Shown piece by piece: positions 1 to 64,000 of a stretch of DNA of 64,000 nt (the first letter of the stretch is position 1; every line of letters begins with the position of its first letter). The DNA lies in NCBI GenBank assembly GCA_003222395.1, contig QHWB01000045.1, positions 87,130 to 151,129 of the forward strand, given 5' to 3'. Below the pieces are notes generated by a model. The model saw only the letters and a list, made by a program, of their open reading frames with translations, was not told the origin of the DNA and did no database searches. Position numbers and translations under genes: made by a program. This stretch comes from Acidobacteriota bacterium. GTDB taxonomy: Bacteria > Acidobacteriota > Vicinamibacteria > Vicinamibacterales > CAVVIG01.

Positions 1-2094
1 TACTTCGACGTGCTCGGCATCGCGCCGGCGGCCGGACGCTTCTTCCTTCGCGACGAAGATCGCACACCAGGCGCCCATCCGGTGGTCGTGATTGCGCACA
101 GTCTGTGGCAGCGGCGGTTCGGCGCGACGCCGGCCGTCGTCGGCCGCACGATCGCGCTGAACCGGCGCGTCTTCACGATCGTCGGCGTGGCGCCGGAAGG
201 GTTCAAGGGCGTGACCTCGATGTTCGGCCCGGAGATCTGGGCGCCGTCGATGGCCGCGCCGGGTCTGCTGCCGCGCCAGTTTGGCGACTGGCTTCACGAA
301 CGAGGATCGGTCGTCTTCAACACCGTGGGCCGTTTGAAGGCCGCGGTGACGCGCGAGCAGGCGGAAGCCAGCTTCAAAGCGATCGCCAGAGGCCTCGAAC
401 AGGCGTATCCCGAATCGAACAAAGGCCGCAGCATTTCTCTGCTGCCGATCGCGGAGGCGACGATCTTTCCCGGGATGCGCAGCGCCATGATGTTCGGCGC
501 GGCGGTGCTCATGGCGATCGTCGCCGTGGTGCTGTTGATCGCGTGCTCGAACGTCGCCAATCTGCTCCTCGCGCGCGCCACGGCACGCCGTCAGGAGCTC
601 GCCGTGCGCGTGGCGCTCGGCGCCGGCCGGGCCCGTCTGGTGCGACAACTGCTGACCGAAAGCCTTCTCCTCGGCGTCATCGGCGGCGCCGTGGGACTGC
701 TCGTCGGCACCTGGGGGCGCAATCTCCTCTGGTCGTTCCGTCCGGCGGTCGTCGCGAACAATTTCGTCGCGCTTCGATTGGACGGACGCGTGTTCCTGTT
801 CACGTGCCTCCTCGCCATCGCCAGCAGCGTCGTCATCGGGTTGATTCCGGCGCTTCGTGCGTCGCGGCCCGACGTCGTCGGCGTTCTCAAGGAAGAAGCT
901 GGAACGACCGCCGGGACACGGCGCGCTGGAAGACTACGTCGCGCGCTCGTCGTCGCGCAGGTCGCAATGTCGCTCGTCGCGCTCGTCGTCGCCGGCCTGT
1001 TCCTGCGAAACATCCAGCAGGCGTTCACGGTCGACCTTGGGTACGATCCGAAGCCGCTCTCGGTCGTGTCCGCGAATCCGGGACAGGCAGGATACGCGCA
1101 GCCGCGGGCGGAGCAGTTCTATCGCTCGGCACGGGAACGCGTCGCAACGATCCCGGGCGTGGCGTCGGTTTCGTGGGCGGCGAATCAGCCGCTGTGGGCG
1201 AGCGTGTACCGCCGTCTCATCGTCGAAGGCCGTGAGCCGCAGGAGAAATCGGATGCGATGCTCACGCTCGCGCACACGGTCGACGTCGGCTATTTTTCGA
1301 CAATCGGCGTCGCGCTTCGGGCCGGCAGAGACTTCGTCGCCGCGGACCGCGCCGGAACCGTGTCCGTGGCGATCGTCAATGAAACGATGGCGACGAGATA
1401 TTGGCCGGATCAGGATCCGATCGGCCGGCGATTCCGGTTCGACACCGACACGCAGCCGCGCGAAATCGTCGGCGTCGTCAAGACGATCAAATACCAGACG
1501 ATCGGCGAGGCGCCGCAGCCGGCGGTCTACGTACCGCTCAGCCAGAATTATGCCGATGCGATGGTCGTGTACGTGCGGAGCGCCGGCAGCCCGGCATCGA
1601 CGCTGCAGGCGGTCGAGCGCGAGCTGCGCGCTATCGATCCTGAGATGCCGCTCGAGAACGGCGCGACGGTCGTCGACGTGCTCGATCAGTCGCTGTGGAT
1701 GATGAAGCTGGCTGCCGGCCTGTTGGGCGTGTTCGGCGCGCTCGCGCTGTCGCTCGCCTCCGTCGGGCTCTACGGCGTGATGGCGCATACGGTCGGTCAG
1801 CGGCAGCGGGAGATCGGGCTGCGGCTGGCGCTCGGCGCCGATCGCGCCGCGGTTCTGCATTTGGTGTTGAGCGAAGCCGGCGCGCTCGTCGCGATCGGCG
1901 TCGCGATCGGCCTCGCGTGTTCCGCGATGGCGTCGCGCGGCCTCGCGTCGTTGCTGTTCGGACTGAGCCCGATCGATCCGGTGGCGTTTGGCGGCGCCTC
2001 GCTGCTCATGGCCGCCGTCGCGTTCGCGGCCGGCTATCTGCCGGCGCGGCGGGCGAGCCGCCTCGATCCGGTCATCGCGCTGCGCACGGGATGA
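1..2094 (+). CDS. ABC transporter permease, MacB/ADOP family (5' partial)
   Basis: The frame is open from the first base (YFDVLGIAPAAGRFF), so the true start lies outside the window. The 697 visible residues hold a MacB-type periplasmic core, a first FtsX-like membrane block (about residues 160-240, with ACSNVANLLLARATARRQE), a second periplasmic core, and a C-terminal FtsX block with QRQREIGLRLALGA and three hydrophobic segments. This internally duplicated layout is typical of the ADOP permeases expanded in Acidobacteriota. They are inner-membrane mechanotransmission-type permeases of unknown substrate, often linked to peptide or antibiotic efflux. The stop codon overlaps the start of the response regulator (ATGA), so the permease and the two-component pair probably share a transcript. 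No ATPase is visible here. Confidence 0.9.
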   Translation, partial: YFDVLGIAPAAGRFFLRDEDRTPGAHPVVVIAHSLWQRRFGATPAVVGRTIALNRRVFTIVGVAPEGFKGVTSMFGPEIWAPSMAAPGLLPRQFGDWLHERGSVVFNTVGRLKAAVTREQAEASFKAIARGLEQAYPESNKGRSISLLPIAEATIFPGMRSAMMFGAAVLMAIVAVVLLIACSNVANLLLARATARRQELAVRVALGAGRARLVRQLLTESLLLGVIGGAVGLLVGTWGRNLLWSFRPAVVANNFVALRLDGRVFLFTCLLAIASSVVIGLIPALRASRPDVVGVLKEEAGTTAGTRRAGRLRRALVVAQVAMSLVALVVAGLFLRNIQQAFTVDLGYDPKPLSVVSANPGQAGYAQPRAEQFYRSARERVATIPGVASVSWAANQPLWASVYRRLIVEGREPQEKSDAMLTLAHTVDVGYFSTIGVALRAGRDFVAADRAGTVSVAIVNETMATRYWPDQDPIGRRFRFDTDTQPREIVGVVKTIKYQTIGEAPQPAVYVPLSQNYADAMVVYVRSAGSPASTLQAVERELRAIDPEMPLENGATVVDVLDQSLWMMKLAAGLLGVFGALALSLASVGLYGVMAHTVGQRQREIGLRLALGADRAAVLHLVLSEAGALVAIGVAIGLACSAMASRGLASLLFGLSPIDPVAFGGASLLMAAVAFAAGYLPARRASRLDPVIALRTG

Positions 2095-2771
2095 AGACGG
2101 TCCTGGTCGTCGACGACGAGCGGCCGATCGTTCAGATCGCGAAGGACTATCTCGAGCACGCCGGGTTCGCGGTGATTGCGGCGCACGACGGTGCCGTCGC
2201 GCTCGAGATCGTCCGCGCCCGCCGTCCCGATCTGGTCGTCCTCGATCTCGGGTTGCCGCGGCTGGACGGAATCGAGGTCGCCAGACAGCTGCGTCGCGAG
2301 TCGACGATTCCGATCATCATGCTGACGGCGCGCGTGGAGGAGTCGGATCGGCTCCTCGGCCTCGAGATCGGCGCCGACGACTACATCACCAAGCCGTTCA
2401 GTCCGCGGGAGCTCGTCGCGCGCGTCAAGACGGTGCTGCGCCGCGTCGATTCGGCGCAGGCGGCCGGCGACGTCCGTCAGATCGACGACCTGACCATTGA
2501 CATCTCGCGAATGAAAGTGAATCGGGGCCGTACGGCCATCGAGCTGACGACGACGGAGTTTCAGCTGCTGGCGGCGCTCGCGCGGCATCCGGGACGCGTG
2601 TTCACGCGCGCGCAGCTCCTCGACGCGGTGCGCGGAGACGCCGTCGAGTCCTTCGAGCGCGCGATTGACGCGCACGTCAAGAACATCCGCCGCAAGATCG
2701 AGCCCGACACCCGCAATCCGCGCTACATCCTGACGGTGTACGGCATCGGCTACAAGTTCGCCGAGCCATGA
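2091..2771 (+). CDS. OmpR/PhoB-type response regulator
   Basis: This 226-residue DNA-binding regulator has an N-terminal receiver with the acidic pair D8/D9, phosphoacceptor D52 (in VVLDLGLPRLDG), T79 and K101 (in YITKPFSPREL). A C-terminal winged helix follows from about residue 130 (TTTEFQLLAALARHPGRVFTRAQLL). All catalytic residues of the receiver are present, so it should be phosphorylated normally. It overlaps the permease upstream and the kinase downstream by ATGA, which indicates tight translational coupling. The likely role is to control the adjacent permease, but the signal is unknown. Confidence 0.95.
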   Translation: MKTVLVVDDERPIVQIAKDYLEHAGFAVIAAHDGAVALEIVRARRPDLVVLDLGLPRLDGIEVARQLRRESTIPIIMLTARVEESDRLLGLEIGADDYITKPFSPRELVARVKTVLRRVDSAQAAGDVRQIDDLTIDISRMKVNRGRTAIELTTTEFQLLAALARHPGRVFTRAQLLDAVRGDAVESFERAIDAHVKNIRRKIEPDTRNPRYILTVYGIGYKFAEP

Positions 2772-3868
2772 GGGGCCCCGTCCATCCCAGACGTCCGCCG
2801 CCGTGGTGGCCCACCAGCGAACCGTGGCCGCCGGCGACTCGCGGCCCGTGGCTGTATCGACGGAACCGCTTCATGCGGCGCGCCGGGTGTCTCGTTGCGG
2901 CGGTGCTGTTTCTCTCCGCCATCGGCGCCGCCACGCTGCTGTCCTTTGCCCTGGGCCGCGCCGGGATCGTCAGTGGCCTCGCGCAGCTGTCGGTGCTGGT
3001 CGTCGTCGCGGCGATCGGGCTGCTGTTGTTCTCGACGATGTTCTTCCGCGTCATGCGGCGCGTCGGTTCGCCGATCGCAGACATCGTCGAAGCGGCGGAT
3101 CGCGTGGCGAGCTCAGACTTCTCGGTGCGCATCGCCGAGCGCGGACCGCCGCCGCTGCGATCCGTCGCTCACGCCTTCAACAAGATGACCGACAGGCTGC
3201 AGGCGCAGGATCGACAACGCCGGCACCTGATGGCCGACATCGCACACGAGCTCCGGACGCCGCTCACGGTCGTGCAGGGCCGGCTCGAGGGGCTGCTGGA
3301 CGGCGTCTATCCGCGAGACGATGCGCACGTCAGCGAGGTGCTCGCCGATACACGCATCCTCGGGAGGCTCATCGACGATCTTCGGACGCTCGCGAGCTCC
3401 GAGAGCGGCGCGCTCTCGCTTCAGCGCGAGGCGACGGACCTCGTCGTGCTGGTTCACGACGTCGTCCGTTCGCTCGCGGCGGATGCGCAGGGCGCCGGCG
3501 TGACGATCCGCATCGGGGAGTCGATGAATCTGCCGCTCGCGGATGTCGATCCGCTGCGGATTCGCGAAGTGGTCGTCAACCTCGTCACCAACGCGCTCCA
3601 CCACACCCCCGCCGGCGGCGTCGTCTCGATCGATGGTGAAGCGAAGAACGATCGCGTCGTGATGACCGTCGCCGACACGGGAGCGGGTGTCGCCGCCGAC
3701 GATCTGCCGAAGATCTTCGATCGGTTCTACAAGGGGGCGGGATCGCGCGGCTCGGGTCTCGGCCTCACGATCGCGCGCAACCTGATCGTGGCCCACGGTG
3801 GAGAGATTCGTGCGACCAGCGAACCGGGTATGGGAACGGCGATCGTCTTCACCCTTCCGGTTACTTGA
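2768..3868 (+). CDS. Sensor histidine kinase (HAMP-HisKA-HATPase)
   Basis: This 366-residue membrane kinase has a proline-rich cytoplasmic N-terminus, two membrane segments (about 41-62 and 70-94), a HAMP linker (about 95-147), a HisKA domain with phosphoacceptor H160 (in MADIAHELRTPLT), and an HATPase domain with N box VVNLVTNALHH, G1 box DTGAGV and G2 box GSGLGLTIA. The loop between the two membrane helices is very short, so there is almost no periplasmic sensor. It may sense the membrane itself or the neighbouring permease. The start overlaps the response-regulator stop, which makes the cognate pairing clear. Confidence 0.95.
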   Translation: MRGPVHPRRPPPWWPTSEPWPPATRGPWLYRRNRFMRRAGCLVAAVLFLSAIGAATLLSFALGRAGIVSGLAQLSVLVVVAAIGLLLFSTMFFRVMRRVGSPIADIVEAADRVASSDFSVRIAERGPPPLRSVAHAFNKMTDRLQAQDRQRRHLMADIAHELRTPLTVVQGRLEGLLDGVYPRDDAHVSEVLADTRILGRLIDDLRTLASSESGALSLQREATDLVVLVHDVVRSLAADAQGAGVTIRIGESMNLPLADVDPLRIREVVVNLVTNALHHTPAGGVVSIDGEAKNDRVVMTVADTGAGVAADDLPKIFDRFYKGAGSRGSGLGLTIARNLIVAHGGEIRATSEPGMGTAIVFTLPVT

Positions 3869-3869
3869 T

Positions 3870-4166
3870 TCATCCACCCGCCATCGCGCCGACGACGAGA
3901 AACGGTTCATTGCCGGCGGCGACCGCGTCGGGGAGGGGCGCGTCGGGTGGTTCGTGCGAGAAATCTTCCTCGCACGCGAAGAATCGCAGGAACGGCCGGC
4001 GCTTCAGCGTCACGTGATCCCGTATCGTTCCGCGCAGCACCGGATACGTCTCTTCCAGCGCGTCGAGGACCGCGCGCTGCGTCACGGGACCGTCGACGGC
4101 GACCGTCACCTCGCCGTTGACCTGCGCCAGCGTCCGCAGATGCGCCGGAAGCACGACCCGAATCAT
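3870..4166 (-). CDS. MoaD/ThiS-like small sulfur-carrier-fold protein
   Basis: This 98-residue protein has a beta-grasp pattern ([14 protein letters not shown], then [19 protein letters not shown]) and ends in a terminal di-glycine (VVGAMAGG), the hallmark of MoaD/ThiS carriers that are adenylated or thiocarboxylated on the last Gly. The start at 4166 is preferred because it overlaps the upstream stop by ATGA and begins the conserved fold. The partner is the BNR-repeat protein just upstream, not molybdopterin or thiamine genes, so a role in cofactor synthesis is unproven. Family membership is fairly secure; the pathway is not. Confidence 0.75.
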
Positions 4167-5278
4167 TGAAGTGTCTGCACCTCGACCGACAGGACGGCCG
4201 GAAGGTTCTCGACGATCGCCGACCAATGGTCGCCGGCGTCAGCCGACGCGTACACCTGACCGCCGGTCGTGCCGAAGTACACGCCGCACGAATCGAGCGA
4301 ATCGACCGCCATCGCGTCGCGCAGCACGTTGACGTAGCAGTCGCGCTGCGGCAGACCGTTGGTCAGGGGTTCCCACTCGTTGCCGCCGGCGCGGCTGCGG
4401 TATACGCGCAGCTTGCCATCCGGCGGGTAGTGTTCCGAATCGCTCTTGATCGGCACGACGTAGATCGTTTCCGGCTCGTGGGTGTGAACGTCGATCACGA
4501 ACCCGAAGTCGGTCGGCAGGTTGCCGCTGACTTCGCGCCACGAATCGCCCGCGTCGTCGGTGCGCATCACGTCCCAGTGCTTCTGCATGAACAGCACGCC
4601 GGGCCGCGAGCGATGCATGGCGATGCGGTGCACGCAGTGACCGACTTCCGCCGTCGGATTCGGAATGCCTTCCGATCGCAATCCTTTATTAATAGGCGTC
4701 CACGTCGCGCCGCCGTCGTCGGTCCGAAAGGCGCCTGCCGCGGAGATCGCGATGAACATCCGCTGCGGGTTCTTCGGATCGAGAAGGATCGTGTGCAGTC
4801 CCAGTCCACCCGCGCCCGGCGCCCAGAAGCGCCCCGATCCATGGCCGCGGAGGCCGGGCAGCTCGTTCCACGTCTGCCCGCCGTCAGTCGTCCGAAACAT
4901 CGCAGCGTCCTCGACGCCCGCGTACACCGTGTCGGGATCGGTCAGTGATGGCTCGAAGTGCCAGACGCGCTTGAACTCCCACGGATGCGGCGTGCCGTCG
5001 TACCACTGGTGCGTGCCGGGCACGCCGTCGTACACGAACTTGTTGTTGACCGTCTCCCACGTCTTCCCGCCGTCGTTGGAGCGCTGGACGATTTGTCCGA
5101 ACCAGCCGCTCGTTTGCGACGCGTACAAACGGTTCGGGTCGGCCGGCGACCCTTTCAGATGGTAAATCTCCCAGCCGCCGAAGTGCGGACCGCTGACGTC
5201 CCATCGTTCGCGCTTTCCGTCGGACGTCAACACGAAGGCGCCCTTGCGAGTCCCGACAAGTACACGAACCGTGCTCAT
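4163..5278 (-). CDS. BNR/sialidase-like beta-propeller protein (photosystem-assembly-like repeats)
   Basis: This 371-residue protein contains at least four Asp-box/BNR repeats ([44 protein letters not shown] and [12 protein letters not shown]), which build a six- or seven-bladed propeller. The chosen start ([15 protein letters not shown]) begins the first blade. A 31-residue upstream extension is arginine-rich and looks untranslated. There is no signal peptide, so it is probably cytoplasmic, unlike true secreted sialidases, and the catalytic residues of sialidase are not evident. It is translationally coupled (ATGA) to the MoaD-like gene downstream. Function unknown. Confidence 0.85.
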
Positions 5279-5526
5279 CCGCTGCTCACTTCCTGGCCGC
5301 GCACACGTCCGGCGGTTCCACCGTATTGTCGATCGAGGATGCGCCGAATCGACACCCGGGACCCGCAGCAATTACCGTGCGATCACGAAATTCGGCGTTC
5401 GGTGCCTCGGGCCGTAAGAGTACACGACCTTAACTGACTGCGTCTTCGTGGTTTACGCCAAGCGGCTGCGCGGGCACTCCGTTTGCTCGATCCACCGCGG
5501 CTCCACGTTAGCCGAGGAGGATCTCG

Positions 5527-6054
5527 ATGCGCATGAAAACCATGCTGCGCTTCAGGAAGATTCTGCGTTCGAAGAAGTCGCTGAAGATGACGCTCGCGCT
5601 TCGCGCCGCCGCCATGGGAGTGATCGTCATGGCGTTCGTCGTGACGGCCGTCAAGATGTTCTCACATGACGCATCTCCGGTTGTAAGCGCCAAGGGCGCC
5701 GATGCGAAGGTGGAAAGAGCGGCGATGGTCACGACGGCGACCGATGCCGACCCGCTCGAGCTGCCGAAGGCCGGCGCGCCTCGACCCTCGCCGGTGACGA
5801 TCGTCGGCTGCCTCGAGCGCGATGACGATCGGTTCAAACTGAAGGACACGACGGGCGAGGATGCGCCCAGGGCCCGCAGTTGGAAGTCGGGCTTTCTGAA
5901 GAAGTCCTCGGCGTCGCTGGCCGTCAGCGATCCGTCGAACCGGGCGAAGCTGCCCTCGCACGTCGGCCAGCGCGTCAGTGTGACCGGCACGCTCGTCGAC
6001 CGCGAGGTGCAGGTTCGATCGCTGCAGCGCCTCGCGGCATCCTGCGGCAATTAA
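5527..6054 (+). CDS. Hypothetical membrane-anchored protein with VTxxGC motif
   Basis: This 175-residue protein is preceded by a strong AGGAGG site 7-8 bases before the ATG. It has a basic N-terminus, one hydrophobic segment (about residues 24-44) that could be a signal anchor, a low-complexity linker, and a C-terminal region with PVTIVGCLERDDDRFKLKD and GQRVSVTGTLVDREV. The same motif skeleton (VTxxGC, then F-x-L, then GQRVxxxGT) occurs in the secreted protein at 58220-58945, so the two probably share a small beta-barrel domain. The function is not recognised. It ends just before a heptamer repeat element. Confidence 0.7.
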   Translation: MRMKTMLRFRKILRSKKSLKMTLALRAAAMGVIVMAFVVTAVKMFSHDASPVVSAKGADAKVERAAMVTTATDADPLELPKAGAPRPSPVTIVGCLERDDDRFKLKDTTGEDAPRARSWKSGFLKKSSASLAVSDPSNRAKLPSHVGQRVSVTGTLVDREVQVRSLQRLAASCGN

Positions 6055-6055
6055 C

Positions 6056-6210
6056 TCAGCTATCAGCTATCAGCTATCAGCTATCAGCTATCAGCTATCA
6101 GCTATCAGCTATCAGCTTTCGGCTTCCAGCTGTAGGGGCCGGTCCCAAGAGCGGCCCCTACTTACAGCTGATAGCTGACAGCTGACAGCTGATAGCTGAT
6201 AGCTGATAGC
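6056..6210. repeat. Heptamer-repeat/hairpin intergenic element A
   Basis: About nine left-arm copies of the heptamer TCAGCTA are followed by a hairpin core with 10-bp perfect arms (6132-6141 and 6152-6161, GTAGGGGCCG and its complement), then about six copies of the inverse heptamer (TAGCTGA). The whole unit can fold into one long imperfect cruciform or RNA hairpin. Its core resembles that of the element at 13999-14067. Confidence 0.85.
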
Positions 6211-6222
6211 CGTACCTCCTGT

Positions 6223-6228
6223 TACACT
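6223..6228 (+). promoter_or_regulatory. Possible -10 box (TACACT)
   Basis: TACACT sits about 25 bases before the ATG at 6254, just after the heptamer element and before the AGGAGGG ribosome-binding site. No clear -35 box is seen because the upstream sequence is repeat. This is a weak call. Confidence 0.25.
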
Positions 6229-6253
6229 GCGCGGTGCAGCAGGAGGGTTCGCC

Positions 6254-7162
6254 ATGTGGATCCGCTCCGTTCTGTGGGTCGTCGGTCTCGTCGCCGCGGC
6301 CTCGGCATCTTCCATTCCCCGCACGCCCGACGGCCGTCCCGATCTGCAGGGCACCTGGGATTTCGCGCAGCTCACACCGTTCGAACGTCCCGGCGAGTTC
6401 ACCGGCAAGGATTCCATCACGGAAGAAGAAGCCGAGGACTTCGCGCAGAAGCGCATCGAGACGACTCACAAGGATCGACGCGACGGCGGCGCGGCGGTCG
6501 ACGTCGAACGCGCCTACAACGACTTCTGGTGGGATTTCGGCAAGCGCATCGCCAAACAGCCGTCGCTCGTCGTCGACCCGCCCGACGGTCGCGTGCCGCC
6601 GCTCACCGCCGAGGCGCAGCAGCGCATCGCCGATCGGCGGAACCATTACGACAACCCGGAGGAGCGTCCCCTTCCCGAACGCTGCATTCTCGGATTCAAC
6701 TCGGGGCCGCCGATGGTGCCGAGCGCCTACAACAACAACGTGCAGATCGTGCAGACGCCCGGGCGCATCGTCATCGTCAACGAGATGATCCACAGCGCGC
6801 GCATCGTCGATTTGAGCGGCCGCGCGCACATGCCGAAGACGATGCGGTTCCTGACCGGCGACTCGATCGGCCGCTGGGAGGGGGATACGCTCGTCGTCGA
6901 CACGACGAACTTCTCGAAGGAAGCCGGCTTCCGCGGCGCGACGACGAACATGCACCTCGTCGAGCGCTTCACGCGCATCGACAAGGACACGCTGCGCTAC
7001 GACTTCACGGTTGAGGATCCGGCGACGTGGACCGGACCGTGGAGCGCGTCGATCCCGATGGCGCGGTCCGAGGAGCGCATGTTCGAGTACGCGTGCCACG
7101 AGTCGAACTACGCGCTCGAAGGTGTGCTGCGCGGCGCGCGGTATCAGGAGAAGCCGCGTTAA
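6254..7162 (+). CDS. Secreted hypothetical protein (PDGRPDLQGTW family)
   Basis: This 302-residue protein has a short signal peptide (about 1-19, VVGLVAAASASS) followed by TPDGRPDLQGTWDFAQLTP. This opening is characteristic of a large, functionally uncharacterised family of exported proteins abundant in Vicinamibacteria-type genomes. Conserved tracts include RCILGFNSGPPMVPSAYNNN, GRWEGDTLVVDTTNFS and the C-terminal CHESNYALEGVLRGAR. AGGAGGG lies 7 bases before the ATG. The fold is probably beta-rich. No catalytic motif is recognisable and it stands as a single gene between a repeat element and a convergent hydrolase. Confidence 0.85.
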   Translation: MWIRSVLWVVGLVAAASASSIPRTPDGRPDLQGTWDFAQLTPFERPGEFTGKDSITEEEAEDFAQKRIETTHKDRRDGGAAVDVERAYNDFWWDFGKRIAKQPSLVVDPPDGRVPPLTAEAQQRIADRRNHYDNPEERPLPERCILGFNSGPPMVPSAYNNNVQIVQTPGRIVIVNEMIHSARIVDLSGRAHMPKTMRFLTGDSIGRWEGDTLVVDTTNFSKEAGFRGATTNMHLVERFTRIDKDTLRYDFTVEDPATWTGPWSASIPMARSEERMFEYACHESNYALEGVLRGARYQEKPR

Positions 7163-7172
7163 TCAAACGCGA

Positions 7173-7979
7173 CTAAACGCCTAGATGGAAGCGGAAGAAC
7201 GCGAGAATTTGCCGAATGATCTCCCGCGACGTCTCGCTGTCGTGCATCAGGTCGAACGCGTGCGGCGCGTCGGGATGATTCACGAATGTCAGCGGCAGAC
7301 TGTGCCTCACCGCGTGATTCAGGAATCGATCCAGCGCGTCGTTCAATCCAGGCGTCTCGTCGCGGCCCGATCGCGTCAGGAACATCGGCACGTCAGTCGA
7401 AAGATCGCCGACCGATCGTCCGGCTGACGCGTTGACGAATCGGAACGTCTTCGCAGCCTCGGCGACGCCGGTCGTGCCATCGAGATCCAGCGTGATGCCG
7501 TAGCAGAGCGCCGCGCACTTCACCGGCTCACCACCGTCCTTCATCAGCAGCGACAACGCAGTCGGCACGTGGCCGGAGCAGGCCCATATGCCGATCCGCG
7601 TCTCGTCGATCATCAGCGACGCCGACTGCTGCCGCACGTAGTGCAAAGCGGCGCGAACGTCTGCGGCCGGTTCACGGCCGGTTCTGTACGTGACGGTGAT
7701 CGGGCCCGAGGCCGCGATCAGCCGGGCCCAGCCCACGGACGACTCCATCTCGCTGGCCGCGCACCCGAGGATCGCACGCGCGCCGATGTCGGAGTAGCCG
7801 ATCACGAGCACGACGGCCGGGTTTCGCGCGGCGCTCTTCATGTCGGGCGGGTAGTAGACATCCATCGTCAGATCGCCCTCGGCCGTTGCCTGGTAGGGGA
7901 TGTCCTTTCGAACGGTCACCGCATCGGCCGCGGGAATGTGATACACGACTTTTTTCAACGTGATTTCGTGTCGCGCCAT
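7173..7979 (-). CDS. Alpha/beta hydrolase (dienelactone-hydrolase-like)
   Basis: This 268-residue protein has the order expected of an alpha/beta hydrolase: an oxyanion-region strand (NPAVVLVIGYSDIG), a nucleophile elbow (GIWACSGHVPTAL), a later acidic site (FLTRSGRDE), and a histidine near the C-terminus (NHPDAPHAFD). The elbow reads A-C-S-G-H rather than G-x-S-x-G, so either a Cys/Ser variant is used or activity is reduced. The ATG at 7979 is preferred over a TTG four codons upstream. Neither has a clear ribosome-binding site, and a terminator-like hairpin sits directly upstream. Cytoplasmic; substrate unknown. Confidence 0.8.
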   Translation of the reverse strand: MARHEITLKKVVYHIPAADAVTVRKDIPYQATAEGDLTMDVYYPPDMKSAARNPAVVLVIGYSDIGARAILGCAASEMESSVGWARLIAASGPITVTYRTGREPAADVRAALHYVRQQSASLMIDETRIGIWACSGHVPTALSLLMKDGGEPVKCAALCYGITLDLDGTTGVAEAAKTFRFVNASAGRSVGDLSTDVPMFLTRSGRDETPGLNDALDRFLNHAVRHSLPLTFVNHPDAPHAFDLMHDSETSREIIRQILAFFRFHLGV

Positions 7980-7993
7980 TTTTTTGCTCAAAT

Positions 7994-8019
7994 GAAAAAG
8001 GCCCTCGCGGAAGGGCCTT
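7994..8019 (-). terminator. Rho-independent terminator-like hairpin in hydrolase leader
   Basis: On the minus strand an 8-bp stem (AAGGCCCT with its complement, 7998-8005 and 8012-8019, 6-nt loop) is followed by a U run. It lies only about 15 bases before the hydrolase start and points towards it, so it could be an attenuator or the end of an upstream transcript. Confidence 0.5.
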
Positions 8020-8268
8020 CGGGTTGGATCAGGTTGTTGGCGGCACTCTAACTCACCGCGCCGGGGTCGCGCAACGTGAAACCGCCTTACGCGCGCGTCG
8101 ATCTCTTCGCATCTCGTTCGACCAGTCCATGAAGGAGATACGGTTCGCTGGTGGCGTCAAGCTCGTGCTGCCGCTCGAGGCGCTCGCGGGACCCGTATCG
8201 CTGCTTCATCGCGTACGGCCGCTGGCCGGTGCACCAGGTTGCGCGCTGAGCGACTCGCGAGGGGAGCG

Positions 8269-8274
8269 TATACT
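8269..8274 (+). promoter_or_regulatory. Possible -10 box (TATACT)
   Basis: TATACT lies 7-8 bases before the preferred GTG start of the ABC exporter, which would give a leaderless or nearly leaderless mRNA. No clear ribosome-binding site is present between them. This supports the GTG at 8282, but weakly. Confidence 0.3.
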
Positions 8275-8281
8275 CGCGCGC

Positions 8282-10093
8282 GTGGCGTCATCGAGCGACT
8301 CCGGCGCGCTGCGGCTGCGACGCATCCTGCGGCCGCACTGGAAGACTCTGCTGGTCGCGTTGCTCGCAGTCGTAGGCGAGACGCTGGCCGACGTGCTCGA
8401 GCCGTGGCCCTTGAAAATCGTCGTCGACAACATCCTGCAGGGTAAACGCCTGTCCCGACTGCTCGACGCGGCCGTCGTCGGCGCCTTCGGCAGCAGCCAG
8501 TCGGCGCTCTTGAAGTTCGCGCTCGCCATGGTCGTGCTCATCGCGATCGTCGGCGGCATCGGCGCCTACGTCGAAAAATATCTGACGACCAGCGTCAGCC
8601 AGTGGATCGCGCACGATCTCCGGCTCCTTCTGTACCAGCGCATACAGCGTCTGTCGCTCGCGGATCACGGCAAATCGCGCGCGGGCGATCTGATCTCGCG
8701 CGTCACCAAAGACATCGACGATGTACAGGACTTCATCGATACGGCCCTGATCGGCATCGCGGTCAACGTGCTGACGCTCGTCGGCATGATCGGCGTCATG
8801 CTGTACGTCAACTGGCGGTTCACGCTGATCGGATTGTCGGTCGCCCCGGTGCTCTTCGTCTTCGTGTATTTCTACTCGCGGAAAATCAAGGAAGCGTCGC
8901 GGACCGTCAAGCGCAAGGAAAGCGACCTGCTGTCGGGCGTCGCCGAAGTCTTCAATTCGATCCAGGTCGTCCAGGCGTTCGCGCGCGAGGACTACGAGGA
9001 TCGGCGCTTCACGTCGGAAAGCCGCGAGAACGTTCGCGCGGGACTGCAGGCGCGCAGCGTCAAAGCGAAGCTGTCGCCGATGGTCGACGTCATCGTGGCG
9101 ATCGGAACGTGTCTCGTCCTCGGGTACGGCGTCACGCTCGTCTCGGCCGGCGAGTTGAGCACGGGCGTGCTGATCGTGTTCCTCATGTACCTGAAGAAAA
9201 GCTACAAGCCGATCAAGGATCTGTCGAAGATCGCGAACACGCTGTCGAAAACCGCGGTCAGCTACGAGCGCATTCAGGAGGTCCTTGGCACCGAGAGCGC
9301 CATCGCCGACATGCCCGGCGCCCGCACCGCTCCGCCGTTCAAAGGGACGATCGAGTTCGATCGCGTCACGTTCGGGTACGAGAAGGATGCATGCGTGTTG
9401 AGGGACGTGAGCCTGCGCGTCGAAGCGGGGCAGGTTGCCGCCATCGTCGGGCCGTCCGGGATGGGGAAGAGCACGATCGCCAGCCTGGTGCCGCGCTTCT
9501 TCGATCCGATCGCGGGCGCGGTGACGATCGACGGCGCCGACGTCCGGACGCTCACGCTCAAGTCGCTGCGCGATCAAATCAGCTTCGTCCTCCAGGACCC
9601 GCTGCTCTTTCGCGGCACCATCTGGGAGAACATCGCGTACGGCAAGCCGACGGCGGCGCCGGAGGACACGATTCGGGCGGCGCAGCTCGCCAACGCGCAC
9701 GAGTTCATCCTGAACCTGCCGTACGGGTACGCCACGATGGTGGGCGAGCGCGGATCGACGCTGTCGGGTGGACAGCGGCGGCGGATTGCGATCGCGCGCG
9801 CGATCGTCCGCGATACGCCAATCCTGATCCTCGACGAGCCGACGACCGGCCTCGACGCCGCATCCGAACGCGCCGTCGTCGAGGCGGTCGAACGGCTGAT
9901 GAAGGGGCGCACGTGCCTCATCATCGCCCACCACCTCGAGACGATCCGGCGCGCCGACGTCATCTTCGTCGTGAAAGACGCGGCCATCGTCGAGCGCGGC
10001 ACGCACCCGTCGCTCCTCGAAGCCGGCGGCGTGTACCGCGAGCTGTACGACCTGCAGACCGGAGCGAGCCGCGCTCCCTACGCGAACCGCTGA
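8282..10093 (+). CDS. ABC exporter, fused permease-ATPase (MsbA-like)
   Basis: This half-transporter of about 603 residues has an N-terminal six-helix membrane domain, with the EVFNSIQVVQAFAREDYE coupling region, and a C-terminal ATPase domain. The latter carries Walker A GPSGMGKST near residue 390, Q-loop SFVLQDPLLFRGTI, signature LSGGQRRR near 494, Walker B ILILDEPT near 515-521 and the switch histidine in IIAHHLET. It exports lipids, peptides or drugs as a homodimer; the substrate cannot be told from sequence. The frame is open back to 8024, but the upstream codons encode arginine-rich sequence of non-coding type, so the GTG at 8282 is chosen. The 3' end overlaps the convergent DinB gene by 16 bases. 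Confidence 0.93.
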   Translation: MASSSDSGALRLRRILRPHWKTLLVALLAVVGETLADVLEPWPLKIVVDNILQGKRLSRLLDAAVVGAFGSSQSALLKFALAMVVLIAIVGGIGAYVEKYLTTSVSQWIAHDLRLLLYQRIQRLSLADHGKSRAGDLISRVTKDIDDVQDFIDTALIGIAVNVLTLVGMIGVMLYVNWRFTLIGLSVAPVLFVFVYFYSRKIKEASRTVKRKESDLLSGVAEVFNSIQVVQAFAREDYEDRRFTSESRENVRAGLQARSVKAKLSPMVDVIVAIGTCLVLGYGVTLVSAGELSTGVLIVFLMYLKKSYKPIKDLSKIANTLSKTAVSYERIQEVLGTESAIADMPGARTAPPFKGTIEFDRVTFGYEKDACVLRDVSLRVEAGQVAAIVGPSGMGKSTIASLVPRFFDPIAGAVTIDGADVRTLTLKSLRDQISFVLQDPLLFRGTIWENIAYGKPTAAPEDTIRAAQLANAHEFILNLPYGYATMVGERGSTLSGGQRRRIAIARAIVRDTPILILDEPTTGLDAASERAVVEAVERLMKGRTCLIIAHHLETIRRADVIFVVKDAAIVERGTHPSLLEAGGVYRELYDLQTGASRAPYANR

Positions 10094-10584
10094 TCGTCTG
10101 CCGACGGACCGTAAATCGACGGCACCGTTCGATCGTTGAGCCGCAGATACACGGTCAGCTGTCCGCGATGATGCGCGAGATGGTTGATCGTGTCGCGAAG
10201 CACGATATGCCGCGCCGCGTCCATCACGATCTGCCCGCCCGCGCGCAGGCGCCAGTTCGTGGTCAGGAGGAACCCGTCGTTGGTGTTCGACAACGACTCG
10301 CGCGCCTTCGCGACGTGTTTGTCCAGCGTTTCCACGAGCTGATCGGTGGCCGGCGGTTGATATTGGCCGCGTCCGGGCGGCGGCGTCAGGTCGAGCTCGT
10401 CCTGCTCGATGATGAGCGTCACCCACGACGGCATCGACGCGACCAGGCCGGCGAGACGCGCGAGCGGCATCGATTTCGGGTGAGGCTTCCAGTCATCGCG
10501 ACCGGTTGGTACGTTTTCGAGAGCGCGTCTGGTACGCGCGGCTTCGCGATCGAGCTCGTCAAGAAACAGCTGCGTGAGATTCAT
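10078..10584 (-). CDS. DinB family protein
   Basis: This 168-residue four-helix protein has the DinB/YfiT histidine pattern: an early site near SMPLARLAGLVASMPSW and a strong later motif DTINHLAHHRGQLTVYLRL, which supplies two metal-binding histidines. DinB-fold proteins are metal-dependent thiol transferases or damage-related enzymes whose exact reactions are mostly unknown. It converges on and slightly overlaps the ABC exporter gene. Two other DinB-fold or similar proteins are typical of this lineage; one lies at 61985. Confidence 0.85.
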   Translation of the reverse strand: MNLTQLFLDELDREAARTRRALENVPTGRDDWKPHPKSMPLARLAGLVASMPSWVTLIIEQDELDLTPPPGRGQYQPPATDQLVETLDKHVAKARESLSNTNDGFLLTTNWRLRAGGQIVMDAARHIVLRDTINHLAHHRGQLTVYLRLNDRTVPSIYGPSADDQRFA

Positions 10585-10697
10585 CGTCCACTCCCATCCG
10601 TCCGTTGCGGTCCACTGCCGTCAGTATCCACCGAAGATTCATGAGTGGTGCGATCGCTCGTGGCATAAGATACCGGCCGATCCGTTCAGGAGGCGAC

Positions 10698-11090
10698 ATG
10701 AGAATGACGGTTTTGTGCCTGATCGCGGTGTTCGCCGCCGGCCCGGCGTTCGCCGAGGAAAAGCCCAGTCGTGGAAAGGTCTTCTGGTCGGGCCTTGCGC
10801 TCGGCACCGCCGGCATCACGACATCGGTGCTCGGCGTGACCGTCTACCGCGTCGACGATTCCAGCACCGGCAACGCGCCGGCGTCGTCGTATCAGGCCTG
10901 CGTCGCGCAGAAGAGCGATCCGATCTACGCGACGAACGTGTGCGGCGCGTTGAAAGGCAAGAACCGTCCGATGCTCTGGAGCGGCGTCGCGGTCGGCGCG
11001 CTGGGCGGCGTCATGATGATCGGCGGCACGCGAACCAGCGCCGAGATTGGTCCGGGCACACTTCGCGTGTTCCACACGATTCGGTTTTGA
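10698..11090 (+). CDS. Small secreted hypothetical protein
   Basis: This 130-residue protein starts at an ATG preceded by a good CAGGAGGCGAC ribosome-binding site. It has a signal peptide (MRMTVLCLIAVFAAGPAFA|EE) and two further hydrophobic stretches (SGLALGTAGITTSVLGVTVY and SGVAVGALGGVMMIGG) separated by a loop with two cysteines. It ends in FHTIRF, and the aromatic terminal residue fits an outer-membrane or envelope protein. It lies 17 bases upstream of the TonB-dependent receptor and is probably co-transcribed with it. No family recognised. Confidence 0.75.
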   Translation: MRMTVLCLIAVFAAGPAFAEEKPSRGKVFWSGLALGTAGITTSVLGVTVYRVDDSSTGNAPASSYQACVAQKSDPIYATNVCGALKGKNRPMLWSGVAVGALGGVMMIGGTRTSAEIGPGTLRVFHTIRF

Positions 11091-11107
11091 TTGCGGAGGA
11101 GGATGAC

Positions 11108-13993
11108 ATGGCTGTTCGTGCACGCGTTCGACCAATCATCGCCGTCGCTCTCCTCGCGCTCGTGTGCGCGTCCTCCGCATTCGCCCAGCGGACCACCACC
11201 GGCACCGTCATCGGAAGAATCGCCGACTCGAGCGGTGCGGTACTGCCCGGCGTCGCCGTGACGCTCAGCAGTCCGGAGGCGCTCGGCCAGTTCACCGGCG
11301 TGACCGACAGCCAGGGCGCGTACCGCGTCACCAACCTGCCGCCGGCCACGTACGACGTTCGCGCCGAGCTCTCGGGCTTCCAGACGGTGATTCGCAAGGC
11401 GCCCGTGCGGCTCAACGCGGTCACCGAGGTCGACTTCACGCTGTCTGTCGGAGCGGTCTCGGAAACCGTCACGGTCACCGCTGAATCACCAATTGTCGAT
11501 CCCGAGCGCGCGGGCCTGTCGGTCAACATCAACAACCAGGCGCTCACGAGCGTTCCAGTGACCACGAACCGCCGCTTTCAGGACGCGTGGCTCGTCGTGC
11601 CGGGCGTGTCGGTGAATCCGGCGACGCAGGAGTTGACCGGTTCGGAGCGCCGCACGAGCCTCGACGGCGCCGACGTCACGGATCCGTACGGCGGCGATAT
11701 CTTCGCGGTGAATCTGAATTACGACGCGATTCAGGACGTCGAGATCAAGGCGCTCGGCGCCGAAGCGTCCGACGGGTCGAGCATGGTCGGGCAGTACATG
11801 AACATCGTCACGAAGAGCGGCGGCAACGACTTTCACGGATCGGCCGCGCTGTTCGTGATTCCGCAGCGCTTCAACGGATCCAACGTCGAAGGCATTCCGG
11901 CGAACCGGCGCGAGGACTACCAGCCCGATTTGACGCTCGGCGGTCCAATCGCGCGCGACCGGATCTGGTTCTTCTCCGCGTATCGGCGCGTGCAAACCAA
12001 CCAGACGTTCAACAACGCGGCCGTTCCGGTCGAGCGGCGCGGCAACCTGTGGTTCGGCAAGGTCACCGCGCAGCTGCACAACGATCATCGCCTGCAACTC
12101 AGCCTGCAGTACGACCGCACCGTTCAAGCGAACGCGATCTTCCGCGGCACGGTCGCGCCGAATCGCAACCTCGGACTGGTGACCAGCGGCACGACGGTCG
12201 GGACGTTGAGCTCGGCGACGCCGCAAATCGTCGCGCCATCCGCCCTCGGCACCCTCATCAAAGGCGGTCCGCTCGCGAGCTTCAACTACAACTGGGTCGT
12301 GAGCTCGACCAGAGTGTTTCAGTTCGTCGGCAGCTTCATGATCAACAAGCCGAACGATCTGCAGCCGAACGACGGCCAGGGGATCATTCCGACGAAGATC
12401 ATCCAGACCAACCCGGCGGGCAACATCCTCGGCAGCCTGACGACGATCGCGATGGAGGGCGGCTTCGGGGGAACCGATACGTCGCACCGATCGATGATCT
12501 ATCTGTCGCCGTCGATGACCTTCTTCGTCAACGACAAGCTCGGCTCGCACGAGTTCCGGGGCGGCGCCGATCTCTACCCGAATATCGAGAACAAGACGTC
12601 CAGCAATCTGGCGCCCGCCGAGTTCTACTTCCGCCCGCCGGGGACGACCGGAAGCGCCGACGTGCTGTTCGAGCGCGACGTGCTGCGCGGCTTCGACGGC
12701 GGAACGAGCGTGAGCAACGACGCGTACGAGCATCATTACGGCGCCTACTTCCAGGATCGCTGGAAGCCGGCGTCGCGCGTTGCCGTCAAGGCCGGCGTCC
12801 GGATCGAGACGACGAGCGTCTTCACCGCCGATCGGCAGCGCGTGCTCGGCGCGCTGCTGCCGCCCGCACTCCCGACCAACCCCGCCGATCGCGAGTTCCA
12901 CCAGAACGTCGCGATGCCGAACTTCGGTCTGTCGTTCGACTCCGGCCGGTGGGGCGTCTTCCGCGGCACGGCGCAGCGCAGCTACGAATGGCTCGATCTC
13001 GGCGGCGGCGACGGCACGTCGCACGCGCCGAACGTGCTCGCGACCGATGTCTTCCGTGCGTCGCCGCGCACCAACCCCACGCTGAACCAATCGCTGCCCG
13101 GCGGCTTCCCGCTCGGCGTCGCCTTCGGCGACATGAAGGACGGTAGCATCCAGAACGGACGCACCTACGTGAACGAGTTCTCCGGCAGCTGGGAACACAA
13201 GCTGCCGCGAACCAGCTCCATCAGCACGACGTTCCTGTGGCGTCGCAACTGGGACTACCAGAGCGGCGACGATCTCAACGTCATTCGCGATCCGAAGACC
13301 GGCGCGCTGATCGATCGTCCGTTCCCCGACTACGATTTCGTGATCAACACCTACAATCCGAACTACACCTGGCAGCAGAATCGATCGCTGCAGCTGCTGT
13401 ACACGAAAGCCTTCGCCGGCAACTGGGGCGTGAATGCCAACTATTCCTACATCGTGTCCGAGCGGTTCCGCACGCGGTGGAATGCGACGCGCGACCAGCT
13501 GCAGTTCTACGGCCTCTCGCCCGACGACGACAAACAGACGCGTCGATCGCCGCGCCACCACGCGCGGTTCTCGGGTTTCGTCAAGCTCCCGTACGACACC
13601 ACCTTCTCGGCGTTCTACGCTTTCAGCCAGGGCAGCCGATTCGACGTGATGACCGGCAACTTTCCCTTGAACCAGACGGCGCCGCGCGTGATTCTCTCCA
13701 ACGGGCGCTCCGTCGCAGACCCGTTCTTCAACACCGCGTATCCGCTGGCGCGTACCAACGACGTCAACATGCTGAAGGCCGACGACGCGCATCTCGTGAA
13801 CCTGCGCATCCAGAAGAGCATCGCGCTGCCGCATGGAGGGAAGATTGATTTCAGCGGCGACGTGTTCAATCTGTTCAACAACTCGGCGGCAACCGACTTC
13901 CTGTCGAAGGACATCCGATCGTCGCTGTACGCGCAGCCGACCAATTACGTATCCGCGCGCGTGGCGCAGATCGGCGTGCGGACCACGTTCTAA
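11108..13993 (+). CDS. TonB-dependent receptor with carboxypeptidase-regulatory-like N-terminus
   Basis: This 961-residue outer-membrane protein starts at an ATG after GGAGGAGG. It has a signal peptide (about 1-27, ending SSAFAQ), a carboxypeptidase-regulatory-like beta-sandwich (TGTVIGRIADSSGAVLPGVA to VDFTLSVGAVSETVTV, about 30-120), a plug-like region (RRTSLDGADVTDPYGGDI, NIVTKSGGNDFHGS), and a long barrel ending in VAQIGVRTTF with the terminal Phe recognised by BAM. This layout is typical of the large acidobacterial receptor family thought to import glycans or other large nutrients. No TonB box is obvious. The frame is open upstream, but that part overlaps the small secreted gene in another frame and is not coding. 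Confidence 0.93.
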   Translation: MAVRARVRPIIAVALLALVCASSAFAQRTTTGTVIGRIADSSGAVLPGVAVTLSSPEALGQFTGVTDSQGAYRVTNLPPATYDVRAELSGFQTVIRKAPVRLNAVTEVDFTLSVGAVSETVTVTAESPIVDPERAGLSVNINNQALTSVPVTTNRRFQDAWLVVPGVSVNPATQELTGSERRTSLDGADVTDPYGGDIFAVNLNYDAIQDVEIKALGAEASDGSSMVGQYMNIVTKSGGNDFHGSAALFVIPQRFNGSNVEGIPANRREDYQPDLTLGGPIARDRIWFFSAYRRVQTNQTFNNAAVPVERRGNLWFGKVTAQLHNDHRLQLSLQYDRTVQANAIFRGTVAPNRNLGLVTSGTTVGTLSSATPQIVAPSALGTLIKGGPLASFNYNWVVSSTRVFQFVGSFMINKPNDLQPNDGQGIIPTKIIQTNPAGNILGSLTTIAMEGGFGGTDTSHRSMIYLSPSMTFFVNDKLGSHEFRGGADLYPNIENKTSSNLAPAEFYFRPPGTTGSADVLFERDVLRGFDGGTSVSNDAYEHHYGAYFQDRWKPASRVAVKAGVRIETTSVFTADRQRVLGALLPPALPTNPADREFHQNVAMPNFGLSFDSGRWGVFRGTAQRSYEWLDLGGGDGTSHAPNVLATDVFRASPRTNPTLNQSLPGGFPLGVAFGDMKDGSIQNGRTYVNEFSGSWEHKLPRTSSISTTFLWRRNWDYQSGDDLNVIRDPKTGALIDRPFPDYDFVINTYNPNYTWQQNRSLQLLYTKAFAGNWGVNANYSYIVSERFRTRWNATRDQLQFYGLSPDDDKQTRRSPRHHARFSGFVKLPYDTTFSAFYAFSQGSRFDVMTGNFPLNQTAPRVILSNGRSVADPFFNTAYPLARTNDVNMLKADDAHLVNLRIQKSIALPHGGKIDFSGDVFNLFNNSAATDFLSKDIRSSLYAQPTNYVSARVAQIGVRTTF

Positions 13994-13998
13994 ATCGG

Positions 13999-14067
13999 CT
14001 TTCAGCTTTCAGCTTTCAGCTTTCAGCTTTCAGTTTTCAGCAGGGCCGGTCTCAAGACCGGCCCTGC
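13999..14067. repeat. Heptamer-repeat/hairpin intergenic element B
   Basis: Six tandem copies of the heptamer CTTTCAG (the last TTTTCAG) run from 13999 to 14040. They are followed by a near-perfect hairpin (14040-14052 with 14055-14067, GCAGGGCCGGTCT and its complement). The hairpin core matches that of element A (6132-6161). It sits just after the TonB-receptor stop and could also act as an RNA-stabilising or terminating structure. Confidence 0.85.
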
Positions 14068-14264
14068 TGCGATCACCGCCAGGTGCCGGGTGCCAGTCAC
14101 CCGCTCGGCAGACTTTGGTCGGCGCCCGGGTGGAGGGTCTCCCGTCGAGAATCGCCGCAAGATCTGATTTGCCAACATTTACGGCCCGGTAGCCGTGGCA
14201 CAGCGTTTGGACTTCGGATGGGCTCACTACCGTTGCGCATCCACCAAACACAGTGTCTGCCCTG

Positions 14265-14936
14265 ATGCCCATTCGCCTCGTCGTGGCTCACCACATGCCG
14301 ATCGTGCGCCACGGCTTGCAGCTGCTGCTCGAGTCGCGCGGCACCGTGTCGGTCGTCGGCGAGGCCTCCGACGGCATTCAGACCGTCGATCTGGCGCGCG
14401 AGGTGCAGCCCGACATCCTGCTCATCGATCTCGCGATGCCGGCCGGCGGCATCGATCTGCTGCGGCTGCTCGCCACGGCGGCGCGGTCGGTTCGGCCGAT
14501 TCTGCTCGCTGAATCGGGCGATTCGACGCTCGGCGTCGCGCTCCGCGCCGGCGCGCGCGGCATCGTGCTGAAGCAGTCGACGGTCGCCGCGCTGTTCAAC
14601 AGCCTCGACACCGTCATGCAAGGCGAATACTGGCTGATCGACGATCGCGCGGCCGACGAGCCCGAAGCGCTCCGGCGCATGTCGGTCGAGCGCCGCGGCG
14701 CCAATGGGAACAACCGCTTTCGTCTGACGCGGCGCGAGATGCAGATCGTCGCGGCGGTCGCCGACGGCGATTCCAACAAGGCGATCGGCGAGCGTCTCTC
14801 GGTCACCGAAGACACCGTCAAGCATCACCTGTCCAACATCTTCGACAAGGTCGGCGTGTTCTCGCGCCTCGAGCTCGCCATGTTCGCGATTCACCACGGT
14901 CTCTTGCCTGAAGGAGAACCGGCCACGGGGCAATGA
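14265..14936 (+). CDS. NarL/LuxR-type regulator with degenerate receiver acid pair
   Basis: This 223-residue protein has an N-terminal receiver-like domain and a C-terminal LuxR helix-turn-helix (LTRREMQIVAAVADGDSNK, then VTEDTVKHHLSNIFDKVGV). The receiver keeps the phosphoacceptor-position Asp (ILLIDLAMP) and the Lys (GIVLKQS), but the usual metal-binding acidic pair is replaced by two histidines (LVVAHHMPIVRHGL). Phosphorylation by a standard kinase is therefore doubtful. A GTG four codons upstream (14253) is an alternative start. The next gene is a close paralogue with the same unusual feature, and no kinase is adjacent. Confidence 0.9.
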   Translation: MPIRLVVAHHMPIVRHGLQLLLESRGTVSVVGEASDGIQTVDLAREVQPDILLIDLAMPAGGIDLLRLLATAARSVRPILLAESGDSTLGVALRAGARGIVLKQSTVAALFNSLDTVMQGEYWLIDDRAADEPEALRRMSVERRGANGNNRFRLTRREMQIVAAVADGDSNKAIGERLSVTEDTVKHHLSNIFDKVGVFSRLELAMFAIHHGLLPEGEPATGQ

Positions 14937-15074
14937 CCCACTGAAGTGCCATTCACGCTTCGCAGCGCGCTGGCTATCCTGCACCGCTGAAGCACACTGA
15001 TTACGTTACCGACCGCTGACCGTTCAAACGGGCGCGGCAGCTGTCTCAACACGTCCGCTCGAATCGAACTCTAT

Positions 15075-15749
15075 ATGTACGACAAAGGTGATGTCCGCGT
15101 CGTGGTCGCCAACGAACAGCCGCTGCTCCGACACGGGTTGAAACTCGTGCTCCAGACCCATGGCTGCCGCGTCGTCGGCGAAGCCGAGGATCTCGTTCAG
15201 GCCATCGATCTCGCGTACGCGCTGCAGCCGGACGTGCTGCTGCTCGATCTCGCCGCGCCGTCGGGCATCGACACGACGCTGCGGACGATGGACGCATGGT
15301 GTCCTTTCGTCCGAACCATCGTGCTCACGGCCGACGATGTGGACGCGGGCGGCGAGTGTGGCGCGGGGACGAACGTGGTGCGCAAGGACGCGCCGGTGGC
15401 TCACCTGCTTCGAGCGGTTCGTCCGGCGCCGCGCGGCGAACTCGGCACTCCCGTCCGTTCACGCCGCAAAGGATCGACGAACCGGTTCGGGCTGACGCGG
15501 CGCGAGATTCAGATCGTCGTGGCGGTGGCCGAGGGTGAGTCGAACAAAGGCGTCGCGCTGCGGCTGTCGATCACGGAAGACACGGTGAAACACCATCTCT
15601 CGAACATTTTCGACAAGGCCGGTGTGTTCTCGAGGCTCGAGCTGGCGTTGTTTGCCGTGCACCATGGTCTCGTCGAAGACCGACGGCGAAAGATCCGGCC
15701 GGTGCCGCGACAGCCCATCATCGACGTTCCAGAACGGAAGGCGGGTTAG
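15075..15749 (+). CDS. NarL/LuxR-type regulator, tandem paralogue
   Basis: This 224-residue paralogue of the preceding gene shares the same C-terminal half (LTRREIQIVVAVAEGESNK, TEDTVKHHLSNIFDKAGVFS, RLELALFAVHHGL). The receiver-like domain keeps the Asp (LLLDLAAP), Thr (VLTAD) and Lys (VVRKDAP), but the acidic pair is now Asn-Glu (VVVANEQPLLRHGL). It is shorter in the alpha4-beta5 region than typical receivers. The two genes are 138 bases apart on the same strand and look like an old tandem duplication in which both receivers lost canonical metal binding. Target genes are unknown; the large secreted protein and copper-redox genes follow downstream. Confidence 0.88.
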   Translation: MYDKGDVRVVVANEQPLLRHGLKLVLQTHGCRVVGEAEDLVQAIDLAYALQPDVLLLDLAAPSGIDTTLRTMDAWCPFVRTIVLTADDVDAGGECGAGTNVVRKDAPVAHLLRAVRPAPRGELGTPVRSRRKGSTNRFGLTRREIQIVVAVAEGESNKGVALRLSITEDTVKHHLSNIFDKAGVFSRLELALFAVHHGLVEDRRRKIRPVPRQPIIDVPERKAG

Positions 15750-16171
15750 TCGGAGGCAAGGCACTCCTCGCGAGGCGCGTGCGCTCGAGTCATCCGTGCG
15801 AAATGCGAATCGAGACGCGCGTTGACGCAAATCCAACGCCGATCACCACGCCAGTGAATTGCGAACATTTGCCGTTGCGACGCGTGCGACGACGCGCGTT
15901 GTCATGTGCGGCGGAGACTTTCGTATCCGTGGCGAGAGGAACGTTGTCGCAGCATTCGCGGTTGCATCCGCGCGACGCGCGCGACATCGCGCCGCCACTT
16001 GAAACGATCGAAATCGAAGCCCACACCCTTTTTACGTGACCCCCCACCGACGAGCCATTTCCGAACTGCTTGGTTCCGTTTTACTTTTGCGCACCACTCA
16101 GTCGCAACGCATTGCGAAAGCATTTTCAGATTTCGAAACATGGCCGGGGAATTCAATTCGAGGAGCGGAGA
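15750..16171. other. Intergenic region, no gene seen
   Basis: These 422 bases between the second LuxR-type gene and the large secreted protein hold only short arginine-rich frames on both strands. The stretch from about 16000 to 16171 is less GC-rich than its surroundings and may contain the promoter of the next gene. No clear -35/-10 pair or repeat was identified. Confidence 0.5.
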
Positions 16172-18448
16172 ATGTCTGTGAACCGTCGGCCCAACACATG
16201 TCGTGGTCAGCTGGCCGTGGCGGCCGCGACGATCTTCCTGCTCTTGCTCGCGACGTCGTTCGCGCCGCACGCGCAGACCAATCCCTTCACAGGTCCGTTC
16301 TGCACGGCACCGCCGGCGGCGACAGACACGTGGCCGATGGCGGGGACCGACAACATCGGCACGACGACGTCGGTGAGGCCGATCGCGTTCACGGGCGCGT
16401 CGCTCCTCGCGAACGACACCGGCAGCTCGCTGCGGGTGAACCGCGTCGGCGCGACGAGCGCGAACGGCGGCGCCATCGCCGGCGCCGATCCGTACACGTA
16501 CACCGCCCGAGCGGGATTCACCGGCTCGGATGTCTTCACGTACGAAATCATCGATGGGATCGGCGAGACGACGGTCGGCCTGGTGAAGGTGACCGTCGGC
16601 GGCGATACCGTCGCGCCGACCGTGAGCATCACGGCGCCGGCGGCGGGCACGGTGTCGGGCGTCGTCACGATCACGGCGTCGGCTGCTGACAACGTGGGCG
16701 TCGCCGGCGTGTCGTTCTTCGACGGCACGACCGCGATCGGCGTCGAAGATACCGCCTCGCCGTATCAGGCGACGTGGGACACGCGGCTGTACGCGGACGG
16801 CTCGACGCACAACCTCTCGGCCACCGCGCGCGACGCCGCAGGCAACGCCGCGACTTCTGCGGCCGTGGCCGTCACCGTCAACAACGCGGCGCCACCGCCA
16901 CCGCCACCGCCACCGCCACCGCCGCCAGGCCCGGCTCCTGCGGTCGAGAAGATGGTGTTCTCGGATGGCCTCGGCAAGCGCACGACGGCCGCCTTCAGCA
17001 CCGCAACGACGGGTGACGTGCTCATCGCGTTCGCCGCGTCGGATGGACCGCAGGCGGTGAACGGCCAGAACCTCACGATCAGCGGCGCCGGCCTCACCTG
17101 GACGCGCGTGCAGCGCGCGAACACGCAGTTCGGCTCGTCGGAAATCTGGACGGCGACCGCGTCGGCCGCGCTCATCAACGCGACGGTCTCGAGCACGCAG
17201 TCGTCCGCCGGGTTCTATCAGTCGCTGACAGTGATTGCGTTCACGGGCGTGAGCGGCGTCGGCGCGTCGAACAGCGCGAACGCCGGCACCGGAGCGCCGA
17301 GCGTGAGCCTCGTCTCGCAATCGGCCGGCTCCCTCGTCTACGCCGTCGGCAACGACTGGGACAACGCCATCGCGCGCTCGGTGCCCGCGGGTCAAACCAA
17401 AGTGCACGAGTACCCGGCGCCGGCGGGCGACACGATGTGGGTGCAGGCACTGGCCGGCACGACCTCTTCGGCGGGTCAGACGGTGCGCCTCAACGACACC
17501 GCCCCGACAACCGACCGTTGGAACTACGCGATCGTCGAGCTGAAACCGGCATCGGCGCCGGCGCCGCCGACGATGACGACCGTTCCCAACGTCGTCGGCT
17601 CCACTCAGACCGCCGCGCAGTCGGCGATCAGCGCCGCCGGACTGACGGTCGGAACTGTGACGAGCACCAACAACGCGGCACCGGCCGGCCAGGTGATCGG
17701 GCAGAGCCCGCTCGGCGGATCGAGCGCGGTGACCGGCAGCGCCGTGGCGATGACCGTGTCGCTCGGTCCCGCGCCGCCGGCTGCGGGTCCGGTGCTCGCG
17801 CTCTCGTTCAACGAAACGATAGGCTCGATGGCGACCGATTCATCCGGCAACGGCAACAGCGGATCGATCAGCGGCGCGAGCCGCGTCGGCGGCCAGGCCG
17901 GATACGGCGGCGCGCTGTCGTTCGACGGCGTCTCCTCGATCGTCACCGTGCCGCATAGCGCGTCGCTCGCGCTCTCGAACGGCATGACGCTCGAAGCCTG
18001 GGTGAATCCGACGGCCGATGCCGGCACCGCGCCGAACGACGGCTGGCGCACCGTGATCCTGAAGGAGCGCGGCACGAACGGCCTCGCGTATGCGCTCTAC
18101 GGCAACGACGGCAACTCGAACCCGTCGCGGCCGGCCGGCTACATCAACAGCGGCTTCGACAAGGAAGCGACGGCCGGACCGCAGCTGCCGGTCGGCGTCT
18201 GGTCGCACATCGCGGTGACCTACGACAACACCGCGATCCGGCTGTATGTGAACGGCGCGCTTCGCAGCACGTTCACGACAGCCGGCGCGATCTCGGCATC
18301 GACCGGGTCGCTGCAGATCGGCGGCAACAACGTGTTCTCGCTGCCGGGCACGGAGTTCTTCGCAGGACTGATCGACGAAGTCCGCGTTTACAACCGCGCG
18401 CTCAGCGCTGCTGAGATCGCAACCGATATGAGCACGCCGCTTCCGTAG
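16172..18448 (+). CDS. Large secreted multidomain protein (Ig-like, PASTA, LamG)
   Basis: This 758-residue protein starts after GAGGAGCGGAGA. In order it has a signal peptide (about 1-35, ending FAPHAQ); a cadherin-like/Ig-like domain with TARAGFTGSDVFTYEIIDG; a second Ig-like domain (APTVSITAPAAGTVSGVV, DNVGVAGVSFFDG); a linker of thirteen or so prolines encoded by CCACCG repeats; a beta-rich domain; a PASTA-like domain (TVPNVVGSTQTAAQSAISAA); and a C-terminal concanavalin/LamG domain (MTLEAWVNPTADAG, DEVRVYNRALSAAEIATDM). It is probably an extracellular glycan- or surface-binding protein. It precedes the multicopper oxidase by 31 bases, so co-transcription is possible. Confidence 0.88.
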   Translation: MSVNRRPNTCRGQLAVAAATIFLLLLATSFAPHAQTNPFTGPFCTAPPAATDTWPMAGTDNIGTTTSVRPIAFTGASLLANDTGSSLRVNRVGATSANGGAIAGADPYTYTARAGFTGSDVFTYEIIDGIGETTVGLVKVTVGGDTVAPTVSITAPAAGTVSGVVTITASAADNVGVAGVSFFDGTTAIGVEDTASPYQATWDTRLYADGSTHNLSATARDAAGNAATSAAVAVTVNNAAPPPPPPPPPPPPGPAPAVEKMVFSDGLGKRTTAAFSTATTGDVLIAFAASDGPQAVNGQNLTISGAGLTWTRVQRANTQFGSSEIWTATASAALINATVSSTQSSAGFYQSLTVIAFTGVSGVGASNSANAGTGAPSVSLVSQSAGSLVYAVGNDWDNAIARSVPAGQTKVHEYPAPAGDTMWVQALAGTTSSAGQTVRLNDTAPTTDRWNYAIVELKPASAPAPPTMTTVPNVVGSTQTAAQSAISAAGLTVGTVTSTNNAAPAGQVIGQSPLGGSSAVTGSAVAMTVSLGPAPPAAGPVLALSFNETIGSMATDSSGNGNSGSISGASRVGGQAGYGGALSFDGVSSIVTVPHSASLALSNGMTLEAWVNPTADAGTAPNDGWRTVILKERGTNGLAYALYGNDGNSNPSRPAGYINSGFDKEATAGPQLPVGVWSHIAVTYDNTAIRLYVNGALRSTFTTAGAISASTGSLQIGGNNVFSLPGTEFFAGLIDEVRVYNRALSAAEIATDMSTPLP

Positions 18449-18479
18449 CCGGCGCTAACAGAGCAGGAGAGGAACGTCC

Positions 18480-20723
18480 ATGAGTCGTATCTACTTGCCC
18501 AAGAACGCGTCGAAGGCCCGCCTCCGCGAGGCCGAAGAGGCGAGGCGTAATCGCGCGGAAATCGTGAGAGAGCTCTCCTGGGGCCGCGTCTCACGGCGCG
18601 ATCTCATCAAGATGGGGTTGTTCACCACCGCGGGAGCCCTCGCGCACCTTGGTGGATTGAATCCGTTCGCGAAGAGCATCTACGGCCAGATGCCTGCCGG
18701 CATGCCGCCGAGTCCGCTCTTCGGCGTCCAGCCGTTCACGCAGCCGATGCCGCGCTTCGACGTGCTTGCGCGAAATCCAGTCACCGGGACCGCCGACAAT
18801 CTGGTGTCGTGTCTGGGCCCCGCGCCGACGGCCGAAGCGAACCAGACGATGAAGCCGGTCGATCCGGCGCTCGGTGGCGGCTTCGGCCCGATCGAAGGGC
18901 GTCCGCCGGGACCGATCTGGGCGCACCAGCGGTTCAATCAGTTTCTGCCGCAGATCGCGGTCGAAGCGTGGCAGTCGCCTGCGACGACGAACCGCGTCTA
19001 CAACCCGCAGGTCGCATCGAGCCTGAACAGCGGCATCGATCCATCGCAGGGCATCCCGCTGCGGTTTCATCCGGGAATGCCGATCCAGAACCCGAACAAC
19101 GTGTGGACGTTCAACGGCACGATTCCGCCGAAGCTCGTCATGGGGAAGTACGGACAGCCGCTGATCTTCCGGCATCACAACAATCTTCCGGTAGACGTCA
19201 GGCAGAACGCCGGCTTCGGGCGTCACACGATCTCGACGCACGAGCACAACGGGCATCACGGTGCTGAGAACGACGGCTTCACCGGCGCGTTCTTCTTCCC
19301 CGGCCAGTTCTACGACTATCACTGGCCGGTGGTGCTCGCGGGGCACTTCAGCGTCAACACCGCTGCCACCGACCGCATGGCGAGCACGCCGGACGAGAGC
19401 GGCGGACTGATCAACGTGCCAGGCGACTGGCACGAGACGATGAGCACGCACTGGTTCCACGATCACATGTTCAGCTTCACGTCGCAGAACGTGTACAAGG
19501 GAAACGCTGCGATGTTCAACATCTACAGCGGGCTCGATCGCGGCAACGAGACAATCAACGACGGCGTGAACCTGCAGCTGCCGAGCGGATCGGCGAAGAG
19601 CTGGGGCAACCTCGATTACGACGTCAACCTGCTGCTCGCCGACAAGGCGTTCGATCAGGACGGCCAGCTGTTCTTCGACATCTTCGACTTCGACGGGTTC
19701 ATCGGCGACGTGAACACCGTGAACCTCGCGTACAACCCGTACTTCGAGGTGGAGCGGCGGAAGTATCGCTTCCGCATCCTCAACGCGAGCGTGTCGCGGT
19801 TCTACAAGGTGGCGCTGGCCAACGCGTCCGGAACGCCGCAGCCGATCACGCAGATTGCGAACGACGGCAACCTGCTGCCGCATCCGGTTGTTCTGTTCGA
19901 GCTCGACGAACAAGGCATTGCGGAGCGCTACGACATCGTGATCGACTTCTCAACCTACGCGATCGGCGAGAAGCTGCACCTGGTCAACCTGTGCGACCAC
20001 TTCGATCCGGCAAGCGCAAAGCTCGACGGCAAGAAACCGTTCCAGGATCTCACGATGGCGCAGGCGCTCGGCGGCGCAACACCCGATCCGTGCGTCGGCC
20101 GCATGCTCGAATTCCGCGTCGTTCGCAATCCGGCCCGGCCCGACGTGAGCCGCGTGGCCGACACCTTGATTCCGAATCCGGATCTCTCGGCGATTCCGGT
20201 GGCGCGCGAGCGGGTATTCGAGTTCAAGAGAGACGCCGCCCAGACGACGTCCGATCCGATTACGTCGTTCATGGGTCCCTGGGGCATTTCGACCGACGGT
20301 GGGACCACCCTTGCAGCCGACTTCGGGCGCGTCTCTGCGGCGCCGAGATTCGGGACGAGGGAAATCTGGACGCTGAAGGGCGGCGGCGGCTGGGACCATC
20401 CGATCCACATTCACTTCGAGGAAGGTCAGGTGCTCGCGCGCAACGGCAGCGCGGCGAACGTGCCGGCCTGGGAACGAGGTCGCAAGGACGTGTATCGGCT
20501 GCATCCCGCCGGGAGCATCACGATCACGATGCAGTTCCGCGACTGGGGCGGCATGTTCATGGAGCATTGCCATAACACGGTGCACGAGGACAACGCGATG
20601 CTCCTGCGCTGGGAAATCGACGACAGCGGCGCGCCGTTCCTGCGTCCGCTGCCGACGCCGATTCCAACTCCGCAGGGCGTCACGTTCGAGCCTCCGACCG
20701 ACGTGCTGCCGACGGCGTTATGA
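18480..20723 (+). CDS. Tat-exported multicopper oxidase
   Basis: This 747-residue oxidase has a twin-arginine signal (VSRRDLIKMGLFTTAGALA) after a charged N-terminus. All four copper motifs are present: HEHNGHHG near residue 254, THWFHDHMF near 323-329, HPIHIHF near 640, and HCHNTVHEDNAM from 696, the last with the type-1 His-Cys-His and an axial Met. This resembles the CotA/bilirubin-oxidase group. It couples four one-electron oxidations in the periplasm to reduction of O2 to water; the substrate may be a metal ion, phenolic or partner protein. It overlaps the SCO-cytochrome c fusion by ATGA, and that neighbour may supply copper and electrons. Confidence 0.93.
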   Translation: MSRIYLPKNASKARLREAEEARRNRAEIVRELSWGRVSRRDLIKMGLFTTAGALAHLGGLNPFAKSIYGQMPAGMPPSPLFGVQPFTQPMPRFDVLARNPVTGTADNLVSCLGPAPTAEANQTMKPVDPALGGGFGPIEGRPPGPIWAHQRFNQFLPQIAVEAWQSPATTNRVYNPQVASSLNSGIDPSQGIPLRFHPGMPIQNPNNVWTFNGTIPPKLVMGKYGQPLIFRHHNNLPVDVRQNAGFGRHTISTHEHNGHHGAENDGFTGAFFFPGQFYDYHWPVVLAGHFSVNTAATDRMASTPDESGGLINVPGDWHETMSTHWFHDHMFSFTSQNVYKGNAAMFNIYSGLDRGNETINDGVNLQLPSGSAKSWGNLDYDVNLLLADKAFDQDGQLFFDIFDFDGFIGDVNTVNLAYNPYFEVERRKYRFRILNASVSRFYKVALANASGTPQPITQIANDGNLLPHPVVLFELDEQGIAERYDIVIDFSTYAIGEKLHLVNLCDHFDPASAKLDGKKPFQDLTMAQALGGATPDPCVGRMLEFRVVRNPARPDVSRVADTLIPNPDLSAIPVARERVFEFKRDAAQTTSDPITSFMGPWGISTDGGTTLAADFGRVSAAPRFGTREIWTLKGGGGWDHPIHIHFEEGQVLARNGSAANVPAWERGRKDVYRLHPAGSITITMQFRDWGGMFMEHCHNTVHEDNAMLLRWEIDDSGAPFLRPLPTPIPTPQGVTFEPPTDVLPTAL

Positions 20724-22150
20724 AGCGGATGATGTGGCTGATCGCGGCCCTCGCGGCCGCGGTCTTCTCGATGCGGGTCGCAGCGGACAACACACGTTGG
20801 GGAGCCGACTACTTCCCCAACGTGACGTTGACGACACACGAAGGCAAGACGGTCCATTTCTACGACGATCTGATCAAAGGGAAGACCGTCGCGATCGATC
20901 TGATCTACACGACGTGCCAGTACGCCTGCCCGCTCGAGACGGCGCGCATGGTGCAGGTGCAGCGCGTCCTCGGCGATCGGGTCGGCCGCGACATCTTCTT
21001 CTATTCGATCACGATCGATCCCGAGCACGACACGCCCGCGGTTCTCAAAGAGTACGCGGAGAAATATCACGTCGGGCCAGGATGGCTCTTCCTCACCGGC
21101 AAGGCGTCGGATATCGAGCTGATCAGCAGGAAGCTCGGGCTCTATACCGAGAAGGATGCGGCAAACCCTGACGGTCACACGCCGACGCTCCTCGTCGGAA
21201 ACCAGACGACCGGCCAGTGGATGCGCAACTCGGCGCTCGACAACCCGAAGTTCCTGGCGAGAACCATCGGTGACTGGTTGAACAGCTGGGAGTCGAATGC
21301 CAAGAGGGAGCTTCGCTCGTTCGCCGAAGTGCCGATGCTGAACTTCGATCAGGGACAGTACACGTTCAAGAATCACTGTGCCGCGTGCCACACGATTGGC
21401 GGCGGCGACGCCATCGGCCCTGACCTGAAAGGCGTGACTGCGAACCGCGAGTACGACTGGCTCAAGCGGTTCATCGCGTCGCCGGAGAGAGTCTTCGCGG
21501 ACAACGACCCGATCGCGCGCACGCTTCTCGACAAGTACAAACAGGTGCGTATGCCGAGCTTGTCGCTGACCGAGCAGGATGCCGCGGTCCTCATCGACTA
21601 CATCGCGAGGGAAAGCGGCGACTCGCGGGTGGCGTCCGCATCGGCCACGGTGCCGATGCTGCCGATGCAGGGGATGCCCGACGTACCTCAGCCCACGACG
21701 TCGCATGATTCTTCGACCGCCTCAGGGTCGCCTGTCGGTCGAACGGCACGACCGGTCGATCTGAAGCCGCTCGTCGACGCGTACCTGCGTATTCATCAAG
21801 CGCTCGCGGCCGACACGCTCGATGGCGTGATGTCGAGCGCGATCGCGATTGCGACCGAGACGGCGAAGATCGGCTCACGCGCGGCGGCGATCAAGGTGGC
21901 GGTCAACCCATTCGCGCAGGCGCCGACGGTGGACGCGGCGCGCGAAGCATTCGGACCGTTGAGCGACGCGATCATCGCCTACGCGCGCGGCGCCGACGTG
22001 ACGTTCGGAGACAACGTGAACGCGGCGTATTGCCCGATGGCTCGCAAGTACTGGATACAAAAGGGGGAGACGATCGCAAACCCCTATTACGGGCGCAAGA
22101 TGGCTGACTGCGGCCGCATCGTGCCCGACCTGTCCGCGACCGACAAATAG
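20720..22150 (+). CDS. SCO1-cytochrome c-DUF3347 fusion protein
   Basis: This 476-residue exported protein contains three domains that are usually separate. After a signal peptide (about 1-22), an SCO1/SenC thioredoxin-fold copper chaperone spans about 25-195 with C66-x3-C70 (TTCQYACP) and the ligand H153 (DGHTPTLLVG). A class I cytochrome c follows, with haem motif CAACH at 220-224 and probable axial M278 (VRMPSLSLTEQD). A Ser/Pro linker leads to a DUF3347 domain from about 345, with AYCPMARKYW and NPYYGRKMADCG. DUF3347 occurs on copper-efflux proteins. The fusion suggests copper delivery combined with electron transfer, probably for the coupled multicopper oxidase upstream. Confidence 0.92.
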   Translation: MKRMMWLIAALAAAVFSMRVAADNTRWGADYFPNVTLTTHEGKTVHFYDDLIKGKTVAIDLIYTTCQYACPLETARMVQVQRVLGDRVGRDIFFYSITIDPEHDTPAVLKEYAEKYHVGPGWLFLTGKASDIELISRKLGLYTEKDAANPDGHTPTLLVGNQTTGQWMRNSALDNPKFLARTIGDWLNSWESNAKRELRSFAEVPMLNFDQGQYTFKNHCAACHTIGGGDAIGPDLKGVTANREYDWLKRFIASPERVFADNDPIARTLLDKYKQVRMPSLSLTEQDAAVLIDYIARESGDSRVASASATVPMLPMQGMPDVPQPTTSHDSSTASGSPVGRTARPVDLKPLVDAYLRIHQALAADTLDGVMSSAIAIATETAKIGSRAAAIKVAVNPFAQAPTVDAAREAFGPLSDAIIAYARGADVTFGDNVNAAYCPMARKYWIQKGETIANPYYGRKMADCGRIVPDLSATDK

Positions 22151-22174
22151 CTCTCCCTTCTCCAATACTCCTAC

Positions 22175-22218
22175 TCGCGCGACGGCACTTTGGATCGCCA
22201 GCAGAAGCCGTCGCGCGA
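22175..22218 (+). terminator. Hairpin after SCO-cytochrome c gene
   Basis: A perfect 12-bp inverted repeat (TCGCGCGACGGC at 22175-22186 with its complement at 22207-22218) lies 25 bases after the stop, with a 20-nt loop. The following sequence is only weakly T-rich, so termination may be inefficient or Rho-assisted. Confidence 0.4.
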
Positions 22219-22308
22219 TTCACACCTTTGTTACGCAAACGCTCTGGACACGGCTGAGCCAGTCAGATAACGTGCCCGGCTCACCGGGGGATGAAAAGGA
22301 GCGTGGAA

Positions 22309-23133
22309 ATGATGACTCGTACCACGGGTATCGTCGTCGGCGCCGCACTCGCGATTGCCGTCTCGTTCCCGATGACCGGGAGAGCAGATGACAAAGAAAA
22401 GAACGCCGTTCAAAATGCGACGGTGCACTTCGGCCAGCCCCAGCCTCAAACGCCGGACCCGAACCCGGTCGGAGCTGCCGTCACCCATTTCCTGATGCCG
22501 AATGACGTGACCATTCATAAAGGTGGAACGGTTACGTTCGTCGTGAACGGCGGCGGTCACGGGATCACGATTCACGAAGTCGCCAAGAAGACCACGCGAG
22601 CGGATATCGCTGAAGATCTCTGCGATGGAAATAACAACGAAACCGCGGATGCGACTGTTGCGCAAGAGATTACCGATCGCAGAGCGCGCGCTGCTGTGTG
22701 CAATGGCGCGGTTCGAGAAACCGCAGTCATCAACGGTGTCGTGGTCAGCTTTCTCGGGAGCCAGAACCTGGACTACATGATCACGGACGGGAAAGGCAAT
22801 CTCGTCATCGAGCCTGGGTTCAACGCCGATGGGGCGATTAATCCGCGTCTCGATGATCCAGACAACAGCCCCAGGCTTCTGGCAACGTCCGGCGCCTCGC
22901 CGGGTGACACGGCGAACCCGGCGGCGATCGCCGGGAATCGCGCCGGCGCGTTCCTCACGGGAACAGCGTTTAACCCGACCGCAACCCCGCCTGTCGCAGC
23001 CCCCGGAAATCGGATCCAGGTTAAGTTCCTGAGTACCGGCCGGTATTTGGTGATCTGCATGAACCGGGCACATTCGCTGAACGATCACATGTTCGGCTTC
23101 GTGAACGTCGTCGACGACGGAGAAGACAAGTAG
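22309..23133 (+). CDS. Secreted cupredoxin-domain protein
   Basis: This 274-residue protein starts at an ATG seven bases after AAGGAG. An earlier ATG at 22291 contains that ribosome-binding site and is disfavoured. It has a signal peptide (about 1-27). The cupredoxin fold is split: an N-terminal strand pair with the first copper ligand (VTHFLMPNDVTIHKGG, GGGHGITIHEV), a long cysteine-containing insert, and the C-terminal ligand loop GRYLVICMNRAHSLNDHMFG, with a Cys, His and Met in the order expected of a type-1 copper site. It may shuttle electrons to or from the multicopper oxidase. A paralogue with a similar leader lies at 29607. Confidence 0.85.
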   Translation: MMTRTTGIVVGAALAIAVSFPMTGRADDKEKNAVQNATVHFGQPQPQTPDPNPVGAAVTHFLMPNDVTIHKGGTVTFVVNGGGHGITIHEVAKKTTRADIAEDLCDGNNNETADATVAQEITDRRARAAVCNGAVRETAVINGVVVSFLGSQNLDYMITDGKGNLVIEPGFNADGAINPRLDDPDNSPRLLATSGASPGDTANPAAIAGNRAGAFLTGTAFNPTATPPVAAPGNRIQVKFLSTGRYLVICMNRAHSLNDHMFGFVNVVDDGEDK

Positions 23134-23200
23134 AGAACGTGCTGTACGCCGCCGGACCATCCAGCATCCGCTGAGATGGCGCCGGCGGCTCGGCGTCACT

Positions 23201-24331
23201 TTGCGTCCTCGCACTTCGCCTCTCGCCTTCGTGACCCTCCTCGCCAGCGCGATGTCAGCCGTCGCTCAGAACCCGGTTCAGATCGACGGCAGACCGGCGC
23301 TGATGATTTCGAACGACAAGCTGACGCTCGGCGTCCGCACCGAGGGCGGCGCCATGGTGCGGCTGGTCTTGAATGACGATCCGGCAGCCGTCAATGCCAT
23401 GCACGCGGGGTTGGGACATTTCGTGTGCGTCGACGGCTTCGGGCCCGTCTCGGCCGAGGAGCGCGCTGCCAGCCTGCCCGGTCATGGGGAAGCCCACCTG
23501 GTCAAGTGGGAGCTGGTCTCCTCCGGGAAGACCGACGTCGTCGGCCGTCCGAAGACGACCACGGTGTCGTTCGTCGCGACGCTGCCGATCGTTCAGGAAA
23601 AATTCCGCCGGACGATTCGCCTCGTGGACGGCGAGAACGTCGTGTACGTCGAGAGCGAGCTCGAGAACCTGTTGGGGTTCGACCGGCCGATCAACTGGGG
23701 TGAACACGCGACGATCGGATCACCGTTCCTCGAGCTGGGGAAGACGATCGTCGAGATGTCGGCGACTCGGGCGATGACGCGGTCGCACGAGTCTCAGTCC
23801 GACGCGGCGCCGCACCGGCTCGCGTCGTTCAAACCGTTCACCTGGCCGATGGCTCCAGCGCTGAACGGCGAATCAATCGACGTCCGACCGACGCCGACCA
23901 GCATCCCGATCGGCGATCACACGGCGTCGCTGATGGACCCGGCACGGCGCCTGGTGTTCGTGACGGCATTCAACGCGAACAAGCATCTGCTGCTCGGATA
24001 TGTCTTTCGGAGGGAGGAGTACCCGTGGACGCAGTTGTGGGAATCCTATCCGGCTGATGATGCGCGGATCGCTCGCGGACTGGAATTCGCGACGCAGCCG
24101 TTCGACCTCCCGCGGCGCGAGGTCATCCAGACCGGTTCGCTGTTCGACACGCCGACGTACCGGTGGCTCCCCGCCAAATCGAAAATCGGCTCGGCGTTCC
24201 TGATGTTCTACACGCGAACGCCCGACGGATTCCGGAAGGTAGACAATGTCGTCCTCGAAGGCGGCAGGCTGACGGTCGATGATCGCGCGTCCGGAATCAA
24301 GATTGTCGTGACCGCTTCCCGCCCGCTGTAG
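23201..24331 (+). CDS. Secreted aldose-epimerase-like (mutarotase-fold) protein
   Basis: This 376-residue protein has a signal peptide (LAFVTLLASAMSAVAQ) and a beta-sandwich pattern resembling galactose mutarotase-like proteins (MISNDKLTLGVRTEGGAMV, FRRTIRLVDGENVVYVESEL, INWGEHATIGSPFLE, LEFATQPFDLPRREV). The NWGEHATIGSPF motif aligns with the substrate-binding His/Glu region of that superfamily, but catalysis is unproven. The start is uncertain: the TTG at 23201 gives a clean signal peptide and a GTG at 23231 is an alternative. No ribosome-binding site is clear. It is probably periplasmic and may bind or process oligosaccharides. Confidence 0.7.
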   Translation: MRPRTSPLAFVTLLASAMSAVAQNPVQIDGRPALMISNDKLTLGVRTEGGAMVRLVLNDDPAAVNAMHAGLGHFVCVDGFGPVSAEERAASLPGHGEAHLVKWELVSSGKTDVVGRPKTTTVSFVATLPIVQEKFRRTIRLVDGENVVYVESELENLLGFDRPINWGEHATIGSPFLELGKTIVEMSATRAMTRSHESQSDAAPHRLASFKPFTWPMAPALNGESIDVRPTPTSIPIGDHTASLMDPARRLVFVTAFNANKHLLLGYVFRREEYPWTQLWESYPADDARIARGLEFATQPFDLPRREVIQTGSLFDTPTYRWLPAKSKIGSAFLMFYTRTPDGFRKVDNVVLEGGRLTVDDRASGIKIVVTASRPL

Positions 24332-24515
24332 CGACTTCGGAAAATCGTGTAAGGTTATGTCCGGTTTCGAATATTTCGGTATCGTAGTAATCATTTCCAC
24401 ACCTAGTTTCGCGAGCGCCGCGCGGCTTTTACGGCCGAGTCGTCGCCGTCGGCCCCGACCGAATCGTTGAGCGTCCGGGCCGACGTGTGGCACCGCGCTT
24501 GCTCGCCGTTCCCGC

Positions 24516-26642
<2,127 letters not shown>

Positions 26643-26689
26643 GCGAGCCGCTTCGGTGAATCAGCGCGTCAGGAACTCGAGACGATCGC

Positions 26690-27160
26690 TCAGTGAACCG
26701 AGCCGCGCTGCGCGTCCGTGCTCGAAACGACGCGTGGCGCCGCGTTCTGCTGCGTGTTGAGCGGCGTGGTGTAGTCGAGGCGGCGAAGATATTCCCACTG
26801 CTCAGCGGACAGCTCGATGAGCGCGGACGCGTCGGTCAGATCGTCGCCGCCGTTGACGACAATCACCACGGCGGCGCGATCGGCGCGTTCGTGGACTTCG
26901 ACCGACATCTGCTCGTCGACGAGCGTGAACGTCTCGAGCACGTTCTTCGGCGGCGGTTCGGCGCATTTCGAGCGATCGATGTACGGCAGGCTCATGAGCT
27001 GAAGCCATTCCGAGGCCGTCAGCGTCATCATGTACGGCTCCGCGGTCCTGTCGGGAGCCGTTTCCACGACGAGTTGAATCATCGAACGGTCGGCGCACTC
27101 GCGGATTTCGAGTGAGGCGAAGCCGTCGAGGAAGCGTACGGACCGAAGCGCGATGGCCAT
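26690..27160 (-). CDS. Hypothetical protein
   Basis: This 156-residue soluble protein has no signal peptide. It contains two similar halves, each with a short acidic beta-rich stretch followed by ASEWLQLMSLPYID or SAEQWEYLRRLDYT, which suggests an internal duplication of a small domain. No family recognised. No strong ribosome-binding site precedes the ATG. It lies downstream of GlgX on the opposite strand and reads away from the intergenic hairpin at 27346-27406. Confidence 0.6.
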   Translation of the reverse strand: MAIALRSVRFLDGFASLEIRECADRSMIQLVVETAPDRTAEPYMMTLTASEWLQLMSLPYIDRSKCAEPPPKNVLETFTLVDEQMSVEVHERADRAAVVIVVNGGDDLTDASALIELSAEQWEYLRRLDYTTPLNTQQNAAPRVVSSTDAQRGSVH

Positions 27161-27478
27161 CGATTGTTCTTTGATATGACAGGGGGAGCCGTTAGTGTCG
27201 CGGCAACGAGCTCAGCTGTCAATCGGACTTCGACGGTCCGCGCCGCGCGGCGCTCGGAATCGTGAAACGCCGTGAACAGATGTGCAGCTCGGCGTTCCAC
27301 GGATCGGCGCGTAGACCACGGTCGGCGTGTTCGATCGCGGCCGCTGCGGCCTTCTCCGCGAAGCAACACGCGTGAGGTTCGCGCGGATCGTCGCGGAGAA
27401 GGCCGCCTTCGACACTCATCAGTACGTCCGCGAGCTAACGCAGGCTGAACCGTCCCAGTTTGTTGCCGTCGCGGGTCG
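27161..27478. other. Intergenic region with possible gene relic
   Basis: These 318 bases separate two minus-strand genes. Short minus-strand frames (for example 27219-27419, with CCFAEKAAAAAIEHADRGLR) are too short and unsupported to call as genes. The region is dominated by the long inverted repeat listed separately. Confidence 0.4.
27346..27406. repeat. Perfect 16-bp inverted repeat
   Basis: GCGGCCTTCTCCGCGA at 27346-27361 is exactly complementary to 27391-27406, with a 29-base loop. It lies downstream of the beta-barrel-like gene at 27479-27937 and may end or stabilise its transcript. No U tract follows on either strand. Confidence 0.7.
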
Positions 27479-27937
27479 TCACGGCTGCTGACGCCGGATC
27501 GTGTAGCCGATGCCGAGCCGCAGACTGGGTCCGCCGCCGCCGCTGACTTTGAACTCGAAGAAAAATCCGCTCTTGTGCCCGACGCCGAACACGCCGGCAA
27601 GACCGCCGTGTGCGTGGATCTGATCGTTCGCGCGCGCGATCGTCACCACCGGACCGGTGCCCTGGTAGATCGACCACGGCGAGAACGTACCGAGCGGCAG
27701 CTTGTAGAGAAAGAAGACGTCGATGATCGCTTCCGACTCGTCGCCGCCGAAGGCGCCGTCGGTGCCGGGCCGGAAGAAGATGCGGCCGCCGAGCGGCGGC
27801 GACTCGAGGTACGTGCCGACGCAGGCCTGCGACGGGTCGAGCCCGATGCCGCCGGTGAAGCCGACGCCCTGCGCTTCCGCGCGTTCCGCCGCCGACGCCA
27901 GCGCCGCCGCTAAGACGAGTCGGCCGGGGAACCGCAT
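27479..27937 (-). CDS. Small secreted, glycine-rich outer-membrane-like protein
   Basis: This 152-residue protein has a signal peptide (MRFPGRLVLAAALASAAERAEAQ). Its alternating hydrophobic and small residues suggest beta strands (GVGFTGGIGLDPS, IIDVFFLYKLPLG, SGFFFEFKVSGGG, SLRLGIGYTI), as in small outer-membrane beta-barrels or envelope proteins. It is not a known named family. It precedes the cupin gene's 3' end on the same strand, with about 55 bases between them, so the two may be co-transcribed. Confidence 0.7.
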   Translation of the reverse strand: MRFPGRLVLAAALASAAERAEAQGVGFTGGIGLDPSQACVGTYLESPPLGGRIFFRPGTDGAFGGDESEAIIDVFFLYKLPLGTFSPWSIYQGTGPVVTIARANDQIHAHGGLAGVFGVGHKSGFFFEFKVSGGGGPSLRLGIGYTIRRQQP

Positions 27938-27992
27938 AAGTCACGACCGCACATCGACGGCGTCCTCATCCTGAATACGTCGTGCGGCACGC

Positions 27993-28508
27993 TCAGCGAG
28001 TCGCGGTCGTCACCGGATGCGGAAGGTGGATGGACATCAGGACGAGCGCGCCGTCGATCTGGGTGAACCAGTGCGGCGTCTTTTCGGGCACCATCACCCA
28101 GTCGCCCTTGGTGACGCGGCGCGGCGTGCCGCCGTCGATCGCCGAGCCCGTCAGGTTCTCCGCGTTCGTGCGCTTCTCGTCGCGCAGCGTGCCGCCGGTC
28201 ACCAGCATGCCCGTGCCGTCGACGACGAAGAACATTTCCGCCTCGCGCTCGTGCACGGAGGCGGGCGCGTTGACGCCGGCCACCCGATATTCGAGGTTCG
28301 CGTTGTACGGCGCGAGCTGCACGATTGGCTGGACGAAGTTTGCCTGGTCCGGCTTCCGTTCGCTCTTGGCCTTCGCAATCATGGCCGTGACGTCCGCCGA
28401 TCCGGCGAACAGCCGGGGCGTCGCCGCCGCGCTTTGCGCGGCCGGTTGCTGCGCGAGCGCCGCCGACGCGATGAGCGCCAAGATGGTCCCGAGCACGTAT
28501 GCGCGCAT
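27993..28508 (-). CDS. Secreted cupin-domain protein
   Basis: This 171-residue protein starts at an ATG after AGGAGGGATTC. It has a signal peptide (MRAYVLGTILALIASAALAQ) and one cupin barrel. Motif 1 is VHEREAEMFFVVDGTGMLV, giving His and Glu metal ligands, and motif 2 is KGDWVMVPEKTPHWF, with a His ligand. Single-domain exported cupins usually bind a divalent metal and may act as dioxygenases, isomerases or binding proteins; the reaction is unknown. It is divergent from the channel-like gene at 28580, with a shared 70-base promoter region. Confidence 0.85.
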   Translation of the reverse strand: MRAYVLGTILALIASAALAQQPAAQSAAATPRLFAGSADVTAMIAKAKSERKPDQANFVQPIVQLAPYNANLEYRVAGVNAPASVHEREAEMFFVVDGTGMLVTGGTLRDEKRTNAENLTGSAIDGGTPRRVTKGDWVMVPEKTPHWFTQIDGALVLMSIHLPHPVTTATR

Positions 28509-28579
28509 GAATCCCTCCTGTGGCAGGCGATTGTACAGCGGTCGCATCAACGCCTCGATTGCGCGAGACTGGTGACCGT

Positions 28580-29356
28580 ATGGACAAACAAATACATCGC
28601 GAACGATGGCGCCTGCTCCACCAGGTCGTCCGAATGCTGGAGCTGCCCATGGCCGTGCTCGGCGTCCTCTGGATTGTGCTGCTGTCGATCGACATGGTGC
28701 GCGGGCTGCACGGACGGTTGGCCGTCTTCAGCGAGATGATCTGGATCACGTTCGGGATCGATTTCGTCCTCGAGTTGCTGATCGGCCCGAACAAATTGGT
28801 GTACCTCAAGCGCCACTGGCCCGTTGGCGTGTCGCTGGCGGTGCCGGCGCTTCGCATCGTGCGATTTGCCCGCGTGGCGCATCTGGCGCGAGCCACGGGC
28901 ACGATTCGATTCGGTCATTCGCTGGCCGCGCTCAACCGCGGTCTCGCGGCGCTGGGCGCGACGCTGCGCCGTCGCGGCTTTGGCTACGTCTCCATCCTGT
29001 CGCTGCTCGTCGTCTTTGCTGGCGCCGCGGGGATCTACAACTTCGAGAACAGCGTCGCGGACCCTCAGGGCATTCATGATTACGGAACGGCGGTGTGGTG
29101 GACCGCGATGCTGATGACGACCCTCGGGCCGACGTCGTGGCCTGTCACCGTACCTGGCCGCGTGTTGTGCTTCTTCCTCGGCCTCTACACATTCACCGTC
29201 TTCGGATACGTCACGGCGACGCTCGCGACGTTCTTCATCGATCGGGACGCGGATCGGCCGGACGCCGCTGTGGCGGGGGAGCGCTCGATCGACGCCCCGC
29301 ACGCCCGGCTGAACGCCCTGCAGCAGCTGCTTGATGCTCGTCTGCCGCCCCGGTGA
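28580..29356 (+). CDS. Voltage-gated-channel-superfamily protein with atypical filter
   Basis: This 258-residue membrane protein follows the six-helix voltage-gated channel plan. S1 is about 24-40 and S2 about 53-69. An S4-like helix with regularly spaced arginines lies at about 90-110 (LRIVRFARVAHLARATGTIR). S5 is about 136-153, followed by a pore helix and filter region (WWTAMLMTTLGPTSWPV, about 173-189) and S6 (about 195-218, FFLGLYTFTVFGYV). Where potassium channels have TVGYG, this protein has TLGPT, so potassium selectivity is doubtful. The start is chosen by the onset of conserved sequence. It may conduct another ion or act as a sensor. Confidence 0.8.
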   Translation: MDKQIHRERWRLLHQVVRMLELPMAVLGVLWIVLLSIDMVRGLHGRLAVFSEMIWITFGIDFVLELLIGPNKLVYLKRHWPVGVSLAVPALRIVRFARVAHLARATGTIRFGHSLAALNRGLAALGATLRRRGFGYVSILSLLVVFAGAAGIYNFENSVADPQGIHDYGTAVWWTAMLMTTLGPTSWPVTVPGRVLCFFLGLYTFTVFGYVTATLATFFIDRDADRPDAAVAGERSIDAPHARLNALQQLLDARLPPR

Positions 29357-29437
29357 ATCCGGCGGTGCTGGACGACTGACGTCGCGAGCGTGCTACTGCT
29401 GTGGGCGATGGCATCATCACACCTTCTTGATGCGAAC

Positions 29438-29459
29438 AACGTCGGCTGACGCCGACGTT
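29438..29459 (+). terminator. Possible terminator after channel-like gene
   Basis: A perfect 9-bp stem (AACGTCGGC with its complement, 29438-29446 and 29451-29459) with a 4-nt loop TGAC ends in a short T run, about 80 bases after the stop codon. Confidence 0.4.
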
Positions 29460-29606
29460 TCACCCGCCGGCCTGCTTCGCAAGGCTTGCGTCGATGTCGC
29501 GCCGCTGAATTCTTTTGCCCGATTCGCGCTCGTTGTGCAAAGATGCGCACTCTCAACCGACAAGAAGTAGTCCGTTCACCCGGGGATGAACGAAAGGAGC
29601 TCGGAG

Positions 29607-30164
29607 ATGAAAGCTCTGAGAGTATCGGCGGTCGCGGTTTCGGTTCTGTCGCTCTGTCTGGTCGGTCCCACCCTGAAGGCCAAAGACAAAATCTCCGGAA
29701 GCATCAGCGTGGCGTTCGGTGCGGGTCTGAACACCGCGCAGCCCGGCAACACGCCGAATCACCACATCATCCCGCAGCAGTTCACGGTTCGCATCACCAA
29801 GGCCAAGAAGCTTGACGGCACGGTCGTCTTCGTGCCGGCAACGGTGAACTTCATTGTGTCCGGTTTCCACTGGCCGTGGGTGTACAACAATGGCGTCACG
29901 CTGGAGGAAGTCAAAGCCCACGTGCCCGCCGCCGGTACATTCGTCAACTACAACGTCAACGTGTTTGCGAAGGGCGTCAACCCTGGCACTCCGCCGACCT
30001 TTGCCGACCGCGGTGGCGTCGCGCTGTCGGGCGACATGAACCGCACCGACTCGTTCGGGTTCTCGCTTCCGGGGAAGTACCTCGTCATCTGCAACGTGCG
30101 CGGTCACTTCGTCGATGGCATGTATGCCTGGATAAACGTCGTGGACGACGACGGCGACAACTAG
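29607..30164 (+). CDS. Secreted cupredoxin-like protein, paralogue of 22309 gene
   Basis: This 185-residue protein starts at an ATG seven bases after AAGGAG. It has a signal peptide (about 1-26, ending PTLKA) and a cupredoxin C-terminus: GKYLVICNVRGHFVDGMYAW with Cys-x4-His-x4-Met, the spacing seen in rusticyanin/sulfocyanin-like type-1 sites. The end of the protein (YAWINVVDDDGDN) closely matches that of the 22309 gene (FGFVNVVDDGEDK), and the sequence just upstream of both starts is also similar. It is probably a periplasmic electron carrier. An N-terminal His ligand may be in the NHHIIPQQFTVRI or FHWPWVYNN segment. Confidence 0.82.
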   Translation: MKALRVSAVAVSVLSLCLVGPTLKAKDKISGSISVAFGAGLNTAQPGNTPNHHIIPQQFTVRITKAKKLDGTVVFVPATVNFIVSGFHWPWVYNNGVTLEEVKAHVPAAGTFVNYNVNVFAKGVNPGTPPTFADRGGVALSGDMNRTDSFGFSLPGKYLVICNVRGHFVDGMYAWINVVDDDGDN

Positions 30165-30445
30165 TCGTCCAGTCTCAGTCGTGTGGTCGCGTGCGATGCG
30201 CACGCGCCCACATTCGCCTTCACCCGCCGCGACCACTCGATACGCCAAATCGTCATCCAAGGCCTGCCGACAATCGTACTCGTGCGAGGCAGATGTCTAC
30301 GTCTCTACGGACGAGATTTCTGGCGCACAGATGAGTGTTGAGCGTTCCGATGCTTGGGTAATCGTTGCCGACTCTTCACGGGCGGCCTCGCTCCCGCGCG
30401 CAAGGTGCTACGATACCCGCCGCGGTTTCAGGTGAGGAGGCTGCC

Positions 30446-31774
30446 ATGGACACCGTCTCGCGCAGAGAGTTTCTCGCCGGCGGCGCCTTGCTGCTGACAG
30501 CGCGTTCGTACTCGCGGATCGTCGGGGCGAACGATCGGATCCAGATTGGCCAGATCGGCTGCGGGCACCGGGCCGCGGGTCATCGACAGATGCTCAAGAT
30601 GTCCGCCGAAACCGATCCGAACTTCGACCTGCGCAGCGTCTGCGACCTGTGGTCGATGAATCGCGAACGAGCGGCAGACGATGCCCGGCGGTTGTTCGGA
30701 CGCCGGCCGAAGACGTATCAATACTCCGAAGAGATGCTCGCCGATCCCGAGTTGGACGCGGTGATGATCGGAACGGGCGATCACCAGCACGCGAGAATCC
30801 TGGCGGAGGTCGTGCGGGCCGGCAAGGACTGCTACTGCGAGAAGCCGATGGCGAACACGCTCGACGACGCGAAACTGGCGCGTGATGTCGTTGTCGCAGG
30901 CCGGCAGGTCGTGCAGATGGGATCGCAGTGGCTCAGTTGTCCCTACCAACACCAGGTGCGCGACATCCTCCGAAGCGGCAAGCTGGGGAAGATCGTCGCG
31001 ATCAGCCAGCGCTGGAACTACAACGGTCCGCGCTGGCACATCCCGAAGGATGAAAACGTCGCTGCGATTCGAGAACGCGATACGGATTGGAAACGGTGGC
31101 TGCTCGGACGGCCCGAGCGTCCCTTCGATCCGCGAGTCTACTTCGAATTTCGCATCTTCAAGGACTTCTCCGGCGGCATCACCGATCAGTGGTACAGCCA
31201 CGGCGCGGGCCTCGCGCACTTCTATCTGGACGCCTTCATTCCGGATGATACGGTCTCGAATGGCGGCATCTTCGCCTGGCACGACGTCCGCGAAAACCCG
31301 GACACGTTCCATTGCGTCTCGACGTTTGCGAAGAGCCAGGTGTTGTACGACTACAGCACGACGTTTGGAAACGCGTACGGAGATCACACCATCATTCGGG
31401 GCACGCGCGGCACGCTGTACTCACCCGGCGGCGAAGGCAGCCCGCAGTGGTGGTTCGTGCCCGAGGCCCGCAGCCTGTGGGGATCGAATGTTGTTTTCGA
31501 TTCCGGGCCCGGCAAGACCAGGCCCGAACCGGTTCTCCTGCCAGGGACGAACGATCCACCGCCGATCAAGCAGGACGACAACCTGAAGGCCCATACGGAC
31601 AATTGGCTCGCGTGCATGCGAAGCCGGAAGACGCCGAATGGCAGCATTGAAACCGGATTCGCCCACTCGGTTGCGGTGATCATGGCGACGCGGAGTTATC
31701 GCGAAGGCAGGAAGATCTACTGGGACCGCAAACGCGAGGAGATTGTGGATCACGCGTCTTCGGCGACAGATTGA
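30446..31774 (+). CDS. Gfo/Idh/MocA family oxidoreductase, Tat-exported
   Basis: This 442-residue protein starts after GGTGAGGAGGCTGCC. It has a twin-arginine signal (MDTVSRREFLAGGALLLTA), a Rossmann domain (IQIGQIGCGHRAAGHRQM) and the family lysine motif (CYCEKPMANTLDDAK). The C-terminal alpha/beta domain follows (NYNGPRWHIPKD, DQWYSHGAGLAHFYLD, and later HTDNWLACMRSRKTPNGSIE). Exported members act on sugars or glycosides using tightly bound NAD(P). It is followed by an NHL-propeller gene 18 bases downstream, probably as an operon. Confidence 0.92.
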   Translation: MDTVSRREFLAGGALLLTARSYSRIVGANDRIQIGQIGCGHRAAGHRQMLKMSAETDPNFDLRSVCDLWSMNRERAADDARRLFGRRPKTYQYSEEMLADPELDAVMIGTGDHQHARILAEVVRAGKDCYCEKPMANTLDDAKLARDVVVAGRQVVQMGSQWLSCPYQHQVRDILRSGKLGKIVAISQRWNYNGPRWHIPKDENVAAIRERDTDWKRWLLGRPERPFDPRVYFEFRIFKDFSGGITDQWYSHGAGLAHFYLDAFIPDDTVSNGGIFAWHDVRENPDTFHCVSTFAKSQVLYDYSTTFGNAYGDHTIIRGTRGTLYSPGGEGSPQWWFVPEARSLWGSNVVFDSGPGKTRPEPVLLPGTNDPPPIKQDDNLKAHTDNWLACMRSRKTPNGSIETGFAHSVAVIMATRSYREGRKIYWDRKREEIVDHASSATD

Positions 31775-31792
31775 CCGATCAGCGGAGGCTCT

Positions 31793-32791
31793 ATGCGCTT
31801 CCTGCTCCTTGTCTTTTCATGGCTCGTCACGATCAATGCGGTGTCGATTGGTCAGACGCCTCGCGGTAACAACACAGGACCGGAAATTCCGACGCTCCCG
31901 TACAAGGTCGTGGAGTGGCCGGCGCCACCCACGAGCGCCGCCGGTCTCCCCGGCGCCTGGAACTTCATCCAGGCGGCGTCCGTCGCGGCCACACCGCGCG
32001 GCAGCATTCTCGTGCTGCACCGCGGCGCGCATCCCATCATCGAATTCGAGAGCAGCGGGAAGTTCGTGCGGTCGTGGGGCGATGGGATGTTCAGCGAAGG
32101 GAAAGTCGCGGCGATCCCCGAGGCGCACTGGACCGCCGGCAAATCGCACTATTCGGCCGTCTATGGACCGGCCGGGTGCGCGTCGTGCGGCGCTCACTCC
32201 GTACGGCTCGATCCGCAGGGGAACATCTGGGTCGTCGACGCCCCGGGTCACGTCGTCTACAAGCTGGGTCCGGATGGCAAGGAAACGATGCGTCTCGGCA
32301 CCAGGAACGTGTCGGGAACGGACACGAGCCATTTCAATCTGCCCACCGACGTTGCCTTCGGTCCGAGCGGCGACATCTACGTCACCGACGGGTACGGGAG
32401 CGCCCGCGTGGTCAGGTACTCACCCGACGGCAAATATGTCCTGCAGTGGGGAACGAGAGGCACGGGCGCCGGCGAGTTCGGATTGCCGCACAACCTGGTG
32501 ATCGATCGACAGGGCCGAGTCTACGTGACCGATCGCGACAACCAGCGCATCGAAGTGTTCGACGCAAACGGAAAGTTTCTGAGCCAGTGGACCGGTACTG
32601 GAGGGATCTCCGGACTTGCGATAACGAAGGACCAGCGAATCTGGACCGGCGGGGTCCTGCGTCAGCTCGATGGGACGATCGTCGGCAACCTGCCCGGGAA
32701 TCCCGGCGGCCATGGTGTGGCGGTGACCGATGCCGGCGACGTCTACATCGCTCAGCTCACCGGCGTCGTGCAGAAGTTCGTCAAGCAGTAG
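31793..32791 (+). CDS. NHL-repeat beta-propeller protein (amidating-lyase-like)
   Basis: This 332-residue protein has a signal peptide (MRFLLLVFSWLVTINAVSIG) and at least four NHL/6-blade repeats (SVRLDPQGNIWVVDAPGHVV, PTDVAFGPSGDIYVTDGYGS, PHNLVIDRQGRVYVTDRDNQ, GVAVTDAGDVYIAQL). The arrangement resembles peptidyl-alpha-hydroxyglycine alpha-amidating-lyase-like proteins, common in Acidobacteriota. No lyase activity can be inferred. It is probably secreted and co-transcribed with the oxidoreductase upstream. Confidence 0.85.
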   Translation: MRFLLLVFSWLVTINAVSIGQTPRGNNTGPEIPTLPYKVVEWPAPPTSAAGLPGAWNFIQAASVAATPRGSILVLHRGAHPIIEFESSGKFVRSWGDGMFSEGKVAAIPEAHWTAGKSHYSAVYGPAGCASCGAHSVRLDPQGNIWVVDAPGHVVYKLGPDGKETMRLGTRNVSGTDTSHFNLPTDVAFGPSGDIYVTDGYGSARVVRYSPDGKYVLQWGTRGTGAGEFGLPHNLVIDRQGRVYVTDRDNQRIEVFDANGKFLSQWTGTGGISGLAITKDQRIWTGGVLRQLDGTIVGNLPGNPGGHGVAVTDAGDVYIAQLTGVVQKFVKQ

Positions 32792-33019
32792 CGTCTGACG
32801 ATCGTCTCGTCACTTGACGGTGTGTGATACACTCGCCGAAATTCAGCCCGCAGGCCGGATTCCACAAACCGGCCGACCGACGTCCCTCCGCCGTGCGAGC
32901 CCAGCGCGTGGCGCAAGTAACCGATTGAATCATCGTTCCGACCGCGTCGGTGTTCAGCTGCAGGTGACCGCGTCACACGCGGGTCTCAAAGCTGCGACAC
33001 CGGCAGGTCAGGAGGACGT

Positions 33020-34363
33020 ATGCCCAATCTGTCACGCCGTCAGCTGATGCAGTTGGCCGCACTCGCTATCGCGGTTCTCGTGCTCACATCAGGCAGCGCT
33101 TCGCTCGTTGCGGAAACGCGACAGGTTTCCATCGAGACCCTTATCTACGATCTCAAGAGTCCCGATGCCGTCAGGCGTCAAACCGCCGCGCGCGAGTTGG
33201 GCAACGCCAGGCACCGGCCGGCGATCCCGCAACTCGCCGCGCTGGCGAACGACCCCGTCGCCGCCGTGCGCCGCGAGGTCGAGTTGACGCTCGAGCGCAT
33301 GGAGGACATCCAGACACTGCCGGGATTCATCGCCTTCGCGTCGGACAACGAGGACGACATACGATCGCGCGCCGTTGCGGCTCTCGTGAAACTGCATCTT
33401 CCGCGCGCGATCGGCGTCGCTGCGGCGTTGACGACCCTTCGCGAACGGATCGTCTACCGCCCGGACCGGGATCTGGACGTCGTTGTCGAACCCGACGTGC
33501 CGGTTGATCCCGCCGTCGTCTCGACGCTCCGCGTCCGAATCGACGACTCCGAGCGCGGGATTCGGCGCACCGCGATCCGCGGTCTCGGCATCCTGCGCGC
33601 GAAGCCTGCGGTTCCGGATCTCCTGCGGATCGTTCGCGAAGACCGCGACGGCGGCCTGCGGTTCGAGGCCGTTCGCGCACTCCGAAAGATCGCGGACGGC
33701 TCGATTGCCGGAGATCTTGCGGCGTTCCTCAACATCAACGACGACGACGTGCGCAACGAGTTGATTGCGACAGTTGCCTCCATGCGTTACCGCGGCGCCG
33801 TGCCGGAATTGACGCGCATCGCCGAGCAGACGAAGCGCACCGACTCCGCGTGCGTCCTCGCGCTCGCGGCGCTGGCCGATCTGGCCGATCCCTCGTCGGC
33901 GCCGTTGTTCGATCGATTCAAAGCCGACGCAGACGAAATGGTGCGTCTGTACGCCAATGAAGGCATCGCACGCACGTCCGATTCGAGCATGAAGACTCGG
34001 ATTTCGGCCGCTCGGCTCGTGGAACGGAGCGCGCGCGTCCGCACGGCGCAGGCGTTCGCGCTGCTGCGGCTCGGCGAAAGCGAGTATCTGGACGAGCTGA
34101 TTCGAGCGCTCGAGCGTTCGACGACCCGCGATCTCGCGAAAGAGTATCTGCTCGAGACCCGCGGCGCCGACCGTCAGGCCCTGTTTGCCCCGCGCTCCGC
34201 GAGTTCAGCGGCTCGCGCCGAATTAGCCGACGTCCTGGGTCTGATTGGGGATCCAGACGCGTTGCCGCGGCTCCAGGAACTGGCGCACGATTCAGACAAA
34301 GACGTGGCGCGCGCGGCCGAACGCGCCACGCGACGCATCGCGGTCGCGAGCAGCAGCCAGTAG
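33020..34363 (+). CDS. Exported HEAT-repeat protein
   Basis: This 447-residue protein starts after CAGGAGGACGT. Its N-terminus (LSRRQLMQLAALAIAVLVL) is a Tat-like or Sec signal. The rest is a series of HEAT/PBS-lyase-type helical repeats (VRRQTAARELGNARHRPAIP, IRRTAIRGLGILRAKPAVPD, LRFEAVRALRKIADGSI, ARAELADVLGLIGDPDALPR), a scaffold for protein-protein contacts. It sits 200 bases upstream of the selenoprotein-like TPR-thioredoxin gene on the same strand. The function is unknown; a scaffold for envelope proteins is plausible. Confidence 0.85.
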   Translation: MPNLSRRQLMQLAALAIAVLVLTSGSASLVAETRQVSIETLIYDLKSPDAVRRQTAARELGNARHRPAIPQLAALANDPVAAVRREVELTLERMEDIQTLPGFIAFASDNEDDIRSRAVAALVKLHLPRAIGVAAALTTLRERIVYRPDRDLDVVVEPDVPVDPAVVSTLRVRIDDSERGIRRTAIRGLGILRAKPAVPDLLRIVREDRDGGLRFEAVRALRKIADGSIAGDLAAFLNINDDDVRNELIATVASMRYRGAVPELTRIAEQTKRTDSACVLALAALADLADPSSAPLFDRFKADADEMVRLYANEGIARTSDSSMKTRISAARLVERSARVRTAQAFALLRLGESEYLDELIRALERSTTRDLAKEYLLETRGADRQALFAPRSASSAARAELADVLGLIGDPDALPRLQELAHDSDKDVARAAERATRRIAVASSSQ

Positions 34364-34563
34364 ATCGACGGTAGCTGAACGCGCTGCGGCATCAATAGCG
34401 TGCCGTTGACTACACCTCAACCTCCTGCCGCGGCACTCGACGCCGACGCGGCGGGATGAGCCACGACGTCTCGACCGCGAAGCGATCCCAATCCGGCGGC
34501 CGTCCACGACGTCGAACTTGCAGTCGTAGTATCGTTGTTCGATCGATTGACGAGGCCACGCGC

Positions 34564-36153
34564 ATGAGTTGGCTGCGTTTGCTCGGAGCCGCCCTTCTGC
34601 TGGGAATTCTTGCGGTCGCGTCACCCACCGCCCGCGAAAGCAGCGGAACGCCCGCAGCGAGGGCCTTCTTTGCGGAAGGCGAAGCGGAGGCCAAAGCCGG
34701 CAAATACGCCGGCGCCGCCGCCGCGTTCCGCAAAGCCATCGAAGCTGATCCCGATTTCGTCGAAGCACACCAGCGTTTCATCGAGAGCACCCAGCGCCAG
34801 GAAGCGCCGGCGAGCAGAACGCCCACGGTTCCGCGGCTCCAGCAACTGTACGAGCGCTGGGCCAAGCAGTACCCGAAGCGTGCGGCGTACCAGTGGGCGC
34901 TTGGTTTCCTCTCGCACGAGCCGGATACGGCCGATGTCTTCTTCAAGAAGGCGCTGGCAATCGATCCAGGGTTCGCGCGAGCGCATGTCCTGCTCGCGAA
35001 GAACGCCGACATCCGCGGTGACTGGACGGCGCAGCGCGAGCACTTGAAAGCCGCTGTCGACGCCAGTCCCGACGAGCCGCGTTACCTTCTGAAATACGCG
35101 CAGGCGCTTCAAGAAATCGACCCTGCGCATTTTCGAGAGCTCGCTTCCGAGGTCGTCCGCAAGTTCCCCGCGACCCAGGCCGCGGCCGAAGCGCTGTACC
35201 GTCTCGCCGAGGCGGCGTCGCATCCTGAGCGCCGCGCGTATTTCGAGCGGCTGCGCACCGAGTATCCGGCCGGCGCGTACGGTTACGGGTCGAGTGCCAT
35301 GTACGACTTCTACGATGAGCTGACGATTCCGTCAGAAGCGTTGTCGGTCTCGCGAGACATGGCGAAGGTGTTTCCGTCCAGCAAGACGTGGGCGCGGCGA
35401 GTGGCTCTGCAGGAAGCAATGGCGCGCGCGCAGGCGCTCGTAGCCGAACGGAACTTCGCCGATGCACTGGAGCTGTTGGAGAAGACCGAGCGACCGTCCG
35501 GCGCGCACGGCGCCACGTGGACGCTCTTGAAAGCCGAGGCTGCCGCGGCCGCCGGACACAGCGAGCTGGCGTACGCGGCGCTCGTCGACAGCGTCGCCGC
35601 GATGCCCGACGATCGGGTCGAGGAGGCGCTGGTGAAATATGGAACGGCGGCGAACAAGACGCGACCGCAGATCGACGCGGACGTGTGGCGAATCCGTGAC
35701 GCGAAGGCCGTGCCTGCCGTGTCGTTCCAGTTGCCGGCATCGCGCGGTAGCACTCCCGTTCAACTGTCCGACTACCGCGGCCGCGTCGTGTTGCTGGCGT
35801 TCTGGTTCCCTGGTTGACCGGGCTGCCGTGAGGAGTTTCCTCACCTGCAGCAAGTGCTCGAAAAATTCAAGAACCGCGGCTTCGCTGTCGTCGCCATCAA
35901 TCTCGAGCCGGCACAGCGTCAGGCCGTGTTACCGCTGCTGGCCGCGATGCGCATCGGCTTCGTTCCGGCCGAGAGCGATTGGGCATGGGCGGAACAGCAG
36001 TACGGCGTGACGGGAACGCCGGCCGCGGCGTTGATCGACCAGCAAGGCCGCATCGTGTTCCGTCCCGAGGTGCGCGACGCGGCGACCCGTGCGGGGCTCG
36101 AACGTCAGGTCGAAGCGCTCCTCGACCGACCCGAACGATTGATGAGCCGCTGA
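34564..36153 (+). CDS. Probable selenoprotein: TPR repeats plus thioredoxin-fold domain with UxxC motif (TGA 35815-35817 read as Sec)
   Basis: Read through one in-frame TGA, this gene encodes 529 residues: a signal peptide or anchor (about 1-24), TPR-like helical repeats (about 28-390) and a C-terminal TlpA/AhpC-like thioredoxin domain (about 395-529). The domain enters as SDYRGRVVLLAFWFPG, then TGA (residue 418), then PGCREEFPHLQQVLEKF, and continues to VTGTPAAALIDQQGRIVF with the expected cis-Pro. The TGA stands exactly where the first redox Cys of CxxC belongs, and Cys421 is kept. A hairpin typical of bacterial SECIS elements follows (35823-35850). A point mutation creating a stop is the alternative, but the intact downstream frame and the hairpin argue against decay. 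Extracytoplasmic thiol redox activity is likely. Confidence 0.85.
35823..35850 (+). promoter_or_regulatory. Candidate bacterial SECIS hairpin
   Basis: Starting 5 bases after the TGA codon, a lower helix CTGC/GCAG (35823-35826 with 35847-35850), a small internal loop and a perfect 7-bp upper stem (GTGAGGA at 35828-35834 with TCCTCAC at 35838-35844) close a GTT loop. The first loop base is G, 17 nt from the UGA. This fits the bacterial consensus of an apical loop with a leading G about 16-37 nt downstream. Confidence 0.7.
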
Positions 36154-36163
36154 AAGCAGAGCG

Positions 36164-37705
36164 TCACCGCTCGCGCGATCGGCCCGGCACCGCAACAGGG
36201 CCCGCTGCGTACACCTGCCTCCAAATCCGCCGCCCAACCTTGTCGGCTTCGGCGATGATCCCGTCCTCGTCCATCGTGAGCACCTTACGATTGCGCATGA
36301 TGAACTGACCGTCGACGATGACGGACTCGATGTCGGATGGTTGACCGTTGTGGATCCACGCCGACACGATGCGTCCGGCCGGTACGAGGTGTGCCCGTTG
36401 CGTGTTCACGACAATAAGGTCTGCCTTCTTTCCGACCTCGAGCGAGCCGAGGAGCTTCGCCTGTCGCACGGCTCGCGCACCGCCCAGCGTTGCGTCTTCG
36501 AGCATGTCTTCAGGCTGAGGGCGGAGACCGGGGTTCGGATCATTGCGCGAGATTCGTTCCGTCAGAAGCGCGACCCTCATGACCTCGAACAGGTCGTTGG
36601 TGTTGTTATCGGTGCCGTTCGCGATCGGACAGCCCGCGGCTCGCAGGGCGGCGATCGGCGGGATGACGCCTCGGTTCGCGGCCATGGCGGCCTGGTGCGA
36701 AATGATCGTGCCGGATTTTCCTAGCAACGCGACATCGGCATCGTCGACATAGCGGCAGTGCGCCGCGAACAGGCGCGGACCGAGGAAGCCGTGCTTCGCG
36801 AGAAACGCCGGCGGCCGAACTCCGTGGTGTCGCACCATGAAGTCGACCTCGGCGCGGCTCTGCGACAAATGGATCGTGTATCCGAGGTCGTGTTTTTCAG
36901 CGAAGGCGCGGACTGCCTGCAGCAACTCGGGCGAAGCGGTCTCGGCGAGCGCTGCTGCCGGGAACACGCTGATGCGGCCCTGCTTCGCGCCGTGCCACGT
37001 CGTGAACAGGTCATTGATGCGCTGCATCCCCTCATCGCGCAGCCTGGGCGAGAACCTGGGCGTTTCACTCCTGGCGAGCCCCTCCGGCGACATCGGGCCG
37101 GCAACATTCTCGCTATCGCGGACCGACTCCGCGAACACGCAGCGCAGCCCTGTCTGGGCCAACGCCGCTGCAGAGCGACTGATGCCTCCGGAATTCTCCA
37201 CAATCGTCGTGGTCCCGGTCCGTATCGCTTCCAAGGCACCGATCGTGACCATCAGCGTCCCCTCCTCCCCCTGCAGGAGACTGGCGGGACGGATGGCCAG
37301 ACGCGCGGAGTTGGGAAATCCGAAGTCCTCGTTGAAGCCGCGCTCGAGCGTGGCCGCGAGATGCGCGTGACAGTTGATCAGGCCCGGGAGCAGGACCTTT
37401 CCGCGTCCGTCGTAGATCTCAGCGTTGGGATACGTCTTCACGATGGCGTCGGTCGCGCCGATCGCTGCGATCTTGTCGCCGTCGACGGCGAGCGCCACGT
37501 CGTCTTGAACGGCGTCGACCGTCACGACGGACGTGTGAGAGAAGACGACCGTCCGGCTCGACGTCGCCTGAGCCTGGACGCCGCGTTGCTCGAGAAGAAG
37601 GGCGGCGGCGCCGGCGCCGGCTGCGGCGAGCAGCTGGCGTCGACTGAGGTCGAGTGAGCTGCGGCCGGACTTTGAAGGCAACGACGGGATTGTCGATCTT
37701 GGCAT
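36164..37705 (-). CDS. Tat-exported amidohydrolase (cytosine-deaminase/TRZ-ATZ-like)
   Basis: This 513-residue protein has a twin-arginine signal (LDLSRRQLLAAAGAGAAALLLEQ). It shows the metal-dependent amidohydrolase layout: an N-terminal beta segment, the metal motif HxH (LPGLINCHAHLAATLERG), a mid His (YTIHLSQS), a second His (LFAAHCRYVDD), and the catalytic Asp (ANGTDNNTNDLFEV). It ends with a conserved composite domain (GSLEVGKKADLIVVNT). It most likely hydrolyses or deaminates a cyclic N-compound in the periplasm, with an undefined substrate. The Met at 37705 is chosen because it precedes the signal; upstream codons look non-coding. Its stop is 10 bases from the convergent selenoprotein gene. 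Confidence 0.9.
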   Translation of the reverse strand: MPRSTIPSLPSKSGRSSLDLSRRQLLAAAGAGAAALLLEQRGVQAQATSSRTVVFSHTSVVTVDAVQDDVALAVDGDKIAAIGATDAIVKTYPNAEIYDGRGKVLLPGLINCHAHLAATLERGFNEDFGFPNSARLAIRPASLLQGEEGTLMVTIGALEAIRTGTTTIVENSGGISRSAAALAQTGLRCVFAESVRDSENVAGPMSPEGLARSETPRFSPRLRDEGMQRINDLFTTWHGAKQGRISVFPAAALAETASPELLQAVRAFAEKHDLGYTIHLSQSRAEVDFMVRHHGVRPPAFLAKHGFLGPRLFAAHCRYVDDADVALLGKSGTIISHQAAMAANRGVIPPIAALRAAGCPIANGTDNNTNDLFEVMRVALLTERISRNDPNPGLRPQPEDMLEDATLGGARAVRQAKLLGSLEVGKKADLIVVNTQRAHLVPAGRIVSAWIHNGQPSDIESVIVDGQFIMRNRKVLTMDEDGIIAEADKVGRRIWRQVYAAGPVAVPGRSRER

Positions 37706-38304
37706 AGTGAAAATGCGAGGGCAACAGCGTACCCGATCCCCTGGAGCTGGAGCGCCATGTAGGTCTGGGCCTGCAGAAGTTCCGGATTGACGCCGAGATC
37801 GTGCCCGCGCTTCAGGAGGATCAAGGGCGCGAAATGCCATCGTGCGAATGGGTCCTCCGGCGATGTCAATATGCTCGATCTGGGCGGGCGAACCCGACGC
37901 CCGCTATTCGACCACTCGTGCGTACTCGAAAGCGGCGTCGAAATTATCGATCAAGACCGAACGTCCAACATTCGAGTGCAGCACGGGTCGCTTGCCACGT
38001 CTCACGGTCGATTCACAGGATGGCGCCAGTCCATACCAGACACCACCCGCGACCATCCCGAACGACTATCGATCGTCTACTTTGTTTCTACCACTTAGCG
38101 CGACGAGTGCTCGGTGAATTGTGCCAATGGCGGATTCGGCAGAACAGAGCTCATCGCTATACGACGTGCGTTGGCGAGGTCACCGCTGACGATCAACGGG
38201 TACGCTGATCGACGATTCGCACTTCAGGTGCGCCATAGTGGTGGCGGCTTGGCGAAGAATGAAACACACTCGTCGGCAGTCGCCTGGCAGCTAGCTGGCT
38301 GAGT
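37706..38304. other. Intergenic region with possible gene fragment
   Basis: About 600 bases separate the amidohydrolase start from the hybrid kinase stop. Minus-strand frames in 37730-37990 encode ordered-looking peptides (for example GHDLGVNPELLQAQTYMALQ) that are broken by a stop and frame changes. This suggests a decayed C-terminal gene fragment of unknown family. The stretch 38000-38300 shows nothing recognisable. Confidence 0.35.
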
Positions 38305-41124
38305 TCACTGAGGCCCGTGGAGCGTTCGCTTCGCGAGGACAGCGACGGCGACAATCAATTCGGCCGGGTCGACCGGCTTTACCAAGTGCATTTGGAACCC
38401 GCCCTGAAGGACCTTCATTCGATCCTCGGCACGCGCGTACGCGGTCAACGCCGCAGCCGGTACCTCGCGGATCGTTTGATCGCTCGATTGGCGAATCCGT
38501 TTGAGCAACTCGAAGCCGTCTGTATGCGCCATCCCGATATCAGTGATGACAACGTCCGGGCGAATTGTCTGGAGCGCGGCGATCGCTTCGTCCGCCGAAT
38601 CCACGACAATGACTTTCGCGCCACGGCTTCCGAGTGTCTCGCTCACGAGTGCGCGCGCGTCGGTGTCGTCGTCAGCGGCAAGGACGGTAAGTCCCCCTAG
38701 GTCCGGCAACGGCGTGTCCGTGCGCGCAGGCTCGGACGTCGGCTTCGCCCGTCGTTCCGGCGGCGATTCATGATGAACAACCATCAACGGCAATCGCACG
38801 CGGAACGTCGAGCCCTTCTCGGGTCCCCCGCTCGCCGCATGAATCGTCCCGCCGTGCAATTCGACCAGGTGACGCACGATGGCGAGACCAAGTCCGATGC
38901 CAGCGTGCTCACGGGTCGTCCCACTGTCGGCCTGCCTGAAACGCTCGAAGATGTGCGGCAAGAAATCTGGCGAAATTCCGACCCCGGTATCGCTGACGAT
39001 GATCTCGACATGCGAATTGACCCGTTCGAGTCGCACCTGGATAACGCCGTTCTTTGGCGTGAATTTGACGGCATTCGACACGAGGTTCCAGACGATCTGT
39101 TGCAACCGATCGGGATCACCCGAGATCGGCGCGGCGGAAGGATCAAGAATGGTGTGAACACGAATGTGCTTGGCCTCCGCAGCCGGAAGGACGGTCTCGA
39201 CCGCGTCGGAGACGACGCGCGGGAGATCGACGGGCTGAACGTCCAGACGAATCTTGCCGGAGATGATTCGGGAGACATCGAGAACGTCCTCGACGATTTG
39301 CGTCAGTGCCGTCGCATTCCTCTCCACGGCCTGGAGCGCGTGCGTGTGCTTGTCCGGTGTCAGCATGCCCGACTGTACCAACCGTGAGTAGCCGAGGATC
39401 GCATTCAGCGGGGTTCGCAATTCATGTGACAGCGTGGCGAGAAACTCGTCCTTCAGCCGATTCGCGATCTGCGCATCGTCGTACGCGCGCGCGTTGTCCA
39501 CGGCGAGCGCCGCACGAAACGCCACATCCTGGGCGAATCGAAAATCGTCGTCGTTATAAACGCGTCCGGATTCGGCTGTCACGAGGGTGAGGGCGCCCAA
39601 TGTCCGGCCGCGAGCCGTGAGCGGCGCGATGATGTACGACCGAAGCCCGAGCGAACGAACGAGCGCAATGCGCTCTTCGTCACCGGGGGCCGCCGCGACA
39701 ATCATGTCGTCGGAGATCTCCTTTACGATCGCTGGCGTGCCCGTCCGAACAACGGAGCCGGGGCTGTACGGCGAGCTCGCGTCTTCATAACGCGATCGAA
39801 TCGTCCGTGCCAAATCGATCTTCGCGGGATCGACGTGCGCCACGGCGAGGCGCTCGAGCTTGCGCTCGTCCGTCAAAATGTCCACAGCACACCAATCGGC
39901 GATCGATGGCACGGCCATGTTGACAACCGTCTTCAGGGTCGTTGCGTAGTCGAGCGATCCCGCGAGCACAGCGCCGACTTCAGCGAGGAACGCCGCCCGC
40001 TCCGTCGCGCGACGTCGGTCCGTAATGTCTCGCGCGATTTTCGACGCGCCGATCACATTGCCGCCGTCATCTCGAATCGGCGACAGCGATAGCGACACCG
40101 GAACGCAGCTTCCGTCTTTTCGACAGCGAATCGTTTCGAAGTGCTCGACACGTTCTCCGCGCTTGATGCGCGCGAGTACCTCTGATTCTTCCTCCTGGCG
40201 GCCTTCGGGAACAACGATACGAATCGACCGTCCTATGGCCTCTCTCGCGTCATATCCGTACAGCCGTTCCGCACCGTGATTCCAAGCCGTGATCGTGCCG
40301 TCCAGATCCATTCCGATAATGCCGTCGTCGGAGGATTCGACAATCGCGGCTAGCCGACGGGCCGTCACCAGCGATTCCTCTTTAATGCGATCGATGCGCT
40401 TCCCTTCGGTAACGTCGGTTATGAAGATGGCCAACCCGTCCGCCGTCGGATAGATCCGCGTGTGAAACCAGATGTCCAGGGGCGGGTAGTACTCCTCCAC
40501 AGCGGTGGGGCGGTTATCCGCCATCGCGCGTCGCGCTTCGTCAAAGACACGCAGCGTTGTTGCCTCGGGAAACACATCCCAGACAACGCGCCCGATGAGA
40601 TGCTCTCGCGGCATCTGCGCCATCTGCACGTAGCGATCGTTTACGTACGTGAATCGCCAAGTTCGATCGACAGCCGCGAATGCATCGCTCATGGCGTCGA
40701 TCACTTGGCGGAGCTGCTGTTCGATCCGTGTTCTTTCCGATGCTGCGCGATTACGCTCCGAGATGTCGCGGGAGATCTTGGAGATGCCAACGACGCGGCC
40801 GTCGCGGTCGCGCAGCGCTGAAACCGTCAGCGCCACGCTGATGAGGCTCCCGTCTTTCCGAACGCGAACGCTCTCGTAATGCTCGACAGGCTGATCCGAT
40901 GTGATGCGTTCGCGAACGGACTCTTCTTCCGCCTGCCGATCGGGGGGAATAATGCGCTGATTGGGCTGCCCTAGGATCTCAGAGGCAGGGTAGCCGTAGA
41001 GTCGCTCAGCCGCCGGATTCCAAGAGGTGATGATGCCGTTAAGGTCGGAGCTGATGATCGCGTCGTCGGAGGATTCCACGATCGCCGCGAGCAATGCCGC
41101 CTCGTCCGGCCGCTGGGAGGCCAC
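38305..41124 (-). CDS. Hybrid sensor histidine kinase (PAS x3, GAF, HisKA, HATPase, REC)
   Basis: This 939-residue cytoplasmic kinase has no membrane segment. Three PAS domains (about 10-130, 135-245, 260-375; PAS1 and PAS3 are close copies, with AIVESSDDAIISSDLNG and AIVESSDDGIIGMDLDG) precede a GAF domain (about 385-545). A HisKA domain follows with H567 (ATLSHELRTPLN), then an HATPase domain (NLVSNAVKFTP, DTGVGI, GIGLGLAIVRHL), and a C-terminal receiver with D862 (DVVITDIGM). It senses an intracellular cue, perhaps redox or a small ligand, through PAS/GAF. No output regulator is adjacent. Confidence 0.95.
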   Translation of the reverse strand: MASQRPDEAALLAAIVESSDDAIISSDLNGIITSWNPAAERLYGYPASEILGQPNQRIIPPDRQAEEESVRERITSDQPVEHYESVRVRKDGSLISVALTVSALRDRDGRVVGISKISRDISERNRAASERTRIEQQLRQVIDAMSDAFAAVDRTWRFTYVNDRYVQMAQMPREHLIGRVVWDVFPEATTLRVFDEARRAMADNRPTAVEEYYPPLDIWFHTRIYPTADGLAIFITDVTEGKRIDRIKEESLVTARRLAAIVESSDDGIIGMDLDGTITAWNHGAERLYGYDAREAIGRSIRIVVPEGRQEEESEVLARIKRGERVEHFETIRCRKDGSCVPVSLSLSPIRDDGGNVIGASKIARDITDRRRATERAAFLAEVGAVLAGSLDYATTLKTVVNMAVPSIADWCAVDILTDERKLERLAVAHVDPAKIDLARTIRSRYEDASSPYSPGSVVRTGTPAIVKEISDDMIVAAAPGDEERIALVRSLGLRSYIIAPLTARGRTLGALTLVTAESGRVYNDDDFRFAQDVAFRAALAVDNARAYDDAQIANRLKDEFLATLSHELRTPLNAILGYSRLVQSGMLTPDKHTHALQAVERNATALTQIVEDVLDVSRIISGKIRLDVQPVDLPRVVSDAVETVLPAAEAKHIRVHTILDPSAAPISGDPDRLQQIVWNLVSNAVKFTPKNGVIQVRLERVNSHVEIIVSDTGVGISPDFLPHIFERFRQADSGTTREHAGIGLGLAIVRHLVELHGGTIHAASGGPEKGSTFRVRLPLMVVHHESPPERRAKPTSEPARTDTPLPDLGGLTVLAADDDTDARALVSETLGSRGAKVIVVDSADEAIAALQTIRPDVVITDIGMAHTDGFELLKRIRQSSDQTIREVPAAALTAYARAEDRMKVLQGGFQMHLVKPVDPAELIVAVAVLAKRTLHGPQ

Positions 41125-41312
41125 AATTCACTGCCAGGACAGAGTGGTTGAGCTGCCGACGCACGAATCCGGACGCATTTAGGGTCTAGGCTGCCCGCAA
41201 ACTCCGCGCCAGCTCCGCCGCAAAGAACTACGTATCGAACGCGGCGATACACCTGCGATCGACCCCATGGTCACACCGTTCGCCTGACTCGGTGGATTGG
41301 TCAGAGCATGGA

Positions 41313-41693
41313 CTACCTCGGCTGGCCCCGTCGCAGACTCCACAGTCCGCGCGCCGCGAGGATGAAAGTGACGCCCCCGAGCCCGCCGAGCGCCCAGAGT
41401 GTCCAGACAAAGAAGAAGCCGCCGGTGGACTTGGCGATCTCGCCGTAGTGTGCCCCCCTCATGTGGATGACGGGCATGCCTGCCGCGAACAACCCGACGA
41501 GCAGCATGATGACGTGCCCCGATCGCCGTTCGGCGAGCACGAGCGTCCCGTACATGAAGACCGCGAGGACGAGCAGCGCAATGTTTGAGGGCTCGGCCTT
41601 CGATATCCCACGGACGATGTCGTCCGTAATGTGAAGCGTCAGCAAAAGGATCGAGAGCAGAGACGTGGCGACCAAGATTGCGTTTTCCTTCAT
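41313..41693 (-). CDS. Small four-helix membrane protein
   Basis: This 126-residue protein starts at MKENAILVATSLLSILLLT. It has four predicted membrane segments (about 5-24, 40-57, 62-80, 94-118) separated by short loops, including GISKAEPSN and HMRGAHYGEIAKSTGG. It resembles uncharacterised small inner-membrane proteins, and no catalytic motif is seen. It lies downstream of the LytTR regulator on the same strand and may be a target or companion of that system. Confidence 0.7.
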   Translation of the reverse strand: MKENAILVATSLLSILLLTLHITDDIVRGISKAEPSNIALLVLAVFMYGTLVLAERRSGHVIMLLVGLFAAGMPVIHMRGAHYGEIAKSTGGFFFVWTLWALGGLGGVTFILAARGLWSLRRGQPR

Positions 41694-41818
41694 TCGATAC
41701 TCCCCGTGTTCGATTCCGCGCTGGTCGAATCCGAGCTCGCGCAGCGCCGACGGTCGGCCCACCTGCCATGCGGGCGTCTTGACGTGCGCGCCAACAGAGT
41801 GGCGGCACGCGTGCGCTC

Positions 41819-41870
41819 GAACAACCGGCTTGCGACGAAGCGCGGATTCGCGCGGACGAACGGCGGCTAC
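41819..41870. repeat. Direct repeat, copy 1 (flanks LytS/LytTR operon)
   Basis: A 52-base sequence (beginning GAACAACCGGCTTGCGACGA, ending CGGCGGCTAC) is repeated in the same orientation at 44102-44155 with about 85% identity by eye. This copy reaches the stop codon of the LytTR regulator. Confidence 0.7.
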
Positions 41871-42658
41871 ATCTGCCGGAACAGATGCAGGTGGTTGCGG
41901 CTGACCGGCAGAACGTCATCTCGGCCCCTTACGTGAATCTCCGCCGTTTCGTTGTCATGCCGCTTGACATGGCTGATCGCGCGCAGATTCACGACGACCG
42001 ACCGATGGACTTGCGCGAATTGCTCCGCATCAAGCTGCTCGAGCAGCTCCTTCAGCGGCGTCCGCACCACCGCGTCGGCCGGTTTCCCTCCATCGCGCCA
42101 GGCGACGATGGTGTACTTCGCGTCGGAGCGAAGGTAATCGACGTCGTCGATCGCGATCAGGCGCACGGTTTTCCCCGCTTGCGCGCGAATCCATCGCAGC
42201 GCCTCGCTCTTGCCGCCGCCACTCTGCAGCTTCGCGAGCTGCTCGCTCAGTTGCTGCAACAGCTGCTCGGTGTTGATCGCCGGCCTCGACGACTGCAGAC
42301 GTTCCTTGAGACGGCTCACGGTTTCCGCGAGGCGCGCCCGTTCGACCGGCTTCAGCAGGTAATCGAGAGCGCCCTGCGCAAAGGCCTGCACTGCGTAGTG
42401 ATCGTACGCCGTGACGAACACGAGATGCGCGCGCCGGCCGATGTGGTTCGCGGCACCGACGCCGGAGAGTCCCGGCATATGGACGTCGAGGAAGCAGATG
42501 TCGGGATGCCGCTCGTCGAATAACCTCACCGCCTCCCGTCCGTTCCGCGCCTCGGCCACAATCTCGAGCTCGGGCCACACGATCCCAAGTTGGCGCCGCA
42601 GCGCATCGCGCAGCAGCGGTTCATCGTCGGCGATCAACGCTGTCGCGTGGGCGTTCAT
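41867..42658 (-). CDS. LytTR-family response regulator
   Basis: This 263-residue regulator has a receiver domain with acidic pair D11/D12 (LIADDEPLL) and phosphoacceptor D58 (CFLDVHMPGLSG), a coiled linker rich in Gln and Leu, and a C-terminal LytTR DNA-binding domain (VRLIAIDDVDYLRSDAKYTI, FAQVHRSVVVNLRAISHVKR). Its start overlaps the stop of the histidine kinase (ATGA at 42655-42658), so the two form one operon. LytTR systems usually control exported or membrane proteins; the four-helix protein downstream is a candidate target. Confidence 0.95.
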   Translation of the reverse strand: MNAHATALIADDEPLLRDALRRQLGIVWPELEIVAEARNGREAVRLFDERHPDICFLDVHMPGLSGVGAANHIGRRAHLVFVTAYDHYAVQAFAQGALDYLLKPVERARLAETVSRLKERLQSSRPAINTEQLLQQLSEQLAKLQSGGGKSEALRWIRAQAGKTVRLIAIDDVDYLRSDAKYTIVAWRDGGKPADAVVRTPLKELLEQLDAEQFAQVHRSVVVNLRAISHVKRHDNETAEIHVRGRDDVLPVSRNHLHLFRQM

Positions 42659-43725
42659 GCGTGTGCCGGCATATCGACTTCGACGGCGACGCCGCGGGGT
42701 GCGCCGGACGTCAGGCGCAGTTGCGCCGCATCGCCGAAGATCAGCTGCAGCCGCTCGCGCAGAGTCGTGAGCCCGGTCCCGAGACCGTTCGCCGATTGAT
42801 GAAGTCCGGCGCCAGTGTCAGTGACGCGGACCACGCAGCGTTCACCACGCCGATCGATGTCGATGTCGATCCGGCCTCCTTCTTCGCTGGGGTCGATCCC
42901 GTGTCGCACGGCATTCTCGACCAGCGTCAGCAGGGTGGTCGGAGGACATCGAACCTTCAACGCCGACGGGTCGACGTTCATCGCGTACTGGAGGCGATCG
43001 GGCATGCGCATCTGCATCAGCTCGAGACATGGTCGAACGAGCTGCAGCTCGCGCTCGATCGTTGCGGCAGGCTCGTGAAGCAGCGGCACCACCGCGCGCA
43101 GATACGCGGTGAGGCTCCGGAGGACGGCCGACGCGTGCGGCGAGCCCGCATCGACGAGCGCCTGCACGTTCGCAAGTGTGTTGAAGAGGAAGTGCGGTGC
43201 GACCTGCGCCTGCAGCAGATGCAATCGCGCGTCGAGCGCCTCTCGCTCGAGTTCACTGCGCTCGAGCGCGAACGCCAGCTTCTGATCGCGGGCGAAGGCT
43301 TCCTTCTGGCGAACGACGGCCGCGAGCGCCGTCCACGGCGCCAGGAGGATGGCGGCGAACGTCAGATGCGTCCACCCGTTCATCCGGTCAGGATCTTTCC
43401 AGAACGGCGGGGCACTTTGCGGCGTGGACAGAACGTAGATCAGCAACGTCGTCACCGGCACGAGAGCGCCGACCGCAACGACTTGCAATGCCCATCGCTG
43501 GAGCCACTGCGGCAGACTGCGTGGCCACGCCTCGAAGAGTCCGAAGGCAGCCGTCGCCGACAGGCCGAGGGTGATGGTGCGGAGGAAGAGCGAGGACGGA
43601 GAACTTCTCCAGACGCTCATCATCAGGAGGCCGACGCCGATAGACATTGTCAGCGCGACGGCAACGCGCCGCGATGTCTTCGCAATGATGCCGGCCGGTC
43701 TCCCAGCCGTCGCCAGTTCGGACAT
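42655..43725 (-). CDS. LytS-like sensor histidine kinase
   Basis: This 356-residue membrane kinase of the His_kinase (LytS/YpdA-like) family has an N-terminal domain with four hydrophobic segments (about 21-38, 48-65, 77-98, 120-138). A coiled region leads to phosphoacceptor H178 in QAQVAPHFLFNTLANVQALV, then an HATPase domain (TLLTLVENAVRHGIDP, DTGAGL, GTGLTTLRERL). The sensor part is wholly membrane-embedded, as in related kinases that respond to envelope state. It overlaps the LytTR regulator gene by ATGA. Confidence 0.93.
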   Translation of the reverse strand: MSELATAGRPAGIIAKTSRRVAVALTMSIGVGLLMMSVWRSSPSSLFLRTITLGLSATAAFGLFEAWPRSLPQWLQRWALQVVAVGALVPVTTLLIYVLSTPQSAPPFWKDPDRMNGWTHLTFAAILLAPWTALAAVVRQKEAFARDQKLAFALERSELEREALDARLHLLQAQVAPHFLFNTLANVQALVDAGSPHASAVLRSLTAYLRAVVPLLHEPAATIERELQLVRPCLELMQMRMPDRLQYAMNVDPSALKVRCPPTTLLTLVENAVRHGIDPSEEGGRIDIDIDRRGERCVVRVTDTGAGLHQSANGLGTGLTTLRERLQLIFGDAAQLRLTSGAPRGVAVEVDMPAHA

Positions 43726-44296
43726 GACCTGAGGATACCTGCTTGTGGGCGACCTGAGTGCGCTTCGAGCGATCGCGCCTGAGCGCCATTACACCGGTCG
43801 CGGAGAACGTCACTTTCTGATCCTGTCGGGCGGGACTGGCAACGTGCGGCGGTCGCGGACTCTCCATAGCCATTAGACATCAGCAGCAGGATCGGCAGCC
43901 GCCGCATCGGCGCCGTCACCATCGCGAGACGGAGTGTCGGCTCGTGCTCGAGGATCCGGATGGCAGCATTCCCCGGGAAGAAGAGCGTGATCGGACATAT
44001 ATGCCGGGGACCGGACCGATGATCAACCATCCGACGTACAGCGCAGGGACGATGCGCGCGTCTCTCGATATGCGCGGCAATATCGCGGCGCGCGGTCCTG
44101 CGAACAATCAGGTTGCGACGAAGCGTGGATTCGCGCGGGAACGAAGAGCGGCTACGTTAGGCTGAACAGGTGCTCGTACTCGCAGCTCATGGGGGCAGCA
44201 CATCACGGTGCCGAGCGCGAATCCGCAGGCGCGGCGATCTGTGGGAGCCGTCGCTCCAGTCGCGCGCCCGCTTAATCTGTCGCAGTATGTGAGCTC
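43726..44296. other. Intergenic region with possible decayed ORF
   Basis: These 571 bases carry the second copy of the direct repeat (44102-44155). Two overlapping minus-strand frames (43916-44107 and about 43870-44030) encode ordered peptides (VPALYVGWLIIGPVPGIYV and EPTLRLAMVTAPMRRLPIL) that would join only through a frameshift, suggesting a gene relic. No intact gene is supported. Confidence 0.4.
44102..44155. repeat. Direct repeat, copy 2 (flanks LytS/LytTR operon)
   Basis: The second copy of the 41819-41870 sequence (beginning GAACAATCAGGTTGCGACGA, ending GCGGCTAC) lies about 375 bases upstream of the kinase start. The two copies bracket 2.2 kb that contains just the two-component operon and its upstream relic. 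Confidence 0.7.
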
Positions 44297-45072
44297 GTGA
44301 CCCGCTATCAGAAGACCGTCTTTACCTCATTTCTGGTCTTCCTGCCTGCCGGCGTCGCGGCGGTCATCTGGTTTCAACTGATGCGGGCTTCGTCGTCGGC
44401 TGTGGTCGTTGGCGGCGAGATCACGATCCTCGTCATCGCTCTCGCGATCAATCAGGCCGCTCTCATCGTCCCGCTCCGCCGGCGCTTTGCAGCGGCGGTC
44501 GAACGGCAGGACGCCGACGCGGTCGACGCGGTTCTCGACGAAGCCGCAGCCATGTGGCCGCGCAACGCGAAGATGCGCGCCTTCGTCGACGGCAACCGCG
44601 CCGTCGCGCTCATGTTCCGCGAGCGCTGGGACGAAGCGGTGGCGCAGGCGCGCAGCGCGCTCGCCGGGCCGCTCGCACGAACGCAGGAAGCCCTTCTGCT
44701 GAACAACCTCGCCTGGGCGCTGGCGCACACCGGTGCGCTCGACCAGGCGGCAACGATCGGTGAGCGCGCGCTGGCTGGCGCGCAGACGGAGCTTCTGCGC
44801 GGGTTTGCAAACGGCACGTTGGGCGCAATCACGCGCTCCGAGGGGAAGCCGATCGTGCGCTCGGGCACTTGGACGCGGCCGACGCGATCAGTGGCGGCGG
44901 ACGCGCTATTCAGGCGACCCGGCAGTACTATCGAGGCGTTGTGTTCCAGTCGAAGGGCCTGACCGCCGAGGCCATCCGGGCATTCGAAGCGGCGCGCGCC
45001 GCGGCGTCCGCATCACCGTTCGGCCGGCATGCCGCGTCGCGCCTCGTGGAGCTGCGATCGCCTCGTCGCTAG
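44297..45072 (+). pseudogene. Membrane-anchored TPR-like protein, frameshifted
   Basis: The first frame (from a GTG at 44297) gives two membrane helices (VFTSFLVFLPAGVAAVIWF, and a second near VGGEITILVIALAINQAAL) and TPR-like helices (LLNNLAWALAHTGALDQAA). Near 44848-44855, in a run of four Gs, coding evidence moves to the next frame, which continues as HLDAADAISGGGRAIQATRQ to HAASRLVELRSPRR (stop at 45072). One extra G would restore a single protein of about 259 residues. It is either a recent pseudogene or a homopolymer sequencing error. Confidence 0.7.
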
Positions 45073-45181
45073 TCACCGGCCAGCTCGCCGTCCATCATCG
45101 CCTGGCATCCATCGGTTCGTCGAGTGGGTCGGGCCCTCTCGCTGGTCGTTTTCAATCATCGCCACCTCACGAGCCGCGTGC

Positions 45182-45519
45182 TCATTTCGTTGGCACCGAT
45201 GTCATCCCGGCGGAATGAACTGCAGGTCTGGTTCTTGGCGGAGCACGCACTCCGTAATCTCGATTCGTGTCTGCGTCCTTCTTGCCAATGAACACGACTT
45301 CTTCGTGAGCGATCGTGTCGGCCGCGAAACGCATGGCGGCATGGATGTCCTCGCCCGTGAGCTGAGAGTAGGCGTTAATCAAATCAGCTTCGGAGGCACC
45401 TTCGCTCAGTTTGCGCAGGATCTCGACCTGCAGTCGACCCGGGCGTAGTGATGTCCCACCAAGATGTCGCCGACGCGTGCACGATCACGACCTGACAGCG
45501 AGAAGCGCACGTTCGACAT
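45182..45519 (-). pseudogene. DUF433-family protein, frameshifted
   Basis: A start at 45519 reads MSNVRFSLSGRDRARVGDIL. Near 45447 the coding signal shifts frame by one base to RLQVEILRKLSEGASEADLI, then AYSQLTGEDIHAAMRFAADT. The second part matches DUF433 proteins, small putative antitoxin-type proteins whose C-terminal helix reads LT-x-EDI-x-AA. No partner toxin is intact next to it. The single-base shift suggests decay. Confidence 0.6.
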
Positions 45520-45821
45520 CAGGTTAGGACAATTGCAACCTGAGAAGTTCACAGGATGGCGCCGTGCCCGGGTGCGCATCGGATGGTGCTCCTCGAATCG
45601 TCGCGGAGCATCTTCAAGCCGCCGCCCTTGGGGCAACAGCAAGAAGCACCTACTACAACCGGAACGGCTGACTGATGGTCGCAGCCGACATAACGATGCC
45701 CGAGGCGGCCTGAGGCCACTCGAGGCAACAGCAGGCAACGCCACTTCGCGCTCGTCTCCTCTGTAAGCAGAAAGGCTGTCGATCGAGCCCGCGGTGCAAT
45801 CACCCGTGGCGGTTCGACGTC
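45520..45821. other. Intergenic region, no gene seen
   Basis: These 302 bases lie between the DUF433 relic and the integrase N-terminal fragment. Only short unsupported frames are present, and no repeat or promoter was recognised with confidence. Confidence 0.4.
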
Positions 45822-46185
45822 ATGCACCAGGGCAGACGATGGCGAATGCCCGTCGATGATTTCGCGTTGGCTGGCGGTGCAACCGACACGATCGCGTCAA
45901 AACAAACGGCGGAGCACGTCTGGGAACCGAAGTTCCTGGCGGAGATCATGGCCGGCCGCGATCCACGCATCGCGCCCAGCGTGCCGAAAACCGCCGTCGG
46001 CGTAACGGTCGCGGATTTCCTCGACCTGTATTTCACGAACTACGTCGAGGCGCAAGGACTCCGCGATCCGGTGACTGTAAACGGCCGGCTCAAGGCGATC
46101 AAGGCTCGGCGACCTGCCCGTCAGCTCGTTGGAGAAGCCGCACGACGTCCTGCGGTTCAAAGCCATCTACCGAAAAGGTCGGGAG
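45822..46185 (+). pseudogene. Tyrosine-type integrase, N-terminal fragment
   Basis: The core-binding domain of a tyrosine site-specific recombinase is recognisable: VGVTVADFLDLYFTNYVEAQ, then LRDPVTVNGRLKAIK. A one-base frame change near 46105 leads into LGDLPVSSLEKPHDVLRFKA and IYRKGREIF. After about 46185 the similarity is lost. The C-terminal catalytic part resumes 1 kb downstream at 47171, so the gene has lost its middle third and is interrupted by the PIN module. Confidence 0.7.
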
Positions 46186-46481
46186 ATCTTCGACCCTCGC
46201 GACCATGATTCGCGCGACGACGAGCGGCAACCAGACACGTCGGGCCGTGGAGGCCGCGGCGGCTCCCCGAGCGCGTCCACGGGGTCGTTCACGTCTCGGT
46301 TCCGCGTGCCCAGTTCAGAGCGAGAAGCGAAGGCGGCTGCGTGTCAGATCGCGGGTTGTCGCGCGGCCAGAAAGCGCACGCGATGTTGCCGTATTTCGTC
46401 CGGACAAACGACGTGGGACCCGGATGCAATGCAGGCTGAGGATCGCTTGAGTCGCTCGCCGCCTTCGCATACGCTGGTGTC
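46186..46481. other. Decayed stretch between integrase fragment and toxin-antitoxin remnant
   Basis: Open frames exist but their translations are arginine-rich and low in order on both strands. It probably represents scrambled integrase or insertion-junction sequence. No terminal inverted repeats of an insertion sequence were found by eye. Confidence 0.35.
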
Positions 46482-46667
46482 ATGTATGCGACGGCCGTCG
46501 TTGGTGGCAAGGTGGTCCGGTTCAAGTTGTCTCCGGCACTGGCACGAGCGCACCGCCAGAGCCGCGGCAAAACCATGACCGAAGCCGAGGCGGTTGCGTT
46601 CGTCGAAACCAAGCGCCGCGCACGGGCGCTGCGCCGCGCCAGGCCCTATCTTGCGGGTCGTCCTTGA
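46482..46667 (+). CDS. Putative antitoxin of PIN toxin-antitoxin pair
   Basis: This basic 61-residue protein (MYATAVVGGKVVRFKLSPAL, then TMTEAEAVAFVETKRRARAL) lies immediately upstream of, and overlaps by 17 bases, the PIN-domain reading frame. Small size, position and coupling are those of a VapB-like antitoxin. No standard DNA-binding fold (AbrB, RHH) is clear from sequence, so the assignment rests on context. Confidence 0.5.
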   Translation: MYATAVVGGKVVRFKLSPALARAHRQSRGKTMTEAEAVAFVETKRRARALRRARPYLAGRP

Positions 46668-47066
46668 CACCTGCATTCTGAAGCTCGCGACTTTCCCGGC
46701 CGAGAACAACGCGTCGGCGCTGATCTACGAGCTCGCCCGCGCCGGTCTCATTGAGGCTTGGGTCAGTCCGGCCATCCTCGAGGAGTACGCGGACGTCCTA
46801 GGCAACCACCCCGAATTCGTCGCTGAGATTGTCGAGAGCTTTCCCGTCTGCTATCCGCTGACTGAGCTCAGCGTGATCCGGCACGAGCCGGACAACCGTT
46901 TTTTGGAATGCGCATTGGCGGCAAATGCCGAGTTCATCATCACGGTGAACACGGCGCCCGGGCACTTCGATGAAAACAGTATCAGGCGGTGAACGTGGCG
47001 CGTCCCGGCGATTTTTTGAACGTTCCGGATGTAGGGCGATTGGTGAAGAAGCTTAATCGAGGGTGA
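46651..47066 (+). pseudogene. PIN-domain (VapC-like) toxin, C-terminally frameshifted
   Basis: From a TTG at 46651 the frame reads RVVLDTCILKLATFP, then EAWVSPAILEEYADVL, then EPDNRFLECALAANAEFIIT. This is the PIN core with catalytic Asp residues at the start (VLDT) and in EPDNRFLECA. The intact frame stops at 46992 after HFDENSIRR. The natural C-terminus appears in another frame as KQYQAVNVARPGDFLNVPDV, ending at 47066, so one base has been lost near 46970. RNase activity may be impaired. It lies inside the broken integrase. Confidence 0.65.
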
Positions 47067-47170
47067 CCTCAGGTCGCTCCGGCGATTGATTCTGCGGAAC
47101 CGCTTGGGCGCGTCAAGGGTTCGCTTCGCCACTGCGCGCCCTTGACCCGCCCGGCGCGCTTCCGCGTCCA

Positions 47171-47622
47171 TTGCACTCTAAGGACAAAGAAAACCGCCGC
47201 ATCCCATTCGACCCGGAAGGTCGCCTCGCTGCGATTCTGCGACGACGCGAGAAGCTTGAGTCGAACGCATTCGTGTTCGGAACGGACAACGGAGAGCTCG
47301 CCGGCAGCTTCAGGACCGCTTGGGAATCTCTACTCCTGCTGGCAAACGGTTACGACACGAAACGCAACAAGCCCGGCGCACGAGTCGATCGCGCCAAGCT
47401 GCAGCAAACGACCTGCACTGGCACGACCTGCGCCATGAGGGCGCCTGCCGGCTCCTGGCGGATGGCGTCGACATCCGCATCATCCAGTTGATGCTCGGAC
47501 ACGCGAGCGTCCAGCAGACGCAGCGCTACTTGAACGTCACGGACGAAGAACTGCGGAGCGAACTCGAGGTCAGCTGGAAGCGGCGGACCCTGAAGGCAGT
47601 CTCAGGAGGTCAGAATGCCTGA
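47171..47622 (+). pseudogene. Tyrosine-type integrase, C-terminal catalytic fragment
   Basis: A first frame (47171 onward) reads KENRRIPFDPEGRLAAILRR, then NAFVFGTDNGELAGSFRTAW, then LLLLANGYDTKRNKPGARVD. Near 47405 the signal moves frame to DLHWHDLRHEGACRLLADGV, then IIQLMLGHASVQQTQRYLNV. The H-x-L-R-H box, LGH and the catalytic Tyr of tyrosine recombinases are present in the second part. The frameshift and the missing middle make it inactive. It ends 38 bases from the 3' end of tRNA-Arg, the classic position of an island integrase. Confidence 0.8.
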
Positions 47623-47660
47623 CGGAGTGTCACACGTGTGTCACACGGGCCTTCGAAAAG

Positions 47661-47737
47661 TGGCGCGCCCGGCAGGACTTGAACCTGCGACCCCCGGCTT
47701 AGAAGGCCGGTGCTCTATCCAACTGAGCTACGGGCGC
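47661..47737 (-). tRNA. tRNA-Arg (anticodon TCT)
   Basis: The minus strand folds as a complete 77-nt tRNA with encoded CCA. It has acceptor GCGCCCG/CGGGCGC, D arm GCTCAGTTGGATAGAGC, anticodon stem CCGGC/GCCGG around loop CTTCTAA (anticodon TCT), variable loop, T arm GCAGGTTCAAGTCCTGC, and discriminator G. Its 3' end faces the decayed integrase, so it is the probable insertion site of the former island. Confidence 0.97.
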
Positions 47738-47830
47738 GTGTAAAGATCGTAGCATCCCTCGGACGAGCTCGGAGACCCCGTCGCGAATCCAGTCGAATCG
47801 GCATCAGCATTGCTGACCTGCAATGTCCAG

Positions 47831-48823
47831 ATGTCACTTCGCGTCGTCGCGCTCGCCGCCTCACTGGCCGCGCTGCCGATCGCCGCGACCGATGACGGCG
47901 CGTCGACTGGCAGGCCGCGCACGCAGACGCTCGCGATCGAGGACGGCGCCCGCCTGCTCGTCATCTCCCCGCATCCCGACGATGAAGTGATCGCTGCAGG
48001 TGGATTGATTCAACGCGTCCGCACGGCTCATGGCGACGTTCGCGTCGTGTACTTGACCGACGGCGAGAGCTACCAGGCCGGCGTCAGGATCGAAGAGCAC
48101 GTCGCCGATCCGAAAAGCTCGGACTATCGCGTGTACGGTGTCCACCGTCAGCACGAAGCGCGCGCGGCGCTCGAAGCGCTCGGCGTCGAACGCGGCGCGC
48201 TGACATTCCTCGGCTTCCCGAACGACGGCCTCAGTCGCCTGATGACGACCTACTGGTCGGAGCGGCGGAACGCGTTCGTGTCGCCGTACACGCGCCGCGA
48301 CCGGCCGCGTCCGTCGGAAATCGTCGTGCCGGCGACGAGATATCGCGGCGAGGATCTCACGCAGGAGCTCGCCGCCATTATCGGCAGCTTTCATCCGACC
48401 ATGCTCGCGGTCCCGCGGAAGGAGGATCAGCACGCGGACCACTGCGCCGCGTGGTACTTCACCGCCGATGCGCTGGGCGACGTCCGGCGCGTCGAGGCCG
48501 ATTTCCGCGCAGACGTGCTGAACTACGTGATCCATTTCAACTCGTGGCCGTTCGAAGACGAGTCGGCGCTGCTGCCGCCGCCGGATCTTCCAGCCGGACC
48601 ATCCGGCTGGCTGACCGTGCCGCTTACCGCGGCGGAAGCCGCACGCAAGCGCCGGGCGCTGCAGAAATACGAGAGCCAGATGCGGATGATGGACTGGTTC
48701 CTCATGACGTTTGCGCGGCGCAACGAGCTGTTTTCGCGGCCGCCGGCGTTTCGCGTCGTCCTGCCCATCGCGCGCAATCCCTGCGCCGCGTTCGCCGAGC
48801 CCGCGGCGCCGCGCGCGAAATGA
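47831..48823 (+). CDS. PIG-L/LmbE-family deacetylase, exported
   Basis: This 330-residue protein has a signal peptide (MSLRVVALAASLAALPIAA) and the zinc-binding motif SPHPDDEVIAAGG (H48, D50, D51, E52). It also has the downstream KEDQHADHCAAWY, which supplies the third zinc ligand. Family members remove acetyl groups from N-acetylglucosamine-type substrates. The ATG at 47831 is preferred over a TTG at 47810. It overlaps the acyltransferase gene by ATGA, suggesting that the pair works on acetylated sugars, one removing and one adding acetyl groups. Confidence 0.9.
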   Translation: MSLRVVALAASLAALPIAATDDGASTGRPRTQTLAIEDGARLLVISPHPDDEVIAAGGLIQRVRTAHGDVRVVYLTDGESYQAGVRIEEHVADPKSSDYRVYGVHRQHEARAALEALGVERGALTFLGFPNDGLSRLMTTYWSERRNAFVSPYTRRDRPRPSEIVVPATRYRGEDLTQELAAIIGSFHPTMLAVPRKEDQHADHCAAWYFTADALGDVRRVEADFRADVLNYVIHFNSWPFEDESALLPPPDLPAGPSGWLTVPLTAAEAARKRRALQKYESQMRMMDWFLMTFARRNELFSRPPAFRVVLPIARNPCAAFAEPAAPRAK

Positions 48824-49932
48824 CGACGGGCACGCGTCTTGAGGCGCTCGACGTGTTTCGCGGCTCTACCGTAGCCGCGATGATTCTCGTCAGCACGCCG
48901 GGCAACTGGGACGCGGTGTACTGGCCGCTCGAGCACGCCGCGTGGCACGGCTGGACGCCGACGGATCTCGTTTTTCCATTCTTTCTGTTCGCGATGGGGG
49001 CCTCCGTGCCGATTGCGCTGGCGCGCCGGCGCGCGCAGCCGAGGCGCGTGCGGCACCACGTCGGTCGCCGCGCGCTGATCCTCTTCGGGCTCGGCCTGCT
49101 GCTGAACGCGATGAACGCGCCGTCGCCGCTCGTGTGGTCCACGTTTCGCATTCCCGGCGTGCTGCAGCGTATCGCCATCGTGTTCGTGATCATCGCGTGG
49201 CTCACGGAAAAGCGATCGCGATCCGTTCAGATTGGCGTGGCGGCAGGAGTGCTGCTCGTTTACTGGGCGGCGATGATGCTCGTTCCGGTTCCCGGCTTCG
49301 GTCCGGGAGTCCTGACGCCGAACGGCAACCTCGCATCATTTCTCGATCGTCTCGTGCTGCGAAGACACCTCGCCTTCGGCACCTGGGATCCCGAGGGCAT
49401 TCTCAGCACCGTTCCCGCTATCGCCACCGCACTGTGCGGCGTCTTTGCCGGCGACTGGTTGATCGACCCGGCGGCTCGCCCGCATCGCGCGCTGTCGCTG
49501 TGGGCCGCGGGCGCAATCGCGACCGTCGCCGCGCTCATGTGGGACCTCGTCTTTCCGATCAACAAGAACCTGTGGACCAGCTCGTTCGCGCTCTTGGCGG
49601 CCGGCGTCGCCACCCAGCTGCTGGCGGTTTGCTATTGGGTGCTCGACGTGCAGGGAGTGAAAGGGTGGTCATTGCCGTTCGTCGCATTCGGGCGCAACGC
49701 GCTGGCAGCATACTTTCTGTCGGTCTCGCTCGACACGATCATGACGCGTTGGGCGGTCGCGGCGCCGGAAGGCTCGCTCAAGTGGAGCCTCTACACTCAC
49801 GCCTTCGAATCGCCGCTCGCGCCGTGCTGCGGAATGGAGCTGGCGTCGATGGCGTACGCGATTGCCTACGTCGCGCTCTGGGCCGTCGTCGTGATCATCA
49901 TGTATCGGCGCCGCATCTTCGTGGGTATTTGA
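48820..49932 (+). CDS. HGSNAT-like transmembrane acyltransferase (DUF5009/COG4299)
   Basis: This 370-residue polytopic membrane protein has ten or so hydrophobic segments. The start reads [20 protein letters not shown], followed by [16 protein letters not shown] and later [20 protein letters not shown]. These are motifs shared with heparan-alpha-glucosaminide N-acetyltransferase-like proteins, which transfer acetyl across the membrane to amino sugars. The active His of that family probably lies in [12 protein letters not shown]. It is translationally coupled to the PIG-L deacetylase. Confidence 0.88.
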
Positions 49933-50033
49933 CGGGCACCCGCCGCGTGAACCGCTCGCGCGAACCCGAAACAGAGAGTCGCAGATTGTCCTTCACCACA
50001 ATGACCGCTCGCGAAATGCGCGATCGAGCGCAT

Positions 50034-50488
50034 TTCCTTTCCGGAGATCGTGAGAAACCGCACGAGCGTCGGCGCGCCGAAGAGCAGCGCGTCGTAATCC
50101 TTGCTCGCCGCCGCCGACACCTGCGGCGACGTCGCCGCCATCTGTGCCGCCTGCGCCTCCGCTTCCGACGGCGCCTGCACGGTCGGCACGCCCATCAGCC
50201 GCAGCAGGTCGCGCGCCTCCGAGACCATCTCCTTCGTCAGCGCGACGTCATCGTCGCCTTCGAGTACGCCGCCGCCATGTCGCCGCGCTCCAGCGCCGCC
50301 ACGCGTTCTTCTTCATAGCGCGATCTGACCGCGCCCTTCGAATCCTTCAGCGGCGTGCCGTCGCGCAACCGGATGAGCGCGAGGAACTGATAGAGCTCGC
50401 CGTTGCCGTCGACGGCGAGCGTCTGGCCATGCAGCGCGTCGAGCGCGATCGTGTCCTTCGTGATGATCGGCGTGAGGAGAACGCCCAC
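50034..50488 (-). pseudogene. Archaeal-type flap endonuclease (FEN-1) relic
   Basis: The first frame (start 50488) reads MGVLLTPIITKDTIALDAL, then LAVDGNGELYQFLALIRL, then DGTPLKDSKGA, the hallmark N-terminus of FEN-1/XPG-family nucleases with its first catalytic Asp. It then jumps to [20 protein letters not shown], as if about 55-60 residues were deleted. At the TGA near 50237 one base is missing, and the next frame continues [33 protein letters not shown] and [18 protein letters not shown]. The C-terminal third is lost. Clearly inactive. Confidence 0.8.
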
Positions 50489-50495
50489 GCGGCGT

Positions 50496-50918
50496 CTACG
50501 CGGGGCGGTAGATCGTCAGATGGAACCCGTCGGGATCGTCCACTGCGAAGCTTCGCCCGCCCCACGACTGGTCCGTCGGCTCCTCGGTGAGCTTGTGGCC
50601 GTCCGCTTTCACCCGTCGCGCGAGCGCATCGATGTCCTGAATCGTCGTGCACCACACGCGCACGGCGACGCCGCGCTGGCGGTCGCGCCCCTTTGCCCAG
50701 TCGTCCTGCGACAGGCCGAGTCGGCAGACGCCGGCTTTCAGCATCACACCCTGCAGCTTTCCGTTCTCGCCGTTGTACTTCTCGTCGACGACGAAGCCGA
50801 GAACGTCGGTGTAGAAGCGCACGCTGCGCTCGATGTCGGTCACGGTGAAGATCGGCTCGACCGAGCGCAGCCGCAGCGTTTCACGCGCGCTCGTGCGCCG
50901 ATCGGGTTGGGTGGCCAT
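50496..50918 (-). CDS. VOC-family protein (glyoxalase/bleomycin-resistance fold)
   Basis: This 140-residue protein starts after AAGGAGGATGC. It has the paired beta-alpha-beta-beta-beta modules of the vicinal oxygen chelate fold (VEPIFTVTDIERSVRFYTDV, LGFVVDEKYN; then WCTTIQDIDALARRVKADGH and SFAVDDPDGFHLTIYRP). The likely metal-binding Glu/His positions (EEPTDQSWG, GFHLT) are partly present. Such proteins chelate metals for lyase, isomerase or dioxygenase reactions, or bind antibiotics; the function is open. Longer upstream frame is excluded by the ribosome-binding site. Confidence 0.88.
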   Translation of the reverse strand: MATQPDRRTSARETLRLRSVEPIFTVTDIERSVRFYTDVLGFVVDEKYNGENGKLQGVMLKAGVCRLGLSQDDWAKGRDRQRGVAVRVWCTTIQDIDALARRVKADGHKLTEEPTDQSWGGRSFAVDDPDGFHLTIYRPA

Positions 50919-51097
50919 GCATCCTCCTTCGCGTCGAATTCTATGCCGCAAAGGCCCAACTCTTGCCTGATCCGTCCCGGCCACCCTCGGGAGCGGCGCG
51001 GCCTCCAATCCGGAGTCGGCCATGCCGGCGGGCGGGCGCCGCCAAGTCGTTGAGCCACAGGGCCGCACGGCCTTGGCGGGTGGAACGGGACTGTGTC

Positions 51098-53293
51098 ATG
51101 GCGAATCCGGTCGAAAGCGTCGATTACAGAGTTCGCAGGACAGCCGACAAGAATGCGGCTGGCGCCGTGCCGGCGCGCCATGCCGCCGTCGTCGATTTCC
51201 TGCAGCTGCTCGGACGCGCCGCCAGGCAGTTTCACACGTACCCCGCCGCAAGCCCCTTGTGCACCGACGCGATCGACGCATGCCATCGGGCATTCATGAC
51301 GCTCGGGCTCGATCAGCCGCTGGTCTTCCGCGTCGCGCCGCGCGAGCTCCTGCTCGACGACGACGCGGTCGGACGCGGCACGATCATCGAGCAGGAATTG
51401 TCGCGGCCGCTGCATCGCGCGCGCGTGGCGTCGCTGGAGATCGATCGCGCGGTGTCGATTCGCGACTGGTCGCAGTTCTGCGGAATCCTGACCGCATCTG
51501 CGCGCGCATCGCGGTCGAAGGCGACGCTCGCGGAGCTGCTGCTCGACGCCGGCGTCGGCGCCATCGTGCCGCGCGTGACGCCGCGGCCCGAGCTGTTCGA
51601 AATCGGCGCGCCCGCGCCCGCCGTGCAGGCGCTCGTCGAGCGCGAGCGCTCGCGCCAGCGTCCGCTCGGCGCGTCCGCCGCACAGCACTTGTATCCGGCC
51701 GACAAGGGATGGGCGCGAGTCGATCCGGCGGTCGGATACGAATCGATCTCGCTCGTCGATCTCGCGGTCCTCGTCAACGATCCGGCGGAGCTGGCCGCGA
51801 TGCTGACGCGGTTGACCGACGAGGAGCCGGCGGATGGCGGCTCGACCGTCGCCGCGCTCGAACAGCGCTACAGCGACGTCGTGATGCTGATCGGCGCGCT
51901 CGATCCGCGGCTCGGACGGATGTTGTACTCGAAGCTCGCGCGCGCCGTGCTCAATCTCGACTCCGATCGGCGACGCGCACTGCTGCGCCGCGCCATCCTT
52001 CCCGATCTGCTCGACGGCCGCCGCGACGGCGACGTCGTGCTCGGCGAGTTTCCTGACGTCGATCTCGCGGACGCGCTCTGTCTCCTGCTCGATCTCGAAG
52101 CGGCCGCGCCGGAGCTGCTGCCCGTCGCGCTGGACCGGCTGCGGCTCGCGCCGGAGCGCCGGAACGCGGTCGTGCCGCTGATACGGGCGAAGTTGGAGGG
52201 ACGCGTGTCCTCGGGCGAGGCCGCCGATCGCTGGTCGGCGTCCGGACTCGATCGGCACGCCGGCGCACTGACGCGCGTCGAGACCGGAACGGCGAAGAAT
52301 TTCAGCGAGTTCGCCGCGTTCGACCTGTCGCTCAACGAACATGCGGCGGCGGCGCTGGCGAACGTGCGCGACGCGATCGTGACGACCGATCGCATCGACG
52401 CGCAGCTGACGTGCGCCCTCGGCCTCGCGAGAATCGAGCCGAACCCCTCGGTGGTCAGCTCGATTCTGAGTCGCGCGGTGATCGCGCTGCAGTCGCTGAC
52501 GCGCGAACAACGGTGGCAGGACGTGACCCGCACCGTCGCGCGTCTCGGCGATCTCGCGTCGGAGCTGACGGCGTCGAGGCCGGACGTCGCGAAGGCGGTC
52601 CGAGACGCGCTCACGCGCTTCTGTGATCGCGATACGCTCGTTCGCCTCGCGCAGCTGGCGGCCAGCGAGCCGGGCCGGACCTACGCGTCGGCGATCGTCG
52701 CCGCGCTGGGGCCGTCGATCGTGCCGACGTGGCTCACGCTGCTTGACGTGCCCGCCGATCGCGCGCGCATCCGGCCGATTGCGTCGATGCTCTCCGATTG
52801 CGCCCGTCACGTGGCTCCGGCCGTGGCCGAACGGCTGCCCGTCCTCGCCAGCGACGCGGCGCGCACGGCGTTGACCGTGCTGGGATTCGCCGGCGCCGGT
52901 TACGAGTCGGCGATCGTGCAGCACGTGGTCGCGTCCGACGAGCCGCGCACCCGCGAAGCGCTTCGCGCTCTGGCCCGCATCGGTTCGGCGAAGGCCGCGG
53001 CGCTCATCGTCGCACAGCTGGAGCACGGACCGGCGGTCGTCCAGCCGGCCGCGGAGGAAGCGCTGTGGCGTCTGCCGGCGGCAACGGCGCTCGCCAGAAC
53101 GCGCGAGCTGCTCGGGCGCCGCGAGTTCGTCACGCGCCACCCGCACGCGGCGGCGCGGCTGCTCGAGCGCGCCGCGCAGAACTCCGGCGACGACTTCGAT
53201 CCGGTGCTCGAGAACCTGATGTCGCTGCGGTTTCATTTCTGGAGCCCGGCGGTCGCGCGCGTCGGCAGCAAAGCGCGGAATCTGCTGCAATGA
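51098..53293 (+). CDS. HEAT-repeat-like protein, partner of HD-GYP protein
   Basis: This large, soluble, alanine- and arginine-rich protein has 731 residues. Its N-terminal part resembles that of the next gene (RQFHTYPAASPLCTDAIDA beside TAIYPPGHPLITEKLRE), suggesting a shared N-terminal domain. The C-terminal half holds HEAT-like helical repeats (AARTALTVLGFAGAGYES, TREALRALARIGSAKAAALI, AVVQPAAEEALWRLPAATAL). The frame is open upstream but the ATG at 51098 starts the conserved text. The stop overlaps the HD-GYP start by ATGA, so the two products probably act together in c-di-GMP signalling. Confidence 0.85.
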   Translation: MANPVESVDYRVRRTADKNAAGAVPARHAAVVDFLQLLGRAARQFHTYPAASPLCTDAIDACHRAFMTLGLDQPLVFRVAPRELLLDDDAVGRGTIIEQELSRPLHRARVASLEIDRAVSIRDWSQFCGILTASARASRSKATLAELLLDAGVGAIVPRVTPRPELFEIGAPAPAVQALVERERSRQRPLGASAAQHLYPADKGWARVDPAVGYESISLVDLAVLVNDPAELAAMLTRLTDEEPADGGSTVAALEQRYSDVVMLIGALDPRLGRMLYSKLARAVLNLDSDRRRALLRRAILPDLLDGRRDGDVVLGEFPDVDLADALCLLLDLEAAAPELLPVALDRLRLAPERRNAVVPLIRAKLEGRVSSGEAADRWSASGLDRHAGALTRVETGTAKNFSEFAAFDLSLNEHAAAALANVRDAIVTTDRIDAQLTCALGLARIEPNPSVVSSILSRAVIALQSLTREQRWQDVTRTVARLGDLASELTASRPDVAKAVRDALTRFCDRDTLVRLAQLAASEPGRTYASAIVAALGPSIVPTWLTLLDVPADRARIRPIASMLSDCARHVAPAVAERLPVLASDAARTALTVLGFAGAGYESAIVQHVVASDEPRTREALRALARIGSAKAAALIVAQLEHGPAVVQPAAEEALWRLPAATALARTRELLGRREFVTRHPHAAARLLERAAQNSGDDFDPVLENLMSLRFHFWSPAVARVGSKARNLLQ

Positions 53294-54666
53294 GCGCACA
53301 CGAGCCCGCCGCCGATCCGCATCGCATCCTCAAGACGTTTTCCGCGCTTGGGACGTTGACCGCGATTTACCCGCCCGGCCATCCGCTCATTACCGAGAAG
53401 CTGCGTGAAGCGGACGAGACCATTCGCCACCACCTGAAAGACGATGATGCGCTCCGCATCGACATCATCCGCGGCGTGGTGCACCTGAACGGCGTTCCGA
53501 GCGAGGGACGCGGCGACGGCCACGACGGGTTGCCGATCGACAGCCTTCACATTCGACGCGGCGTCTCCGTCGACGAGATCGCGACGCTGGCCGCGTTTCT
53601 GGGGCGGGGCAAGCTCGCGCTCGACAGCCCGGTCGCGGCGCAGCTGACCAGCCGCGGCGTCGAGCACATCTCGGTTGCGCGCCTCGTGCCGCTCGACACT
53701 CGCTGGCGCGCGCACCAGTGGCCGGAACGACCGACCGAGGTGCTCGATCCCGATTACGAGGAATCGCTCGCGCTGGCGCAGCAGGCGTTCGAGCAGCTGT
53801 CGTCGGATCGTCTCCTCGACATCCGGACCGTTCGCGATCTCGTCCAGCTGCTGATGTGCCGCGTGGCCACGAGCAATGCGGCGCTCGCGCAGATTCTCGC
53901 CGTCAAGCAGTACGAGAACCTGACTTATTGCCACTCGGTAAACGTCGCGGTGCTCAGCCTGCTGCTCGGCAAACAGCTCGCGCTCGATGAGGAGACGCTC
54001 GCCATCCTCGTCGAGGCGGCGGTGCTGCATGACGTGGGGAAGACCCGCATCCCGCTCGAATTGGTGAAGAAACCCGGAGCGCTCGACAAGCGCGAGCGCA
54101 AGTTGATGGAGGCGCATCCGGTCCTCGGCGCGGAACTGCTCGCCGAGATCGACGGCCTGCGTCCGCTGACAGCGCTCGTCGCGCTCGAGCACCACCGCAG
54201 CGTCGTCGGCGGCGGGTACCCGGACCTGGGCGACGGGGTCGTGCCGCACGCGCTGAGCCAGATCGTGTCGGTCGCGGACATCTACGAAGCGGTTACCGGC
54301 GCGCGATCGTATCAGTCGCCGACGCCGCCCGAGCGCGCGTGTCTTCTGCTGGCGCGCCTCGCCGGCAGCAAGCTGAACGCCGCGCTCGTGAAAGCCTTCG
54401 TGAACGCCATCACGTTTTTCCCGATCGGCTCGATCGTACGCACCAACCGTGGAGAGCTCGCGGTCGTGATTCGAACGAACGCCGACGATCCGCTGCATCC
54501 GGTCGTCGAGCTCGTCGACGAGGACATTCGTGGGGCACTCGGCGCCGTCGACACACGCGCGCGCGACGCCGACGGCGGCTACCAACGTCACGTGATCGAA
54601 ACCGTCGCCGCGCCGGGCGAAGCGGTAGACATCAGACGCTTCCTGCCAGCCGCGCGCATTTCTTAA
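53290..54666 (+). CDS. HD-GYP domain phosphodiesterase (cyclic-di-GMP)
   Basis: This 458-residue protein has an N-terminal helical region (about 1-150) like that of the HEAT protein upstream, and a C-terminal HD-GYP domain. The domain shows an early His (YCHSVNVAVLSL), the HD pair H247-D248 (VLHDVGKTRIPLE), the HP motif (EAHPVLGAELL), EHHRSVVGGGYPD with GYP at 309-311, and VSVADIYEAVTGARSY. All metal and signature residues are kept, so hydrolysis of c-di-GMP is expected. There is no receiver or membrane segment. Confidence 0.92.
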   Translation: MSAHEPAADPHRILKTFSALGTLTAIYPPGHPLITEKLREADETIRHHLKDDDALRIDIIRGVVHLNGVPSEGRGDGHDGLPIDSLHIRRGVSVDEIATLAAFLGRGKLALDSPVAAQLTSRGVEHISVARLVPLDTRWRAHQWPERPTEVLDPDYEESLALAQQAFEQLSSDRLLDIRTVRDLVQLLMCRVATSNAALAQILAVKQYENLTYCHSVNVAVLSLLLGKQLALDEETLAILVEAAVLHDVGKTRIPLELVKKPGALDKRERKLMEAHPVLGAELLAEIDGLRPLTALVALEHHRSVVGGGYPDLGDGVVPHALSQIVSVADIYEAVTGARSYQSPTPPERACLLLARLAGSKLNAALVKAFVNAITFFPIGSIVRTNRGELAVVIRTNADDPLHPVVELVDEDIRGALGAVDTRARDADGGYQRHVIETVAAPGEAVDIRRFLPAARIS

Positions 54667-54775
54667 CTCCCGCCGGTGTTGCTCGGCGCGGGCGCGCCTC
54701 GCGACGGCTCGAGGCTGGCACGCGTCACCACCAAGACATCTGGTCGATCGCGAAGCGGTGGCGTAATCTGGGCGG

Positions 54776-56947
54776 ATGTCACGCAGATCGCGAGAGCTGC
54801 TGCTCGTGATCGTCGGACTGACGCTCGCCACAGCCGCGATGCACTGGCGGCTGATCGCGTCCGCGTCGCACGCCATTCCGCTCGAGCGGCGCGACCCGCT
54901 GCTGAACGCCTGGATTCTCGCCTGGGACGCCGATCGGTTCCGCCACGGGCTTCGCGGCCTCTGGGAGATGCCAATCCTCTATCCGTTCCACGACACGCTC
55001 GCGTTCACCGAGCATCTGCTCGGCGTCGCGGTGTTCGCCGCGCCGATCGAGTGGGCGACCGGCAACCCGATCCTCAGCTACAACGCGATCTTCTTCGCGT
55101 CGTTCGTCTTTGCCGGCGCAGCGATGTTCGTGTTCGCGCGCGCGCTCACTGGGCGCGTCGGCGCGGCGGTCGTCTCCGCAGCGATCTTCGCGTTCTACCC
55201 GTACCACGTGGCGCAGGCCGGTCACCTGCAGACGATGATGACCGGCTGGATGCCGCTCGCGCTTCTCGGGCTGCATCGCTACTTCGATACACGATCGCGG
55301 CCGGCACTCGCCGGCGCGGCGATCGCGTACTGGCTCGAGGCGATGTCGAACGGCTATTACCTGTTCTTCTTCGGCTTCGCGATCGTGGTCGTCTGCGTGT
55401 GGGGCGTGTGGCGAACTTCGCGCGCACTGCGCATGCGCGTGCTCGGCGATCTGACGGTGGCCGCGATCGCCGTCGGCGCGCTGTATGCGCCGATTGCAAT
55501 CAAGTACTTCGACGTCCGCCAGCGGTACGAGCTCGTGCGCCCGGCCGACGACATCGCCCGATTTGGTGCCGACGTCGGTTCGTACCTGACGATGCCGCCG
55601 GCGGTCGCGGAGCACATGCACGTCGAGCTCACGCATTTTCCGAAACCGTCGGGATCCGAAGAGCGGCACGACGGCATGCTGTTTCCGGGCTTCGCGATGG
55701 TCGTCCTGGCAGCAATCGGAATAGTGTCGGCGCGGCGAGACATGGCGGCACTGTATTTGTCGATTGCCTCGATCGGGTTCGTGCTGTCGCTCGGGCCCGC
55801 GCCTACCGTGTGGGGTCACACGTTCGCGACCGCCGGCCCGTACGCGTGGCTCCTCGCGGCGGCGCCGATCCTCGACAGCCTGCGCGTGCCCGCACGGCTC
55901 GCGATTCTCGTGTACCTCGGGCTGTCGGTGCTAGCGTCGTTCGGCGCGGCGGCGCTGCTGACCGGCCGATCGGTGCGCGCGCGATCGATCGTGTGCGGTT
56001 TGCTGGTCGCGTTCGCGCTCTTCGAAGGATACGGCGCGGTCCCGATGGTCGAAATCGGACGCCGCGGGCGGACCCGCGATAACGGCCTCTATGCGTGGCT
56101 CGCGAGACAGCCCGCGGGAGCAGTCCTCGAGTTGCCCATCGCGCGGCTCGACAACGATTACCGCGGATTCATTTATCAGTACAACACGCTCGTCCACGGG
56201 CATCCGCTGGTCAATGGCTGGACGGGGTACAGCACCGATCTTCAGCAGTGGCTCGGAGACGCCGCGTCGCCCCTGAGGAGTTCACCGCTCGCTGGAGACG
56301 GTCTCGATCTGCTGCGCGGGCTTGGCGTCGGCTACGTCGTCGTGCACCCCGACGATTTCGATCCGCAGGAAAACGCGCGACCCGTGCTGCAGGGCATTCT
56401 CGACGCACGATCGAAATGGACGGACCTGCGTCAATTCGGATCGGTGTATGCGTTCACGCTGGCGCCGTCCGCGCCGATCGAGCCTGTGCCGCCGCTCGAC
56501 GCGATCGATCCGGCCGCGATCCACGTATCGGCGTCGCATGCGAACGAAGACGTCGCGAACCTGTTCGACGGCAATCCCAGGACACGCTGGACGACGGGCG
56601 AACCGCAGGAAGGACGCGAGTGGCTCGAGCTCGCGTTCGATCGCGAGAGGGATGTGCGCCGGGTGCGCTTCGTGCTGCATCCGAGCGATTTCCGTGATTA
56701 TCCGCGAGGGCTCGAGATCGACGCGGTCGACGGCGCCGTACGAACTCCATTGTTTCGTGGCAGCGTGATGATCGCGTTCGGCCGCGGGCTGGCCATCGAT
56801 CCGATGCGGCCGCCCGTCGACATCGTGCTGCCGCCGCACAACGCGCGCGCGCTGCGCATCGCGCAGACCCTATCGTCGTCGGGATGGTGGTGGTCGATCG
56901 ACGAGCTCAGTCTTTATACGGATCGAGCTCGTTCCGGCCCGCCATGA
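54776..56947 (+). CDS. Polytopic membrane protein with C-terminal discoidin-like domain
   Basis: This 723-residue protein has about twelve hydrophobic segments in residues 1-430, like GT-C/YfhO-type glycosyltransferases. Acidic loop residues such as RRDPLLNAWILAWD after the first helix are typical of lipid-linked sugar transferases. The C-terminal periplasmic part (about 580-720) looks like an F5/8 type C (discoidin) carbohydrate-binding domain (VANLFDGNPRTRWTTGEPQ, EWLELAFDRERDVRRVRF). It probably attaches or exports sugars in envelope assembly; the substrate is unknown. The 3' end overlaps the convergent rtcB gene by 41 bases. Confidence 0.85.
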   Translation: MSRRSRELLLVIVGLTLATAAMHWRLIASASHAIPLERRDPLLNAWILAWDADRFRHGLRGLWEMPILYPFHDTLAFTEHLLGVAVFAAPIEWATGNPILSYNAIFFASFVFAGAAMFVFARALTGRVGAAVVSAAIFAFYPYHVAQAGHLQTMMTGWMPLALLGLHRYFDTRSRPALAGAAIAYWLEAMSNGYYLFFFGFAIVVVCVWGVWRTSRALRMRVLGDLTVAAIAVGALYAPIAIKYFDVRQRYELVRPADDIARFGADVGSYLTMPPAVAEHMHVELTHFPKPSGSEERHDGMLFPGFAMVVLAAIGIVSARRDMAALYLSIASIGFVLSLGPAPTVWGHTFATAGPYAWLLAAAPILDSLRVPARLAILVYLGLSVLASFGAAALLTGRSVRARSIVCGLLVAFALFEGYGAVPMVEIGRRGRTRDNGLYAWLARQPAGAVLELPIARLDNDYRGFIYQYNTLVHGHPLVNGWTGYSTDLQQWLGDAASPLRSSPLAGDGLDLLRGLGVGYVVVHPDDFDPQENARPVLQGILDARSKWTDLRQFGSVYAFTLAPSAPIEPVPPLDAIDPAAIHVSASHANEDVANLFDGNPRTRWTTGEPQEGREWLELAFDRERDVRRVRFVLHPSDFRDYPRGLEIDAVDGAVRTPLFRGSVMIAFGRGLAIDPMRPPVDIVLPPHNARALRIAQTLSSSGWWWSIDELSLYTDRARSGPP

Positions 56948-58106
56948 CGACTGCACGGGGCTTCAATCGATGGAGGACGCGGATCGTGCCGGCGTGCGCG
57001 CTGAGCACCGAGTCGAGCGGCCGATAGACTTCCGGCGCTTCATCGGGACCGCCGCCGCGCAGCACGGCGCCGAACTCGCGCACCTGCCGCTGCGCCGATT
57101 GCCAGTCGACCAGCCCGGGCTTGATGACTTTTCCGGTGCGGCGCTGCACGCGCCCGGCAGCCTGCGTGCGGCTCATCACGCGGCCCGCGCCGTGGACGGT
57201 GGAGTAGAGCGCCGTGCGCGACGCGGCTGAATCGATCCCCTCGAGGATGACCGACACGTCGCCCATGCTGCCGCCGACGAAGCCGCGCTGGCCCGGAAAC
57301 GCCGGCGTCGCGCCCTTGCGCACCACGACGAGCGGGTCGCCGCCGTGCGTCTCCTTCCAGGCGAAGTTGTGATGGTTGTGCACGGAGTCCACGATCGTCG
57401 CGCCAAGGATCTGCCGCACGCGCTCGACGACCAGCTCGCGGCCCGCATAGGCGTACTCGCCGGCGATCGTCATCGCCTCGAAGTAATCCTGGCCGCTCGG
57501 CCGCGCAAGCGGCAGCAGCAGCGGCGGCGATTCCATGTCCCCCTCGGCGCGCCCGCTTTCCCAACTGCCGCCCTGCGCGATGCGCATGAAGCCGGTCGCC
57601 GTGCGATGACCGAAGCCGCGCGATCCGAAATGGACGCCAATCCAGACGCGCTCGTTTTCGTCTTCGAGCAGGTCGACGTAGTGGTTGCCGCTGCCGACGG
57701 TGCCGAGCTGGTCTCTCGCGAGCTGCAGCAGTTGACGCTGCTGCAGGGACGGCGAGGCGGCGATGCGATCGAACACAGGATGATCGGAAACCGGATCGTT
57801 GTTCTTTCGGCCGATGCCGAAGCTGATGCTTCGCTGAATCTCCGCCGCAAGGCGCGTCCAATCGCCGATGTCGCTCGCGCGCAGATCGGTTCTCGCGGCG
57901 AGATTTCCGCACGCGATGTCGTAGCCGACGCCCGACGGTGAGATGAACCGGTGATAGCCGACGACGCCGCCGATCGGCATCGAGTAACCGAGATGGCCGT
58001 CGGCGCACAGCACCGCTCGCGCGCCGTCCTCGGCCGCTGCGCACCGTTCGAGCTGGGCGATCGTCTTCTGTTCGTGCGAACCGAAGATCGCCAGGCGGGA
58101 GGGCAT
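56907..58106 (-). CDS. rtcB: RNA-splicing ligase RtcB
   Basis: This 399-residue RtcB joins RNA 3'-phosphate or 2',3'-cyclic phosphate ends to 5'-OH ends, using GTP and Mn2+. Visible motifs are the metal-binding Cys (GVGYDIACGNLAAR), the His ligands (VWIGVHFGSRGFGH, VDSVHNHHNFAW), the nucleotide site (GGSMGDVSVIL) and the guanylated His (STVHGAGRVMSRTQA). It has near-normal length for the short bacterial form. The start at 58106 begins MPSRLAIFGSHEQKT; upstream frame is heptamer repeat. No rtcA, RtcR or archease gene is next to it. Confidence 0.93.
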   Translation of the reverse strand: MPSRLAIFGSHEQKTIAQLERCAAAEDGARAVLCADGHLGYSMPIGGVVGYHRFISPSGVGYDIACGNLAARTDLRASDIGDWTRLAAEIQRSISFGIGRKNNDPVSDHPVFDRIAASPSLQQRQLLQLARDQLGTVGSGNHYVDLLEDENERVWIGVHFGSRGFGHRTATGFMRIAQGGSWESGRAEGDMESPPLLLPLARPSGQDYFEAMTIAGEYAYAGRELVVERVRQILGATIVDSVHNHHNFAWKETHGGDPLVVVRKGATPAFPGQRGFVGGSMGDVSVILEGIDSAASRTALYSTVHGAGRVMSRTQAAGRVQRRTGKVIKPGLVDWQSAQRQVREFGAVLRGGGPDEAPEVYRPLDSVLSAHAGTIRVLHRLKPRAVVMAGRNELDPYKD

Positions 58107-58118
58107 TACTGCTTGAAT

Positions 58119-58173
58119 GGTCCTTGGTCCTTGGTCCTTGGTCACGATGGACGAAGGACGAAGGGACCGAGGG
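58119..58173. repeat. Heptamer repeat element C, upstream of rtcB
   Basis: Three or so tandem copies of GGTCCTT (58119-58141) are followed by partly complementary heptamers (GACGAAG/GGACGAA type, to 58173), so the segment can fold on itself. It lies 13 bases from the rtcB start codon and would be in its 5' leader. It resembles elements A and B in heptamer period but not in sequence. Confidence 0.6.
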
Positions 58174-58219
58174 ACGGAGCGATCGACTTTAGGAACAGGG
58201 ACGGACCCAGGACCATCGC

Positions 58220-58945
58220 TTATTTCGGACAAGGCCCGTCAACCGGCTGCACACTCTGGACGCGGAACTCCGGCATCGGGACAGCCGCGCCCGCGTTGGT
58301 GGCGTTGGTCGGCGCAGCGGCGGCGCTCGCTTGTCCCGGAACGACGGTCCCGACGATCTGCACGCGCTGACCTGACCACGAGCTCATGTCGGCGCCCGAC
58401 AAACGGTACCCGTTCATCGCGGCCGTTGTTCCGGCGCCGGTGGCAGTGGCGCCTTGCGCGACGGCGCCTGGCGTTGCGGTCGCGACGCTGCCGGCCGTCC
58501 CGGCCGTACCTGCCGCGGAGGATGGTGTTCCGGTCGCGCTCGCGGGATTCGATCCCACACCGGTCGTTCCGGCGGTACCCGGTGAGGCAGTGCTGGCCGC
58601 ACCCACGCCAGTCGACGCGGTCCCGGCGGTACCCACTCCTGTCGACGCGGTGCCGGCTGTGCCCACCGCTGATCCGGCGTTTGGCTGAGTTGCATACGGC
58701 GGCGTCGACGCGGGCGTTCCGGCCTGTGCCGTTGCGGTCGCACCGGCCGGCGGAACGACGAGCGGGTTGGACAACATGAAGCCGCCTTGAGGCCCGGAGA
58801 CGCTGCCGACACACCCGGTCAACGTCACTGTTTGCGGCGCATTCCTCGAGGATGGCGACGCCTGCTGCCGTGCTGACGCCGTCTGCGCCGACACGAAGGC
58901 CGCAGAGAGCAAAGCGATACCGCTGAGGAGCGTGATTGTCTTCAT
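58220..58945 (-). CDS. Secreted Ala/Gly/Thr-rich repeat protein with VTxxGC motif
   Basis: This 241-residue protein has a signal peptide (MKTITLLSGIALLSAAFVSAQ), a conserved start motif (QTVTLTGCVGSVSGPQGG, GFMLSNPLVV), a central low-complexity block with near-exact VGTAGTASTG repeats (about 92-140), and a C-terminal part (NGYRLSGADMSSWSGQRVQI, VGTVVPGQ). The ends match the motif skeleton of the 5527 protein; the middle is expanded. It is probably a small exported beta protein with a disordered linker. No known function. Confidence 0.75.
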   Translation of the reverse strand: MKTITLLSGIALLSAAFVSAQTASARQQASPSSRNAPQTVTLTGCVGSVSGPQGGFMLSNPLVVPPAGATATAQAGTPASTPPYATQPNAGSAVGTAGTASTGVGTAGTASTGVGAASTASPGTAGTTGVGSNPASATGTPSSAAGTAGTAGSVATATPGAVAQGATATGAGTTAAMNGYRLSGADMSSWSGQRVQIVGTVVPGQASAAAAPTNATNAGAAVPMPEFRVQSVQPVDGPCPK

Positions 58946-58995
58946 GCTGCCGGCAGTGCAAGCAACCGGCCAGCTATTCGCAGGTGATCGCGACG

Positions 58996-59202
58996 TTAAG
59001 ACAAACGGACCTTGGCCGACAGATGATCAAGCTGCGCCTGAAGGGCGGCATTCCGCTTCGAGTGGAACTCGCAGGTGGCCTTCAGGTCGTTGACGGTTTG
59101 TTCGAGTGCGTCCAGCCTGGCGATGAGCTGGGGAGGATTGAGACGAGTTTGTTTGTCCAAAGCGCGATTACCAGGTTCGGAAATGGAACGACGACGACGC
59201 AC
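58996..59202 (-). CDS. Short coiled-coil hypothetical protein
   Basis: This 68-residue protein starts at a GTG, with TAGAAT about 15 bases upstream as a possible -10 box. After a basic N-terminus it forms one amphipathic helix with heptad spacing (LIARLDALEQTVNDLKATCE, then ALQAQLDHLSAKVRLS), likely a coiled-coil dimer or small scaffold. Coding is plausible but not certain because no family is recognised. Confidence 0.5.
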   Translation of the reverse strand: MRRRRSISEPGNRALDKQTRLNPPQLIARLDALEQTVNDLKATCEFHSKRNAALQAQLDHLSAKVRLS

Positions 59203-59262
59203 GGGAAGGGATTCTAAACGACAACGGCGCCCGCTGTCACGAAATAAAGGTAAAGGGTCGGA

Positions 59263-61863
59263 TCACTCCCACGGCGGCGCGGCCAGCCAATCGAGCGGAG
59301 CGTCGCCGATCGGGGCGCCCGGAGGTGCGTCGGGTGCCGGCAGCGGAATCGGCCTTCCCGGATCGAGCGGACGTTCGAGGAACCGTTTGATGTCGGCGGC
59401 CACGAGCGACCGCTGTGCGGTGTCGGCTTCTGTTTTTCCGACGGCTCCCTTCAGCCGCGCCGCGAGCTTCGCCAGCTTCATCGACGCAATCGCGCGCACC
59501 TGACCGTTCGGCGACGCGGCGGCGAGCCACATCACGCGATCGATCAGCACGCGCTCCTCCGCGCGACGCACCGCCGCCTCGTACGGCGTGGCCGTCGGCG
59601 CGTCGAACGTGGCGGCGGTGAGGCGATCGATGACGTCTTCGAGTCCCGGCGCCGCCGGATTGACCGCGTGCTGCGCGACGAGGCGCGACCCGCGATCGAG
59701 TTGGAGCACGAAACCGATTGTGACGTCCGACGCCACGGTCGCGGGACTGAGCGGATCGAACGTGTCGCCGGTAGTGCGCGGGAACAGCTCGCGGTGCATT
59801 CCCCACCCTGGCGGGCGCGGCGGAATGAGATCGAGGACCGGCTTGGGCACCGTCAGCTCCGACGGCCTCAACGTCATCGCGAGGGCGTCGAGCGCCTTCC
59901 GCTGATCGTCGACCGACACGCCTTTGGTCGGCGTACGCCGATCGCCGCGCATGCCGTAGATGTAGTCCTGCCCCGCGACCATCGACGCCGCCGACTCGAC
60001 GGCGTAGCGGTGATACATGAAGATCGGGACGAGCGGCTCTTCGATTGTCGCCAGCGGCGCGCCTGGACGGATGGAATGCTCGCCCATGCGGTTGAGCGCG
60101 GCGCGCCGCACGTTCATCAAGCGGTACAGCTCGTCGGCCTGGTCGACGCCGTTCGACCATTGATCGACTTTCGGATTCGAATCGGTGTCCTGGTTCGTCA
60201 TGTACCGCAGGTCCTGCGCCCACGCATCGTCGAGGATCCTCGTCAGCGCCGGTTTCTCGTCGCCGCCCGGCGGCAGCTGACGGTAGCCATAGTTGATCGT
60301 CACCTTGTCCCAGTCGCCGATGTGCTGCGGGTAGGCCTGCGACAGATCGATCGTCCCGTCCGCATTCAGCTTTTCGAGCGGATGCGGATAGTCCATCACC
60401 GAGATCCATCCCTTCTCGCTGTCGTAGTAATTGTGGCCGAGGCCGAGCGTGTGGCCGACCTCGTGCGCTGCGAGCTGACGGATTCGCTTCAACGCCGTTT
60501 CGTACAGCACGGCCGGGCGTTCCGATCCGTTCACGTACGGCGACAGCAGGCCTTCAAAAATGAGATAGTCCTGCCGGTCGCGAAGGGAGCCGAGCGTCAC
60601 GGTCGCTTTGATGATCTCGCCGCTCCGCGGGTCGGCGATGGTGGCGCCCGAGCTCCAGCCGCGCGTCGAGCGGTGGACCCAGTTGATCATGTTGTAGCGG
60701 ATGTCCATCGGATCCGCGTCGGCCGGCAGCAGGTCGACCTTGAACCCGTTTCGGAACCCCGCGGCTTCGAACGCCTGGTTCCACCAGCTCGCCCCTTCGA
60801 GCAGCGCTTTCTTCACGTCTTCCGGTGCGCCCGAATCGACCCAGTACTGAATCGGCTTCACCGGCTCGCTCATCGCGGCGCCGGGATCTTTTTTCTCGAG
60901 GCGGTGACGGCGGATGTAGCGCATCTGCATCGGCTCGCCGATCGGTACGCTGTAGTCGACGAACGTCAGTCCGCCGTAGCCTGCGCGCGGATCGTCGTAG
61001 CGCGGTTTGTAGTTGTCGTCCGGCAGCTCCACCAGCGAGACGTGCTCGCGCATCGTGACGGCCTCGGACGTGGGCGTCACGCTGGCGATGGTTCCGGAGA
61101 ACAGACCGTCGAATCCGCGTCCGCCCGCTCGCCCCGAGCCTGTCGAGGGGAGGCCGTCTCCGATCGGGGGCGGACCCTGAACCGGACCGCCGCCGCCACC
61201 GCCGCGGCCGCCGCCCGCTTCGTTGACGAAGGTAAGCGTCGTTTCGATCTCCGTGTTTTTCGGAAAGGCCTTGGTGCGCGGCAGGTAAAAAGCGCTGCGC
61301 GTGCGGTCCACGCGGTAGTTGCCGGGACGCAGCGCGTTGCCGGCGCCGTGCACGTCGCGCAGCAGGAAGTCGGTCGCATCGACGAGCACGTGGCCGTTGG
61401 ATTCAGCGGCGGCGGTAAATCCCCAGAGCACCGACTTCGCAAACGAGTCTTCGACCGACTTGCGCTCGGCCGCGTTCGCGCTGCTCGATCGGAACGACTG
61501 ATTCGGTTGAACCAGCAGAATCTTCGGTCCGATGCGCTGGAACATGACGACGCGCCCGCCGCCCGACTGTCCACGATCGAGCCCGATGTCGTTCGATCCG
61601 AGACCGGCCGCGAGGCCGGTTGAGAAGAGGAACTCATTGTCGAAGCGCGGGATCTCGAGCCACAGCGTACCGGTCCGCTCGTCCCAGTAAACCGGGAAGT
61701 AGCCGTCGATCTTCTGCATACCCGCCGTCCGATCGGCGATCGATCCGCCGCCCTGCGCCTGCGCGCCGCCGCCGGTGGCGCCGCCGCGGCCCTGCGCATG
61801 AAAAATACCCGTCATGACGATGAGCAAAAGCACTGCGAGCGTGAGGGCAGAAACTCGTAACAT
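59263..61863 (-). CDS. Exported zinc metalloprotease (DUF5117/DUF4953-type)
   Basis: This 866-residue protein starts at MLRVSALTLAVLLLIVMTG (signal peptide). It has an N-terminal DUF5117-like region (KIDGYFPVYWDERTGTLWLE, RVVMFQRIGPKILLVQPN), a glycine-rich loop, and a zincin domain with HEVGHTLGLGH at 467-477 and the Met-turn-like SVMDYPHP. A long C-terminal domain follows. This is the extended HExxHxxGxxH zinc site of gluzincin/metzincin-like proteases. Such proteins are common in Vicinamibacteria-type genomes and probably degrade external proteins. A frame open to 62079 is not coding. Confidence 0.92.
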   Translation of the reverse strand: MLRVSALTLAVLLLIVMTGIFHAQGRGGATGGGAQAQGGGSIADRTAGMQKIDGYFPVYWDERTGTLWLEIPRFDNEFLFSTGLAAGLGSNDIGLDRGQSGGGRVVMFQRIGPKILLVQPNQSFRSSSANAAERKSVEDSFAKSVLWGFTAAAESNGHVLVDATDFLLRDVHGAGNALRPGNYRVDRTRSAFYLPRTKAFPKNTEIETTLTFVNEAGGGRGGGGGGPVQGPPPIGDGLPSTGSGRAGGRGFDGLFSGTIASVTPTSEAVTMREHVSLVELPDDNYKPRYDDPRAGYGGLTFVDYSVPIGEPMQMRYIRRHRLEKKDPGAAMSEPVKPIQYWVDSGAPEDVKKALLEGASWWNQAFEAAGFRNGFKVDLLPADADPMDIRYNMINWVHRSTRGWSSGATIADPRSGEIIKATVTLGSLRDRQDYLIFEGLLSPYVNGSERPAVLYETALKRIRQLAAHEVGHTLGLGHNYYDSEKGWISVMDYPHPLEKLNADGTIDLSQAYPQHIGDWDKVTINYGYRQLPPGGDEKPALTRILDDAWAQDLRYMTNQDTDSNPKVDQWSNGVDQADELYRLMNVRRAALNRMGEHSIRPGAPLATIEEPLVPIFMYHRYAVESAASMVAGQDYIYGMRGDRRTPTKGVSVDDQRKALDALAMTLRPSELTVPKPVLDLIPPRPPGWGMHRELFPRTTGDTFDPLSPATVASDVTIGFVLQLDRGSRLVAQHAVNPAAPGLEDVIDRLTAATFDAPTATPYEAAVRRAEERVLIDRVMWLAAASPNGQVRAIASMKLAKLAARLKGAVGKTEADTAQRSLVAADIKRFLERPLDPGRPIPLPAPDAPPGAPIGDAPLDWLAAPPWE

Positions 61864-61920
61864 AGGTTCCTCGCTGAAGAGACGTGATTCTACAACCACG
61901 GCGACGTTCTGTTCTGGATA

Positions 61921-61985
61921 CGCCCGAGCGCTACGGCGCGAGGGCGTCAGCGAGCGGGGGTGGGGCCCCGCGAGAGATAAGAAAA
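61921..61985. repeat. Inverted repeat, left arm (flanks YfiT-like gene)
   Basis: This arm is complementary to 62538-62593. The outer 32 bases (61921-61952) match 62562-62593 with one mismatch. After an 8-base difference, the inner part (a GGGGCCCC palindrome and AAGAAAA) also matches. The arm lies directly before the start of the YfiT-like gene. Confidence 0.85.
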
Positions 61986-62524
61986 TGCCCGATCTTGAAC
62001 AACTGAAGTATCCGGTGGGAAGGCTGCAGCGCGTGTCGACGCCGCTCGATCGCGCGACGCGGGCCGCGTGCCTCGACACGATCGAGCAGCTGCCGGCGCG
62101 CTTTCGATCGCTCGTCTCGGGACTGGACGACGCCGAGCTCGATACGCCGTACCGACCGGGAGGATGGACAATCCGTCAGGTGGTCCATCACGTCCCCGAC
62201 AGCCACATGAACGCGTACATCCGCGTCAAGCTCGCCGCGACCGAAGAGATGCCGACGGTGAAGACCTATCACGAGGATCTCTGGGCCGAGTTGCCTGATG
62301 GCAAGTCAGGATCCATTCGGATGTCGCTCGATCTTCTCGACGCGCTCCACCGCCGCTGGATCGCCTTTCTTCGCGCGCTTTCCGAATCGGACTTACAGAA
62401 GGCATTCGCGCACGCCGATTGGGGCCGGGTGACCATCGACGAAGCGATCTCGATGTACGCGTGGCATTGCCGTCATCACACGGCCCACATCGAACAAGCT
62501 CTGGCGTCAGTCGGGCAGCCCTGA
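61985..62524 (+). CDS. YfiT-like DinB-superfamily metal-dependent transferase
   Basis: This 179-residue protein matches the YfiT/BstA bacillithiol-transferase group in length and pattern: an opening MPDLEQLKYPVGRLQRVST, the first metal motif (WTIRQVVHHVPDSHMNAYIR), and the second (MYAWHCRHHTAHIEQALAS). The three histidines of the DinB fold are present. Members transfer thiols to electrophiles or hydrolyse small molecules; the cosubstrate here is unknown. The start is tight against the inverted-repeat arm and has no usual ribosome-binding site. Confidence 0.85.
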   Translation: MPDLEQLKYPVGRLQRVSTPLDRATRAACLDTIEQLPARFRSLVSGLDDAELDTPYRPGGWTIRQVVHHVPDSHMNAYIRVKLAATEEMPTVKTYHEDLWAELPDGKSGSIRMSLDLLDALHRRWIAFLRALSESDLQKAFAHADWGRVTIDEAISMYAWHCRHHTAHIEQALASVGQP

Positions 62525-62537
62525 AGGGCTGTGCGAC

Positions 62538-62593
62538 TTTTCTTGGTCGCGTGGGGCCCCGCGCTGACGCCCTCGCGCCGTGGCGCTCGGGCG
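62538..62593. repeat. Inverted repeat, right arm (flanks YfiT-like gene)
   Basis: This arm pairs with 61921-61985 and starts 13 bases after the YfiT-like stop. Together the arms bracket exactly one gene (about 550 bases), which is unusual for a simple terminator. Confidence 0.85.
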
Positions 62594-62667
62594 CTGGCCT
62601 TTACCTCTGCCGTTAACCTTCCGTCGGGAACGAAGACTGCATTTCGTTTCTCCGGACTGGAGGCTCT

Positions 62668-63120
62668 ATGCGCCCATTGTTCGTCCTCGGCCGCGCAATC
62701 TTCGGCGGATTCTTCCTCTATAACGGCATCAACCATCTCCTCCACGAGAAGATGATGAGTCAGTACGCCGCGGCAAAGGGCACGCCGGTGCCTGACGCGG
62801 CCGTGACGGCGAGCGGCGCGATGCTCATCGTCGGAGGTTTGAGTGTTCTGGCGGGCGTGAAACCGCGTCACGGTCTCGCCGCCATCATCGGGTTCCTGAT
62901 TCCGGTCTCGCTGCAGATGCATCGCTTCTGGGAAGAACAGGATCCCGAAAAGAAGATGACGGAAACCATTCACTTCATGAAGAACATGGCGCTCGTCGGC
63001 GCCGCGCTCACGATGCTGCAGATCAACGAGCCATGGCCGGTCAGCATCGACGGCGCACGGAGGGACGAAGAAATGTTCGTCCGCCTCGGCGGTCGCGATT
63101 TGCGCGCGCTGCCGGCGTGA
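62668..63120 (+). CDS. DoxX-family membrane protein
   Basis: This 150-residue protein has four membrane segments typical of DoxX. These are MRPLFVLGRAIFGGFFLYNG, TASGAMLIVGGLSVLAGVK, GLAAIIGFLIPVSLQMHRFW, and a C-terminal one near MKNMALVGAALTMLQ. The conserved motifs GRxxxGxxFxxxG and HxFW fit the family. DoxX proteins are linked to thiol/sulfur redox or quinone-related functions, but roles vary. A GGAGGC site lies 6 bases before the ATG. Confidence 0.88.
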   Translation: MRPLFVLGRAIFGGFFLYNGINHLLHEKMMSQYAAAKGTPVPDAAVTASGAMLIVGGLSVLAGVKPRHGLAAIIGFLIPVSLQMHRFWEEQDPEKKMTETIHFMKNMALVGAALTMLQINEPWPVSIDGARRDEEMFVRLGGRDLRALPA

Positions 63121-63124
63121 GGTC

Positions 63125-63250
63125 GCTCGGCTGAAAGCCTCGCGCTACGCACTTCAAATCTCGCGCTATCGCACTTCAAATGCTGAAGGCCTCGCGCTAC
63201 GCACTCCGGATCTGGAAGCGAGCCTTTCAGGCGAGCGTCGGTTGATGATG
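63125..63250. repeat. Intergenic tandem/inverted repeats
   Basis: GCTGAAAGCCTCGCGCTACG at 63131 recurs with one change at 63182, and CTCGCGCTATCGCAC lies between them. Both copies are followed by CACT. A related GCGAGGC-TCAGC core also occurs in the inverted arms around the YfiT-like gene. This may be a dispersed REP-like family. Confidence 0.5.
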
Positions 63251-63279
63251 GCGAGCTTTATGCACCGGGTGCTGGCGCA

Positions 63280-63414
63280 ATGAACGACGAAACACAAGCC
63301 GTCGCCCGAGGATCAGCCACTCTCGTCTGGACGCTCATCGCGAGCTCGTTTGGCCTGGCGGCCGGCGTCGCGATCGCGCTCCTCATGGCGGCGGCGCTCC
63401 TCTGGGTTCCATGA
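63280..63414 (+). CDS. Small single-pass membrane protein upstream of coxB
   Basis: This 44-residue protein has one strong membrane helix (SFGLAAGVAIALLMAAALLW). It overlaps the coxB start by ATGA, so translation is coupled. Small membrane proteins at the head of cytochrome oxidase operons are common, often as assembly factors or minor subunits, but this one is not recognised. Confidence 0.6.
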   Translation: MNDETQAVARGSATLVWTLIASSFGLAAGVAIALLMAAALLWVP

Positions 63415-64000
63415 CGGCGTCTACCGTCCTCCAATCCATCCTCGATCCTGCGGGTCCGCAAGCGGCATACATCAGCCGGCTCTGGTGGCTGATGCTCTGG
63501 GTCACCACCATCGTGTTCGTTCTCGTCCTCGGCTTTCTCGCAGCCGCGCTGCTCCGGCGTCGCCGCGCGACCAGCGAACAGTCGCTGGCGCGCGCCGTCG
63601 TTGCCGCCGTCGGCGCCACCGTCGTCATTCTGTTCGGTCTGCTCATCGCAAGCGTGTGGACCGGCCGCGCGGTGGCCTCGCTTGGCGCGACGAGCGCGGT
63701 CACGATCGAGATCGTGGGACATCAGTTCTGGTGGGAGGTGCAGTTCGACGACGCCGATCCAAGCCGCAGGGTGACGACCGCGAACGAGCTGCACGTTCCG
63801 GTCGGACGTCCGGTCGTGTTGAAGGTGACGTCGCGCGACGTGATTCACAGCTTCTGGGCGCCCAACCTGCACGGCAAACGCGATCTGATTCCCGGCTACA
63901 CGACGGCGATCTGGATCCAGGCCGATCGACCCGCGGTGTATCGCGCGCAGTGCGCTGAATTCTGCGGCAAGCAACACGCTCACATGGCCCTCGACGTCGT
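63411..64000 (+). CDS. coxB: Cytochrome c oxidase subunit II (3' partial)
   Basis: The frame is open to the window end. The visible part has two membrane helices (about residues 22-46 and 62-82), then the periplasmic CuA domain: FWWEVQFDD, then DVIHSFWAPNLHGK, then CAEFCGKQHAHM with C181, E183, C185, H189 and M192. All copper ligands are present. It transfers electrons from cytochrome c to subunit I of a haem-copper oxidase. The N-terminus is short, consistent with a compact non-caa3 form, although a C-terminal cytochrome domain cannot be excluded. Confidence 0.95.
   Translation, partial: MTASTVLQSILDPAGPQAAYISRLWWLMLWVTTIVFVLVLGFLAAALLRRRRATSEQSLARAVVAAVGATVVILFGLLIASVWTGRAVASLGATSAVTIEIVGHQFWWEVQFDDADPSRRVTTANELHVPVGRPVVLKVTSRDVIHSFWAPNLHGKRDLIPGYTTAIWIQADRPAVYRAQCAEFCGKQHAHMALDV

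Follow-up and report, generated by a model that had tools for sequence, protein, structure and literature searches.

This locus raises the question of whether a reading frame interrupted by TGA ends there or encodes one longer protein. In the window (the whole stretch of 64,000 nucleotides analysed here), translation of the forward strand from the ATG at 34564 reached a terminal TGA at 36151-36153, giving 529 residues with a single internal stop, in agreement with the initial annotation, which had the frame cross a TGA and continue to a natural stop at 36153. The internal TGA (35815-35817, residue 418) is preceded by LLAFWFPG and followed by PGCREEFPHLQ, and it stands where a TlpA/ResA-like CxxC site has its first Cys. 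Judging from comparisons with its relatives, the locus very probably encodes one exported selenoprotein that ordinary annotation would split at the UGA. Its features are the following:

34564..36153, + strand: whole frame of the predicted TPR-redoxin selenoprotein (translation; full-length relatives)
34564..34632, + strand: probable N-terminal export signal with a short basic start, a hydrophobic stretch and ...SPTA (by eye)
34651..35706, + strand: TPR-like helical solenoid, residues ~30-381 (Pfam, structure model, profile and Foldseek TPR matches)
35713..36123, + strand: Redoxin/TlpA-like thioredoxin-fold domain, residues ~384-520 (Pfam and structure match)
35815..35817, + strand: in-frame UGA, residue 418, first position of UxxC, predicted to be read as selenocysteine (alignment of relatives)
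35822..35851, + strand: SECIS-like hairpin with lower helix 35822-35826/35847-35851, upper stem 35828-35834/35838-35844 and loop GUU 35835-35837 (folding, covariation, stem counts)
35824..35826, + strand: resolving Cys, residue 421 of UxxC (invariant in alignments A1 and A5)
36019..36021, + strand: conserved Pro, residue 486 (invariant in alignments A1 and A5)

Twenty-four related genes were compared at the codon, as the initial annotation had proposed; 15 of them have UGA (the window gene included), eight have Cys and one has Ser. Its claim that the TGA occupies the place of the first Cys in a CxxC site, with the resolving Cys kept, is thus borne out by homologues with Cys at this position and by the invariant Cys421. 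The position of Pro486 is presumably that of the cis-proline of the thioredoxin fold. UGA aligned with UGA between the window gene and each of L063, L005 and L064, and also between L063 and L005. The dN/dS values after the UGA were 0.219 (window-L063), 0.214 (window-L005), 0.515 (window-L064) and 0.127 (L063-L005), and those before it, in the same order, were 0.293, 0.319, 0.579 and 0.266; the value after the UGA was lower in every pair, with dS near saturation (about 1.0-1.2) in the three pairs that include the window gene. L063-L005 was the cleanest pair, with a dS of 0.23 after the UGA. These comparisons indicate that purifying selection acts on the downstream codons as on a part of the gene.

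The hairpin downstream of the UGA has a 7-bp upper stem, a 3-nt loop of GUU (GTT in the DNA) and a UGA-to-loop spacing of 17 nt, just as had been described from the letters, except that the lower helix comprises 5 bp (35822-35826 with 35847-35851) instead of the 4 bp given there. The limits for bacterial SECIS elements quoted in a 2026 review (PMC13188914) are a loop of 3-9 nt, an upper stem of 4-16 bp, a distance of 16-37 nt from the UGA, a G in loop position 1 or 2 and an MFE of at most -7.5. The window hairpin lies within every one of them (3-nt loop, G first, 7 bp, 17 nt, -19.0 over 45 nt), and the earlier claim that it fits the bacterial model holds. Taken alone, the hairpin is moderately unusual; in a window this rich in GC it is no rarity, and it is not decisive. 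Its folding energy was -20.0 kcal/mol over 48 nt (z -2.4), and 6 of 200 shuffled sequences folded as well. When all 1641 TGA triplets of the window were considered (any frame, both strands, its own included), the next 45 nt folded at least equally well after 85 of them, and 43 folded as well and had a stem of at least 7 bp. Folding energy alone was rejected as proof, since those 85 TGAs equal it. An Rfam scan of 35700-36000 gave no match.

Comparison among relatives was more informative on the hairpin. In the upper stem, the six outer pairs were intact in 14 of the 15 UGA genes, L160 keeping five of the six, as opposed to one of the nine Cys/Ser genes, the Cys gene L166 with six of six (Fisher p 1e-4); in a subset of 12 UGA genes, 86.1% of the cells paired, with a covariation of 0.302 against a shuffled mean of 0.113 (0 of 500), and since the 24 compared genes are kin, these Fisher and shuffle figures overstate independence and are not strict probabilities. 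Compensatory stem changes were present in the UGA set, and pairing dropped to 34-60% when the register was slid in the 12 genes. In seven of the nine Cys/Ser genes, 52.4% of the cells paired and covariation was at the shuffled level. The covariation sets leave out L160, L061, L068, L169 and L166, which the stem counts include. The protein sequence flanking the site is similar in the UGA and Cys/Ser sets, so the stem tracks the UGA and not the protein. Conservation among the relatives thus argues strongly that the hairpin stands above chance.

The source genome (7.74 Mb, 118 contigs, 99.26% complete, 2.97% contamination) was searched for selA, selB, selC and selD, the check suggested at the outset, and all four were found. 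SelA scored 456.7 bits, SelB 313.8 bits (cut-off 242.25) and SelD 344.1 bits (cut-off 125); the tRNA-Sec, with anticodon UCA, scored 62.5 bits (cut-off 47), and the second tRNA above the Rfam cut-off was a tRNA-Ser. No selC was found by ARAGORN and Rfam in the 4098 bases around selA (L001); it lies on another contig. SelA is present in 124 of the 162 genomes of the order, and its presence therefore weighs little as evidence. All 12 tested genomes with the UGA form have SelA, a count outside which the genome of L068 lies. Cys forms occur in G092, which has no SelA, and alongside SelA in G043, G080, G360 and G375. The SelD gene (L048:1501-2433) has an in-frame UGA of its own, in UASK at the usual Sec site, and is a second probable selenoprotein; UxxK is the site listed for selenophosphate synthetase in PMC13188914.

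Could the UGA be something other than a Sec codon? It might be a true stop that leaves a truncated TPR protein and a decayed redoxin remnant (a pseudogene), or it might be a sequencing error. Translation table 11 does make TGA a stop, and the piece past it is also listed as a separate small ORF. However, other genomes have UGA at this very codon, which makes an error very unlikely, and the relatives have Cys in that column; moreover, dN/dS past the UGA is 0.13-0.22 in the three closest pairs, under the pre-UGA value, and the hairpin accompanies the UGA and not the protein, so that we regard a stop or an error as very improbable. Reading of the UGA without Sec decoding, by a near-cognate tRNA (Trp or Cys) or by leaky termination, would be in keeping with the leaky read-through that sometimes occurs at UGA. 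Against it stand the complete Sec set of the genome, the Cys of the relatives at the replaced residue and the covariation of the hairpin in UGA genes only, and we give it hardly any weight. Nor is UGA simply a sense codon here, since the gene itself terminates at a second UGA. The grounds for doubt named in the initial annotation were missing Sec machinery, missing Cys homologues and a miscalled base; the machinery is present, Cys homologues exist and a sequencing error is very unlikely. We consider it highly likely that the gene encodes a single exported selenoprotein in which the UGA is decoded as Sec at a redoxin active site, and the decoding step is well supported by the comparative evidence.

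The AlphaFold2 model of the predicted protein, built from a 19-row alignment, showed a helical solenoid and a thioredoxin fold (mean pLDDT 86.9, pTM 0.81), with low pLDDT at residues 1-25. The solenoid (~350 residues) is all-helical in the model, has TPR_11, TPR_19, TPR_14, TPR_17 and TPR_1 over the Pfam cut-off and matches TPR chains by profile search; the Foldseek matches that span it superpose poorly, with an rmsd of about 8-29 Å. The C-terminal domain passed the Pfam cut-offs of both PF00578 (AhpC-TSA; 57 bits against 26) and PF08534 (Redoxin; 53.7 bits against 26.6). Structural comparison with residues 379-525, which barely covers the solenoid, gave the DsbE-like 3gl3 as the best match of the thioredoxin fold (Z 20.4, 1.9 Å, 140 residues), and ResA 1st9 could be superimposed similarly (Z 19.6, 1.8 Å, 136 residues). 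The fold, the CxxC position and the conserved Pro are common to the window protein and ResA/TlpA/DsbE (CcmG); ResA and DsbE-type chains matched with Z of 19-20 and CcmG chains with about 16-17, and TlpA 1jfu was matched by profile. In contrast to these proteins, the window protein has Sec for the first Cys, FPGU for the usual ATWC and a long TPR-like solenoid ahead. Its scores lie below the NCBIfam cut-offs for ResA (56.6 of 170 bits), TlpA (52.5 of 230) and DsbE (34.9 of 123.15), and among the matches listed for four family proteins none reached an NCBIfam cut-off, the best being ResA with 65.5 bits against 170.

How widely the fusion occurs was examined by several searches. The first gave some match in all 120 genomes, mostly to the thioredoxin domain alone, with few long matches; matches to this domain only were not counted as family, except L061. 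A family profile, with the own genome counted, had matches in 7 of the order's 162 genomes (E at most 1e-30), in 7 of 193 genomes from the class (1e-60) and in 11 of 396 genomes sampled across the phylum (1e-30). Among the best 80 of 555 related stretches in a scan of a genome collection, L066 alone, from a MAG labelled Gammaproteobacteria, was nearly full length, and L068, from a MAG labelled Eisenbacteria, matched residues 172-522; both loci are included in the set of 24 genes. Genes that match over nearly the full length, or up to a contig edge, exist with UGA (the window gene, L063, L005, L064, L057 and L168) and with Cys or Ser (L065, L009, L066, L158, L058 and L008). The remaining distant genes match chiefly over the last 150-290 residues, most of them with long open frames upstream. 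Of the proteins scanned, only three (the window protein, L064 and L066) had Pfam TPR matches that exceeded the cut-off; those of L162, L057 and L009 fell slightly under it, and L167, L168, L161 and L165 had no Pfam TPR match at 0.001. Genome G065 carries two fused UGA genes (L064 and L057) together with the short L061 (G065:C128), which has the same UGA and hairpin and 86 residues before the UGA. L061 is a short redoxin and not a fusion, and its sequence makes it a probable single-domain selenoprotein relative.

The tree of the 24 genes needed six changes between Sec and Cys/Ser, at least four of which are forced by well supported branches. The Sec or Cys/Ser label was not significantly clustered on this tree (89 of 500 shuffles were as low), in which 8 of the 21 inner branches are unresolved. 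We lean slightly towards the view that these genes form an as yet uncatalogued group, exported redoxin selenoproteins whose N-terminal region is long, helical and TPR-like. The group would occur sparsely across one phylum and in an Eisenbacteria-labelled MAG, and within it Sec and Cys would have been swapped several times, with a fixed-register SECIS hairpin coming and going alongside. Two facts reduce our estimate: the TPR assignment of the distant members finds no confirmation in Pfam, and L061 is without the long region. Two further copies showed unusual features. L158 (near 2803) carries Ser (TCA) in place of Sec and keeps three of the six outer stem pairs; its genome, G346, also has a UGA paralogue, L168. 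In L060 (G010:C322:4360-4950), residues 2-149 and 476-523 adjoin without an active site between them, and a motif search within L060 gave no match; L060 is either a copy with an internal deletion or a chimera of the assembly.

In the window, the neighbours of the selenoprotein gene are a HEAT-repeat protein, encoded upstream at 33020-34360, and an amidohydrolase, which offer no redox context and in this respect weigh against the proposed redox function. No shared operon was found among the neighbours scanned in the window and around the relatives.

The protein is most likely a periplasmic thiol-disulfide reductase, with Sec418 as the attacking group, Cys421 as the resolving residue and a solenoid that would dock its partners. 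At the UGA, SelB and Sec-tRNA(UCA) would bind the hairpin at the ribosome and selenocysteine would be inserted, and part of the chains may terminate there as a truncated TPR product. The full protein would be exported, if the signal read by eye is correct. Its selenolate could then attack the disulfide (or a sulfenate or peroxide) of an envelope partner, the resulting mixed selenide-sulfide would be resolved by Cys421, and re-reduction of the Sec418/Cys421 pair may fall to a DsbD-type membrane protein, the 350-residue solenoid presumably keeping the partner protein next to the active site. The reductase reading is supported by the ResA/DsbE-like fold together with three observations on DsbD. 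On the G043 contig (L058), a DsbD-like gene (DsbD_TM plus thioredoxin, 2042-3799) lies ~660 bases behind the Cys-form TPR-redoxin gene and is followed, after ~10 bases, by a second frame with a match to the N-terminal part of the family. The Cys relative L066 has a C-terminal tail (7250-7795) that is weakly like DsbD_N, at 18.7 bits below the Pfam threshold of 25. The own genome has one DsbD_TM gene elsewhere, albeit a common one, found in 10 of 14 control genomes.

With Sec decoding accepted, the protein might still act mainly as a peroxidase or as a redox chaperone, that is, a CnoX-like holdase with redox protection, and not as a disulfide reductase. The AhpC-TSA and Redoxin models match as well, which would suit a peroxidase, and the combination of TPR and thioredoxin acts as a chaperedoxin in CnoX (PMC6282202). 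On the other hand, the catalogue of PMC13188914 shows its thiol:disulfide oxidoreductases with UxxC and a resolving Cys, and gives TxxU for Sec peroxiredoxins. The best structural matches are likewise proteins of the ResA/DsbE type. The resemblance to CnoX (YbbN) consists in a thioredoxin fold plus TPR; in the excerpts of PMC6282202 consulted, however, its thioredoxin part is N-terminal and its TPR part C-terminal, the reverse of the window protein, and its description there includes no Sec. We therefore regard a main role as peroxidase or chaperone as rather unlikely, and retain the thiol-disulfide reductase as the preferred function.

The initial annotation had called the selenoprotein undescribed. 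As far as its consulted part extends, the 2026 catalogue (PMC13188914) holds 119 selenoprotein families or subfamilies, several UxxC redoxins among them, and names none as TPR-fused, which supports that claim; one entry is set apart by description only, which weakens it. This entry, HEU0032618.1 (Redoxin family protein, PF08534, UxxC), is a predicted selenoprotein that shares the Redoxin domain and UxxC with the window protein; the excerpt of Table 1 mentions no TPR, and, being compared by description only, it could be the same group. A second entry in that excerpt, the Prx-like thiol:disulfide oxidoreductase (PF00578, UxxC/UxxU), shares the Pfam domain and motif and is again compared by description only, with no TPR region named. 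Another Redoxin family record, MBA3499694.1, is named in PMC9312934. Selenoprotein fusions as such have already been reported, as indicated by the accessible text of the GOS paper. The matches listed in our literature searches included no paper naming a TPR-fused redoxin selenoprotein. Two NCBIfam thioredoxin-fold models are named after Sec motifs, NF041054 (WAxxUGC_long) and NF053656 (TUGYCR); the window protein scored 46.2 bits against a cut-off of 300 with the former and 12.7 bits against 100 with the latter. Provisionally, then, UxxC redoxin chemistry is already known, whereas a long helical-repeat TPR fusion is absent by name from the catalogue checked.

If the Sec reading is correct, a gene that standard annotation splits is recovered, and a multi-domain architecture is added to the bacterial selenoproteins. 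The family also provides a natural comparison, in which close proteins carry Sec, Cys or Ser and the hairpin is retained almost only alongside UGA, so that what a SECIS needs, and what an envelope redox protein gains from Sec, can be tested directly. A separate redoxin gene in a Planctomycetota MAG (L129:5206-6456) has a UGA in FWGNWUGPC, with no stem in this register. It lies outside the family, and so outside all counts, and from its sequence it is possibly another Sec gene or an error.
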